Assembly: GCA_026002975.1 (NCBI GenBank)
Contig: BPGJ01000011.1
Span: 23,813-87,812 of the forward strand
Source: Acidimicrobiia bacterium
GTDB taxonomy: Bacteria > Actinomycetota > Acidimicrobiia > Spongiisociales > ZC4RG35
Length of the DNA: 64,000 nucleotides
Direction: 5' to 3'
In this document: positions 1 through 64,000 of the stretch, piece by piece
How positions within the stretch are numbered: position 1 is the stretch's first letter
Layout: every line of letters starts with the position of its first letter
The notes under the pieces: generated by a model
Told to the model about the DNA's origin: nothing
Seen by the model: the letters and a program-made list of their open reading frames with translations, nothing else
Databases searched by the model: none
Made by a program: the position numbers and the translations under genes

Positions 1-40
1 GGGGCGGTTCGACCCGGCCGACTTCGCCGAGGAGCTGGCG

Positions 41-349
41 GTGGCTCACACCAATCTGGCGGTGGGCACCACCCTGTGGTTCGAGAACGACCGGGTGAGG
101 GTGTGGGAGGTCAGGTTGGAACCCGGTGAGAGAGGTCCGTTCCATGCCCATACCCGCGACTACTTCTGGACGGTGGTCGACCCCGGCATAGGACTGCAGC
201 GCTTCGCGGATGGAACCTACGTGGTGCGTGAGTATCGGCTGGGGGAGACCAAGTTCCTCGAACACAGCCCCGACGCTCCTCTCGTCCACGACCTTGAGAA
301 CGTAGGAGACACCCTGCTCCGTTTCGTCACGGTCGAGCTGATGGGGTGA
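41..349 (+). CDS. Small cupin-like protein; possibly 5'-partial, frame stays open to the window edge
   Basis: 102-aa ORF, PGERGPFHAHTRDYFWTVVDPG cupin-like pattern; stop overlaps the next GTG start. Confidence 0.55.
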   Translation: MAHTNLAVGTTLWFENDRVRVWEVRLEPGERGPFHAHTRDYFWTVVDPGIGLQRFADGTYVVREYRLGETKFLEHSPDAPLVHDLENVGDTLLRFVTVELMG

Positions 350-1518
350 CGACCGATCGGCTCAGGGCCGTGGTCGTGGGCGGCTCGATCGGCGGGCTGG
401 CCGCGGCGGTGCTACTTCGCGACCTCGGGTGGCAGGTCGACGTGTACGAACGCTCGACCGAGGCTCTTCGCCATCGAGGCGCGGGCATAGTCGTGCTCCC
501 GACGACAGAACGCTACTTCGTGGAGCGGGGCCACGGTCGAAGGGTGTCCCTCCGCCTCACCTATTGGACCTATGTCGACCAGACAGGCCGCGTTCTGAGC
601 GCGACACCCGACGGATACCGATTCGGGTCGTGGACGACCATCTACCGGAGCTATCTGGAGGCGTTCGATTCGGACCGCTATCACCTGCGGTCGGAGATGG
701 TCGACCTGATCCTCGACGATCGACGACCCGGGATAGTCCTCCGAGACGGGCGACGACTCCACGCCGACCTGGTGGTATGTGCCGATGGGGTGGCTTCCAC
801 CGCCCGGGGCATCCTCCTTCCCGACACCCATCCGGTGTATGCCGGATACGTGGCCTGGCGGGGGACGTTCCCCGAGGAGCGCTTGAGTCGAAAGGCACGG
901 GAGCTGTTCCGAGACGCGATGGTGTACCAGGTGCTAGATCACAGCCACATCCTGGTCTACGCCATCCACGGCTCCGAGCCGGGCAGCCGGCTGATGAACT
1001 TCGTGTGGTACCGCAACTATCCGACCGGGGGCCCGTTCGAGGATCTGATGACCGGCGTCGACGGGGAGCTGAGACCCTCCACGCTGCCCCCGGGTTTGGT
1101 GCGACCCGAACACCTGGCGGAGATGCGCGCGGCCGCCGAGGCCCTCGCGCCTCCTCTGAGGGAGGTGGTGATCGGCTCGAACGATGTGTTCATCCAGGCG
1201 ATCTTCGACCTGGAGTCTCCCCGGATGGTCTTCGGCCGCACCATCTTGATGGGGGACGCCGCCTTCGTGGCCCGACCCCACGTCGCGGCCGGTACGGCCA
1301 AGGCGTGCGCCGACGCGTGGGCGCTGCACGAGACGCTGCGGGACGCCGCTTCCCTGTCCGACGCTTTGGCCGAATGGGAGCCACGGCAACTGGCCTTGGG
1401 TCGATCGGTGGTGGAACGCTCACGGCGGATGGGGACGCGGTCCCAGTTCGAAGGCTCCATGTTCCCCGGCGACCCGGAGTGGAAGTTCGGACTCTTCGGT
1501 CCTGAGGTGCCCGGCTAG
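346..1518 (+). CDS. FAD-dependent aromatic-ring monooxygenase (2,6-dihydroxypyridine 3-monooxygenase-like)
   Basis: N-terminal VVVGGSIGGLAAAVLLRDLGWQVDVYER Rossmann motif; GRTILMGDAAFVARPHVAAGTAKACADAWAL motif. Confidence 0.8.
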   Translation: MTTDRLRAVVVGGSIGGLAAAVLLRDLGWQVDVYERSTEALRHRGAGIVVLPTTERYFVERGHGRRVSLRLTYWTYVDQTGRVLSATPDGYRFGSWTTIYRSYLEAFDSDRYHLRSEMVDLILDDRRPGIVLRDGRRLHADLVVCADGVASTARGILLPDTHPVYAGYVAWRGTFPEERLSRKARELFRDAMVYQVLDHSHILVYAIHGSEPGSRLMNFVWYRNYPTGGPFEDLMTGVDGELRPSTLPPGLVRPEHLAEMRAAAEALAPPLREVVIGSNDVFIQAIFDLESPRMVFGRTILMGDAAFVARPHVAAGTAKACADAWALHETLRDAASLSDALAEWEPRQLALGRSVVERSRRMGTRSQFEGSMFPGDPEWKFGLFGPEVPG

Positions 1519-2336
1519 AGGTCCATGTTCCAGGGCATCGTCGCCGGGTTGTACTGGATGATGAGGTACACCACCGCGGCGATGAAGAAAACCCAACCGA
1601 ATATCTCCCCCGCCGTGCTGTGGGGAGCGGGCCGCATGAACGTCCTGGTCTTGTGGGCTCCGTAGCCCCGGATGTCCAGGGCCATGGCCTGGGTCTGGCC
1701 GTTGCGGAGGCCCAACACCAACATCGCGAAGGCGAGATGCTTGAGCCTGACCCATTTGCGCACCAGCCAGTTGGTGTCCTGACCCAGATCGCGGATCCGC
1801 TGGGTCACGGAGATCTCCCGCCCGAGCTGGATGAAGCTGGGAAACAGGACCAGCCCCAGCACCGGGGCATGGACCAGCCGATAGTCCCAACCCCGTTTCG
1901 AGAGGTTCTGGACCAGATCGGACGGATGGGTGGTGAACGCGAAGGTCAATCCGGAAGCCCCGATGGCCAAGAACCTCAAGGCGAGCAGCGCGCCGAACCC
2001 GATGGCCGCCCAGGTGAGATCCTTGATGGGGGTCCGCAGAGCGACCGTATCGGAACCCACCGTCGCCTGCCCTCCATAGAAGAAGGGGAACACGACGAAC
2101 AGGATGGCGACGAACGGGATGATCACCTTGCCGAACATCCAGTAGTTACGCGCCGGAACACCGGTGAAGAAGAGGGCGACGATCAGGGTGAATAGGAAGA
2201 GCCCGATACCCACGTAGAGGTTGGTGTTGAACAACGCCGCGAAGGACACACCCATCACGTAGAGCAGCTTCGAGAAAGGCGTCATCCGGTGGAAGGGCGA
2301 AGACCCTTCCTTATATGACAGCTCGAGGTTGATCAC
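1515..2336 (-). CDS. ECF transporter transmembrane component (EcfT/CbiQ/YkoC-like)
   Basis: Multi-TM protein downstream of the double ATPase, typical EcfT sequence. Confidence 0.8.
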   Translation of the reverse strand: MINLELSYKEGSSPFHRMTPFSKLLYVMGVSFAALFNTNLYVGIGLFLFTLIVALFFTGVPARNYWMFGKVIIPFVAILFVVFPFFYGGQATVGSDTVALRTPIKDLTWAAIGFGALLALRFLAIGASGLTFAFTTHPSDLVQNLSKRGWDYRLVHAPVLGLVLFPSFIQLGREISVTQRIRDLGQDTNWLVRKWVRLKHLAFAMLVLGLRNGQTQAMALDIRGYGAHKTRTFMRPAPHSTAGEIFGWVFFIAAVVYLIIQYNPATMPWNMDL

Positions 2337-4074
2337 CTGCGATCTCCTTCACACGTTCTACGAATCGGGGAATCACCAGGGTCGGCTCGCCCAGGATATG
2401 CAGCCCCATCTCGTAAACCGGGGGGGCCTTGAGTTTCGCCCGGGTGAGCACGTCGGGGGAGGCGAACAGCTCCAACGGGACGCCTTCGAACAGGATCTCC
2501 CCATCGCACAGCACGCAGCAGCGGTCGGCGTACTCCGCCACGAGCCGCATGTCGTGGGTGATGAACACCACCGCCGCGCCCTTGGCAGCCAGACCCTCGA
2601 GCATCTCCATCAGGTTCCTCGCCTGGTAGAAGTCCTGACCGAAGGTCGGTTCGTCGAGCACCACCACGTCCGGCTCGGCCACCACCATGCAGGCGACCGA
2701 GAGGCGTCGTTTTTGGCCATGACTCAGAACGTAGGGGCTGAGTTCCCGCTGGTCCAGGAGCTGAAACCGTTCGAGGTATTCGTCCACCCTCTGGCCGATC
2801 TCCTCTTCTTCGAGTCCGAGGAGCTTGAGCCCATGAGCGATCTCTTCCTCCACGGTGTTCCGGATGAACTGCTTCTCGGGAACCTGGAAGATGTAGGCCA
2901 CCCGTTTGACCAGATGGGCGAACTCGTATTCGGTGGTCGGCTTGCCCTCCACCAACACCCGGCCCGAGTCGGGACGGAGGATCCCGTTGAACATGGAGGC
3001 GAGGGTGGATTTGCCCGAACCGTTCTGCCCGACGATGGCCAGGAGCTCTCCCCTGCGGGCCTGCAACGACACGCCCTTCAGGACTCGATGCTCTCCGTAG
3101 GAGAACCACACGTCCTCGACCTGGATGGCCGGGTCGGACCCGACCTCGGGCACGAAGTCGGGCACCCCGGGCGACCGTGAAGGCTCCGGCTCCCCGACCA
3201 TGGGAGCGAGATCCTCCACCAGCTCGGCCACACTCAGCGGCACCCGGGGAAGCTCGACGCCCTGCCGGGCCAGCTCGAGGCCGGCCTCGGTCGCCTGGGG
3301 GATCCACAAGCCGAGGTCGTCCCGGACGTGGAGTCCTCGCTCTGCCATGAACTCCCGGGGATGGAACGGACCCCTCACCTGCTTGTCCTCGACCAGAACC
3401 ACCTGGTCGACCCGATCGAACACCTCGTCGACCTCGTGTTCGACCACCATGAGGGTGAGGTCGACCAGCTCCCTGATCCGGTCCACGGTCTCCAGCACCT
3501 CCTCGGTGCCGGCCGGATCGAGGTTCGAGGTGGGCTCGTCGAGGATCAGGACCCGGGGTTCCAGGGCGAGCAGCGAAGCCAACGCGACCCGTTGCTTCTC
3601 GCCTCCGGACAGCTTCAGAGTGGACCGCTCACGGAAGCCCCTCAAGCCGACCAGGTCTAGAGCCCGGTCGATCCGCCGGTGGATCTCGGCGGTCGGGAAG
3701 AGGTAGTTCTCGAGCGCGAACCCCACCTCCTCCTCCACGGTCAGGGTCACTATCTGATCCTCCGGGTTCTGGAAGAGCATGTTGACCAGCCGGAAGCGCT
3801 CCCCTCGGGTCAGCTCCCTCCGGTTGACCAGCCCTCTCTCGGGATGGTCTATCAGGATTCGACCCGAGTTCTTGCCACCGAAGTAGTCGGGGTAGATCCC
3901 GACCAGATTGAGGGCGAGGGTGCTCTTGCCGGAACCGCTCCGGCCCAGGATGAGGGTGAAGCTCCCCTTTTCGATCTCGAGGTTCACGTTGTCGAGGGCC
4001 AGGACCCCAGGGCGGCCCGCCTGTCCCCGGAACCAGTAGCTGTAATCCTCGACGACCAGGACCGGGGAGCTCAT
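2311..4074 (-). CDS. Fused double ATPase of ECF transporter (YkoD-like)
   Basis: Two ABC ATPase domains: GRSGSGKST/LSGGEKQR/LILDEPTS and GQNGSGKST/LSHGQKRR/VVLDEPTF; ATG at 4074. Confidence 0.88.
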   Translation of the reverse strand: MSSPVLVVEDYSYWFRGQAGRPGVLALDNVNLEIEKGSFTLILGRSGSGKSTLALNLVGIYPDYFGGKNSGRILIDHPERGLVNRRELTRGERFRLVNMLFQNPEDQIVTLTVEEEVGFALENYLFPTAEIHRRIDRALDLVGLRGFRERSTLKLSGGEKQRVALASLLALEPRVLILDEPTSNLDPAGTEEVLETVDRIRELVDLTLMVVEHEVDEVFDRVDQVVLVEDKQVRGPFHPREFMAERGLHVRDDLGLWIPQATEAGLELARQGVELPRVPLSVAELVEDLAPMVGEPEPSRSPGVPDFVPEVGSDPAIQVEDVWFSYGEHRVLKGVSLQARRGELLAIVGQNGSGKSTLASMFNGILRPDSGRVLVEGKPTTEYEFAHLVKRVAYIFQVPEKQFIRNTVEEEIAHGLKLLGLEEEEIGQRVDEYLERFQLLDQRELSPYVLSHGQKRRLSVACMVVAEPDVVVLDEPTFGQDFYQARNLMEMLEGLAAKGAAVVFITHDMRLVAEYADRCCVLCDGEILFEGVPLELFASPDVLTRAKLKAPPVYEMGLHILGEPTLVIPRFVERVKEIAGDQPRAVI

Positions 4075-4086
4075 GTTGCAGGGAAA

Positions 4087-4116
4087 ACGGGTGGGGTGCG
4101 ATCGCACCCCACCCGT
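4087..4116 (-). terminator. 30-bp perfect palindrome between S-component gene and ATPase gene; possible attenuator
   Basis: ACGGGTGGGGTGCGATCGCACCCCACCCGT, followed on the minus strand by TTTCCC. Confidence 0.55.
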
Positions 4117-4129
4117 GCTCGATTTCCGA

Positions 4130-4774
4130 TCATGCGTACGACTGTTGCGGTCCGGTCAGCGCAGGTGGTTCCTCCACCGTGGGGACTCCGGCCCGTTCCA
4201 GGCCGCGACCCAGGTACCAGGCGAGCGGACCCCAGATGAGACCACCGATGAAGCCGATGATGATGGACACGGTGCCCCAGAACGCCCCTTCGGCCAGCTG
4301 CATACCGCCCTGACCGATGAAGGCTGCGACCTGGTTCATCGCGGCTGTCACCGCCAAGGAGAGGGCGAACAGCATCCGGCCACCCTTCCACCTCATCAGC
4401 GAGAACACGGCCATCCCGAACACCGCCGGGAATATGCCGTAGAACAGGAGCAGCGGGCCATCCGGGTCCCCGAAGAACCACCTGACCAGGGCAGTGACGA
4501 TCGCCGCCAAGAGGATCACGCTCGACCTCTTCCTGAGGTACGCCCCTGCCCAGTACAGGATCCAGGTGGTCCCGTTGTAGAAGGCGTACAGGGCGAAACC
4601 GGCGGCGCCACCCGCCCAGATGGTGCGTTCGAGGAACCCGAGAGCACCGACGATCTCGATGGCCGCTTCGATGACGCCCAGCAAGACCGCCACCACGATG
4701 TCCATCGTGTTGAGCCGAAGGTCCTCGGCGAGCTGGTAGCCACCGGAGCCGGCTGTTCTTTCCGCGGTTGCCAA
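4130..4774 (-). CDS. Putative ECF transporter substrate-binding (S) component, YkoE-like
   Basis: 214-aa multi-TM protein immediately upstream of EcfA/EcfT; S-A-A-T order as in ykoEDC. Confidence 0.6.
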   Translation of the reverse strand: MATAERTAGSGGYQLAEDLRLNTMDIVVAVLLGVIEAAIEIVGALGFLERTIWAGGAAGFALYAFYNGTTWILYWAGAYLRKRSSVILLAAIVTALVRWFFGDPDGPLLLFYGIFPAVFGMAVFSLMRWKGGRMLFALSLAVTAAMNQVAAFIGQGGMQLAEGAFWGTVSIIIGFIGGLIWGPLAWYLGRGLERAGVPTVEEPPALTGPQQSYA

Positions 4775-4892
4775 TTTCCTCCTCCTCCCTAGACGAACGG
4801 TGTCGAGTAGCGGCCCTCAGGCCGCACGGTCAGCCTCCGGTCATGGAACCGACCTCCTTCTCGTCCTGGTTCGCACCCCTGGGTCTTGGCAA

Positions 4893-4927
4893 CCTAGGTC
4901 ATACATTGTGTCGTAATGCATCCTAGG
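4893..4927. promoter_or_regulatory. Imperfect inverted repeat, candidate operator of the ECF operon/divergent hydrolase
   Basis: CCTAGG-tc-ATACATT-gtgtcgt-AATGCAT-CCTAGG. Confidence 0.4.
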
Positions 4928-4978
4928 CTTGGGCCTTCCTCCCGTGCCAAGGAAAACGGTTGCCTTTCGCGAATAGGG

Positions 4979-5742
4979 ATGGGGTTCGTGTCCACTTCGA
5001 CGGCCGAAGGGTCCGGCCCTCCGGTCCTCCTCCTCGCCGGCCTGAGCGGCGTCGGTTCCGCCTGGCGGCCCGTCGTCCCACTCCTCTCCTCGCAGCTTCC
5101 AGGTGATACGTGCCCGACCACCGCGGATGCGGCAGGTCGGACCGGCCGGCCGACGGATACACGATCTTCGATCATGCCCAGGACATGGTCTCGGTGATCG
5201 ATCATCTGGGCCTGGAGCGGGTCGCGGTAGTCGGATCGTCGACTGGTGGCGCCATCGCCCAGACGATGGCCCTCGACTACCCGGAACGGATCGACCGTCT
5301 GGTCTTGGCGTCCTCGTGGGCCCGCCCCGACCCGTTCTTCGTCTGGCAGTTCGATCTCCGCAAGAGGGTGCTCGACGAACTCGGCCCCGAGCAGTACACG
5401 CGCCTATCGGCTCTGTTCCTGTTCTCGCCCCGCTACCTGGCGCAGAACCACAGGGCCGTCGACGAGTGGTGCTCCCGAGCCGCAACCGTCGACCGGCGAA
5501 TCCTGGCCCGGCGCATCGACATGATCCTCGCCTTCGACGAATCCGCTCGACTCGGACGGATCACCTGCCCCACCCTGATCACCGTCGGAGAAGAGGACTT
5601 CTGCACTCCGCCCCACATGTCGGAGGAACTGGCCCGGGCCATCCCGGGAGCCGAGCTGCGGCTCCTTCCCGGCGGCCACCTCGTGTACATGGAACGACCC
5701 GAAGGGTTCGCCCAGCTCGTTTCAGGCTTCCTGACCTCCTGA
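4979..5742 (+). CDS. Alpha/beta hydrolase; frame broken near 5100
   Basis: GPPVLLLAGLSGVGSAW in one frame, VPDHRGCGRSDRPADGY...GSSTGG in another; frame change at ttccaggtgatacgtgccc. Confidence 0.65.
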
Positions 5743-7983
5743 GGCCCTCTGCAGTGCCTCCCACACCACAGCGGGGCGCAGAGGCATGTCCAGATGCTCC
5801 ACCCCGTATGGCCAGAGAGCGTCGAGCACCGCGTTGACCACCGCGGGAGGAGCCCCGATGCATCCCCCCTCTCCGGCTCCCTTGGCTCCCAACGGGTTCG
5901 AGGGGGCAGGGGTCTCCAGCCGGGCGGTCCTGAAGAACGGAAGATCGGTCGAATGGGGCAAGGCGTAGTCCATCAGGGTGGCGGTGCGGAGCTGGCCCTG
6001 GTCGTCGTACTGGACCTGTTCGAACAGGGCCTGGCCGATCCCCTGGGCTAGGGACCCGTGGGTCTGACCCTCCACGATCATCGGATTGATCACGGTTCCG
6101 CAATCGTCGACCGCCACCATGTCGAGGAGCCGCACCTCTCCGGTGTCGAGTTCGACCTCGACCACCGCTGCATGAACACCGTAGGGAAACGTCTGCGCGC
6201 CGGGCGAGTAGAACTCCTCCTCCCAGGTCTCCAGGCCTTCCGCCTTCGCCCTCGCGATCACCTCTTCCAGATCGACCCCGGCCGATGGAACCCCGGCGAC
6301 CACGAACCTCCCATCCGACAGCTCCAGGTCGGAGGGAGAGGCCTCCAACATGGCGGCTGCGACCTCGCGGAGCCGGTCACGGAGCCGCGTCGAGACCCTG
6401 AGGATGGCCGATCCACCGATCTGCGCCGAACGGCTGGCCATCGAGCCCCACCCCCGGGGTACCACCCGGGTGTCGCCTTCGATCACCTCGACCCGGTCGA
6501 TCGGAACCGAGAACACCTCCGCGGCGACCTGGGCGAAAGCCGTCTCGTGACCTTGACCGTTGGACACCGCTCCGCTGAAGACCCGGACCGTGCCGTCCTC
6601 GTCGATCTGCACCCGGGCGTACTCGCCGGATTCGGGCGGACCACCGGCCCTCTCCACGAATGCACCGAGCCCGATGCCGATCGGGTTACCGCCCTCTTCC
6701 CTCCTTCGACGCTGCTCGGAACGCCATCTGTCCAGGTCGATGAGCCGCACCGCGGCGTCGACCGCCTTCCGATAGTCACCACTGTCGTATCTGGCTCCGA
6801 CGATGGTGGTGAGGGGCAGTCGGTGGGTATCGATCAGGTTCTTCCGCCGCACATCGATCGGATCCAGGCCGCACGCCCTCGCGAACCGGTCCACCGCACG
6901 CTCCATCGCGTAGGCCGCCTCGGGCCGTCCCGCTCCCCGGTAGGGGGCAGTGGGAGCCGTGTTGGTGAGCACGGTCTGGATGTCGACCCGCAGCTCCGGG
7001 ACGTCGTACATCTCCTGGGACACCAGACGGGTGTAGCGGGGCACCTGAGCTCCCGTATGGGGATATGCGCCGGTGGAGGCCAGGATGCTGATCCACACCC
7101 GTCTGATCCGGCCATCCCGGTCACCGGCGATCCGCACCGTGTGGACCATGTCCCGGCCATGGGTGCCGCACACCATCGATTCCCGTCGGGTCTGCAGCCA
7201 CCGAACCGGCCTGCCCAGACGGTGAGCGGCCAGGGCCACGACCGCGTACTCGGGGAAGAAGCGGCCCTTCATGCCGAAGCCGCCACCCACGTCGGGGACT
7301 ACCACCTCGACGGGGAAGGGAAGGATCCGGCTCAGAGCATCCCGGAGCCGGTGGGCTGCCTGATGCGTCACATAGAGGGTCACCCCTTCGCCCTCCGGAA
7401 CGCCCAGAGCGGCGAGCGGCTCGATGGGCACCGGGGCGAGACGCTGGTTCCGGACGGTGAGGGTGACGTCGACTTCGAACTCCCACGGCTGGTCGGGGTC
7501 GAAGTTCCCGACCGAAGATCTCTCCACCACGTTGGAACCGAACTCGGTATGGATGGGCTCGCCCGACGCGGCCTGGTCGGGTTCGACCAGAGGGGGAAGG
7601 GGGTCGATATCGGGCCACACCAACTCGGCGGCGTCGAAGGCTGCCTGTTCGGTCTCTCCGATCACCACCGCGACCGGCTCACCGACGTGGCGAACCCGGT
7701 CGCCTGCCAGCAAGGGCCGGGGCACCGGCGGCAAGTCGGTTCCGTCTACGGGAAGGGGGACCAGGGGTACGTCTTCGGCGGTGAGGACGGCCACCACTCC
7801 GGGAGCCTCCCGGGCGGCGTCCACGTCGACCGATGTCACCGAGCCGTGAGCCACGTCGGACCGCACGAAGCGGGCGTGGAGCAACCCCTCCGGGTGGATG
7901 TCACCTACATACCGGCCCCGCCCGGTGACCAACCTCTCGTCCTCTTTCCGGACGACCGACCTTCCCAGGATCCTCTGGTTCAT
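5722..7983 (-). CDS. Molybdopterin-binding large subunit, xanthine dehydrogenase/CoxL family
   Basis: MNQRILGRSVVRKEDERLVTGRGRYVGDI start; APYRGAGRPEA and GAKGAGEGGCIGAPPAVVNAV active-site motifs. Confidence 0.87.
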   Translation of the reverse strand: MNQRILGRSVVRKEDERLVTGRGRYVGDIHPEGLLHARFVRSDVAHGSVTSVDVDAAREAPGVVAVLTAEDVPLVPLPVDGTDLPPVPRPLLAGDRVRHVGEPVAVVIGETEQAAFDAAELVWPDIDPLPPLVEPDQAASGEPIHTEFGSNVVERSSVGNFDPDQPWEFEVDVTLTVRNQRLAPVPIEPLAALGVPEGEGVTLYVTHQAAHRLRDALSRILPFPVEVVVPDVGGGFGMKGRFFPEYAVVALAAHRLGRPVRWLQTRRESMVCGTHGRDMVHTVRIAGDRDGRIRRVWISILASTGAYPHTGAQVPRYTRLVSQEMYDVPELRVDIQTVLTNTAPTAPYRGAGRPEAAYAMERAVDRFARACGLDPIDVRRKNLIDTHRLPLTTIVGARYDSGDYRKAVDAAVRLIDLDRWRSEQRRRREEGGNPIGIGLGAFVERAGGPPESGEYARVQIDEDGTVRVFSGAVSNGQGHETAFAQVAAEVFSVPIDRVEVIEGDTRVVPRGWGSMASRSAQIGGSAILRVSTRLRDRLREVAAAMLEASPSDLELSDGRFVVAGVPSAGVDLEEVIARAKAEGLETWEEEFYSPGAQTFPYGVHAAVVEVELDTGEVRLLDMVAVDDCGTVINPMIVEGQTHGSLAQGIGQALFEQVQYDDQGQLRTATLMDYALPHSTDLPFFRTARLETPAPSNPLGAKGAGEGGCIGAPPAVVNAVLDALWPYGVEHLDMPLRPAVVWEALQRASGGQEA

Positions 7984-8462
7984 CGGCCCAAACCCAGAGC
8001 TTCCAACCAGGTACCGGTCGGCCAGGGGACGTAGAACACCTCCCCGAACACCACGTAGAAGAAGCCGGCCACCACCGCCGCCACCCCGAACACGACGACG
8101 GCCCTCTGCCAGGTACGCCGGGTGCTCAACATGAACATGGCGCCACCGAACAGGAGGGTGGTGGTGAGCACGAACCCGAGACGGGTGAACAGGAAGTAGT
8201 AGGCGACCAGACCCGCCATCATCGGCAGAACCAGCCGGGTGGCGTTCTCGCGGGGCATGATCGTCTTCGATCTCGCGTCGACCACCCCCCGCACGATCAG
8301 GGCCAGCGCCATCGCCAAGATCACGATGCTGTTGACCCGGGGAAAGATCCACGCGTTGAACCTCCCTCCCCAGGAGCCGACCAGCCCCACGGCTCCGAAC
8401 AGTCCGATGAAGAGACCACCGAGCAGGTCGGTGTTCACTCGGATCATTCGGCGGTCGTCCAT
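7980..8462 (-). CDS. tctB: Tripartite tricarboxylate transporter small membrane subunit TctB
   Basis: Four-TM small protein between TctA and XDH; ATGA overlap with downstream gene. Confidence 0.72.
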   Translation of the reverse strand: MDDRRMIRVNTDLLGGLFIGLFGAVGLVGSWGGRFNAWIFPRVNSIVILAMALALIVRGVVDARSKTIMPRENATRLVLPMMAGLVAYYFLFTRLGFVLTTTLLFGGAMFMLSTRRTWQRAVVVFGVAAVVAGFFYVVFGEVFYVPWPTGTWLEALGLGR

Positions 8463-8463
8463 G

Positions 8464-9992
8464 GTCACCCCTCGTCGTCCAGAGCCTCGATGCTGATACC
8501 CGCTCCTGCGGGCGATCCTCTTCCCGATCCAGGGCCAGGCTGCCGAGAGCAGCGTCAGGACGATCATCACCATCGTGATCGGGCGAGGAAGAACACCTGC
8601 AGATAGCTCCCCTGGGCCTCGGCCAGCGCCAGGGAGGTGACGAAGGCGGCCTCGACGATCGGCCCGAGGATCAGTCCCAGGACGATCGGCCCGGCTTTGA
8701 AACCCAAGCTTGTCCAAGGCGTAGCCGACCAGGCCGATGATGATCATCATCGCGACGTCCAACACGTTGTTCCTGATGGCGAACGATCCGATGATGCTGA
8801 GGAGCATCACCGCCGGAGCCAGGTAGTGGACCGGGAGCGTGGCCACCCGGGTCAGGTACTTGGACACCATCACCGAGAAGACGAGGATCACGAACCCGGC
8901 CCAGACCGCCGACCACATGAACGTGTAGACGATGTCGCCGCTGAACTCGAACAGGTCCTGTCCGGGTCTGAGACCGTGGATCAGCAGAGCGCCGAGGGCG
9001 ATGGCCGCCGGGGGAGAACCGGGGATTCCCAAGGTGAGGAGCGGGATGAGCGACGCGGTGGCGGCCGAGTTGTTGGCCGATTCGGCGGCGATCACACCGT
9101 CGACCGATCCCTTCCCGAATTCCTCGGGATTCTTGCTCCAGCGGATCGCCTCGTTGTAGGAGACCAACGACGCGATCGGTCCCCCCGCCGCTGGGAGGAT
9201 CCCGACGAACACCCCGATCAGGGTGGAGCGGAGCAGGACGAGGGGCCGGAGAACGACCCGTTCCAGCACCTCCCTCAGCACACCCCGGTGTTCCTCGTAT
9301 TCGGCGATCTGCACCTTCCCTCGGATCTCCTCCACCATCTTGAGGGCTTGAGGAACGGCGAACAGGCCGACCAGGGCCACCACCACGTTGACGCCGGCCT
9401 GCAGGCCTGGGTTACCGAAGGTGAACCGGGTGACGGCTCCCGCCGGGGCGATGCCGATCGTGCTGACCAGCATGCCCAACGCGCCGCCGGCCAGGCCCTT
9501 GAACATCGAACCGGTGGAGAGCGAGGCGATCATGGTGAGGCCGAAAATTCCGATCCAGAAGAACTCGGGCGGTCCGAACTTGAGCGAGAACTCGGCCAGA
9601 GGCGGGGAGACGAACAGCAACGCCAGGCCTCCGACCAGGGCGCCCCCGGCTGACGAGACGCCTGAGGCGATCAGGGCGAACTGGCCCTTTCCCTGCTGGG
9701 TCAGCGGGAACCCGTCGAACGTGGTGGCGATCGCCGATGGGGTCCCGGGGGTGTTTATCAAACACGCCGGCACCGAGTCTCCGTAGAGCGCTCCTTGCAT
9801 CAGGCCCACTATCGCGACCAGCCCGGTGGTCGGACTCAGAGCGAAAGTGAATGGCACCAACAAGGCGACGGCCATGGTGGCTGTCAGCCCGGGGAGCGCT
9901 CCGACGATCGCTCCTACGAAACTGGAAAGAACCAGCGTGAAGATCAGATGGGGCTGGAGGCTCCCCAGCAGCCCGTCCAGAAACGCTTCCAA
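8464..9992 (-). CDS. tctA: Tripartite tricarboxylate transporter large membrane subunit TctA (C-terminal third frameshifted)
   Basis: MEAFLDGLLGSLQPHLIFTLVLSSFVGAIVGALPGLTATMAVALLVPFTF..., SVPACLINTPGTPSAIATTFDGFPL; missing segment KAGPIVLGLILGPIVEAAFVTSLALAEAQGSYLQVFFLA is encoded in another frame at 8585-8700. Confidence 0.85.
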
Positions 9993-10014
9993 CCTTCCTC
10001 CTCTGATTCGGGAC

Positions 10015-10050
10015 CGAGGGTGCCGGTAGAGAAACCTACCGGCACCCTCG
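10015..10050 (-). promoter_or_regulatory. Intercistronic stem-loop between tctC and tctA
   Basis: Perfect 15-bp stem around GAGGGTGCCGGTAG-agaaac-CTACCGGCACCCTC, no T tract. Confidence 0.6.
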
Positions 10051-10092
10051 TCCCCCTACAGGAACCGCTGCCGTTCTGAGATCGGGAGGAAC

Positions 10093-11175
10093 TCAGGATT
10101 CGCCGTGCAGGGCCTGGAGAATCGGCAGCAGCTCCGTGTAGACCTCGACCTGTTCATCGACGTAGGCCTGGGCCTGGTCCGGACCGAGGAGGATGGGGTC
10201 GAGACCCTCCTCGATCACGGCCTGATCGGCTCCAGTGTCCCGCATCGCCTGGATGACCGCGTTACCGAACTTCTCGACGATCGGCTCCGGGGTCCCAGCC
10301 GGCATCCCCACGCCCCAGGCATACGACACCGACACGTCGTAACCCAGCTCGGAGAAGGTGGGAGTGTCAGGAAGCAGCTCGAACCGCTCGTCTCCCGCGA
10401 TCGCCAGAGGGCGCAGAGTGTCGGAGTTGCGGACGGCATGACTCGTACCCAACACCAGCGCGTCGATGTGGCCCCCCAGAAGGTCTGAGATCAGGGGGGC
10501 AGCACCCCCAGTCACGGGAACATAGGTGACCTCGATCCCCGCCTCGTCGATGAACTCGGCCAGAGCCAGATCCGAGGCCGAGAACGTGGCCACGCCCCCT
10601 ACGGTCAAGCCGCCGGGATTCTCCTGGGCGGCGGCGACGAAGTCTTCCAGGGTCTGATAAGGGCTGTCGTTGGCCACGATCAGCGCAGCCGGAGCGGCCA
10701 CCGTCCAGGCCGCAGCGCGGATCTCCTCGGTCTGGTATCCGGGGTCGTCCAGCGCAAGAGGCTGGATCACGATGTGGGGAATCACCAAACCGGCGACGGT
10801 GTAGCCGTCGGCGGGCCGTTTGACGAACTCGGACCACCCGACAGCACCGCCACCTCCCGACCGGTACTCGATCTGGATCCGGGTCCCCAAGATCTCCTGG
10901 AGGCGATCCTGGATCCTGCGGGCTTCGATGTCAGATCCACCACCCGGGTCGAAGGCGACTATCCAGGTGATGGGCTGTGACGGGTAGTCCGCAGCCTCAT
11001 CAACGGTAGTGGTGGTCTCGGCCGGCAGCGCCGTGGTCGTGGTCTGTTCCACCGGCTCCGTAGTTGCAGACCCTCCGGCCGTGGTGGTCGTGGCATCAGT
11101 GCCACCTCCGCATGCTCCGATGACCAGCCCCATGGCAGCCAGCCACAGAAGCCATCTCGAAGATGATCTCCTCAT
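10093..11175 (-). CDS. tctC: Tripartite tricarboxylate transporter substrate-binding lipoprotein TctC
   Basis: Lipobox LVIGACGGG, Thr-rich linker, YPSQPITWIVAFDPGGGSDIEAR. Confidence 0.87.
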   Translation of the reverse strand: MRRSSSRWLLWLAAMGLVIGACGGGTDATTTTAGGSATTEPVEQTTTTALPAETTTTVDEAADYPSQPITWIVAFDPGGGSDIEARRIQDRLQEILGTRIQIEYRSGGGGAVGWSEFVKRPADGYTVAGLVIPHIVIQPLALDDPGYQTEEIRAAAWTVAAPAALIVANDSPYQTLEDFVAAAQENPGGLTVGGVATFSASDLALAEFIDEAGIEVTYVPVTGGAAPLISDLLGGHIDALVLGTSHAVRNSDTLRPLAIAGDERFELLPDTPTFSELGYDVSVSYAWGVGMPAGTPEPIVEKFGNAVIQAMRDTGADQAVIEEGLDPILLGPDQAQAYVDEQVEVYTELLPILQALHGES

Positions 11176-11318
11176 GTTCGGATCCTCCTCTCAGATTTCA
11201 CCGGTCGGTAACCAACCAGCAACGACCCAATCATATATGGTGTTTTTTACATCGCGCCAACCGGGGCTCCCGTCGGCTTCCCTGCAATCATTGGAACCCC
11301 ATCCGCAGGAGAGGAGTG

Positions 11319-12161
11319 ATGCCCAGGTTCGCCATCAAGACCCCACCTCAGCACACCAGCTGGGAGGCGATGCTGGAGGTCTGGAAGGCCGCGGATCAGA
11401 TCGAGGTGTTCGAGTCTGCTTGGAACTTCGACCACTTCTATCCGATCCACGGCGATCCGAACGGACCCTGCCTCGAGGCGTGGGTGACCCTGACCGCCCT
11501 GGCCACCCAGACCAGCCGCCTGCGGATCGGATGCATGGTCCACGGCATGCACTTCCGACATCCGGCGGTCACCGCGGCCATGGCCGCCTCACTGGACATC
11601 ATCTCCGGCGGGCGCCTGAATCTCGGGTTGGGTGCAGGGTGGTACCAGCTCGAAGCCGACGCCTACGGAATCGAGTTGGGAACCGTCCGGGAGCGGATGG
11701 ACCGGTTCGAGGAGGGGGTGGAGGTGGTGGTGCGGCTCCTCTCCCAGGAGACCACCGACTTCCAGGGAACCTACTACCGGCTGGCCAACGCCCGGTGTGA
11801 ACCCAAGGGGCCACAGCGACCCCATCCGCCGATCGCCATCGGCGGCGGAGGCGAGCGGCGCACCCTGCGGGTCGTGGCCCGCTGGGCCCAGTGGTGGGAC
11901 GCGCTGCGGACCGACCCCGACACCTGGCGTCACAAGCGGGAGGTGCTGGAACGTCACTGCGCCGAGGTGGGTCGCGACCCCGCCGAGATCACCTGTTCGG
12001 CTCACGTGCCGGTCGGACCCGACGACGACCCAGACATGGTGATAGATCAGGCGGGAGCCCTGTTCGAGGCGGGAGTCGACGTGGCGATCCTCACCCTACG
12101 GCCACCGTTCGACGCCGAGACGGTGGAGAAGCTGGCCACCGCGATCGACCGGTCGTTCTGA
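11319..12161 (+). CDS. LLM-class flavin-dependent oxidoreductase
   Basis: Luciferase-like fold motifs (SGGRLNLGLGAGWYQLEADAYGI); RBS aggagagg. Confidence 0.85.
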   Translation: MPRFAIKTPPQHTSWEAMLEVWKAADQIEVFESAWNFDHFYPIHGDPNGPCLEAWVTLTALATQTSRLRIGCMVHGMHFRHPAVTAAMAASLDIISGGRLNLGLGAGWYQLEADAYGIELGTVRERMDRFEEGVEVVVRLLSQETTDFQGTYYRLANARCEPKGPQRPHPPIAIGGGGERRTLRVVARWAQWWDALRTDPDTWRHKREVLERHCAEVGRDPAEITCSAHVPVGPDDDPDMVIDQAGALFEAGVDVAILTLRPPFDAETVEKLATAIDRSF

Positions 12162-12184
12162 CCGCCCGGTTTTCCTCCCCCGTA

Positions 12185-12200
12185 GCAATCGATTGGTGGT
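12185..12200 (+). promoter_or_regulatory. CAATCGATTG palindrome upstream of MFS gene (repeat site 1)
   Basis: GCAATCGATTGGTGGT, identical 16-mer on the minus strand at 20869-20884. Confidence 0.5.
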
Positions 12201-12214
12201 AGTAGCGTACCGCC

Positions 12215-13408
12215 GTGCTTCGTCGCTCGTCGCTCCTAGTCGACCGGACCTTCGGTCCGTATTTCGTCGGGAACCTGACCTCGAACATCGGTACGTGGTT
12301 CCAACAGGTGGCGGCCGCGGTAGTCGTCCACCGGCTGACCGGCTCCTCGACGATGGTCGGCATGGTGGGGGCAGCCCAGTTCGCTCCGGCGCTCCTCCTC
12401 GCCCCTTGGACGGGAGCCGCGGCCGACCGATTCGACCGCCGCCGTCTCCTCATCGCAGCTCAGTCGCTCGCCTTCGTGGCAGCAGCCGGATTGGCGGCGT
12501 GGACTCTGGCGGTGGGTGTCGACGGCCTGCCCGGTCCGTGGCCGGTGATGGCGACCGCACTGCTCATCGGACTGGGGAACGCTCTGTCGATCCCCGCCCA
12601 GCAGGCTCTGGTGCCGGCCCTGGTCTCACCCGAGCACCTGGACGAGGCCGTCGCCCTCAACTCGGTGACCTTCAACCTCGCCCGGGCGGTGGGTCCCGCC
12701 TTGGGCGGAGTCGTTCTGGTCGCTCTGGGCGCCGGCGTCGCCTTCGCGGTCAACGCGGTCACCTATCTCGCTTTGGTGGGCGCCCTGATGGTGATCCGAC
12801 CCCGCCCCGTCCAGAGGGCCGGGTCCTCCACCTCGGTTTGGGTGGGGATCCGCTACCTACGTCGGGACTCGACGGCCGCCGTCCTCCTCGGAGCTGTGGC
12901 CCTCCTGGGGATCGGCGCCGATCCGATCATCACCCTGTCTCCCGCCTTGTCCCACCTGATGGCGTCCGGGTCGGCCGCCGATGCCCTGGTGGGCTACCTG
13001 GTCTCCGCCTTCGGTCTGGGCGCGGTGCTGGCGACCACCTCGATCCGGAAGCTACGGCGAGCCGGCGTCGTCCGAGCCTCGTCTCTCGGCTTGGGGCTCC
13101 TGGCTCTGGGCGTGGCGGGCCTGAGCTGGGCGCCCACCCCTCTTCCCGCCCTGGCGGCTGCCCTGGTCGCCGGCGGCGGCTTCCTGCTCGGAGTCACCTC
13201 GCTGACCGCAGCGCTCCATCAACGGATCCCGGAGGAGCTGAGGGGCAGGGTGATGGCCCTGTGGGGAGTCGCCTTCTTGGGCTCGAGACCGGTCGCGGCC
13301 CTGGCCGACGGTTATCTCGCCGACCTGGTCGGTCCCCGCCCGACCGCCCTGGTGGTTGCCCTGGTGGTCTTCCTGGGTAGTCGGTTCTTCGTTCGACGGC
13401 TCACCTGA
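12215..13408 (+). CDS. MFS transporter (EntS-like)
   Basis: DRTFGPYFVGNLTSNIGTWFQQVAAAVVVHRLTGSSTMVGMVGAAQFAP, 12-TM. Confidence 0.83.
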   Translation: MLRRSSLLVDRTFGPYFVGNLTSNIGTWFQQVAAAVVVHRLTGSSTMVGMVGAAQFAPALLLAPWTGAAADRFDRRRLLIAAQSLAFVAAAGLAAWTLAVGVDGLPGPWPVMATALLIGLGNALSIPAQQALVPALVSPEHLDEAVALNSVTFNLARAVGPALGGVVLVALGAGVAFAVNAVTYLALVGALMVIRPRPVQRAGSSTSVWVGIRYLRRDSTAAVLLGAVALLGIGADPIITLSPALSHLMASGSAADALVGYLVSAFGLGAVLATTSIRKLRRAGVVRASSLGLGLLALGVAGLSWAPTPLPALAAALVAGGGFLLGVTSLTAALHQRIPEELRGRVMALWGVAFLGSRPVAALADGYLADLVGPRPTALVVALVVFLGSRFFVRRLT

Positions 13409-14601
13409 CCCGACGGGTCTCGGGGAGGAGCCACGCTGCGGCGGCTCCCACCCCGACCAGCAGCCCGGCCACCAGGAGCGACGCGGCCGCCCGCCCGCCG
13501 GTCTCGTAGATGCCGGTCACCATGACAGGCCCCAGGATGAAACCCAGGTCCCCGAAGAAGCGGAACCGGCCGAGGTTGGTTCCGACCCGATCGGGGGGAG
13601 ACAGATCTCCCAGCACGGTGGCGGCCACCGCCACCGCCACGCTGGCCAGCGACATCAGGACGATTGCCACCATCCACGACGTCACCGACGGCGGAAGCGC
13701 GAGGAGGCCGACGCCCACTCCCTGGACCAACAGGGCCGGGCACCAGGGCCGCCTTGCGGCCGATCCGATCGGCCACCCTTCCTCCTACGAGCGTCCCCAG
13801 GAAACGGCAAATCCCGCCGACCCCCAGCGCCAAGCCGATCACGTCGGTACCCAGACCGACCTCCCGGGCACCGATCAGCGGCACCAGCGTCTGGGGAATG
13901 GATCCCAAGGTCAGGAACACCACGAGGGGAACCGCCTGGAGGAGGAGGGCGGCCACCACTCCCAACCGTGGGACGTCGAGCTTCTGCTCGACGGGGTTGG
14001 TCCGCCCTCCATCGCGCCCAGGGGTGGACCGACCCGCGGCGGCCAGAACCGCTCCGAATCCGACTGCCACGGCCGCCGCCCCGAAGAAGGCGGCCCTCCA
14101 CCCGAAGGCCGCACCGACCAACCCTCCCAACGCCGGACCGACGGCCTGTCCCCCCAGCAGGGCCGCCGAGTAGACGCTCATCGCCGTGCCCCGGGCCTCC
14201 ATCCCACCGATCCGGGAGAAGTAGGTCATCCCCGTGGCGTTGGTCACCGACGACGACACACCCAGTAGGAAGGCGCCGACCAACACCCACCGGTCGCTCG
14301 GCGCGACCCCCAACACCAGGGACCCCCCGCCCGCCACCATTGCCGCGCCGACCAGGATGCGAGTGGCGGGGAGACTGTCTGCGATCCGTCCCGCCGGCAG
14401 ATCCGCCAGGAGGCGCCCCAGGGCGAACAGGGTCGTCACCCATCCCAAACGGACCGCCGACATCCCCAGCTCGTCCCCGAACTCGGGGAGGAGAGCCACT
14501 CGGAAAAAGGTCAGCGAGGTGAGGACCAGGACGGAGGCCGCAACCACGGCGGGAAGCCGCGACCCTTCCCGCCATCGGAGCACCTGGAGGATTCCACCCA
14601 T
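13401..14601 (-). CDS. MFS transporter (frame change near 13735)
   Basis: N-terminal frame ends ...GRVADRIGRKAALVP; C-terminal half (VQGVGVGLLALPPSV...) in another frame. Confidence 0.75.
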
Positions 14602-14620
14602 CGAGCGGCGGCGTATGCTA

Positions 14621-14630
14621 CAAACGATTG
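14621..14630. promoter_or_regulatory. CAAACGATTG site between divergent MFS and LVIVD genes (repeat site 2)
   Basis: Same degenerate palindrome as 12185 and 20874. Confidence 0.4.
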
Positions 14631-14648
14631 CCGAAGGAGGGCGAAACC

Positions 14649-15899
14649 ATGCACCCCGAGGAGACCAACGGATTCCACCTGATCGGCCACTCGGATCTGA
14701 ACGGATTCGGGGACGGCATGCAGGTCATGTCCCTGGGAGACGTCCTATACGTGGCGCACTTCGGGCCGAGCGGGATGGGAACCTCCATCCTCGACATCTC
14801 GGATCCGGCTGCGCCAAGAGTCGTGCGACAGTGGCCGGCGCCCCCCGGTTCCCACACCCACAAGGTGCAGGTGGCCGACGGTCTGCTCCTGGTCAACCAC
14901 GAACTCTTCCGCAGCGACGGACCGGCTCCGGTCGGCTTGGCGATCTACAGCCTGGAGGACCCCTGGGAACCCCGCCGAATCGGTTTCCTCGACACCGGGG
15001 GTCGGGGAGTCCACCGCATCGTGTGGGAGGGGGGTCGTTACGCCTACGTCTCCGCCACCCCGGAGGGCTACACCGGGAGGATCTGGATCATCGTCGACCT
15101 CGACGACCCGGAGAACCCCGTCGAGGTGGGCCGCTGGTGGTGGCCGGGGATGTGGACCGCGGGGGGCGAACAGCCGGAATGGCCCGAGGGTCAGCAATGG
15201 GACGTGCACCACGGCCTGGTCTCCGGAGACCGCGCCTACCTGGGTTTCTGGGATGGCGGCATGGTGATCCTCGACATCTCCGACCTGTCCCGGCCACGAC
15301 TGGTGTCCCATCTCAACTGGGAGGAGGGTGGCCACACCCACACCGCGCTCCCTCTCCCCGACCGTGGTCTGGTGGTAGTGACCGACGAGGCCGTCACCGA
15401 GGGCTGCGATGGCCCGCCCCACATGGTGAGGGTGGTCGACGTCAGCGACGAATCCGCCCCCTTCGTGCGCTCCATCTGCCCGGTGCCCGAGGGTGACTTC
15501 TGCGAGCGGGGCTTGCGGTTCGGAGCCCACTGCCTCCACGAGAACCGCCCCGGTTCGTACCGGAGCGACACGCTGATGTTCGTCACCTACTTCAACGCCG
15601 GGTTGCGTGTCTACGACGTCACCGACCCCGACCGGCCCGAGGAGGTGGCCTACTACATACCGGAGTGTCCACCCGGCCAGAAGGCCTGCCAGATCAACGA
15701 TCTCTACGTCGAGTCCGACCACACGGTCTACATCACCGACCGGGTGAATGGAGGGGTCTACATACTCCGACCCGACCGGCGACCTGGACCGGAGGATGAC
15801 CGAGGCAGCCCGCCCCGACTCGTTGTAGATTCGGAAATGTATGCCGTTTTCCTCGACACGGGCGCTGCGTTCCATCTAGAGTCCGCAAACGATTGTTAG
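14649..15899 (+). CDS. LVIVD-repeat beta-propeller protein
   Basis: Repeated [14 protein letters not shown] / [14 protein letters not shown] / [14 protein letters not shown] / [14 protein letters not shown] motifs; RBS aaggagg. Confidence 0.75.
15886..15895. promoter_or_regulatory. CAAACGATTG site 5' of ABC operon (repeat site 3)
   Basis: Same motif, 27 nt upstream of TTG start at 15922. Confidence 0.4.
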
Positions 15900-15921
15900 T
15901 GATGACGGTCCGGGAGCAGCT

Positions 15922-16725
15922 TTGAGCAAGACGATCGTCGCCGAGAACGTAACGGTGGGATACGAGCTCTACCGGGAGAGGCAGCGCCTCACCGCCCTCG
16001 CCGACATCACCCTGTCGATCGACAAGGGCGAGTTCGTGGTCCTGGTGGGTCCTTCTGGATGCGGCAAGACCACGTTCATCAACGCCATCGCGGGTCTGGT
16101 CAAGCCGTGGAGCGGACGGATCCTGGTAGACGGACGGCCGGTGGAGGGCCCGGGCCCCGACCGGGCGATGGTGTTCCAGGACTATGCGCTGATGCCGTGG
16201 CGCACCGTGGAGGCCAACGTCCGCCTGCCCTTCGAACTGCAGGACCACGGCTTGAGCAAGGAGGAAGTCGAACGGCGAGTGCGTCACTACATCCGGCTGG
16301 TCGACCTGGAGGGTTTCGAGAAGTCCTATCCGTACGAGCTGTCGGGCGGCATGAAGCAGCGGGTCGGTATCGCCCGGGCCCTGGTGTCTGAACCCGACAT
16401 CCTGTTGGCAGACGAACCCTTCGCCGCGGTGGACGCCATGACACGTGAAGCCATGCAGGCCGAGCTGGAGAAGCTGGTCGCCGAGACCCACCAGACCGTG
16501 GTGTTCATCACCCACTCCATCGACGAAGCCATCACCCTGGGCGACCGGGTGGTGGTCATCTCCTACCGGCCGGGCCGCATCAAGGACATCGTCGAAGTCG
16601 ACCTGCCCAGACCCAGGTTCTCCTACGACGTCAAGGCCCTGCCCGAGTACGGAGCCCTCCGGGAGCACGTGTGGGGTCTGGTCAAAGACGAGGCGATCCG
16701 AACCGCCCGAGGAGCCTGGACATGA
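15922..16725 (+). CDS. NitT/TauT-family ABC transporter ATP-binding protein
   Basis: [42 protein letters not shown]. Confidence 0.88.
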
Positions 16726-17597
16726 GCGTGACCGACAAACCGACCGCCCGGGTGGAAGCCGGACCTCCCCGCCTCCAGGAGCTGGAGGTGACCAAGAAGG
16801 ACCTGTGGCGGGAGTACGGACCGTGGGTGGTTACCGCCCTCAACCTGGCGACGTTCTTCGCCGTGTGGGAACTCATCGCCCGGTTGGGGTGGATCAACCC
16901 GCTTTTCCTACCCAAGGCGAGCGACATGTTCGCCGCCCTCTGGGAGGGTCTCACCACCACCGCCGGCCCGGGAGCGGTCATCTCGGGGAGCATTCGCGAC
17001 CACGTGTTGTGGAGCCTCCGCAACCTGGCGGTCGGCATGGTGATCGCCTGTGTGATAGGCATCCCCTTCGGCCTGTTGATGGGAGCGAACCGATACGTCG
17101 ACGGCCTGCTGAGCCCCTACGTGTGGGCGATCTCCTCCATGCCGAGGATCGCCCTGGTCCCCCTCCTCATCTTGTTCCTCGGTTTCTCGGTGCAGATGCA
17201 GATCACCGTCATCGTCCTGTCGGCGGTCTTCCCCATCATGATCAACGCCTGGGCCGGCGTGAAGACCACCGACAAGTCTCTGCTGGCCGCCGCCAAGGTG
17301 TTCGGCGCCAAACGGAGACAGCTCTACACCAAGGTGGTCTTCCCCTACACCCTGCCGTTCATCATCGCCGGCATCCAGCAGGGCATCGGACGGGGGCTGG
17401 TGGGGGTCATCATCGCCGAGTTCCTGGGCGGTTCCCGGGGGATGGGTTACCTGCTCCAGCGCTCGGCGGACACCTTCAACTCGCCTCTCATGTACGCGGT
17501 GCTGTTCGTGATCGTGGTGGTTTCGCTCAGCCTCATCCAGCTCACCCGTTGGGCCGAAGCCCGGATCGCACCGTGGAGACGGCTCGAAGGACTTTGA
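16722..17597 (+). CDS. NitT/TauT-family ABC transporter permease
   Basis: BPD_transp_1-like permease; ATGA overlap with ATPase. Confidence 0.87.
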
Positions 17598-17649
17598 CCG
17601 CACACTGGAAGGAGCCTCGACCGAGGCCAGAACGAGGGAGGTAGAGCCC

Positions 17650-18797
17650 ATGGAAGAACCGAGGATCAGGACACCTCAGGGGCTGTGGGTGACCCGCCGG
17701 GACTTCGTCCGGGTGGGGAGCCTGGGTCTGCTCGGAACCATCCTGGCGGCCTGTGGTGGGGGTGGGACCACGACCACGACCGCGGCCCAGACCACGACCA
17801 CTGCAGCCGGGGGAACCACCACCACGGCCGGGATGACCACCACGACCGCGGCGGCTCAGATACGCGCCAACCTCCAGAAAGTGGTCATGGGGGACTTCAA
17901 CCCCAACTACGCGGCCCAATGGAGCTACATGCTGGCATTGGCCCTCGGCTACCTCGAAGAGTACGGGATCGAGGAGCTGGAGCCGGTCCTCACCGACGAA
18001 TACGTGGCGGGCCTGATCGGCGGCTCCTTGGACATCAGCCACGCCGACACCAACGTCATCCTGGGTTCGGCCGAGGCCTCCGGCGAGCCCCTCAAGATCA
18101 TCTCCATCTATCGGGAGAACGAATGGCAGATCATGGGGGTGAGAGCCGGCATCGAGACCCCGGAAGATCTCATAGGCGGCACGGTTACCGGCGGCTGCCT
18201 CTGGAAGGGCGCAACACCTTCATCCAGAAGAAGATCCTCAGGAAGCTGGGCCTCGACCCGGACAAGGACGTCCAGTTCGTGCCCACTTCGGGGGGGTCCG
18301 ATGCCCGGCTTCAGGCCCTGTTGGCGGGCACCGTGGACGCGGCCAGCGTGTTCCCCCGCCACCGGGCAGCTCTGGAGGCGGCGGGCGGCAAGTTCCTGTA
18401 CGAGGAGCTGGTTCCCGCCCCCCAGGAGGTCCACGCCTCGATGGGCCCGTGGCTGGAGGAGAACGCCGACACCGCCCAGGCTTTCGTGTTGGCGGATCTC
18501 AGGGCCCGCCAGTGGCTCTTCGACCCCGCCAACAAGGATCAGGCCTACCAGTACATGATCGACCTGGGTTACGAGATCCCGCCGGAGTTCATCGAGCTCT
18601 ACGACGTCGAGCTCGACCAGATCTCTCCCGACGGCGGGTTCGACCTCGAGACGATGGACCCGTTCCTCGAGGAGCTCGCCCAGACCGGGGACGTCCCGCC
18701 CGGGGTGGACTGGAAGAAGCACACCGACTTCTCGTTCCTGTGGGCCGCCCAGGAGATGCTGGGGATCCCTCAGCGTCCCGACCCGTCGGCATTCTGA
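17650..18797 (+). CDS. NMT1/THI5-like ABC substrate-binding lipoprotein, twin-arginine-like signal (frame change near 18205)
   Basis: TRRDFVRVGSLGLLGTILAACGGGG, Thr-rich linker, SBP body split over two frames. Confidence 0.78.
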
Positions 18798-18817
18798 GGA
18801 CTCGATTCTGAGGGCTC

Positions 18818-18844
18818 GGGGGCGGGTCTCCGAGACCCGCCCCC
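18818..18844. terminator. Stem-loop between convergent genes
   Basis: GGGGGCGGGTCT-ccg-AGACCCGCCCCC. Confidence 0.55.
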
Positions 18845-18918
18845 ACTTCCTCACCGCTCGACTTCCTCGAGGGGAACCGATCCGGGAATCGGAGAACCGC
18901 CTGACGGGTCGGTCGTGG

Positions 18919-19905
18919 CTACCCCCTGTACTCCGCCACCTCGACGGCCCGACCCTGCTCGGCGCTGGCCACGGCCGCCTCCAGCACCGCGACCACTTCC
19001 AGTCCCTCTTCGCCCCCCACCTCCGGGGTGACACCGTCCCGGATCACCCTGGCGAACTCCCGGAGCTGGTCGACCACCGGGTCGACCGGGTCGAGCTCCA
19101 CCTCGGTGCCCGCCGGATCGTCCCGATCCTGGTACCAGAGCCGCTCGCCGTCGTAGTCGCTGTAGGCGGCGCCTCCGGTGCCATGGACCGACAGACGGAT
19201 GAGCCGTGGGACGAAGAAAGAGGTCAGGAGGGTTCCCACCGCACCACTCTCGAACTCGAACAGGAGGCCGGTGGCCTCATCGATGGTCACGTCACGCCCT
19301 CGGCGGGTGAAGGTCGACACCCTGGCTATCGGGCCGGCCAGATACATGAACGTGTCTATCGAGTGGATGCCCAGGGAGGTCATCGACCCCAAGGGGCTCT
19401 CCTCGGGGTTCCATCGCCACGCCTCGTTCGGCATCTTGAACCCGTTGGGAACGTGGTGGTCCGACTGCAGGGTCTGCAGGTCTCCCAGGCGGCCCGACTC
19501 GGCCAGCCGCTTCATCTCACGGGCGGCGGCGGTCCTCCGCCGCTGATGACCCACCTGCAGGGCGACTCCCGCCTTGGCCGCCGCGTCGACCGCCCGCCGG
19601 GCCTCCTCCACGGTGGGGGCCAGCGGCTTCTCGACGAAGATGTCCTTGCCCGCCGAGGCGGCCTGCTCGATGAGGTCGGCGTGGGTTCGGTGGGAGGTGG
19701 CGATCATGACCCCTTCGATCTCCGGATCGGAGAGCATCTGCTCCAGGGATTCGGCTGCCCGACATCCCAGCTCCTCGGCGGCGGCTCGCCGCCGCTCGGG
19801 AGTACGAGCGAAGACGGAGGCGACCTCCAGCTCTCCGGTGCTCGCCGCGGCTCGGGCCAGCACCTTCCCCCACCATCCGACCCCGATCAGACCCACCTTG
19901 ACCAT
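18919..19905 (-). CDS. Gfo/Idh/MocA-family oxidoreductase
   Basis: VGLIGVGWWGKVLARA..., EKPLAPTVEEA. Confidence 0.88.
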   Translation of the reverse strand: MVKVGLIGVGWWGKVLARAAASTGELEVASVFARTPERRRAAAEELGCRAAESLEQMLSDPEIEGVMIATSHRTHADLIEQAASAGKDIFVEKPLAPTVEEARRAVDAAAKAGVALQVGHQRRRTAAAREMKRLAESGRLGDLQTLQSDHHVPNGFKMPNEAWRWNPEESPLGSMTSLGIHSIDTFMYLAGPIARVSTFTRRGRDVTIDEATGLLFEFESGAVGTLLTSFFVPRLIRLSVHGTGGAAYSDYDGERLWYQDRDDPAGTEVELDPVDPVVDQLREFARVIRDGVTPEVGGEEGLEVVAVLEAAVASAEQGRAVEVAEYRG

Positions 19906-19947
19906 CGAACACCTCCTTTCAGAGATTCGATCATATATGAAAGACGC

Positions 19948-20823
19948 TCAGCCGTTGAGGGTGACCAGCGCAGTGCCGGCCAGCATGGCGACGGTGCCGA
20001 TCACCAGGCGGGTGTTCATGCGTTCGAAGGGCTCCCGGAAGGTGAGCGGAGCCAGCCCGATGACCACCAGCGCGGCGAGCTGCTGGATGGTTATGGCCAC
20101 CGCCACCTTGGCGAGCGCGAAGGAGAGCCATTGGGCGGAGATGCCCACCGCCCCGGTGAGCCCTCCCGCCACCAGCCAACGCATCGCCACCGGAGGGATC
20201 GGCCCTCGACGGAGGATGCGGGTCGCAGCGAGGACGATCAGATGGAGCGAGAGGGAGATCGCCATTCCTACCGTGAGGCCCTCGACCGGATGGTCGAAGT
20301 CTCGCAATCCGATCCTGATGAGCAGCGGTGTGGTCCCCCAGATGGTGGCCACCGCAAACGCGGCCCACGACCGGCGCCACGGGATCCCCAGCTCGCGCGA
20401 GCCGCTCAGAGAGACCAGCGCGACCCCCAACACGGCGACCACCACGCCGGCCGCCATCTCAGGGGTGAGCGCCTCGTCGAGGAACACCGCCGCCAGGATG
20501 GAACCCACCAGCGGCGCGGCAGACACCAGCGCCCCGGTGCGAGCCACCCCGATCTGCTGCTGACTCCAGGCGAGAAGCGTCCAGCCGACGCTGAAGTGGA
20601 AGAGGGTGGTGAGAGCGAACGTCAGCGCGGCTCGAAGCGGGATCTCGGCCAGCAGACCCATCCGACCCAGCACGATCGCTCTGGTCACGAGGACCGCCTC
20701 GACTCCCACGAGCAGGCCGAAGGCCGTGCGGTAGGCATCGACGAGCCGGTTCGCCTTCCGATTGATGATCTGGGTCACGCCGTAGGCGACTGCGGTGACG
20801 AAAGCCCAGGCAACCCCGTCCAA
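19948..20823 (-). CDS. EamA/DMT-family transporter
   Basis: 10-TM EamA-like protein; TTG start with aggagga RBS. Confidence 0.78.
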   Translation of the reverse strand: MDGVAWAFVTAVAYGVTQIINRKANRLVDAYRTAFGLLVGVEAVLVTRAIVLGRMGLLAEIPLRAALTFALTTLFHFSVGWTLLAWSQQQIGVARTGALVSAAPLVGSILAAVFLDEALTPEMAAGVVVAVLGVALVSLSGSRELGIPWRRSWAAFAVATIWGTTPLLIRIGLRDFDHPVEGLTVGMAISLSLHLIVLAATRILRRGPIPPVAMRWLVAGGLTGAVGISAQWLSFALAKVAVAITIQQLAALVVIGLAPLTFREPFERMNTRLVIGTVAMLAGTALVTLNG

Positions 20824-20868
20824 ACGTCCTCCTAGAGAGCGCCGGTAGTGTATGGAAACGGACGACGG

Positions 20869-20884
20869 ACCACCAATCGATTGC
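20869..20884 (-). promoter_or_regulatory. CAATCGATTG palindrome between divergent EamA and DUF2007-like genes (repeat site 4)
   Basis: Reverse complement GCAATCGATTGGTGGT identical to 12185-12200. Confidence 0.5.
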
Positions 20885-20887
20885 AGA

Positions 20888-21187
20888 ATGGAGCGAGGTT
20901 TGGTCAGGGTCGCGCTGTGCCGGTCGCGGTTGCAGGCCGACATCGCCCGCAACGCCCTCAGATCGGCGGGCGTCGAGGCCTTGATCCGTCATCCATCTGG
21001 GCCGTTCGGCCCCTTCGAGGTGCTGGTGGGCGAAACAGACGCCCCCTACGCCAGGGAGCTGATCGGGGGTCTGGGCGGCAGGCGATCGGCCCTGGAGCTG
21101 CTGTCGCCGGCCCGGCTCCTGGTGGCGGTGGCGGTACTTGTGGCGCTGGTGGCTGGGGTCGTGTTTCTGGTCCGACTAGCGGTGTGA
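20888..21187 (+). CDS. Small DUF2007-like protein with C-terminal TM helix
   Basis: VALCRSRLQADIARNALRSAGVEALIRHPSG... followed by hydrophobic C-terminus. Confidence 0.5.
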   Translation: MERGLVRVALCRSRLQADIARNALRSAGVEALIRHPSGPFGPFEVLVGETDAPYARELIGGLGGRRSALELLSPARLLVAVAVLVALVAGVVFLVRLAV

Positions 21188-21991
21188 GTCGAGCCAGTCC
21201 GCCACCAGCTTCCCCACCGCCTCCTCGTGCCCGGTGTAGTAGTGGCCCGAACCCTCCAGGGTCACCACGTCGACGCCGACCCGGGCCCGGCGGGCGAATT
21301 CGTGAGCCGGGTATAGATCGGGAGGTTCCTCGGAGCCGACCAGGTACAGGACCGGACAAGCGATGCGCGGCGCCAGTTCGAGGATCGCCGGGGATTCGGT
21401 CAGGAAGTCGACATAGGTGCGGGCCGAGATCACGTACCACCAGCCCGGCACGAGCAGCAGGTCGTCCCCGCGGCCATCCTCGACCAGCCGGAGCGCCTCG
21501 GAGGTGATCTCCTCGAACCTGTCGCCGGCCATCAGACCGTGTCGAGACATCCGTCTGAGCAGGTCGGGGCCGCCCCGGTGGGCGGATAGGAGAACCAACG
21601 CAGGTGTGTCCGGATGGTCGACCGCGTACCTCACCGCCAGGGTTCCTCCGTTCGAATGCCCCACCACGGCCGGAGCCGGTAACCCGCGGTCCAACAGCCA
21701 CGCCCGGGCGAGCTGGTTGTCGGCGATGGCCTCGGCGTTGGTCTGATACGCCCCGCCCTCCAGCATCCGGCTGTCACGATTCGAGAGCACGTCGTGTCCA
21801 CGCCGGTTGTACGCCAGGCACGCGAAGCCACGGGTCACCAGGTGGCGGGGAAGGAAACGCGGTGGGCCGAAATAGAAGTTCATGGTGTTGCCGTGCATGA
21901 GCAGCACGGACCCGCGCACCACCGAAGGAAGGTACAACAGCCCATCGAGCGGTTGGGTGTCGGTGTCGATCGATACGGGCTCGATGGTCAC
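21176..21991 (-). CDS. Alpha/beta hydrolase
   Basis: GSVLLMHGNTMNFYFG, VVGHSNGGTLAVRYA, GSGHYYTGHEEAV. Confidence 0.8.
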   Translation of the reverse strand: MTIEPVSIDTDTQPLDGLLYLPSVVRGSVLLMHGNTMNFYFGPPRFLPRHLVTRGFACLAYNRRGHDVLSNRDSRMLEGGAYQTNAEAIADNQLARAWLLDRGLPAPAVVGHSNGGTLAVRYAVDHPDTPALVLLSAHRGGPDLLRRMSRHGLMAGDRFEEITSEALRLVEDGRGDDLLLVPGWWYVISARTYVDFLTESPAILELAPRIACPVLYLVGSEEPPDLYPAHEFARRARVGVDVVTLEGSGHYYTGHEEAVGKLVADWLDSHR

Positions 21992-22004
21992 CGGCCGATG
22001 ATAA

Positions 22005-22030
22005 GTGGGCCGGCGTCGCCGCCGGCCCAC
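22005..22030 (-). terminator. Stem-loop 3' of GerMN gene
   Basis: GTGGGCCGGCG-tcgc-CGCCGGCCCAC then TTATC on the minus strand. Confidence 0.5.
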
Positions 22031-22036
22031 CCGTCG

Positions 22037-23005
22037 TCATGCCTCGGGGTCGAGCCAGACGGGGTACTCCCGGAGTGCTTCCACCCGACCGTCCTCGGCC
22101 GAGTAGTTCCACACTCGTAGCGTCCCCCACTGCGCCTGGGTGATCGGCACATCGAGAGTGACATCGAACGAACCCCAACCGTTCCCTTCGTCGGTCATCA
22201 CATAGGGCGGCTCGGCGAGAACCTCGCCCGCGGCGTCGAGCACCGCCATGTGGAAGGTCGCCTCGAACACCGCGGCGATCCCCGTCACCCTCGCCCGGGT
22301 GCCGATGGTTCCCCCGTAGGGGGGATCCTCGACGAGGATGGTGGGCACCAGATCCTCGAACTCCATCCGCTCCATCGGCCCGTCGATGACTATCCCCTCC
22401 GACGAGAAGACCTCCACCGGTTCACCGTCGAGCCGCAGCTCCACCCGGTCCACGGTGGGGAAGCGGGTCAGGGTGAACACCAGTTGGGCCAAACGAGCCC
22501 GCTGGGAGAACGTCCCGCCGCCGGCGTCGAAGTCGGCCGACAGGTCGACCACCGCGGTGCCGTCGGCGATGGAAACGCCGAGCAGCAGCGTCCCGGGAGG
22601 GACGGCCGAAGCGATGCCCGCCTTCTGCTCGGACGCGGTCGGCCCCGAGATGAGCTGTTCGAGCGCCGCCCTGGCGACCCCCACGGTCTGCGGTACCCGC
22701 CGGAGGACGGGCACCAGGAACGGCCCGGGACGGCCTCGGGTTCCACCCTGATCGATCAGGAAGTACGCCACCACGTCGGTGGTGGGTGGGATGGTCGTGG
22801 TGGTGGTCGAGGTGACCTCGGTGGTGGTGGTCGAACCGGGGCCGTGGGAGCCGTCGGTCGTCGTAGGCGCCTCCGACGTCGTGGTAATGGTCGGAGTGGT
22901 GACCACCGGGTCGCCGGCGATGGTGGTCAGGGGGCCTCCCAGCCCCACACCCCCTCCGCATGCCGCCAACCCGATCATGAGCGTTGCCAGCAGCCGATGT
23001 CTCAT
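22037..23005 (-). CDS. GerMN-domain lipoprotein with C-terminal Gmad2-like domain (LpqB-position gene)
   Basis: Lipobox IGLAACGGG; ALEQLISGPTASEQKAGIASAVPPGTLLLGVSIADGTAVVDLSADF GerMN signature. Confidence 0.8.
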   Translation of the reverse strand: MRHRLLATLMIGLAACGGGVGLGGPLTTIAGDPVVTTPTITTTSEAPTTTDGSHGPGSTTTTEVTSTTTTTIPPTTDVVAYFLIDQGGTRGRPGPFLVPVLRRVPQTVGVARAALEQLISGPTASEQKAGIASAVPPGTLLLGVSIADGTAVVDLSADFDAGGGTFSQRARLAQLVFTLTRFPTVDRVELRLDGEPVEVFSSEGIVIDGPMERMEFEDLVPTILVEDPPYGGTIGTRARVTGIAAVFEATFHMAVLDAAGEVLAEPPYVMTDEGNGWGSFDVTLDVPITQAQWGTLRVWNYSAEDGRVEALREYPVWLDPEA

Positions 23006-23006
23006 A

Positions 23007-24449
23007 TCACTTTCCTTTCTCTCGGCTGCCCCCATCGTCGAAATCCCGGGTATCGGGGACTTCACGATCGGGTAACGGTTGGGTAACGGGGATCCGAGCC
23101 CTCACCGCGAACCCTCCCGATGGGAGGGTGGTGGCCTCCAGATCCCCGCCCAGGCGACGGGCGTGTTCCTTGGCGATGGCCAAGCCCAGACCGGAGCCTC
23201 CCCGACTGCGGGACGGATCGCCCTTCCAGAACCGCTCGAACATCCGGGCCCGGTCTTCGGGGGGTACCCCGGCTCCCAAGTCCGCCACCTCGACGATCAG
23301 CTCCCCGCCGGCGACCTCCATCCGTATCGTCACGGGGGGCCTTCCGTGTTCGACCGCGTTGTCCACCAGATTCCCGACGATCCGTTCCAGACAGTTCCGG
23401 TCGATCATCACCTCCACGTCGTCGACCTCGAGCTCGATCGGTTCACCCGGTCTACGGTCGATGAGGGTGGAGGCGAACCGACCCAGCCGGGTGGGTTCGA
23501 GCCGGACCGCCGCTCCGGCGTCGAGCCGAGACAGTTCGAGGAGATCGTCGACCAGCTCCCTGAGCCGTCCCACGTCCCGGGTGACGAGGCCCGCCACCCG
23601 GGCGGCCTCGGGTGGCATGTGGTCGAGGTGCCGTGACAGCAGCGTGGCTTCGTTCACCAGGGCGGTCACCGGGGTGCGGAGCTCGTGGGAGACGTCACTC
23701 ACGAAGTGGCGTTGACGCTGCTCGGCCTGACGCAACTGGTCGATCTGGGATTCCAAGGTCTCCGCCATCCGGTTGAAGGCCGCCGCCCACTCGGCCAGCT
23801 CGTCGTCGCCCTGCTGGTGCAAGCGGACCCCCCGTTCACCTGCCGCCATCCGGTTGGCCGCCCCGGAGGCGGCTGCCACCGGTTTCAGGACCCGCCGGGC
23901 GACCCTGTCGGCTACCACCCAGGCGAGACCCACCACCCCCACCCATCCTCCGGCCAGCACTGCGACCAGACGGGACAGGGTCGCTCCTATGGGTTGTGCG
24001 TCGTAGAAGAAATACATGTCTGGGCCCGAAGGTGGGCGGCGTGCCCCCACCATCAGGTAGGGCCGTCCCGAGAGCTCCACCCACTCGTAGGCGACCCAAC
24101 CCTCGGCCACCGCACCGGCAAGGGCCGGGCTGGGTGGACGGGCGAAGAGGAACCCGGACGCGTATGGACCGTCGACCGTGTCGACGTACAGACCGTCCGA
24201 GCCTCTCAGCAGGAACTCGGAAGCCAGGCTCCCGTCCTCGAAGTCGGACAGGCGGACCTGGTCCCCGAGGCGAGCTACCGCCAACACCCCGACGTCGAAC
24301 TGGGTCCTCTCGACGGCTCTGTCGACCAGCTCGGCCCGAAGAGCGGTCCGCACCGTCGTCCACACCCCGACCGCCAACAACAGGGTCGCGGCTCCCACCG
24401 ACACGGCGATCGCAACCGCGACACGGCGGCGGAAGGATCCCCGGCTCAT
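23007..24449 (-). CDS. Two-component sensor histidine kinase
   Basis: HAMP, H-box FVSDVSHELRTPVTAL, GGSGLGLAIAKEHARRLGG. Confidence 0.9.
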   Translation of the reverse strand: MSRGSFRRRVAVAIAVSVGAATLLLAVGVWTTVRTALRAELVDRAVERTQFDVGVLAVARLGDQVRLSDFEDGSLASEFLLRGSDGLYVDTVDGPYASGFLFARPPSPALAGAVAEGWVAYEWVELSGRPYLMVGARRPPSGPDMYFFYDAQPIGATLSRLVAVLAGGWVGVVGLAWVVADRVARRVLKPVAAASGAANRMAAGERGVRLHQQGDDELAEWAAAFNRMAETLESQIDQLRQAEQRQRHFVSDVSHELRTPVTALVNEATLLSRHLDHMPPEAARVAGLVTRDVGRLRELVDDLLELSRLDAGAAVRLEPTRLGRFASTLIDRRPGEPIELEVDDVEVMIDRNCLERIVGNLVDNAVEHGRPPVTIRMEVAGGELIVEVADLGAGVPPEDRARMFERFWKGDPSRSRGGSGLGLAIAKEHARRLGGDLEATTLPSGGFAVRARIPVTQPLPDREVPDTRDFDDGGSREKGK

Positions 24450-25123
24450 CCGCCGGCCCGGTATCCGAAGCCACGGACGGTCCGAATCAGCCTCGGGTTG
24501 GCCGGGTCCTCCTCGATCTTGCTACGTAGACGCTGGACGGTTACGTCCACCAGGCGGGAGTCACCCAGGTAGTCGTATCCCCACACCCGCTCGAGGAGCA
24601 TCTCCCGGGTGAAGACCTGCTGGGGGCGGCCTGCCAGCTCCACCAACAGCTTGAACTCGGTTGGCGTGAGGTGGATCTCCTCTTCGTCCCGCCACACCCG
24701 ACAGCCCTCCAGGTCCACGGTCAGCGGACCCAGACGGAGGGTCCGGGGCTCTCGACCCTGCTTGACTCTGCGCATCACCGCCCTTATACGGGCGACCAAC
24801 ACCGGCAGGTCGAAGGGTTTGGTCACGTAGTCGTCGGCACCGGCTTCGAGACCCAGCACCACGTCGACGGGGTCTCCCCGGGCGGTGAGGAGCAGGATGG
24901 GAACCGACGAACGTGACCGGATTCGGCGACACGCCTCCAGGCCGTCCATGCCGGGGAGCATGACGTCGAGGATCACCAGGTCGGGCCTCACCCGATCGAA
25001 CCGCTCGATGCCTCCCGGCCCGTCCTCGGCGGAGACGACCTTGAACCCGGCTCCTTCCAGCCCGATGACGGTGGTGTCCCTGACCGACGGGTCGTCTTCC
25101 ACCAGGAGGATGAGTTCGTTCAT
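24446..25123 (-). CDS. OmpR-family response regulator
   Basis: Receiver DLVILDVMLPGMDGLE, C-terminal Trans_reg_C; overlaps HK start. Confidence 0.92.
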   Translation of the reverse strand: MNELILLVEDDPSVRDTTVIGLEGAGFKVVSAEDGPGGIERFDRVRPDLVILDVMLPGMDGLEACRRIRSRSSVPILLLTARGDPVDVVLGLEAGADDYVTKPFDLPVLVARIRAVMRRVKQGREPRTLRLGPLTVDLEGCRVWRDEEEIHLTPTEFKLLVELAGRPQQVFTREMLLERVWGYDYLGDSRLVDVTVQRLRSKIEEDPANPRLIRTVRGFGYRAGG

Positions 25124-25158
25124 CCCCCAATTCTGCCCGTCGGGCCGTCAGCCCGCGG

Positions 25159-26517
25159 TCAAGCTGCGATGCCCGAACCGAGTAGAGCCTGCGCGAAGTA
25201 GACGATGAAGGCCGCCGCCACCACCCACATGAGGGGATGCACGTCCTTGGCCTTTCCCATCACCAGCTTCACCAACACGTAGGTGACGAAGCCGGCGCCT
25301 ATGCCCACCGTGATGGAGAAGGTGAGGGGCATGAGGATCAGGGCCATCAACGCCGGGAACCCCTCTTCCACGTCGGTGAAGTCGATGTCCTTTATCAGGG
25401 TCGTCATCAGGTATCCCACCACGATCAGCACCGGGGCGGTGGCCTCCGGCGGGATGAGGCCGGCCAGCGGCGCCAGGAAGATGGCGGCCAGGAAGAGGAT
25501 TCCGGTGACCACCGAGGTGAGCCCGGTGCGTCCACCCTCCGCCACACCGGCGGCGCTCTCGATGTAGCTGGTGTTGGAGCTGATTCCTGCCGCCCCTCCG
25601 ACCGCGGCGCCGAGAGAGTCGACCAGGAGGAGACGTCCGATCCCGGGGATGCGACCCTCCTCGTCGGTCAGCCCGGCCTGCTCCACGATCGCGGTCGCGG
25701 TTCCCATCGTGTCGAAGAAGTCGGTGAGCATGAAGCTGAATATGGTGAGCAGCGCGGTGAGCACACCCAGCTCGACGAAGACGTTGCCCATGTCGAAGGC
25801 ACCCAGCGTCGCGAAGCTGGGTGTTACGACGAACTCCTCGGGAAGGGCCTGCACTCCCAGGATGAGTCCCACCACAGTGGTGGCGAGGATGCTGAGGATC
25901 AAGGCTCCCGGCACCTTCCGAGCGAACAGGATCACGGTGATCACCAGTCCGATCAGGGTCAGAGCCGCCCCGGCGGTTTGGGGAAACACGAACTCCACGG
26001 GGACCGGCCCGTCCCCCTCGGGCTGACGGATGAGGCCGCCGTTGACGAACCCGATGAACAGGATGAAGAGTCCGATACCGACGCCGATGGCCCGCTTCAA
26101 CCCCATGGGGACCGCATCCATGACGGCTTCCCGGAAGCCGGCCAAGACCAGGGCGGTCACCACCAGACCCTCCCAGACGATCACCCCCATGGCCCCTTCC
26201 GGGGTGAGCCCCTGACCTAGCACCAAACCGAAGGCGACCGCCCCGTTGATCCCCAGACCCGCCGCCATGGCGATCGGATAGTTGGCTACGAGCCCCATGG
26301 CGATGGTGAGCACACCGGCGACCAGGGCGGTGGCCGCCGACACCGCCCTTGGATCGAGACCCGCGGCCGACAGGATGCCGGGGTTCACGAAGATGATGTA
26401 GGCCATCACCATGAAGGTGGTCACGCCCGCCCGGATCTCGGTGCCGACCGACGTGCCTCGCTCGCTCAGCTTGAAGAAGCCGTCCAAGCCTCGAGCGCGG
26501 GTCTGGACCTGGGCCAT
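25159..26517 (-). CDS. NCS2-family (AzgA/PbuG-type) purine permease
   Basis: TEIRAGVTTFMVMAYIIFVNPGIL, NTSYIESAAGVAEGGRTGLTS. Confidence 0.88.
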   Translation of the reverse strand: MAQVQTRARGLDGFFKLSERGTSVGTEIRAGVTTFMVMAYIIFVNPGILSAAGLDPRAVSAATALVAGVLTIAMGLVANYPIAMAAGLGINGAVAFGLVLGQGLTPEGAMGVIVWEGLVVTALVLAGFREAVMDAVPMGLKRAIGVGIGLFILFIGFVNGGLIRQPEGDGPVPVEFVFPQTAGAALTLIGLVITVILFARKVPGALILSILATTVVGLILGVQALPEEFVVTPSFATLGAFDMGNVFVELGVLTALLTIFSFMLTDFFDTMGTATAIVEQAGLTDEEGRIPGIGRLLLVDSLGAAVGGAAGISSNTSYIESAAGVAEGGRTGLTSVVTGILFLAAIFLAPLAGLIPPEATAPVLIVVGYLMTTLIKDIDFTDVEEGFPALMALILMPLTFSITVGIGAGFVTYVLVKLVMGKAKDVHPLMWVVAAAFIVYFAQALLGSGIAA

Positions 26518-26606
26518 GGCTCTCTCCCTCCTTCCTCGCAGCGGGTCGAATCATGCCACGCCAACAGGCCACGGTGCGACCGGGACGAGGAAATTTCGTG
26601 GAGTCC

Positions 26607-27026
26607 TCAGCGGTCGGCAGGCGGTTCCAGTTCGTGGGCTTCCACCGGGTGGTAGCCGATCTCCAACGCGGCCCACAACGTCTTCGAGCGGGGGTAGAAC
26701 GCCACCCCGACCACCGCGGTGACCGCTGCGGTCGCCGCCGCCAACCATCCCCAGGGCACATCGGGCCAGGTGAGGAGGATCCCCCCCACCAGAACCACGA
26801 ACAAGGCCGCGAAGGTGACCGCGGTGTCGATGATCATCGCGCCCACCCAGTAGCCGGGTTCCCGTTCGAACCGAAACCCGCATCCGGGACAGGCTCGACG
26901 CATCTCGCCCCAGGATCGGAAGACGTGGTCGGCGCCACAGAGGGGGCAGCGTCCCGCCAGCCCCCTCCGCAGCCTGGTCCATCCTCTGCCGGTCACCGGA
27001 CCGGTAGGTTGGGCCGCCCGTTCCAA
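26607..27026 (-). CDS. DUF983-family zinc-ribbon membrane protein
   Basis: GRCPLCGADHVF...CPGCGFRFEREPGYWVGAMIID. Confidence 0.7.
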   Translation of the reverse strand: MERAAQPTGPVTGRGWTRLRRGLAGRCPLCGADHVFRSWGEMRRACPGCGFRFEREPGYWVGAMIIDTAVTFAALFVVLVGGILLTWPDVPWGWLAAATAAVTAVVGVAFYPRSKTLWAALEIGYHPVEAHELEPPADR

Positions 27027-27041
27027 CCCGTCAAACCGGGC

Positions 27042-27641
27042 TCAACCCTGGGCGACGATCTCCTCGATGTGCCCGTAGAACCCGGCGATTCCGGTCACCG
27101 CCGCGGCGACGGTCATCAGCCCCAACACCACGACGCCCGCCCAGGCGAGTCTGCGGCGCGTCTCCTCGCCGACGTAGGCGTAGGGCAGCATTCCCAGAGC
27201 GGCCAGACCGGCGGCCAGCCACATGAGGAAGGTGAGGGGCGGGTTGCGGGTCAGGTCGAAGGCCAGCACCGCCCGGGCTCCCTGGAGCAGATACAACCCG
27301 ATCAGCGCCGACGCCCAGGAGAGAGGCGCCAGCGACATGTCGTTGTACAGGAGGAACCCGGCGACGATCAGCAGGAAGGAGAACAGTCCGGTCGAGACGC
27401 CGAACAGCTCCGAATAGTGTCCGGCCGGGAACCCCGCCCAGTCGGTGAGGACGAGCTGGGCGAACCCGCCGAGAGCGAACAGCCCTATCAGGAAGAACAA
27501 CGCCCCGAATTGCTTCCGCACCTCGGGCCCGTCCTTGCCTCGAGCCACGTAGACCCCGAGGTAGGCCGCCCCCGCGGCGCCGGCCGCGGTGACCAGGGCG
27601 AGGATGAGGATCAACGGGTTGTGAGAGCTGAGCGTCTGCAA
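27042..27641 (-). CDS. DUF981-like multi-TM protein
   Basis: 200-aa hydrophobic protein; TTG start with ggaggctc RBS. Confidence 0.55.
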   Translation of the reverse strand: MQTLSSHNPLILILALVTAAGAAGAAYLGVYVARGKDGPEVRKQFGALFFLIGLFALGGFAQLVLTDWAGFPAGHYSELFGVSTGLFSFLLIVAGFLLYNDMSLAPLSWASALIGLYLLQGARAVLAFDLTRNPPLTFLMWLAAGLAALGMLPYAYVGEETRRRLAWAGVVVLGLMTVAAAVTGIAGFYGHIEEIVAQG

Positions 27642-27796
27642 AGAGCCTCCTTTCTCGGTGTGCACCGATAGTGTCCGTTCTGGAGGATTCGACTCGGCAG
27701 GGACGATCGACCCTTCATGGAGGGTCGAAGGTCCCCCTCGGTCCCGGCCGGCGGGTCGGATCCCCTCTTCCCCGTCGGCCGGTTGGGGATGGGGTC

Positions 27797-28828
27797 TCAG
27801 CCCGACGCGGCCCTGACCAGCGGCGCCACCTTGGTGCCGAACAGTTCGATGGCTCTCAGCACCTTGTCGTGGGGCATGGTTCCCACGCTGATGTGCAGCA
27901 TGAAGCGCGAGATCCCCAGGATCTCCTTCCATCGGAGGATCTTCGTGGCGACTTCCTCTGGGTCACCTATCACCAGAGAACCCTCCGGCCTCCTCATCGC
28001 TTCGAAGTGGGCTCTCGTCATGGGGGGCCATCCCCGCTCCTGTCCGATCTTGGTCATGGCCAGCGCGTACGAGGGGAAGTACTCGTCGGCGGCCTGATCG
28101 GAACTGTCGGCCACGTATCCGTGGGCGTGGACCGCCAGCGGCACCCGGGATGGGTCGTACCCGTATTCGCGGAGGGTGGCCCGGTGTATCTCGGCGAGGC
28201 GAGCGAAACGGCGGGGGTCCCCGCCGATGATGGCCAACGCCACCGGCAGGCCCCGACGAGCCGCCCGCACCATCGAGGCGGGGTTGCCTCCTACACCCAC
28301 CCAGATGGGGAACGGATCCTGCTGGGGTCGGGGATATATGCCTTGCCCGCGGATCGGGGGGCGGAATCGTCCGGACCACTCGACGATCTCGTTGTCCCGG
28401 ATGGTCAACAGCAAGTCGAGTTTCTCGGCGAAGAGCTCGTCGTAGTCGGCCAGGTCGTAGCCGAAGAGGGGGAACGACTCGATGAACGAGCCCCGACCCA
28501 CCAGCAACTCCGCCCGGCCGTCGGACAGCAGGTCGAGGGTGGCGTACTGCTGGAAGACCCTCACCGGGTCGTCGGTGGAGAGGATCACCACAGCCGGGGA
28601 GAGCCGGATGTTCTGGGTTCGGGCCGCGGCGGCGGCGAGCACCACCGCGGGGGCCGAGGCCGCGAAGTCGGGACGGTGATGCTCCCCCAGTCCGTATACG
28701 TCCAGGCCGACCTCCTCGGCTTTCTCGATCTCCTCGAGAACCTGGCGGAGGCGTTCCCCATGACCGACAAGTTCCCCGGTCAGCGGGTCGGGGAGGGTCT
28801 CGGCGAAACTGGTGAGTCCCAACTCCAT
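27797..28828 (-). CDS. LLM-class flavin-dependent oxidoreductase
   Basis: GLGEHHRPDFAASAPAVVLAAAAARTQNIRLSPAVVILSTDDPVRVFQQ. Confidence 0.85.
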   Translation of the reverse strand: MELGLTSFAETLPDPLTGELVGHGERLRQVLEEIEKAEEVGLDVYGLGEHHRPDFAASAPAVVLAAAAARTQNIRLSPAVVILSTDDPVRVFQQYATLDLLSDGRAELLVGRGSFIESFPLFGYDLADYDELFAEKLDLLLTIRDNEIVEWSGRFRPPIRGQGIYPRPQQDPFPIWVGVGGNPASMVRAARRGLPVALAIIGGDPRRFARLAEIHRATLREYGYDPSRVPLAVHAHGYVADSSDQAADEYFPSYALAMTKIGQERGWPPMTRAHFEAMRRPEGSLVIGDPEEVATKILRWKEILGISRFMLHISVGTMPHDKVLRAIELFGTKVAPLVRAASG

Positions 28829-28839
28829 CTGCCCACCGC

Positions 28840-30207
28840 TCAACACGTGCCTCCCCCGTTTATTCCCGACCTGATGAGGTCCCGATACCAATAGGCGCTC
28901 GCCTTGGGTGACCGGTCGAGGGTCCGACGATCGACGTAGAACAGACCGAACGTCTTCGAGTATCCGTAGGACCATTCGAAGTTGTCGAGCAGCGACCAGA
29001 CGAAGTACCCCCGCAGGTCGACGCCGGCCTCTATCGCCTCACCGGCAGCCGCGACGTGGGCCGACAGGTAGTCGACCCGGGGTTGATCGTCGATCCGGCC
29101 TCCGACCGGGCGGTCCTCGAAGGCGGCTCCGTTCTCGGTGATGAACAGCGGCAGATCGGGATAGGCATCCGAGACGCGACGCAGCATCCATGTCAGGCCG
29201 TCGGGGTCGATGCCCCAGCCCATAGCGGTGACCGGACCGGAGGGCGGCACCAGCACGGCTTCGTCGGCGCCCGGCCACTCCGCCGGCGAAGGGGCACCCC
29301 GGCGGTAGGCGATCCGGTTCACGTTGTAGTAGTTGACCCCCAGGTAGTCGGACGGTGTGAAGTGGGTTTCCAGCTCTCCCGGATCCTCCTCCACTCCCAG
29401 CACGCGGCAGATGTCCGACACCTCGTCGGGGACCCCACCCCGCAGCGCCCCCTCGAGGAACAGCCGGTTCTGGATCAGGTCCACCCTGTCGGCGGCTTCG
29501 GCGTCTCGTGGATCGTCTACTGCCGGCCAGGCGGGGATCAGGTTGAGAACGATCCCCACCCGATGCTCGGGAGCCCGCTTCTTGATGACGCCGGCCGCCC
29601 GGTGGTGGCCCACCAACAGTCGGTGGGCCACCCGGTGCGCCACCGCGGGATCGGTCGCCCCCGGGGCGTGGACCCCCGCCGAGTGGCCGAGGAACGCGGC
29701 GCACCAGGGTTCGTTGATGGTCGCCCAGACGTCGACGAGGTCGCCCAGCGTCTGGTGGGCGGCTTCCGCGTATCGGGCGAACCATTCGGGAGATTCCGAT
29801 GCCGCCCAGCCACCCTGTTCCTGCAGTATCTGGGGGAGGTCCCAGTGGTAGAGCGTGGCAACCGGGACGATCCCTTCCTCCCGCAGCAGCCGGCACAGCC
29901 GTCGATAGAACTCGGCTCCGGCCGGGTTCACGTCCCCGACCCCGTCCGGGATCAGCCTGGGCCAGGCGATCGAAAACCGATATGCGTCCAACCCGAGCCA
30001 ACCCATCAGCGCGACGTCCTCCTCCAGCCGGTGGTAGTGGTCGGCGGCAACGTCCCCGGTGTCGCCCCCCAGGGTCTTGCCCGGGGTGTGGGAATAGACG
30101 TCCCAGATCGAGGGCGAGCGGCCGCCTTCGTCCACGGCCCCTTCGATCTGATACGCCGAGGTGGCAGCCCCCCACCAGAAACCTTCGGGGAACGTCGGAT
30201 GGGTCAC
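28840..30207 (-). CDS. GH1-family beta-glucosidase
   Basis: FPEGFWWGAATSAYQIEGAVDEGGRSPSIWD, TINEPW and LFITENGAA catalytic motifs. Confidence 0.93.
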   Translation of the reverse strand: MTHPTFPEGFWWGAATSAYQIEGAVDEGGRSPSIWDVYSHTPGKTLGGDTGDVAADHYHRLEEDVALMGWLGLDAYRFSIAWPRLIPDGVGDVNPAGAEFYRRLCRLLREEGIVPVATLYHWDLPQILQEQGGWAASESPEWFARYAEAAHQTLGDLVDVWATINEPWCAAFLGHSAGVHAPGATDPAVAHRVAHRLLVGHHRAAGVIKKRAPEHRVGIVLNLIPAWPAVDDPRDAEAADRVDLIQNRLFLEGALRGGVPDEVSDICRVLGVEEDPGELETHFTPSDYLGVNYYNVNRIAYRRGAPSPAEWPGADEAVLVPPSGPVTAMGWGIDPDGLTWMLRRVSDAYPDLPLFITENGAAFEDRPVGGRIDDQPRVDYLSAHVAAAGEAIEAGVDLRGYFVWSLLDNFEWSYGYSKTFGLFYVDRRTLDRSPKASAYWYRDLIRSGINGGGTC

Positions 30208-30227
30208 TCCCGTGATCCTAGAGGTCG

Positions 30228-30866
30228 TCACACCGCGCCGACGAGACCGTCCCTGGCCGGGACTATCCGGTCGCCCAGCTCCCGTGCTTCTTCGGGGTCG
30301 TGGGTCACGAACACCGTGGGCACTCTCCACCGATCCACCAGAGTCATGAGGAGAGTTCGCATCCGGCGGCGGACCGGCAGGTCGAGGGCGTTGAACGGTT
30401 CGTCCAAGAGCACGACCCGGGGGCCCCCGGCCAGCGCCCGGGCGAGGGCCACCCTCTGTGCCTGGCCGCCGGACAGCTGAGCCGGCCGTCGTTCCGACAG
30501 GTCGTCTGCGCCCACCTCCTCGAGCCACCGGAGAGCCACCTGCCTACGGTCGCCCGGTTCCCTCACCGCGAGGGCTACGTTGTCGATCACCGTCCGATGG
30601 GGGAGGAGGAGGGCGTCCTGAAAGACGATCCCCACCCGCCGGTCCTGGGCGGGGACCCATAGCCCGGCGTCGGTGTCGACCAGCGGCTCCCCGTCGAGTT
30701 CGATCCGACCCCGGTCGGGACGGTCGAGCCCGGCCAACAGACGAATGGTCAGGGTCTTGCCGGCTCCCGACGGCCCGAACAGCACCGCTATGCCGTCCCC
30801 GGTGGTGAACCTGGCTCTCAACTCGAAATCGCCGACCCGTCGAACGACGTCGACCGCCAGACTCAC
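30228..30866 (-). CDS. modC: Molybdate ABC transporter ATP-binding protein
   Basis: FGPSGAGKTLTIRLLAGL, LSGGQAQRVALARAL; follows modB with GTGA overlap. Confidence 0.82.
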   Translation of the reverse strand: MSLAVDVVRRVGDFELRARFTTGDGIAVLFGPSGAGKTLTIRLLAGLDRPDRGRIELDGEPLVDTDAGLWVPAQDRRVGIVFQDALLLPHRTVIDNVALAVREPGDRRQVALRWLEEVGADDLSERRPAQLSGGQAQRVALARALAGGPRVVLLDEPFNALDLPVRRRMRTLLMTLVDRWRVPTVFVTHDPEEARELGDRIVPARDGLVGAV

Positions 30867-31510
30867 GACCCCTCCATACGACGCACCAACAGGAGGACGC
30901 CCACCGCCACCCCCAGCAGCACGGCGGCGAGCAGTCCGGCCCGGTCGTAGTCGAACGCTTGAACCGCGTCGTAGATGGCGATCGGCATGGTCTGGGTGCG
31001 GCCAGGAATGTTCCCCGCCACCATCACCGTGGTTCCGAAGTCCCCCAGAGCCCGGGCGAACGCCAGAGCCACACCGGCGGCGATCCCCCGCCTGGCCAGC
31101 GGCAAGGTGATGTGGAAGGCGATGCCCAGCCGGGAGAGCCCCATGACCTCGCCGACCTCCTCGAAGCGGCGGTCCACCGAGTCGACTGCGGCTCTCACCG
31201 AACGGAGACAGAAGGGGAACGAGGCCACTGCGGCCGCGACCACAGCCCCCTGCCAGGTGAAGACCAGAGGCCCACCGAACACAGATTCCCAGAGATTCCC
31301 GATCGGGCTGCGTCGTCCCAGCAACACCAACAGGTAGTAGCCGAGCACGGTGGGAGGCATCACGATCGGAGCCGTCGCCAACGCATCCAGGAGGCGGCGG
31401 CCCGGAAACTCGAGTCTGGACAGCATGTAACCCAAGGTCACACCTCCGGCGGCGACCAGGACCGTCGCCGTCAGCGCCACCCGTAGGGAGAGCCACAGTG
31501 GATCCCACAT
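30863..31510 (-). CDS. modB: Molybdate ABC transporter permease
   Basis: PTVLGYYLLVLLGRRSPIGN, ARALGDFGTTVMVAGNIPGRTQTMPIAIYDAVQ. Confidence 0.9.
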   Translation of the reverse strand: MWDPLWLSLRVALTATVLVAAGGVTLGYMLSRLEFPGRRLLDALATAPIVMPPTVLGYYLLVLLGRRSPIGNLWESVFGGPLVFTWQGAVVAAAVASFPFCLRSVRAAVDSVDRRFEEVGEVMGLSRLGIAFHITLPLARRGIAAGVALAFARALGDFGTTVMVAGNIPGRTQTMPIAIYDAVQAFDYDRAGLLAAVLLGVAVGVLLLVRRMEGS

Positions 31511-41528: not shown

Positions 41529-41879
41529 GTGAGAACTGACACCGCCGTCGAGTTGCCAGCCACCCTGGAGGCGCCCCGCCGCCTCCGCGCGCGTCTGGAG
41601 CGGCTCCGCGACGACTTGGGTGAACGGTTCGACGACGTGGTGCTGATCGTGTCCGAGTTGGTCGCCAACAGCGTGGTCCACACCGATAGTCGCCGGGTAT
41701 CCGTCCGCCTGAAGCTGAGAGGCGACACGGTTCGGGTCGAGGTGAGCGACGACGGTCATGGGTTCACGCCGGACGACGTCACTCGACGGTGGGGCATCGC
41801 GGTGGTCGAACGGCTGGCTCGACGCTGGGGAGTGGACAGGGGGAAACGCTTCACGGTTTGGGTCGAGATACCGCGTTAG
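41529..41879 (+). CDS. RsbW-like anti-sigma factor kinase (HATPase_c_2)
   Basis: VLIVSELVANSVVHTDSRRVSVRLKLRGDTVRVEVSDDGHGF...WGIAVVERLARRWGVDRGKRFTVWVEI. Confidence 0.85.
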   Translation: MRTDTAVELPATLEAPRRLRARLERLRDDLGERFDDVVLIVSELVANSVVHTDSRRVSVRLKLRGDTVRVEVSDDGHGFTPDDVTRRWGIAVVERLARRWGVDRGKRFTVWVEIPR

Positions 41880-41887
41880 AGCGACGG

Positions 41888-42232
41888 TCAGTCCGGCAGC
41901 TCCTCCACGGCGGCCACCACCTGCACCTTCTGATCGACCCCGGTCAGCTCGATCAGGCGGGTAACCGGGCCCGGCCCCAACATGAGCACCAGCCGCTTGC
42001 CCGACTCCTCGAACCTCTGATGGCGTTCGACCAGGGCCCGTAAGCCGGTGGAGTCCATGAAGGTGACGGCAGAGAGGTCCACCAACAGCCTGTCGTCGGA
42101 TTCGGCCTTGTCGAGGGCTGCCACCAGCACGTCGACGGTGGATATGTCCACCTCGCCCTCGACATGTAGGGTCGGCCAGCCCGGCTTGGCCTCCCCCACT
42201 TGCACCGTCAGAGCTTGGTGGTCTGCCTCCAC
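41888..42232 (-). CDS. STAS-domain anti-sigma factor antagonist (RsbV-like)
   Basis: LLVDLSAVTFMDSTGLRALVERHQRF with the conserved phospho-Ser context. Confidence 0.88.
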   Translation of the reverse strand: MEADHQALTVQVGEAKPGWPTLHVEGEVDISTVDVLVAALDKAESDDRLLVDLSAVTFMDSTGLRALVERHQRFEESGKRLVLMLGPGPVTRLIELTGVDQKVQVVAAVEELPD

Positions 42233-42251
42233 GGCCCCGTACTGTAGATGG

Positions 42252-43841
42252 TCATCCGCAGCGGCGTACCACCACCACGGTCTGATCGTCGTTCACTTCC
42301 GGGTCGGCGAACCCGACAACCAGGTCGGCGACCTCTTCCGCGTCGGTGGATCTGTCGACGAGCATGTCGGCGAGGCGTTCGGGTTGAGCTGCTCCACCTT
42401 CGTCGATCTGCACGTCGGCGACGCCGTCGCTGAACGCCACCAGCGTCGCACCCGGTGGGAGCCCTACGAGTCGCTCACCCCCGGAATCGGCCCCCATGAA
42501 AAGCAGAGGTCCGGTGGCTTCCACCATCTGCACCGCTCCGTCGGCTACCAGCACCAGGGGAGGATGTCCGGCCGAGGCGATGTGGGCCTCACCCCGGTCC
42601 TTCACGATCTCGATCACCACGGCCGACGACAACGCCGACCCGGACATCAGACGTTCCACCGTTGCGAGACATCCGGCGGGAGACGATCCAGCCGCCAAAG
42701 CGGCAGCCAGACCGTCACGGATACGGACGGCGGCGACCGCCGCTTCGGCTCCGTGGCCTGCCACGTCGACCAGCACGACCCCGAGCCGATCCGGCCCGAG
42801 AGATACGACTGCTGAAGCATCTCCCGTGACCACCCCGGTCGCCGGCCTGTAGCGGGTGGCGACCTGCCAGTTCGGGTCGGGGTCCACCTCCAACAGGTGG
42901 AGCACGTCGGCGACGTTCTCGACCAGCGGAGCCGCCTGCCGCAAGGCGGCCCGCGCCCTCTCGGCCGTGGCGGCGGCTTCGGCGGCCTCGCGGGTGGCCC
43001 GGTCGATCCAGCTCACCAGGGTGGCGAGCATGACGACCAGGAAGAGGCCCAGCCCCACCGCGACGAACGCGAGCAGGCTGACCCGCTCGTTGGCGGGCCG
43101 GGCCTGAGCGAGGAGGATCAGCAGAGCGGGAACCAGCAGCACCACCGGTCCGAAACGTCGAAGCACCGCTCCTCCCCAACCCGGGCTCGACGCGGCCGCT
43201 ACCAGGCCCACACCCGGTTGGGCGAGGAGTATCCCGACCGAGGCGCCCAGGGTGACCAACGCCTCCTGGAGCGAGATCGGAGGACCGAGGACCAGCCTTC
43301 CGATCGCGGGATCACCGGCCGCGTACGCCACCAACGTCACCGCCATGAGGGAGAACACCACCAGACAGCAGATCTGGCCGGCCACAACCCTCCGGGAGTC
43401 CCTTTGGCCGACCAGAAGCGCCCCCGCCGAGAGGCCGACCAGGCCGGCTTCGGCGCTGAAAGCCGGCATCTCGCCCAGCGGAACCGGCCACAACCATCCC
43501 GTGACCCCCAGCAGGGAGGACATCAGGTATAGGGCGTAGACACCCGACAGGACGCACAGCGTCTTACCTGCGAGACGGAGAACCGGCCTCCCACCCTTGT
43601 CGGTCGTCAACACCGCCCCGACGGTGAGGCACGCCAGGCCGACGAGGATGAACACCGACCCGCGCCCCACCGACCCGGGGCCCTCTGATCGAAGACCGCC
43701 CCATCCCATGACGGCCGACCCCGCGGTGACTACCGCCCCGAGAGCCGTCAGACGCCGAACCCACCGGCCGACGGCGCGGATCCGGTTCTCCACCCTGGGA
43801 TCCAATCGGGAGAGGGGACCCGCCTCCTGGGCTTGTTCCAT
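42252..43841 (-). CDS. Membrane PP2C/SpoIIE-family phosphatase (RsbU-like)
   Basis: Multi-TM N-terminus; phosphatase motifs VVTGDASAVVSLGPDRLGVVLVDVAGHGAEAA, FSDGVADVQID, NDDQTVVVVRR. Confidence 0.88.
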   Translation of the reverse strand: MEQAQEAGPLSRLDPRVENRIRAVGRWVRRLTALGAVVTAGSAVMGWGGLRSEGPGSVGRGSVFILVGLACLTVGAVLTTDKGGRPVLRLAGKTLCVLSGVYALYLMSSLLGVTGWLWPVPLGEMPAFSAEAGLVGLSAGALLVGQRDSRRVVAGQICCLVVFSLMAVTLVAYAAGDPAIGRLVLGPPISLQEALVTLGASVGILLAQPGVGLVAAASSPGWGGAVLRRFGPVVLLVPALLILLAQARPANERVSLLAFVAVGLGLFLVVMLATLVSWIDRATREAAEAAATAERARAALRQAAPLVENVADVLHLLEVDPDPNWQVATRYRPATGVVTGDASAVVSLGPDRLGVVLVDVAGHGAEAAVAAVRIRDGLAAALAAGSSPAGCLATVERLMSGSALSSAVVIEIVKDRGEAHIASAGHPPLVLVADGAVQMVEATGPLLFMGADSGGERLVGLPPGATLVAFSDGVADVQIDEGGAAQPERLADMLVDRSTDAEEVADLVVGFADPEVNDDQTVVVVRRCG

Positions 43842-43851
43842 GGAGAGGGAA

Positions 43852-43881
43852 AGCTACCCCGCCGGAGCAGGCGGGGTAGCT
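43852..43881 (-). terminator. Stem-loop between glsB-like gene and rsbU-like gene
   Basis: AGCTACCCCGCC-ggagca-GGCGGGGTAGCT, perfect 12-bp stem. Confidence 0.6.
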
Positions 43882-43902
43882 CTCAGCCGAGCACGTCGTC
43901 GA

Positions 43903-44157
43903 TCAGACCGTCCGTCCGCGCATCGACCGGTAGACCAACAGGGCGATGATCGCCCCTATCACCGACCCGATGAGGCCGGCTGCTGTGATGTCGAGCTGCC
44001 CTTCGAACAGCAGGTTCCCGAGGAACCCGCCGACCAGCGACCCGACCAGTCCCAACACCAAGGTGCCGAGGACACCCATCGGGTCCCTTCCCGGTACCAG
44101 CAGCCTCGCCAACGCTCCAGCGATGAGACCGATGATGAGCCACACGATGATCGCCAT
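43903..44157 (-). CDS. GlsB/YeaQ/YmgE-family stress-associated membrane protein
   Basis: MAIIVWLIIGLIAGALARLLVPGRDPMGVLGTLVLGLVGSLVGGFLG. Confidence 0.9.
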   Translation of the reverse strand: MAIIVWLIIGLIAGALARLLVPGRDPMGVLGTLVLGLVGSLVGGFLGNLLFEGQLDITAAGLIGSVIGAIIALLVYRSMRGRTV

Positions 44158-44187
44158 TGCCTTCCTTTCGCTCGGATCGGCCTCTCC

Positions 44188-44214
44188 ATACCCGCTCGGC
44201 AGATTCCCCAAACC
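44188..44214 (-). promoter_or_regulatory. SigB/SigF-type promoter of the glsB-like gene
   Basis: GGTTTG-N15-GGGTAT on the minus strand, about 31 nt upstream of the ATG. Confidence 0.65.
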
Positions 44215-44237
44215 AGATCTCCTAGCCTCGCGGCCGC

Positions 44238-45062
44238 ATGGAGAACCTGGTCACCGGCTTGATCGACCCGTGGCGGGCGGAAGCCCTGGCCGCGACCCTC
44301 GACCGGCCGCCGCCCACAGAGGTCCTCCCTCCGCTCTGGCACTGGATCTACCTCTTGGAGGCCTTCCCCACCTCGAACCTGGGACCCGAGGGTCATCCTC
44401 GCCCTCCCGACCTGCCCATACCCGAAGGACGCAGGATGATCGCCGGTGGCGAGGTGGCCTTCCACGGACACGTCCCGTTGGGTGAGGAGGCGACTCGACG
44501 GAGCCGTCTGCTGGGCGTGGAGGAGAAGGAAGGCCGCTCCGGACGCCTGACCTTCGTCCGGCTGGGACATCGCACCGAAGCCCGAGCAACGCTGCTGGTC
44601 GAAGAGGAGCAGCGGATCGTGTACCTGTCTGCGCCTCCCCGGCCCGACCTCCCCCAGGGCTCCCCTCCCGACTGGCCTTGGCGACGAGTCTTCGTGCCCG
44701 ACGAGCTGGTCCTGTTCCGTTTCTCGGCCCTGACCTTCAACTCCCATCGGATCCACTACGACCGCCGCTACACGACCGAGGTGGAGGGCCATCCAGATCT
44801 GGTGGTCCACGGGCCGCTGATCGCCCTGCTGCTGGCCGACCTGGCCCATGAGCGAGTTGGCGAATTGGTCCACTTCTCGTTCCGGGCCACGGCGCCCCTG
44901 TATGTGAACCGACCGATCACCCTCGTCGGGCGACCAACCGGTGGAGACGGAGCCGAGCTCGAGGCCTGGTCCGACGACGGACGCCGGGCCATGGTCGCCC
45001 TGGCGAGGTTCAACCCGCGGCGCGCACCCTCGAAGCGAGGTAGCCGGCCAGGTGCCGGGTGA
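44238..45062 (+). CDS. Hotdog-fold acyl-CoA hydratase (mesaconyl/itaconyl-C4-CoA hydratase-like)
   Basis: MaoC-like FRFSALTFNSHRIHYDRRYTTEVEGHPDLVVHGPLIALLLADL. Confidence 0.78.
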   Translation: MENLVTGLIDPWRAEALAATLDRPPPTEVLPPLWHWIYLLEAFPTSNLGPEGHPRPPDLPIPEGRRMIAGGEVAFHGHVPLGEEATRRSRLLGVEEKEGRSGRLTFVRLGHRTEARATLLVEEEQRIVYLSAPPRPDLPQGSPPDWPWRRVFVPDELVLFRFSALTFNSHRIHYDRRYTTEVEGHPDLVVHGPLIALLLADLAHERVGELVHFSFRATAPLYVNRPITLVGRPTGGDGAELEAWSDDGRRAMVALARFNPRRAPSKRGSRPGAG

Positions 45063-46254
45063 TGTCTCGGGCGTCGTCCTCGGCTCCGAAGATGAAGCTC
45101 GACTTCCTTCGCCTCAAGAAGGTGAGCCCGATCCGATACAGGCCCGGCGACTCGGTCACCACCCCCCCTTCGTGTTTGAGCTGACCCTTCCTGTCGAAAA
45201 CCGGTATGTGGAGCCATGAGTGGTCGGGAACGAAACCGGTCGCCCAGATCACCGTCCGCACCTCACCGACCCGAAGCGACAGCGGAGGATCGGGATCGAC
45301 CCGGGTGGGTGGGAAACGGTGGGGAGGTTCCACCTCGTCCTCCAGGCCCCTCTCGACGATCCACTCGTCGATCTGGTCGAGGAGCCGCCCCATCTTCAGG
45401 TCGGCGAGCTTCACCTTGTTGGGGAGCGAGCCGGAGAACTGCAGCTCCCTTCCCGAGATCCCGGCCAGACGACCCACCAGGCGAACCCCCATGTCGGTGA
45501 GGGCGTTCAGATCGAAGATGTCCCTCTCCCGCGACCCCACCAGCTGGGGTGAGGGAACCCGCCTGGCTCTGACTATGTCGTCCACCTCGTCGTACCGTTC
45601 GTCGGCCCGCCCGGTTTTCTCCATCCACCATTGGATGTCCCGACCCCGGTAGGTCCTGGGCATCCGCACGTGCTCGCCGACCGACAAGGTGACGGGACGT
45701 CCCGATCGGTGGATCTCGGCCGCGATCTGGATCCCGGTGGCAGACGCACCCACCACCAGCACCCCGCCTTCGGGTAGGAGATCCGGCCCTCGGTATTCGA
45801 GGGGGGTCAGCGTCGTGACGTCGGTGGGTAGCGCCGAGGCGATCTCGGGGACCTTGGGGAGGTTGAACCCGCCCGAGGCGATCACCACCGTTTCGGCCCA
45901 CCAAACCCCGTTGTCGGTCTCCACCCGATACCCGTCGCCGCTACGGGTGACCGAGGTGACCGTGGTGTGGGTGACCAGCGGGGGGTCCACGAACCTCGCG
46001 TAGTCCTCGATGAAGCGGACCACCTCGTCGACGGTCATGAACCCATCCGGGTCATCGCCTCGGTAGGCGAAGCCGGGCAGCCGGCTCTGCCAGTTGGGGG
46101 TGAGCAGCCGCAGCGAATCCCACCGCTCGGTCCGCCACGTGTTGGCCACCTCTCCCCGTTCGATCACCACGTGATCGATCGACAGTTCGGTGAGGCAGCG
46201 GCTCACCGCCAGGCCGGCGTGCCCGGCCCCCACCACCACGGTCGTGGTTCTCAC
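45010..46254 (-). CDS. NAD(P)/FAD-dependent flavoprotein monooxygenase (CzcO/FMO-like)
   Basis: TTTVVVGAGHAGLAVSRCLTELSIDHVVIERGEVANTWRTERWDSLRLLTPNW; GVLVVGASATGIQIAAEIHRSG. Confidence 0.85.
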   Translation of the reverse strand: MRTTTVVVGAGHAGLAVSRCLTELSIDHVVIERGEVANTWRTERWDSLRLLTPNWQSRLPGFAYRGDDPDGFMTVDEVVRFIEDYARFVDPPLVTHTTVTSVTRSGDGYRVETDNGVWWAETVVIASGGFNLPKVPEIASALPTDVTTLTPLEYRGPDLLPEGGVLVVGASATGIQIAAEIHRSGRPVTLSVGEHVRMPRTYRGRDIQWWMEKTGRADERYDEVDDIVRARRVPSPQLVGSRERDIFDLNALTDMGVRLVGRLAGISGRELQFSGSLPNKVKLADLKMGRLLDQIDEWIVERGLEDEVEPPHRFPPTRVDPDPPLSLRVGEVRTVIWATGFVPDHSWLHIPVFDRKGQLKHEGGVVTESPGLYRIGLTFLRRRKSSFIFGAEDDARDITRHLAGYLASRVRAAG

Positions 46255-46823
46255 CGGTCGGCGGGTGTGACCTCGACGGTGACCTGGGTCGGGTTGGTGA
46301 TGATGTCGAACACCGCCGACCGCTTCTGGGATTGAGCCACGAGGGCCTCGATCTCCTCAGGGGTCGCGTCGGCGTCGATCTCGTACTTGACCCGGATCCG
46401 GTTGAACCCGTTACGCACGTCGGGATCGGCACCCAGGATGCCGAGGATGTTCATGTCGCCCTCGAGGGTCGCCTTGACCGACCGGAGTTGGATCTCCCGG
46501 TTCTGCGCGACCGCGGCGATGCCGGCGGTGAGGCAGCTGGCGAGACCGACCAGCACTATCTCGACCGGGGTGGCGCCCTGATCCTCGGCGGCGAACACCT
46601 CGGGGTGGTCGGCTTCGAAGGTGAAGGTCCTGCGGTGCCGGTGCTCCTCTCCGAGGCCGAAGTAACTCTCCACCACCGAGCGGCTGTGGGTGCCGTTGAT
46701 CCATTCGTTGGTGGCCCGCCAGGTGAACTGGGCGGCTTCCGGCGCGTCCGACAGGGCGGCGCGGGCTTCGAGCAGGGCCTGCACGTTGACACCGTTGTCG
46801 ACTGGGGTTCCTGTGATCGTCAT
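46251..46823 (-). CDS. OsmC-family protein
   Basis: PVEIVLVGLASCLTAGIAAVAQNREIQLRSVKATLEGDMNILGILG. Confidence 0.85.
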   Translation of the reverse strand: MTITGTPVDNGVNVQALLEARAALSDAPEAAQFTWRATNEWINGTHSRSVVESYFGLGEEHRHRRTFTFEADHPEVFAAEDQGATPVEIVLVGLASCLTAGIAAVAQNREIQLRSVKATLEGDMNILGILGADPDVRNGFNRIRVKYEIDADATPEEIEALVAQSQKRSAVFDIITNPTQVTVEVTPADR

Positions 46824-46871
46824 GTTTCCTCCTGCTGACAGAAGTGACCGGACGCGGACGCCTGCGGTGTT

Positions 46872-46918
46872 GCTCTCGGGTGGTGGCGTCCGCTAGGCGG
46901 AGTCGACCACCCGAGAGC
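46872..46918 (-). promoter_or_regulatory. Leader stem-loop (13-bp perfect stem) overlapping the 3' end of the upstream ORF
   Basis: GCTCTCGGGTGGT ... ACCACCCGAGAGC. Confidence 0.75.
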
Positions 46919-46976
46919 CGGCACAGCACATCCGGCTTGGGGTGGTCGTAGGAAGGATCATCGATGTACGGCTCAT
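46893..46976 (-). CDS. Putative 27-aa leader peptide (uORF) MSRTSMILPTTTPSRMCCAGSRVVDSA
   Basis: ATG with gaggag SD, tandem Cys codons directly before the hairpin arm. Confidence 0.5.
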   Translation of the reverse strand: MSRTSMILPTTTPSRMCCAGSRVVDSA

Positions 46977-47042
46977 AGGGCTCCTCTCGCTTCTCGTCTA
47001 CGCGCTCTTCGAGCGCCGCGAGCGGATCCCCGCCGTCGGCGA

Positions 47043-47123
47043 CTCATCGATCAGGCTTTGGCACCGTGCTTCGGCCGGTTGCCGTGGCTTCACAGGGCCT
47101 GTCCCTCCACCACTCTTGATGAG
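47043..47123 (-). ncRNA. SAM riboswitch aptamer (SAM-I/SAM-IV clan)
   Basis: CTCATCAAGAGTGGTGGAGGGACAGGCCCTGTGAAGCCACGGCAACCGGCCGAAGCACGGTGCCAAAGCCTGATCGATGAG; P1 CTCATC/GATGAG, P2 GTGG/CCAC, P3 ACCG/CGGT, conserved core. Confidence 0.93.
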
Positions 47124-47137
47124 CGCGTTGGCCGGGA

Positions 47138-47166
47138 AGTAGAGCACAACCCGGCCGAGGAGTCAA
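47138..47166 (-). promoter_or_regulatory. Housekeeping-type promoter of the riboswitch transcript
   Basis: TTGACT-N17-TCTACT on the minus strand. Confidence 0.65.
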
Positions 47167-47218
47167 GCCTGCGACGATCCACACCGTCTCACCTCCCGAC
47201 CGATAGCGTTCCCGCCAC

Positions 47219-48307
47219 ATGAGCGACGAACGAAAGGAACAGGACGCTCCTCTCGAAGACGACGAGGAGACCCGCGACCTCGAGCGAGACGAGCGCACCG
47301 AAGAGCGACAGCAGCGACGGGCCACCAACTGGTGGCAGCGGCGACGGGTCGAGCCGGAGGAGCGGGATCGGGTCCTGGGTGAGTTGTTCCAGGAGGGGGA
47401 CCGCCGGGTCCCCTACCTGTATCGGTTGGCGTTCCTCCAGTCGATGTCGGTGGTGGTGGCGGTGGTGGGGATGATGGCCGACTCGCCCGCCCTTGTGATA
47501 GGAGCCATGCTCCTGGCCCCGCTCATGTCCCCGGTGCTGGCGGTCGCCGCCGCCCTGGTGATGGTGTGGCCCAAACGCCTCGCCTTCTCCGCAGGGCTGG
47601 TCGCTCTGGCCAGTCTCGGGTCGGCGGGGCTGGCGTGGGCCATCGCCGTTCTGCTCCCCGACCTGATCGCCGGACCGCTACCCCACGAGCTCACATCCCG
47701 CACCAGTCCGAACCTGCTGGATCTGGTGGTGGCTCTGGCCGCCGGAGCGGCGGGCGGATACTCGATGGTCCGGGAGGAGGTCGGTCGGGCCTTGCCCGGG
47801 GTGGCGGTGGCGGTGGCGTTGGTTCCACCACTGGCCGCGGTGGGCCTCGCCCTCTCCCTCGGAGAGGCCGGTTTGGCGGTCGGCGCGGGGCTGTTGTACG
47901 TCACCAACCTGGCGGCCATAGTCCTGGCGGCCGGGGTCGTGTTCCTCGCCACGGGTTTCATTCCCACCGTCAGGGTGTCCCGCCTGTCGTGGCAGGTGGG
48001 GCTGGCGTTGGCTGCGGCTCTGGTGCCGGTCGCCCTGGTGGCGGTTCCCCTCACCCGGACCCTCCAGGACTCGTTGGCGGAAGCGTCGACCCTTCGGGAG
48101 GTGGGGCGGGTCGTGCCGGCGTGGCTGGCGGGCGAGCCCTTCGATCTGGTCGAGGTGCGGGTCGCACCCGACCAGGTGGTGGTGGTCCTGGCCGGTGACG
48201 GCACTCCCCCTCCGGCATCCGAGCTGGCCGCGCTCCTACCCGATCCCCCACCCGAAGCGATCCGGGTCGACGTCATCCAGAGAACCACCGACGTGTTCTA
48301 CCCCTGA
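47219..48307 (+). CDS. DUF389/TIGR00341-family membrane protein
   Basis: MSVVVAVVGMMADSPALVIGAMLLAPLMSPVLAVAAALVM. Confidence 0.85.
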   Translation: MSDERKEQDAPLEDDEETRDLERDERTEERQQRRATNWWQRRRVEPEERDRVLGELFQEGDRRVPYLYRLAFLQSMSVVVAVVGMMADSPALVIGAMLLAPLMSPVLAVAAALVMVWPKRLAFSAGLVALASLGSAGLAWAIAVLLPDLIAGPLPHELTSRTSPNLLDLVVALAAGAAGGYSMVREEVGRALPGVAVAVALVPPLAAVGLALSLGEAGLAVGAGLLYVTNLAAIVLAAGVVFLATGFIPTVRVSRLSWQVGLALAAALVPVALVAVPLTRTLQDSLAEASTLREVGRVVPAWLAGEPFDLVEVRVAPDQVVVVLAGDGTPPPASELAALLPDPPPEAIRVDVIQRTTDVFYP

Positions 48308-48312
48308 GTCTT

Positions 48313-49149
48313 TCATACGTCGCCGGTGAAAGTGTCACAAGCGGCGGGGTCCCCGGTGTCGAACCCGACTCGGAACCAGGTCATCCGCTGCTCGGAAGTG
48401 CCGTGGGTGAACGTCTCCGGGTCCACGCTTCCGCTCGATGCCCCCTGGAGACGATCGTCACCCACCGCGGCCGCGGCGGTCAACGCCTCCTCCAGGTCGC
48501 CGGATTCGAGTAGGTCCCGCTGGAAGGTGGTGTGGCCCCATACTCCGGCGTAACAGTCGGCCTGCAGCTCCAGCCGAACCGACAGCTCGTTCGGGTCTCC
48601 ACGCCCCGAACCTTGCATCGCTTGGACTTCCCCCAAGGTCCCGAGCAGGTTCTGCACGTGGTGTCCGATCTCGTGCGCCAACACATAGGCCTGGGCGAAG
48701 TCACCTTTCGCCCCGTAGCGCTCGGACAGCGCACGGAAGAAGCCGAGATCCAGGTACACCCGACGGTCCAGCGGACAGTAATGGGGTCCGACCACCTCGC
48801 TGGCCCCACCGCAAGCCGACTCGGTGTAGCCGTCGAACAGCACCAGTTCTGCCCGCTCGTACTGCATCCCAGAGAGCCGGAAGATGTCCTCCCACTCGTT
48901 CTGGATGTCGTCGAGGACGAAGGAGAGGAAGTCGACCAGCTCGGAATCGGGGTCACCCGCCGGGGCCGCAGCCGGGTCCTGGCTGGCGCCGCCGAACATG
49001 GACGACAGCACCACGATCCCCACCACGAGGAGGATCCCCGGTATCCCGAGCTTTCCGATCGCCCCCATCGGGATGGGAATCCCCATGCCGCCGCCACGTC
49101 CCCGACGGTCGATCAGGTCGTCGCTCCGGGGTCCTCGCCTCCACTTCAA
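48313..49149 (-). CDS. Neutral zinc metallopeptidase (YpfJ family)
   Basis: YVLAHEIGHHVQNLLG, RLELQADCYAGVWGH, SEQRMTWFRVGFDTGDPAACDTF. Confidence 0.9.
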   Translation of the reverse strand: MKWRRGPRSDDLIDRRGRGGGMGIPIPMGAIGKLGIPGILLVVGIVVLSSMFGGASQDPAAAPAGDPDSELVDFLSFVLDDIQNEWEDIFRLSGMQYERAELVLFDGYTESACGGASEVVGPHYCPLDRRVYLDLGFFRALSERYGAKGDFAQAYVLAHEIGHHVQNLLGTLGEVQAMQGSGRGDPNELSVRLELQADCYAGVWGHTTFQRDLLESGDLEEALTAAAAVGDDRLQGASSGSVDPETFTHGTSEQRMTWFRVGFDTGDPAACDTFTGDV

Positions 49150-49211
49150 AGGCTTTCACCTCCGGGCCGTCGCCGCTCCCTTACCCGGAATCGGGACATG
49201 TCAATCCCCGA

Positions 49212-49231
49212 ATGAGTAGCCGTCTACTCAT
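49212..49231. promoter_or_regulatory. 20-bp palindrome, candidate operator
   Basis: ATGAGTAG-ccgt-CTACTCAT in the divergent intergenic region. Confidence 0.45.
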
Positions 49232-49294
49232 GACACCGGAGTCGCTTCCTAGCACGATCGTCGACAAGAGCCTGGTTCGGCGAGGAGGTCGGCG

Positions 49295-49720
49295 ATGGAA
49301 AAGTGGAGCCAGCTGGGTAGGTCGGGGAAGCTCGCCGCGGTGGGCGGCGTCCTCGTGTTGGTGGGGAGTCTGCTGCCTTGGTATTCGTGGCGGGGCTTCG
49401 GGATCTCGGGATGGGGATCGGGGATTCTGGCCATACTCGGAATGCTGGGGGTGCTGGCCGGGGCGGTGTTCCTACTCTCCGAGCCGCTGTTGGGGAATCG
49501 CCTCACTCTGGGTTCGATGGAACCTTCACAGAGCGCCCTCGTGGTCTCGGCGGTGGGTGAGGCCCTGATCCTGCTTCGTCTCTTGACCTGGGTCTCGGTG
49601 ATCGGCTTCGGGTTGATCCTGTCGGTGGTGGGCGGTCTCCTCGTCGCGTACGGCTCCTTCCAGGCCGTCAAGGAAGCGGGCGTCCCCATTCCACTGATCG
49701 GCGGCAGAGAGCAGTCCTGA
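49295..49720 (+). CDS. Four-TM membrane protein
   Basis: 141-aa hydrophobic protein. Confidence 0.6.
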   Translation: MEKWSQLGRSGKLAAVGGVLVLVGSLLPWYSWRGFGISGWGSGILAILGMLGVLAGAVFLLSEPLLGNRLTLGSMEPSQSALVVSAVGEALILLRLLTWVSVIGFGLILSVVGGLLVAYGSFQAVKEAGVPIPLIGGREQS

Positions 49721-49736
49721 ACACCTCGTCTCCAGT

Positions 49737-50132
49737 TCAGGACGGCGGGGCGAAGAACTCCAACGCGATCCCGTCCGGATCCCTGAAGCTGAGTCCCGAG
49801 CCGTAGGAAGCGTCGACTATGCCCCCGTGCCGAATGCCGAGGGCATCGAGACGTTCGACCCATCGCTCGAGTTCGGACCTGTCGGCACATGCGAACGCCA
49901 CGTGATCCAGTCCGACTTCGAACTCGCTGAACCCCTCCTCACCGGGGCCCTGATCGTGCTGGTGTAGCCCGATGAGGGCCCCTCCATCCAGCAGGAACAC
50001 AGTGTGGTGGTAACCAGCGTCGGTTCGCTCGTCCAGCACAGGATCGGAACCGATGAGGCGCCTGTACCAAGGCACGGAGACGGACAGGTCCCTCACCGTG
50101 AGGGCGACGTGTCCGATTGCCGGAAAGGCCAT
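49737..50132 (-). CDS. VOC-family protein
   Basis: IGHVALTVRDLSVSVPWYRRLIGSDPVLDE, FRDPDGIALEFFAPP. Confidence 0.87.
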   Translation of the reverse strand: MAFPAIGHVALTVRDLSVSVPWYRRLIGSDPVLDERTDAGYHHTVFLLDGGALIGLHQHDQGPGEEGFSEFEVGLDHVAFACADRSELERWVERLDALGIRHGGIVDASYGSGLSFRDPDGIALEFFAPPS

Positions 50133-50302
50133 GATTCCCTCCTCCCTGCCGAATCCGATCGGCACGGCCAAGCGATCCTAAGGCCGGCTCAGGGCGGGGC
50201 ACAAGGGGTTTTCGTGTCGGCCCAAGCGGGTTTGGGAACCCGGTCGACGTCGGGGGACGTCCGGCGGGCGAGGCGGAAACATGTCACACCCCTCCGATAG
50301 AG

Positions 50303-50318
50303 TCGAACACATGTTCGA
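50303..50318. promoter_or_regulatory. LexA/SOS box
   Basis: TCGAACacatGTTCGA, 16-bp perfect match to CGAAC-N4-GTTCG. Confidence 0.75.
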
Positions 50319-51837
50319 TACATGCAGGTGTGGGTCGCCCGAGGCGTCGCCGCTCCAAGAGACGGTGACCGATGGCACACATCGATCGACCGACCGGCCG
50401 TCGCACGGGGTTCCCGCCGATCTGGCGTCTTGGGAGCCGGGACCGACGGTGATGTCGGTCCTCGCCGACACGGACCTGGATCGGCTGAACCCCGAGGAAC
50501 ACGTGGTGGTCATGCGCACCTACCAGCGGTTGATCTCCCACCTCCAGGCGGGCCTCTACCGGTCGATGCTGGCGATCCTCGACGCGTACCGCCACCTGGT
50601 AGACGATTCCGACGACGACGAGTTCGTCCACGACGCAGCCCAAGCCGAGATCGGATCGGCTCTGGGTCTGACCCGCCGTGCCGCTGCCCAGGAGCTGACC
50701 TTCGCCATCGGGCTCCGCCGCCTCCCCCAGGTGGCCGCCGCTCTGGCCAAAGGGGACATCGACCGGCGCCGCGCCCGGGTCCTGATCTTGGAAACGGCCC
50801 ACCTGTCCGAAGACGCGGCACGCCAGACCGTGAGCCGGGTGATCGGCTCGGCCGGCAGCCTCACCACCGGTCAGCTGGCAGCCCGGCTCCGCCGCTTGGT
50901 GGTCGAAGCAGCGCCCGAAGAAGCCCAACAGAGGTTCGACCACGCCACCGATCAACGTCGGATGGTGGTGGAACCCACCTGTGAAGGCACCGCCGACATC
51001 CTGCTCATCGGCGTCTCACCCGAAAAGGCGATGGCCGCGTCCGATCACGTCGACACGCTCGCTCGCCATCTCAAACGCCTGCCCGGAGAATCCCGCACCC
51101 TCGACCAGCTCCGAACCGACGTAGCCGTCGACCTCCTGAGGGGCCGGAACCCCGACCCGTCCCGGGCCACGAACCCGAGAAGCGGCGAGGTGATCGTCCA
51201 GGTGGATCTGACCACCCTGGCAGAGCTAGACGACCACCCGGGCGAGCTGGCCGGGTACGGACCGGTGATAGCCGACATCGCCAGGCAGGTGGCCCGCTCC
51301 ACCACCAGGTGGTCCTTCGAGGTGTCCGACCCCGACAGCGGCCGGGTCACCCACGTCGGCGCGGTCCGCCGACGCCCCACCACGGCGCAGACCCGCATGG
51401 TCCGGGCCGGCCATCCGACCTGTGTGTTTCCCGGATGCCGCATGCCGGCCCACAGATGCGACCTCGACCACCGGCGGCCCTACTCCCGGAACGGTCCCAC
51501 CTGCCCTTGCAACCTCGCCCCCCTCTGTCGACACCACCACCAGATCCGCCACCGAGCCGGCTGGACATACCGCCGGATCGACCGAGACAGCATACGAATG
51601 GACCAGCCCCCTCGGCCGGACATACCCCGTCACCTGCCGATCACCCTAGGTGTCGGTGTTCCGGTCAGAACACGCCGCCCACGACGAGCGAACCGACGAC
51701 CGCCACCAGCCATAGGAGTGGAGCCGCCACCCCTCCCAGTAGCCTGGCCCGCAGCCGCCATCGGCTCCCAAACGCCATGTAGGCGAACAGTCCCACCATC
51801 GGCAGGAGCACCACCACCGCCAACCAGACGACCCTGA
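50311..51837 (+). CDS. DUF222/13E12-type HNH endonuclease domain protein
   Basis: DUF222-like body and C-terminal CVFPGCRMPAHRCDLDHRRPYSRNGPTCPCNLAPLCRHHHQIRH. Confidence 0.85.
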   Translation: MFDTCRCGSPEASPLQETVTDGTHRSTDRPSHGVPADLASWEPGPTVMSVLADTDLDRLNPEEHVVVMRTYQRLISHLQAGLYRSMLAILDAYRHLVDDSDDDEFVHDAAQAEIGSALGLTRRAAAQELTFAIGLRRLPQVAAALAKGDIDRRRARVLILETAHLSEDAARQTVSRVIGSAGSLTTGQLAARLRRLVVEAAPEEAQQRFDHATDQRRMVVEPTCEGTADILLIGVSPEKAMAASDHVDTLARHLKRLPGESRTLDQLRTDVAVDLLRGRNPDPSRATNPRSGEVIVQVDLTTLAELDDHPGELAGYGPVIADIARQVARSTTRWSFEVSDPDSGRVTHVGAVRRRPTTAQTRMVRAGHPTCVFPGCRMPAHRCDLDHRRPYSRNGPTCPCNLAPLCRHHHQIRHRAGWTYRRIDRDSIRMDQPPRPDIPRHLPITLGVGVPVRTRRPRRANRRPPPAIGVEPPPLPVAWPAAAIGSQTPCRRTVPPSAGAPPPPTRRP

Positions 51838-53601
51838 TCCAGACGGACCGGTCGTCGCGTAACGTCCTCCACCCCACCCAGACCGAACCCAGCAGCCAGG
51901 TCAGGAAGGGCACCCACCACAGCAGGGCGCCGAACCAGACCGGCCAGAACCCCGCCGTCGACGGCGATGCCCAGAATCACCGGCCTCGGGGCGTCGAACT
52001 CGATCCCAGGAGGCAGCTCCGGTGTCGTGACGGATGCCGGGTCGAAGTCCAAGGAGGAGAACACCGCCACCGCGGGACGGACCGGCGCCTCGGCCCCTCC
52101 CGGAAGCTGGGGGAAGTCGAGTTCGGGATCGGGCGCGTCCCCGTGGTCGAGCTGGGGATTCTGCTTCGCTCTGGCCTGGGCGATACGACCAAGGTTGTCG
52201 GACGAAGCGGCCATCCCGTACCACAAGGGCAGGTTGATTCCTTCGCAGTCGTGGAGTAGTCGAAGAAGGTACGGGACGGTGGTGGCGGCGTCGTTGCCGG
52301 CGAAACACGAACCCTCCTCCAACGGGCCGCCCAACATCAGGTCGGCCCGGCCCGAACCCCGGATCACGTTGTCCCGCACCTGGTTGCCGCCCGACCGCCA
52401 CAGGTTGGCGTCGATGTTGGTCGCCACCAGCACCCCGGAGGTCCGGTTGTTGACCAACAGGTTGTCCCGCACCACCGAGTCCCTGACCCCGGCCAACACC
52501 ACGCCGTTCCCGTAGGCCGACCACTCCGCCACCTTGCTCGGCGCCCGACCCACCTCGCCGTTGTGGTGGATGTAGTTCCCGGCGATCACCACGTCGTGGG
52601 TGGGGGGCAGCAACTCCGAATCCAGGGTGTTGGGCACCACCCCGGCGACGTTGTACCGCCACTCGGAATTCACGATGTAGAGGTTCCCGGAGGCGTTGGT
52701 GCCCGAATAGCCGAGACCGTTGAACTCGGCCACCACGTCGGTGATCACCGCGTTGCATGGATCACACTGGCCTATGTAGAAGCCGGCGTCGTAGGAACCC
52801 GAGGCGTATGAGTGTTCGAACAGCCCATCGACCGAGTCGAAGGCGTAGATGCCATACACCCAGTTGTCGATCGAGGTGAGATACGACCCCCGGTAGCCGG
52901 TCACACCGGTCCAGAAGAACCCGTTGAGGGTGTAGTTCCGGGCGGTCAGGTTCTCGATCGCCACCCCGTCGGCGGTGACGACGATGCCGTTCTCCCTGGT
53001 GAACTCCCCGTCGAGGATCACCCGGTTGCGGTCGGTGCCCCGGATGGTGAGGCCGGGAGTGGTCACCGACACCGACTCCCGGTAGATCCCCGGACCAACC
53101 AGCACCAGGTCCCCGGGCTGGGCGGCGTCGACCGCCGCTTGGATGGTCGGGAACTCCTCCGGCACCCGCCTGGTGGTCCCGGTCCACGTGTCCGGGGGCT
53201 TCGGAAGCGGCCGCCGCCACCTCGGCGGGTTCGGCCACGTCACCGACGATGACCGTCCCCACCATGCCCTCCCACTCTCCTTCGGCGTTCTGGGTGGCGT
53301 GCAGCGAACAGAAGAACTGGTAGACCCCGGGGCGGTCGATGGTCACGGTGACCGACTCACCCGGTTCCTGGTTGCCACCACCGGCGGTCACCGTGTTGAA
53401 GGTGCCGTCTGCCGCGATCGCGTTGTGCGGCACTCGACCTTCGTTGACGAAGCGGATGGTCTGCCCGACCTCGGCTTCGATCACCCCGGGAGCGAACACG
53501 TTGTCGAGCATCCTCACCTCGACGGCGTCGTCCTGACCGCCCCCGCATGCAGCCAACCCCAGCACCAGGAGGACCAGACCGCCGAGCCGTCGCAGGACCA
53601 C
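51665..53601 (-). CDS. Lipoprotein with cupredoxin domain, right-handed beta-helix domain and C-terminal TM region (frame changes)
   Basis: Lipobox LGLAACGGG; NVFAPGVIEAEVGQTIRFVNEGRVPHNAI...GVYQFFCSLHATQNAEGEWEGMVGTVIVG; IQAAVDAAQPGDLVLVGPGIYRESVSV beta-helix repeats; PLDc_N-like TM tail. Confidence 0.7.
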
Positions 53602-53654
53602 GGCAGGCCAGACTAGAAGACCAGAAGCGAAGGAGACGCCCGAAAGGAGTAAAT

Positions 53655-54033
53655 CGGATCTCGTTATCCGCCTTTCGAGCCCAATCCGAGTCTGTCCTCC
53701 AGGTAGCGCCTCGAGGGCCACGCCGTTGTTGTGCACGGGATCCTTCGCCGCGTACAGGAGGGTTACGTCGCCTCGGCGTGCGGCGTCCACCAGGGGACGC
53801 CACGCCTCGGGGCGGGTGTCCAGCTCGGCGAAGTAGCGCTGCAGGAACCCGTCCCATCGTGACGGATCGTGGCCGAACCAGCGCCGGAGCTCGTCGCTCG
53901 GGGCGACTTCCCGTAGCCAGCCGTCGAGCCGGAGGGTTTCCTTCGCGACGCCACGCGGCCACAACCGGTCGACCAGGAACCGAGCCCCGTCGTCCTCCGC
54001 CGGCGGGTCGTAGACCCGCTTCACCTTGATCAC
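53655..54033 (-). CDS. DUF488-family protein (3' frame change)
   Basis: IKVKRVYDPPAEDDGARFLVDRLWPRGVAKETLRLDGWLREVAPSDELRRWFGHDP. Confidence 0.8.
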
Positions 54034-54297
54034 CGGTCGGCCTCTCCTCCTGCCCCAGGAACGCTCAGCCCCTTCCTGATGATCCACAGTTTCATGTCGT
54101 AGGTCAACCAAGATCCAGCTGATACCACCGCATACGTCGCCAGGGTCGTGTGGTGTTGAGCGCCTTACAGACGTGCACGCCTCCGTGGGGCGGATCGAAG
54201 TCGTCGGACTCGGTGCCGAGTTTCCAAGCCGTGTCGGGCGCGGTCCCATGGCGAGGAGGCGATGTGGGCCCCTCGAAGGCCGCTTCGTCGGGCTTCA

Positions 54298-55428
54298 TTA
54301 TGTATCCTCGCTCAGAATCGCCATGACCTCCGGCGCCACGAACCGCCGCTGACGCCGCGGACCGGATGCCATCTCCCGGAGGATCCCCAGGTCGGCGAGC
54401 TGGTCGAGCATCCTGAGCGCCGTCGGTCGCCGTACGTCTACGTTCGCCTCGACGAGTCGCGCCGTGAGGATCGGGTGCGCGAACAGCAGGTCGACGACAG
54501 CCACTGCCTGGCTCCTGGTCGATCCCGTGACGCGGGTCCGGTAGTCCTCTCGAAGGTCGATGAGTCGTTCGGCTCTAGCTACCGCATCGTTCGCCTGGAC
54601 TTCCACCCCGCGCAAGAAGAAGCGGATCCAACCATCGAGGTCACCGACCTCTCGCACCGCCTGGAGCCTGGCGTAGTACTCGTCCCGATGCCGCTCGAAG
54701 TAGGGAGAAAGGTATAGCAGTGGGCTGGGGAGGCGTCCGTGAAGGATCAGGTGAAACACGATGACCAGCCGCCCGAGCCGACCGTTGCCGTCGAGGAAAG
54801 GGTGGATGGTCTCGAACTGATAATGGATCAGCCCGCTCTGAACGAGGGTCGGGATCGACCGGTTCTCGTGAACGAACCGTTCCCAGTCGGCGAGTAGCGG
54901 ACCGAGCTCCTCCGGGGGCGGCGGAACGAATGACGCGGTCTCGATCGTGGCCCCCGGCCCGCCGATCCAATTCTGGCTCGTCCGCAACTCACCGGGGTGA
55001 CGGTCTCGGCCGCGTACCCCATCGAGCAGGACCGCATGCATCTCTCGTACGAGCCGGAGGCTGAACGGCAGCCTCTCCAAGAGAGCCAGCCCTCGTTCCA
55101 TGGCTCTGACATAATTGACGACCTCTTCGACATCTGGCCCCAGGGCTTCGCCGCCCGCCTCGGCCTCCAGGACCTCGACGAGGTTCGCTCTGGTGCCCTC
55201 GATCCGAGTAGACGCCAGTGCTTCCCGAAGGAGGTAAGGACGAATGAGTAGATGCGGATTCGGCAACAATCGGCCAACGCCGGCCAGACGCCCCAGGGCA
55301 GCTTCTGCATCGGCGAGGAGCCGCACCGTGCCCGGGGACAGCTCGACGGACTCGGGGAGCGGCCGGGGATAGTAGGCGAGGTACCCCTTGCCCGGAACCG
55401 GGCGCACCTGACCAAAGCTAGTAGCCAT
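54298..55428 (-). CDS. Fic-family protein with N-terminal inhibitory motif and C-terminal winged helix
   Basis: IHYQFETIHPFLDGNGRLGRL Fic motif; STRIEGTR inhibitory-helix-like motif. Confidence 0.9.
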   Translation of the reverse strand: MATSFGQVRPVPGKGYLAYYPRPLPESVELSPGTVRLLADAEAALGRLAGVGRLLPNPHLLIRPYLLREALASTRIEGTRANLVEVLEAEAGGEALGPDVEEVVNYVRAMERGLALLERLPFSLRLVREMHAVLLDGVRGRDRHPGELRTSQNWIGGPGATIETASFVPPPPEELGPLLADWERFVHENRSIPTLVQSGLIHYQFETIHPFLDGNGRLGRLVIVFHLILHGRLPSPLLYLSPYFERHRDEYYARLQAVREVGDLDGWIRFFLRGVEVQANDAVARAERLIDLREDYRTRVTGSTRSQAVAVVDLLFAHPILTARLVEANVDVRRPTALRMLDQLADLGILREMASGPRRQRRFVAPEVMAILSEDT

Positions 55429-55469
55429 GTAACGGTCCGGGTCCACCACCAGCAGGATACTTCACCTTT

Positions 55470-55489
55470 ACGCTAAAGGGCGTTAGCGT
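55470..55489. promoter_or_regulatory. Inverted repeat upstream of fic, candidate operator
   Basis: ACGCTAA-N6-TTAGCGT. Confidence 0.45.
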
Positions 55490-55661
55490 TATGGTCGAGG
55501 GCTCAACCCTACAACGGCTGTAAAGGTGCTCTGAGATGCACCAACTAGACCGGGTGGATCTACCACCCCTCGAGATGCCGCATCGGCCACACCGCTTCGT
55601 CCGCCTCCTCCACATCCCCCGCTCTTCGCCCCCGAGGTCCTCTTGCTACGGTCCCTAGCGG

Positions 55662-56424
55662 ATGGGTGTGGTCACGTTTCTGTTCACCGACCTGGAGGGA
55701 TCGACCCGGCTGTGGGAGAAGCACCCCGAGGCGATGAGGGAGGCTCTGGCTGTCCACGATCGGCTCCTCGAAGACCTGGTGGAAGAACATGGTGGACGGA
55801 TCTTCAAGCACACCGGAGACGGCATCTGCGCCGTGTTCGACTCGGCGGGCGATGCCCTGGAGGCCTCCGCTGACATCCAGCGTCGGTTCGCCGACGAGAC
55901 GCTGCCGGAAGTAGGGCGGCTCCGCCTCAGGATCGGCGTCCACGCCGGAGAGGCGGAAGAGAGGGACGGAGACTTCTTCGGCACTGCGCTGAACCGCACC
56001 GCCAGGCTGATGTCCGCTGCCCACGGCGGCCAGGCCCTGGTGAGTCTGGTCGCGGCCCGTTTGGCCGACGACGCCCGATTGCAACTACGAGATCTGGGTG
56101 AGCACCGCCTTCGGGACCTGGGACGTCCCGAGCGGGTTTTCCAGCTCGTCGTAGACGGCCTCCCCCATGACTTCCTGCCGATTCGAACCCTCGATCACGC
56201 CCGGCCTCCCAGTGCTCACCACTTCCTTCGTAGGGCGCGACCAGGAACTAGCCGAGCTGGAAAAGCTCATTCGTGGAGCCCGCCTGGTGACGGTGACCGG
56301 TGTCGGTGGTTCGGGCAAGACCCGGCTGGCCCTCCAGGCCACCGCCAACCTCCTGCCAGAGTTCCGTGACGGTGTCTGGCTCGTGGAGCTGGCGGCGATC
56401 ACCAACCCTGACATGATCGACAAC
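55662..56424 (+). pseudogene. Adenylate/guanylate cyclase plus AAA ATPase regulator, truncated and frameshifted
   Basis: VVTFLFTDLEGSTRLWEKHPEAMREALAVHDRLL cyclase motif; FVGRDQELAELEKLIRGARLVTVTGVGGSGKTRLALQ in a second frame; ends abruptly in a transposase sequence. Confidence 0.7.
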
Positions 56425-56676
56425 CCCAACCGGCTGAACAGCGAGGCCGCCTTCGCCGCCCTCTGCGGCGTCGCACCACTACCCGCCTCCAGCAGCAACA
56501 CCCAGCGACACCGGCTCAACCGGGCCGGAGACCGCCAAGCCAACAACGACTACATGACTCGCCGCTCGCCGAAGGACGCACCAAGGCCCAGATCATCCGC
56601 TGCCTCAAACGCTATGTGGCCCGCGAACTCTTCAAGACCATCCGACAACTCGTCGCGGCCCCCACACCCACTTGAC
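56425..56676 (+). mobile_element. IS110-family transposase C-terminal remnant
   Basis: NPNRLNSEAAFAALCGVAPLPASSSNTQRHRLNRAGDRQANN and, in another frame, LAEGRTKAQIIRCLKRYVARELF. Confidence 0.8.
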
Positions 56677-56855
56677 AGACATAGGAGCGTCTACGGATTC
56701 GTCGCCAGCCGTCACTTCGCCCAACGAGACGCCCCCCTCCTGAAAAGAGGACTGGCCACACCGAAGCAACGCGGCCGCAAACGGGACCTTCTCCTCTGTC
56801 CCGCCCGTTGGACATCTCCTATAGTCGACACGGTGTCGAGAAGAGGAGGCTGATC

Positions 56856-57602
56856 GTGGGTCGCTTGGATGGTGCTGTCGCTCTGATCAGCGGTGGGGCT
56901 CGAGGGATGGGAGCCTCCCACGCTCGGGGCATCGTCGCCGAAGGAGGGAAGGTCGTCATAGGCGACGTGCTCGACGACGAGGGAAGGGCCCTGGCCGACG
57001 AGCTCGGGGACGCCGTGCGCTTCGTCCACCTTGATGTGACCCGGCCTGAGGACTGGGACGCGGCGGTGCGGACCGCTGAAGAGGAGTTCGGGCCGGTGAC
57101 CCCTGCTCATCAACAACGCCGGGATCGTGTCGTACTCGAACATCGAGGACACCGACCCTGCGGAGTTCCGCAGGGGTGATCGAGATCAACCTGATAGGCG
57201 TATTCCTGGGGATGCGGGGCGACGATCCCGTCTCTGCGTCGAGCCGGAGGAGGAGTGATCATCAACGTATCGTCGACCGCCGGCATGACCGGGTATGCCC
57301 AGATCGGCGCCTACGTGGCGAGCAAATGGGGTGTGCGGGGCATCACCAAGACCGCCGCCATGGAACTCGGGCGTGACGGGATTCGGGTGGTGTCCATCCA
57401 TCCCGGACCCATCCGTACCCCGATGACGGAGGGAATGGGCGACGAACTCACCGCCACCCAACCCATCCCCAGGTTCGGTGAACCCGAAGAGGTGACCAGG
57501 ATGGTGATCTTCCTCGCCGCCGACGCTACCTACAGCACCGGATCTGAGTTCGTGATCGACGGCGGGGCATTGCTGGGACCGGTGATGGAGCTACAGCAGT
57601 AG
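56856..57602 (+). CDS. SDR-family oxidoreductase (several frame changes)
   Basis: VALISGGARGMGASHARGIVAEGGKVVIGDV ... VIINVSSTAGMTGYAQIGAYVASKWGVRGITKTAAMELG. Confidence 0.75.
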
Positions 57603-57623
57603 TCGGTCAGGAGCAGTGGTGGG

Positions 57624-58088
57624 TCAGGTGGGCGGCTGCCTAGAGATGACCTCGATGGTTGGCTCGACCACTACGCGGGCGCTCACCGAGCGGCTCACGA
57701 GACAGGCTTCTTTTGCCTTTTCGAGCAGCCGCCTAGCCCGTTCGGCTTTGGTTTCGGAGTCGACCACCACCCTTGGCCGCAACACGACCAGGTCGAATCG
57801 GTATCGGCGGTCTTCGGACTTTACGAGACGCCCGGTGGGATCGTCAGCGTAGTCCAGGATGTCGAGCTGAGACATGGAAGCCACTGCCTGAAAGGTGGTC
57901 ATCAGGCAGGCCGCCACCGACGCTACGAAGAGATGCTCTGGGGTCCAGACACCAGCCGGACCCCCGAACTGTGGGGGTGGAGCGACCTCCAGCGGAGGGA
58001 GTTCGTAGTCCTCGCTCGATAGCTCGCCTGACCCGCCTGCCAGTCGCCGGAGATGCAGTCGATACTCGTGATATTCGGACATACGCAT
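57624..58088 (-). CDS. OsmC-family protein
   Basis: GVWTPEHLFVASVAACLMTTFQAVA. Confidence 0.8.
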   Translation of the reverse strand: MRMSEYHEYRLHLRRLAGGSGELSSEDYELPPLEVAPPPQFGGPAGVWTPEHLFVASVAACLMTTFQAVASMSQLDILDYADDPTGRLVKSEDRRYRFDLVVLRPRVVVDSETKAERARRLLEKAKEACLVSRSVSARVVVEPTIEVISRQPPT

Positions 58089-58280
58089 ATGTTCCGTCGG
58101 ATTCGACCAGGGCGTCTCGGGACTTTGGTCACTTTTGGCCCCTCCGAGCCTCATTCCCCTAGATCAGCGCCGCTAGAAGCTCGGGCGAGAACAGTGCGGT
58201 CGGGAGTAGGGGCCCGTTCCGCTGCCCCGAGCGTTGATCCGGCCTGAGGATGCATCGAAGGCGGACCATGTGACGCGAGT

Positions 58281-58973
58281 TCAGCGGTCGATCAAGCCCT
58301 TGCCACGGAGCCAGGTCTTCACGTCCTCGCTCAGCCAGGCCAACGGCACGACATCGACCGCATCCTGGGCCAGGTGTTCGACATGTCGACCGTACTGCTC
58401 GATGATCTGCCGCCGATACTCCGGAAACTGCTCTTGCAGATAACGATCACAGGCCACCGCGATCAGCAGCAGGAACCGTCTCATGAACCACGGTTGATCA
58501 GAGGGTTCCGACTCTTCACGGAGCGCCTGGAGGTATGGGCGCATAGCCACGAAACTCCTCACCACTAGGCCGCCGAACTCCTCTTGAACGAAGGAGACAT
58601 CGAGCAATCCCTTATAGACGAGATAGCCAACCTTGTTGAGTGCAATGCTTCCGTTGCGTAGTGCCTCTCGTCGATTTTGATCATCGACAACATCGGAGAC
58701 GCTGAGTTCCTCTCGCGCCCATCGAGCAGCTTCGTCCAAATCGCTTTTGATCTTTTCGTTGAGATAGTCGTACGTTTGACTCAGCGCATCGAACCGAAGC
58801 TGCTGAATGCTCAGATCCAGCTGATAAACCGTGGCCGCCATGATGGCCGTTGCTGTAGTCGACAGTAGGGTCAAGAGCCCGGTCGCAAACTCACCCGAGA
58901 TGAACCAGGCAACGAGGCCGATCAGTGGAACCGCTATCGCTATTGCGATTATCCATCGACGTAAAGGCTTCAT
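58281..58973 (-). CDS. Hypothetical membrane-anchored protein
   Basis: Two N-terminal TM helices, coiled region; lower GC than surroundings. Confidence 0.6.
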   Translation of the reverse strand: MKPLRRWIIAIAIAVPLIGLVAWFISGEFATGLLTLLSTTATAIMAATVYQLDLSIQQLRFDALSQTYDYLNEKIKSDLDEAARWAREELSVSDVVDDQNRREALRNGSIALNKVGYLVYKGLLDVSFVQEEFGGLVVRSFVAMRPYLQALREESEPSDQPWFMRRFLLLIAVACDRYLQEQFPEYRRQIIEQYGRHVEHLAQDAVDVVPLAWLSEDVKTWLRGKGLIDR

Positions 58974-59101
58974 ACGATGCGAGCTTACGAGCCCAAACCG
59001 AACCGCGGCGCGGGCGACCCTCTCGGTGACTCCGCCTCTTCGAAACCGACTCTCCCGAGCACGGTCTCTCGCGCGATCCGTCGGCCACGTAGTCTTCAGT
59101 C

Positions 59102-59467
59102 GTGCTTCTCAAGCGGGAAGGGCTGCTCGACACACATGGTGACCGATTGACCGACGCCGCCCGGGGTCGAGCTTCGCTCGTGCTCGTTGCCGGTGAATCC
59201 GGAGCGGGCAAGACATCTCTAGTACGCGGCTTCGTCGAATCGGTCGACGACTCGGTCCTCGTCCTGTTCGGCGCCTGCGACCCCCCACCATGCCGGCCCC
59301 GGACCACGACCGTTGAGGAGACGGCCCATGGGGGCGACGCTGAGTTAGACCAGGCGGATATCGTCGCTGCCACCCTCGCAGCGAGGATCCCGCGGGGTTG
59401 CAATCCGGATGTGGCGGTGAAAGACTGCTCCAGGATTTCTGTCGATTTGGGCGGTCCCGTTCGTTGA
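59102..59467 (+). pseudogene. N-terminal fragment of a LuxR-type/AAA ATPase regulator
   Basis: LVLVAGESGAGKTSLVRGFVE...VLFGACDPP then unrelated sequence. Confidence 0.5.
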
Positions 59468-59505
59468 GAGGATGACCAACCCGATTCCGAAGGAGGATGA
59501 AGGCC

Positions 59506-59859
59506 ATGCCCCAGTACCTGATCTCCGTCTGGCACGACGACGACTACTCCGACAACGACTGGTCCGATCCCGAGATCCAGCGCATCGGCCAGCAGGTGGG
59601 CGCTCTCAACGATGAGATGGCGGAAGCCGGTGTCGAGGTTTTCGGCGCCGGCCTGAAGTCGAATTCCACGGCGACGGTGGTGCGGGCCGTCGGCGGGCAG
59701 GTGACCATGACCGACGGCCCGTACGCTGAGACCAAGGAGCAGATGGGTGGCTTCTGGGTCATCGAGGTTCCGGACTTGGACTCCGCGCTCGAGTGGGCCG
59801 GCAAGTGCGCCAGGGCCTGCGAGCTCCCCGTGGAGGTCCGCCCTTTGCAGGATGGGTGA
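59506..59859 (+). CDS. YCII/DGPF-domain protein
   Basis: MPQYLISVWHDDD...MTDGPYAETKEQMGGFWVIEVPDLDSALEWAGK. Confidence 0.85.
   Translation: MPQYLISVWHDDDYSDNDWSDPEIQRIGQQVGALNDEMAEAGVEVFGAGLKSNSTATVVRAVGGQVTMTDGPYAETKEQMGGFWVIEVPDLDSALEWAGKCARACELPVEVRPLQDG

Positions 59860-64000: not shown

Follow-up and report, generated by a model that had tools for sequence, protein, structure and literature searches.

A SAM-I riboswitch and a cysteine leader peptide that may act in series upstream of osmC in Acidimicrobiia

Why would the leader of a single OsmC-family gene carry both a SAM aptamer and a short reading frame with tandem Cys codons, and how would the two signals be combined? The leader lies in a stretch of 64,000 nucleotides of contig BPGJ01000011.1 (the window, meaning the whole of the DNA analysed) from an Acidimicrobiia genome that is 84.6% complete. 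On the minus strand, the parts follow one another in the order SAM-I aptamer, upstream open reading frame (uORF) with tandem Cys codons, 13-bp hairpin and osmC. The aptamer (SAM-I or S-box riboswitch, 47041..47125, minus strand) matches Rfam RF00162 with 71.3 bits (E 1e-15), well above the gathering cut-off of 44.4, and is a member of the SAM-I family. The uORF (46893..46976, minus strand) runs over 27 codons from ATG to TAG (stop at 46895-46893) and would encode the leader peptide MSRTSMILPTTTPSRMCCAGSRVVDSA. Its Shine-Dalgarno (SD) sequence, AGAGGAG, is placed four bases 5' of the ATG, and its two Cys codons lie in tandem at 46928-46926 and 46925-46923. Closely downstream, the codons G-S-R-V-V form arm A (GCTCTCGGGTGGT, 46906..46918), which pairs perfectly over 13 bp with arm B (ACCACCCGAGAGC, 46872..46884). 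An earlier note on this DNA had claimed a uORF with a good SD between aptamer and osmC, and a perfect hairpin with the post-Cys codons as its left arm and its right arm past the stop; both are borne out (46976-46893 for the uORF; 46918-46906/46884-46872 for the arms).

A second complementarity extends beyond that hairpin. Arm D (GCGGACGCC, 46885..46893), which takes in the final base of the uORF stop and extends to arm B, forms a perfect 9-bp helix with arm C (GGCGTCCGC, 46854..46862), located 9 nt past arm B. The osmC leader as a whole folds more stably than 100 of 100 dinucleotide shuffles (z = -3.6). The putative regulated target is the OsmC-family gene (46251..46823, minus strand; Pfam OsmC 4.9e-18), whose stop is overlapped by a gene for a FAD-dependent oxidoreductase (45010..46254, minus strand; Pfam Pyr_redox_3), probably its operon partner; the nearest NCBIfam entry for the latter is the MSMEG_0569 family, with a score below the cut-off. 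A gene for a DUF389 membrane protein (47219-48307, plus strand) lies upstream of the SAM leader and is divergent from it.

Is the arrangement found elsewhere? Used as the sole query among relatives, the 27-aa peptide matches only the window, being too variable for such a search, so that synteny and a covariance model were required to find its relatives. The osmC orthologues of relatives were collected and their leaders compared, and a covariance model built from the Cys codons and the hairpin was run on 296 genomes of the class. The model matched 48 of these, and the window's genome itself contains three strong copies. The strong matches are confined to the window's order, which also accounts for nearly all of the matching genomes; two matches in other families are weak (E about 0.005) and probably due to chance. 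The Cys-codon/hairpin element is present in about 70 copies in this order within Acidimicrobiia, in four or more families, where it precedes genes for OsmC, sulfate assimilation and MetY/MetZ as well as further sulfur genes; the nearest named relatives that carry it are metagenome-assembled Acidimicrobiia. Fragments and probable chance matches (L161, L179-L184) were excluded from the statistics. Among 4227 Rfam models, none besides SAM matches the leaders, and the Cys element therefore corresponds to no family known there.

Palindromes picked up by a genome-wide pattern scan in Corynebacterium, Frankia, Microvirga and others were rejected as unrelated, with no in-frame Cys leader before a fitting hairpin. 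The dispersed palindromic repeat of Candidatus Corynebacterium faecigallinarum (CTCACTCCCGCTCCCGGGTGG...CCACCCGGGAGCGGGAGTGAG), present in many copies, shares only the hairpin sequence (L201, L204, L205, L209, L220, L230, L239). A fold common to all Actinobacteria was also considered and dropped, since rhodanese genes outside the class carry a different Cys peptide with another geometry. At these loci (L300-L309; same phylum, other class), the rhodanese (CysA2/SseA-like) genes stand behind a conserved leader peptide, RTR..GLVGAMIPSRLCC, which has tandem Cys near its stop and is found without the A/B/D/C fold.

The short ORFs of the relatives have quite different N-termini and a common tail, CxxSRV, which ends just before the second hairpin arm (for example MCCPGSRV, MCVCPGSRV, MGCLGSRV and MCAMACLRSRV). 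Over the eight codons that precede the Arg of SRV, the mean number of Cys codons in the peptide frame is 2.1 and that of Met codons 1.0 (58 rows), compared with 0.4-1.1 and 0.1-0.3, respectively, in the other frames; the script mis-framed about 8 of the 58 rows, so that these counts are conservative and the true contrast between frames is larger. The residue four codons before the Arg is Cys in 39 of 58 rows and Met in 12 more, and Cys and Met alternate in many leaders (e.g., MCMCMPCSRV). A hairpin that is kept while the uORF or its Cys codons are lost, which the earlier note had regarded as evidence against its reading, is not the pattern observed: in-frame Cys is present in all but two non-redundant elements, and clustered, conserved Cys codons in a short ORF are what is found upstream of these sulfur genes. 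Both exceptions (L139/L291 in genome G034; L142 in G167), two species of a single genus, encode MAMMPSSRV, with Met codons in the place of Cys; they keep the SAM aptamer, the hairpin, the D:C helix and OsmC. It is possible that the sensed amino acid has changed in this genus and, given the Met codons in leaders, sensing of Met may occur as well. From the SD and the conservation of the frame we infer that the uORF is translated. Two further variants deserve mention. In the second SAM- and Cys-containing leader of the window's genome (L001), there is a single Cys codon and no stop before arm B, and the frame reaches the start of osmC. In genome G013 (L065, L244), the SAM aptamer, an RHRCC motif and a hairpin at the Cys codons are retained, and the A/B/D/C fold is absent.

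The comparison of leaders across relatives, which had been proposed as a check, reveals covariation in both hairpin arms alongside the conserved Cys codons. In shuffles that ignore the kinship of the sequences, helix A:B has 15 compensatory cells vs. 5.7 expected (0 of 500 shuffles as high), with every slid version of the pairing far worse, and helix D:C, likewise conserved with compensatory changes, has 49 (37 distinct pairs) vs. 26.9 ± 4.6 (0 of 500). GGCG served as the anchor for arm C independently of D, which leaves the outer D:C pairs unbiased. An independent test of D:C gives a contiguous-pairing total of 112, compared with 70 ± 6 in 2000 permutations, the maximum of which was 93. Some members of family f6, with longer spacers and a gene that lies further downstream, have a weak D:C helix or none. 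With the arms in the order A-D-B-C, the two helices cross, each with its own covariation support, as in an H-type pseudoknot; there is no linker between D and B, and B and C are often separated by 8-9 nt. A:B and D:C may form such a pseudoknot or, equally, may be mutually exclusive, competing pairs.

How are these arms positioned with respect to a translating ribosome? In the 53 elements with an assigned main gene, the position of the last Cys codon relative to arm A ranges from an overlap of 3 nt to a gap of 10 nt, mostly no further away than 8 nt and usually no more than 5 nt. In 51 of 52 elements, the stop codon begins 8-17 nt upstream of arm B (mode 10-12; 11 nt at the window locus). Between arm A and the stop there are anywhere from 10 to 44 nt; the constant spacing between stop and arm B despite this variation indicates that the stop keeps a fixed position relative to D and B. 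Ribosomes have footprints of known general size, and on that basis stalling at the Cys codons would place a ribosome over arm A, and one at the stop would cover arm D; the placement of Cys codons and stop is, by this estimate, the layout of a ribosome-position switch. Since arm A adjoins the Cys codons and A:B covaries, the structure is one that a Cys-stalled ribosome could disrupt.

The reading preferred here, with a probability of roughly two in three, is a two-input leader in series, in which SAM would gate translation of the leader peptide, the peptide would control the A:B/D:C element, and osmC would be ON if both signals are low. The parts, their conservation, their covariation, the ribosome geometry and the set-wide aim of the SAM platform (see below) are observations that form the basis of this model. 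Two inputs, SAM and cysteine, had been suggested before; the comparison supports them well, and the refinement is that they would be placed one after the other. The SAM-I aptamer would control the start of ribosomes on the next ORF, as at the met genes of the same bacteria, except that the regulated frame here would be a short leader peptide instead of an enzyme gene. At low SAM, the leader would be translated. A shortage of Cys-tRNA (perhaps also of Met-tRNA) would make the ribosome stall on the Cys codons and cover arm A; A:B would then be blocked, only D:C could form, and the operon would be ON. At low SAM with enough Cys, the ribosome would reach the stop beside D and leave the RNA there, which would allow A:B to form, alone or together with D:C as the full pseudoknot, giving the OFF state. 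At high SAM, the leader would not be translated and A:B (with D:C) would form, again OFF. The A:B-containing state is taken as OFF from the expected direction of the sulfur-gene response. OsmC and its oxidoreductase would be expressed only with SAM and cysteine both low.

By which step would the OFF state act? At the window locus, no intrinsic terminator of the trp/his type was found, and a U-tract after arm C is scarce across the set, with a mean of 2.0 T in 8 nt and five or more in 3 of 39 elements. One alternative is an attenuator at the level of translation, of the mycobacterial poly-Cys kind, in which the structure formed without stalling sequesters the ribosome-binding site (RBS) and hides the SD of osmC. 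It differs from the series model in the output step only, and the identical logic with similar targets (cysteine genes) that is described for mycobacteria, according to PMC9094748, PMC9031893 and PMC13236596, argues in its favor. However, in a set of 39 elements the four arms pair with the RBS region of the downstream gene no better than shuffles do, and masking of the Cys codons, which mimics stalling, shifts the exposure of the SD only from 0.40 to 0.43, a thermodynamic prediction only. RBS sequestration is thus unlikely, if still a serious contender. A weak preference goes to termination by Rho within a C-rich stretch upstream of the gene: between arm C and the SD, C exceeds G in 36 of 39 elements (a count without a control set for comparison), and a C-rich stretch in this position fits Rho loading.

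Does SAM act on the uORF, or on the leader as a whole? A SAM-I survey of 61 genomes (the window's and 60 relatives) gave 91 hits, 89 of them above the Rfam cut-off. A Cys uORF (once a Met uORF) stands behind about 30 of the 91, in four families, and every SAM-linked OsmC gene has a Cys/Met uORF between aptamer and gene. Counted from the aptamer, the uORF starts at +61..+77 in most cases and at +11/+14 in four, with the main gene at +162..+364. Met-type genes that follow the aptamer directly (metH, metX, metY and others, named from sequence starts and not all profile-tested) start mostly at +51..+89, and at +11/+12 in one genus. Pairing of the switch platform with the SD exceeds that of shuffles both for uORFs (mean excess -2.7 kcal/mol; p<=0.05 in 7 of 28) and for directly following genes (mean excess -2.3 kcal/mol; 8 of 29 with p<=0.05), and shows no excess for the SD of the downstream gene (mean +0.24 kcal/mol; 1 of 25 with p<=0.05). 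Since the platform thus matches the SD of whichever ORF comes first, and not that of the downstream gene, the SAM switch seems to be aimed at the uORF. In the minimum-energy fold of the window locus, the candidate anti-SD (46981..47031, minus strand) pairs GGGGATCCGCTCGC (47031-47018) with the uORF SD GCGAGAGGAG (46990-46981); this locus alone gives p=0.10, the signal being one of the whole set. A possible switching helix, P0 (47000..47128, minus strand), is an inverted repeat made of ACGCGCTC (47128-47121, the 5' side of P1) and GAGCGCGT (47007-47000), and excludes both P1 and a local hairpin, GCGCTC/GAGCGC (47016-47011/47007-47002). Helices of the P0 type recur at many SAM loci of the order (p=0.020 at the window locus), and a P1-exclusive helix, in which the 5' strand of P1 pairs with a GAGCGCGT-like stretch further on, is enriched in the uORF and direct-gene groups. 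The aptamer appears to act on the uORF's own translation, which would place the inputs in series and not side by side.

Alternatively, the inputs could be parallel, with the aptamer acting on transcription of the whole leader or on RNA stability and the Cys attenuator working independently. Many loci have a Cys element and no SAM aptamer, which makes the Cys module self-sufficient, and SAM aptamers also occur alone. Yet no terminator was found between aptamer and uORF at the window locus, the uORF starts at the position of a regulated ORF, and it is the uORF whose SD the platform matches across the set; parallel inputs are improbable. A second type of uORF, of 14-18 codons (e.g., MTKSDPCCIQCPEKR, MSKADTPICGSEPAERRP), was also observed behind SAM-I. 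Here the aptamer precedes metH in several relatives (L259, L260, L267, L272, L274, L276, L282), with this different short ORF at +57..+64 and the metH start at about +98..+115.

Could the peptide matter as such, by acting in trans or as a nascent-chain arrest peptide, with the amino acids of the CxxSRV tail as the active part? The near invariance of the SRV residues would agree with this, but these residues are encoded by arm A, which covaries with arm B, while the remaining peptide and the number and spacing of the Cys residues vary. RNA pairing explains the conservation of SRV, and a function of the peptide itself is very improbable. Many short ORFs arise in GC-rich sequence, but a fortuitous ORF over a strong hairpin beside a SAM riboswitch is refuted by the recurrence, frame, geometry and covariation seen across dozens of relatives.

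Cys leader peptides were predicted by Seliverstov et al., 2005 (PMC1262725) and are established for mycobacterial poly-Cys ORFs (Canestrari et al., 2020, as cited by PMC9094748, PMC9031893 and PMC13236596). By these accounts, both share with the present element the Cys codons, an upstream short ORF, sulfur-assimilation operons, an actinobacterial host and the lack of an intrinsic terminator. The mycobacterial ORFs are described there as leaderless, whereas the uORF here has AGAGGAG before its ATG and a SAM-I aptamer upstream. Unlike these systems, the present element has a covarying A:B/D:C fold and a fixed stop position, and RBS sequestration was not found; no conserved hairpins are reported for the mycobacterial Cys leaders in Seliverstov et al. 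(PMC1262725). The uORFC-8-2 motif before cysS of Rhodobacterales (PMC8632094) likewise combines a uORF with tandem Cys codons and an adjoining stem, but it ends in an intrinsic terminator with a U-run, has no riboswitch, and belongs to another clade and target. The LEU element before actinobacterial leuA (PMC1262725) also joins a leader peptide with regulatory codons to a conserved pseudoknot of unknown mechanism, but with Leu codons and no aptamer.

Two-input leaders are known too. Tandems of SAM-I and T box(Met), among other two-input tandems, place SAM-I and a sensor of amino-acid starvation in one leader as a logic gate (PMC9481103). Here, a translating ribosome would take the place of the tRNA-binding RNA as second sensor, which appears to be under the control of the first. 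At ubiGmccBA of Clostridium acetobutylicum (PMC2940859), cysteine and SAM/methionine signals also meet at one sulfur locus, through a Cys T-box and an S-box-controlled antisense RNA, in contrast to the single sense leader with a leader peptide found here. The SAM-II riboswitch of Sinorhizobium metA (PMC9373788) controls an SD with an effect at a distant start codon, but differs in its aptamer class, its terminator and its lack of amino-acid-sensing codons. A literature search that included few subscription papers yielded no report of a SAM riboswitch gating a Cys leader peptide or of an A:B/D:C pseudoknot, and nothing for Acidimicrobi* together with leader peptide and riboswitch. The SAM-I switch and the Cys leader peptide are each already known; it is for their arrangement in series and for the pseudoknot that no report was found. 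The earlier note had called the combination of SAM aptamer and Cys leader unusual, which holds for the literature that could be searched and fails within the order, where the combination is common.

The complete model, which would make this a new class of leader, namely a riboswitch that gates an amino-acid-sensing leader peptide, a ribosome whose position at a Cys codon or at the stop picks between crossing pseudoknot helices, control of the gene by this pseudoknot with neither terminator nor RBS sequestration, and a NOR-type SAM/cysteine gate over the Cys-to-Met branch of the order, is more tentative and falls somewhat short of an even chance. If true, riboswitch and ribosome-mediated attenuation would be joined in series, and any reading of the sensor peptide would depend on the riboswitch.

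How are the leaders distributed over sulfur metabolism? In the window's genome, SAM-only leaders precede metH and a metX-like gene, and a Cys-only leader (peptide ...SCCCGCCVRSRVG...) precedes a cluster for rhodanese, sulfite reductase, sirohaem synthase, PAPS reductase and uroporphyrinogen methylase. The second SAM- and Cys-containing leader precedes another OsmC gene and O-succinylhomoserine sulfhydrylase. In one stretch (L185, G000:C2:140000-149600), the sulfate-reduction cluster (Cys only), OsmC2-metZ (SAM and Cys) and metH (SAM only) adjoin one another. The pattern in this one genome is orderly, with Cys alone at sulfate reduction, SAM alone at Met synthesis and both at the junction, and the distribution of the leaders links OsmC-family proteins concretely to sulfur amino-acid metabolism. 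Elsewhere, the Cys element also precedes genes for rhodaneses, MetY-type enzymes, an NMT1-type substrate-binding protein and DUF4395 proteins. The DUF4395 membrane proteins stand behind Cys leaders at five loci (L172, L173, L174, L177, L178; Pfam assignment confirmed for L172), which hints at a role of DUF4395 in sulfur metabolism.

Follow-up and report, generated by a model that had tools for sequence, protein, structure and literature searches.

In the 64 kb window, the whole stretch of DNA analysed here, the minus strand carries an osmC gene and a gene for a monooxygenase-like flavoprotein that overlap by 4 nt and lie behind a SAM riboswitch aptamer and a promoter-like element (Table 1). 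The OsmC and FMO-like assignments made in the original prediction are upheld by matches to PF02566 and PF13738. Between the aptamer and osmC lie 217 nt, which hold a Shine–Dalgarno (SD) site, a 27-codon ORF encoding MSRTSMILPTTTPSRMCCAGSRVVDSA and a 13-bp hairpin. The Cys/Met leader ORF and the covarying hairpins of this interval are absent from the earlier account.

Table 1 Positions of the leader elements and genes of the osmC–flavoprotein operon in the window
Feature	Position	Strand	Evidence
Promoter-like TTGACT-N17-TCTACT	47138..47166	-	Sequence; most OsmC and MetYb leaders have a comparable TTGAC-type box
P0 5' strand ACGCGCTC, overlapping P1 5' strand	47121..47128	-	Complementary to 47007-47000, with compensatory variants in the order
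SAM-I-type riboswitch aptamer without P4	47041..47125	-	RF00162, 71.3 bits
P0 3' strand GAGCGCGT, also 3' arm of local hairpin with GCGCTC 47016-47011	47000..47007	-	
SD site AGGAG of leader ORF	46981..46985	-	
Leader ORF MSRTSMILPTTTPSRMCCAGSRVVDSA with stop codon; Met-Cys-Cys codons 46931-46923	46893..46976	-	Cys/Met enrichment in homologous leaders
Hairpin arm A GCTCTCGGGTGGT	46906..46918	-	13-bp stem with 46884-46872, -35.0 kcal/mol; covariation
Segment C' GCGGACGCC, overlapping stop codon	46885..46893	-	9-bp stem with 46862-46854, z 5.2
Hairpin arm C ACCACCCGAGAGC	46872..46884	-	Pairs with arm A
Segment D GGCGTCCGC	46854..46862	-	Pairs with C'
osmC, single-Cys OsmC family (Cys97); SD AGGAGG 46833-46828	46251..46823	-	PF02566
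FAD/NAD(P)-dependent monooxygenase-like flavoprotein (FMO)	45010..46254	-	PF13738 (Pyr_redox_3); beside osmC in 80/80 relatives

The aptamer was recovered by cmscan as a full-length RF00162 match (model positions 1–108, E = 1.1e-14, gathering threshold 44.4 bits), the sole Rfam match at gathering threshold across the 64 kb, which bears out the excellent minus-strand SAM aptamer originally predicted. P1 is closed by CTCATC (47123–47118) and GATGAG (47048–47043), exactly where it had been placed. In the window alignment a deletion takes the place of the model's P4, the helix between P3 and P1, an absence that had been remarked, and most SAM riboswitch loci of the order lack P4 too. The earlier suggestion of a SAM-IV or SAM-I/IV riboswitch fails in the covariance-model comparison that had been proposed alongside it: the genome (2.3 Mb, 84.6% complete) contains four RF00162 matches and, at E ≤ 0.001, none to RF00634 (SAM-IV) or RF01725 (SAM-I/IV). 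Other Rfam families gave only chance-level matches in the leader. We conclude that the aptamer is a P4-less SAM-I-type variant, predicted from its sequence to bind SAM. Elsewhere in the order, one genome carries a SAM_alpha (SAM-II, RF00521) match (L301:2187-2266, plus strand; 38.5 bits, gathering threshold 36) roughly 0.7 kb away from the leader-peptide hairpin of a sulfurtransferase, an unusual setting for that riboswitch class.

The two hexamers of the predicted promoter, TTGACT (47166–47161) and TCTACT (47143–47138), are present with their 17-nt spacer; a consensus promoter scan does not list them because the second hexamer has no A at position 2. A loose TTGAC-type pattern recurs upstream of 10/10 OsmC1, 17/26 OsmC2 and 10/12 MetYb leaders, whereas just 2/43 MetH leaders have it. 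The sequence ACGCGCTC at the 5' boundary of P1 is complementary to GAGCGCGT, ~35 nt behind P1, and this pairing, termed P0, is found in most loci of the order, metH included. Its strands vary together (ACGCGCTC/GAGCGCGT, GAAACGCT/AGCGTTTC, CGAAGCGCTC/GAGCGTTTCG and TCGTTGTGTTC/GAGCGCAACGA), and the complementary segments keep an almost fixed position; z exceeds 2 in 59% of 126 loci. By this covariation P0 and P1 are predicted alternatives, P0 competing with P1 and also with the local hairpin GCGCTC/GAGCGC. The small CGCC/GGCG hairpin previously noticed after P1 is part of a switch platform common to most SAM riboswitches of the order, again including those of metH.

Folding with either helix forced gave SD unpaired probabilities (P1/P0) of 0.35/0.61 for OsmC1, 0.29/0.69 for OsmC2, 0.29/0.70 for MetH and 0.22/0.57 for ThrC leaders, the P0 values being those of loci in which an exact P0 (8-bp match) could be forced. 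The SD site of the window itself is computed to be alike in both states (0.25 with P1 vs 0.24 with P0). In several metH, CL6 and thrC genes of the order the platform directly precedes the start codon; in the window, P0 ends 15 nt before the SD site of the leader ORF.

Leader lengths differ by downstream gene, with medians of 334 nt for OsmC1, 244 nt for OsmC2 and 170 nt for MetYb vs 87 nt for MetH and 12 nt for MetX, and the OsmC and MetY leaders carry an SD site and a short ORF. Other peptides of the order include ...SRCMCCPGSRV..., ...APMMCCCMPCSRVV..., ...RCMRACMCAMACLRSRV... and ...SMAMMPSSRV.... Taking the first SD-preceded ORF of 12–60 codons and scoring it positive at two or more Cys/Met, we found such an ORF in 36/53 OsmC/MetY/SsuA leaders vs 4/67 others (MetH, MetX, ThrC and so on; Fisher p = 2.6e-13); the rule returns none in the remaining 17/53, some of which have one by eye. 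The 33 distinct ORFs from OsmC1, OsmC2, MetY and SsuA leaders contain 62 Cys and 45 Met in 998 codons, against 36.2 ± 4.9 and 15.2 ± 3.4 expected from dinucleotide shuffles without in-frame stops. The combined count is 107 vs 51.5 ± 5.6 (highest shuffle, 66), and no other residue is comparably enriched in these 33 ORFs. An SD-preceded short ORF with regulatory codons above chance is what would be looked for in an attenuator, and these comparisons identify a predicted Cys/Met-enriched leader peptide. Many metH leaders also carry very short ORFs with 1–3 Cys between riboswitch and gene (for example MGQQQEACCRCTSGSP and VTKSDPCCIQCPEKR; such leaders include L175 and G010:C53 (L152)), in which Cys is counted 19 times vs 8.3 ± 2.5 expected and Met is not enriched. 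Gene specificity is therefore not absolute. The same tandem of riboswitch and peptide, with leader MTITRLPSATTSACGRCCGCSRVSPGAA, was observed before an SsuA-type sulfonate-binding protein gene (TIGR01728; G030:C52:57776-57872, L128).

Arm A of the hairpin begins 7 nt past the first base of the last Cys codon in the window and 6–8 nt past that of the last Cys/Met codon in most leaders; given the size of the ribosome footprint, a ribosome stalled there would therefore cover part of A. When 24 distinct leaders are aligned, 93.7% of A:C cells are paired, a figure favoured by the choice of sequences for containing such a stem, and 7 of the 12 pairs are changed on both sides, compensatory changes that this choice does not favour. 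No shuffle equals the observed pairing, slid controls pair at most 48%, and RNAalifold predicts the helix unaided. A:C, a conserved predicted stem, is absent from metH leaders. C':D excludes A:C except as a pseudoknot. Support for it is partial and confined to a portion of the leader set, with z > 2 in 16/37 leaders, the window included, and weak signal in 21/37. Compensatory variants include GAACGCC/GGCGTTC, GACGACCGCC/GGCGGTCGTC and GAGACGCCC/GGGCGTCTC, and the stop codon adjoins C' in many leaders. The regulatory codons of the candidate attenuator thus stand beside mutually exclusive hairpins, of which A:C covaries and C':D exceeds z = 2 in those 16. In the window leader a terminator scan called no intrinsic terminator, and no U-tract was found behind either hairpin, so the element is not classed as a classical intrinsic-terminator attenuator.

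Across the order, riboswitch and peptide also occur apart. The hairpin pattern was detected in 38/138 genomes (a reversed control pattern gave zero matches), and the comparison documents a modular reuse of these predicted elements. The riboswitch stands without peptide before metX, metH and thrC. Hairpin and peptide stand without a SAM riboswitch before OsmC1-FMO in the sister genus g2 (MLQQSASMSMRDYMGCLGSRV...), before OsmC2 in several f8 genomes (...FVMCMCMISSRV...), and before a sulfurtransferase operon of this same genome (peptide ...VVSCCCGCCVRSRV...). At the sulfurtransferase leader G000:C2:147777-147843 (L297, L116), a Cys-only peptide, SCCCGCCVRSRV, is followed by the same hairpin, and no SAM riboswitch lies in front. 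This operon also holds a gene that, as read from its translation, is sulfite-reductase-like, and it is divergent from a metH gene under SAM riboswitch control.

The survey of downstream genes in related genomes, which had been put forward with the original prediction, places OsmC firmly among the regulated genes. In the window's family, 61 SAM riboswitches were found in 34 genomes, 14 of them before an OsmC-like gene. The 120 gene-assigned riboswitches of the order precede MetH (43), OsmC2 (26), MetY (16), OsmC1 (10), MetX (8), CL7 (6), ThrC (5), CL6 (5) and SsuA (1), so that 36/120 are followed by an OsmC gene; in many loci MetY (O-acetylhomoserine sulfhydrylase, TIGR01326) comes next after OsmC2. 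OsmC thus belongs regularly to the SAM regulon of the order. This recurrence, the OsmC2–MetY arrangement and an osmC precedent in Pelagibacter (PMC5069961) support the sulfur-linked role that had been proposed for these redox proteins. CL6 and CL7 (e.g. L145, L123), found behind SAM riboswitches in several genomes, are protein families of ~350–390 aa with no NCBIfam match.

Beyond the order, most of the SAM riboswitches sampled stand before thrC, metX or metH without such a peptide, and no tandem was seen, a result of a sample made up mostly of better-scoring loci. Within the class, ThrC follows some 35 loci that lack the tandem, and 2/50 loci from other classes have an ORF with at least three Cys plus Met, neither like the tandem peptides. 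RF00162 riboswitches of the phylum outside the order stand mostly before threonine synthase (thrC), and SAM therefore seems to control the methionine/threonine branch point there.

Cys97 of OsmC is invariant in 95/95 aligned proteins, as is Ser169, and no second conserved Cys was found among the 95; a two-cysteine OsmC/Ohr peroxidase is accordingly not supported, despite membership of PF02566. The closest solved relative of OsmC is a hypothetical protein (2opl) and its nearest named relatives come from Acidimicrobiia MAGs. The closest solved chains to the flavoprotein are the flavin monooxygenases 4usq, 4a9w and 4c5o. The relatives in which the flavoprotein adjoins osmC range from actinobacteria to proteobacteria. 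An Rfam scan of 17 actinobacterial-type OsmC-FMO loci found a riboswitch only at L053, whose contig is probably identical to G031:C172 from the window's family, and a core-motif search among the 80 relatives found none besides. The riboswitch was thus discarded as a general trait of OsmC-FMO pairs: the pair is widespread, the riboswitch is nearly absent in relatives, and SAM control is therefore local. Nor did a consistent Cys/Met leader ORF appear before OsmC-FMO outside the window's family. From co-regulation, our guess is that OsmC and the flavoprotein release or handle sulfur from organic compounds.

Taken together, the OsmC–flavoprotein operon probably senses two sulfur signals in series. 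We consider it likely that two sensors follow one another, the P1/P0 riboswitch gating the leader peptide and stalling at Cys/Met codons resetting the hairpin. The SAM-bound aptamer would form P1, and the SAM-free leader the long-range P0, in which GAGCGCGT would pair with the 5' end of the mRNA together with the 5' strand of P1. P1 would tend to hide, and P0 to expose, the SD site of the next ORF, which in metH leaders is usually the gene itself or a short ORF and in OsmC leaders would be the leader peptide. From this we infer that SAM binding restrains initiation of the leader peptide. A ribosome awaiting Cys- or Met-tRNA would cover part of A and allow C' to pair with D; with a ribosome that reaches the stop codon beside C', or with no ribosome, A:C would form as the off form, acting perhaps through a U-tract-free terminator, a Rho-linked route or mRNA stability. 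OsmC and the flavoprotein would then be produced under low SAM combined with a shortage of Cys or Met, within sulfur acquisition. The opposite polarity, with C':D off and A:C on, is disfavoured, since a shortage of Cys or Met would be expected to raise the expression of sulfur genes.

That the output of the riboswitch is translation of an amino-acid-sensing leader peptide, with SAM gating ribosome entry into an attenuator that reads Cys/Met tRNA charging, is a serious possibility that we put forward tentatively. The two modules may instead be independent, the riboswitch acting on the operon by its own platform, through termination or mRNA stability, and the peptide acting on osmC separately, with no gating. 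This is on the whole unlikely, although each module is also found alone and the window's SD site shows no computed difference between states; the 15-nt distance from P0 to that SD site counts against it, and the position of the platform before metH, CL6 and thrC starts suggests translational action on the next start.

SAM-I riboswitches usually work via a terminator, and on that ground the hairpin might simply be the terminator of an ordinary SAM-I riboswitch, with the ORF incidental. Such a reading is very improbable, given the absence of a U-tract, metH leaders without the hairpin, the Cys/Met enrichment at fixed spacing, and the same hairpin and Cys/Met ORF before sulfurtransferase and OsmC genes that have no SAM riboswitch. 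We likewise give hardly any credence to a functional Cys-rich microprotein that binds metal or thiols in place of a stalling sensor: motifs such as CMCC, CCC and MCMCM would suit one, but outside Cys/Met and the SRV that the hairpin arm encodes the peptides vary widely, some have Met and no Cys (SMAMMPSSRV), and the codons hold their spacing to the hairpin.

The gated arrangement that we prefer would combine a metabolite-sensing RNA and a ribosome-based amino-acid sensor in one leader. If true, it amounts to a two-input logic gate of exchangeable modules, through which each sulfur gene of the order receives its own mix of SAM and Cys/Met inputs: metX and most metH would respond only to SAM, sulfite/sulfurtransferase genes only to Cys, and OsmC and MetY to both. 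How sulfur genes are regulated could then be tested one gene at a time. The arrangement would also make a strong guilt-by-association case that the poorly understood single-Cys OsmC proteins and their flavoprotein partner are enzymes of sulfur acquisition.

SAM-I riboswitches, Cys/Met leader peptides and riboswitch–uORF pairs are each known; a Cys/Met leader peptide placed behind a SAM riboswitch was not found described in the open literature, outside which most subscription journals lie. Like the SAM-I (S-box) riboswitches of RF00162, the window aptamer matches the covariance model at full length, keeps the conserved SAM core and stands in cis before sulfur genes; it differs in lacking P4, in an alternative pairing made by the P1 5' strand and the mRNA 5' end, and in the leader peptide that follows. 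The metL leader peptide of Streptomyces lividans, MSTTSDRTPATEATTTPGARCMCRRMCAF, which precedes metNIQ, is likewise Cys/Met-rich, lies before a sulfur gene set and has no clear U-tract terminator, but it is on a leaderless transcript with no riboswitch reported in front (PMC8079986). Cysteine leader peptides before sulfur genes in Actinobacteria (PMC1262725) and polycysteine uORFs in mycobacteria (Canestrari 2020, as cited in PMC13236596) likewise have short ORFs with successive Cys codons; those of mycobacteria are leaderless, no conserved terminator hairpin was found there, and there is no riboswitch. In Mycobacterium tuberculosis, a B12 riboswitch with a uORF before ppe2 provides a riboswitch-controlled translated leader required by the downstream gene, although the ligand is different and the leader works by termination–reinitiation without an amino-acid codon sensor (PMC11260477). 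OsmC under SAM control is not itself new: in Ca. Pelagibacter ubique, SAM-V precedes bhmT-osmC-ordL, and osmC mRNA rises 50-fold in sulfur-limited exponential phase (PMC5069961). Both systems place osmC and a FAD oxidoreductase in a SAM riboswitch region, but the Pelagibacter riboswitch is of another class and its tandem partner is a SAM-II riboswitch in place of a leader peptide (PMC5069961), and OrdL comes from another oxidoreductase family than the flavoprotein of the window.
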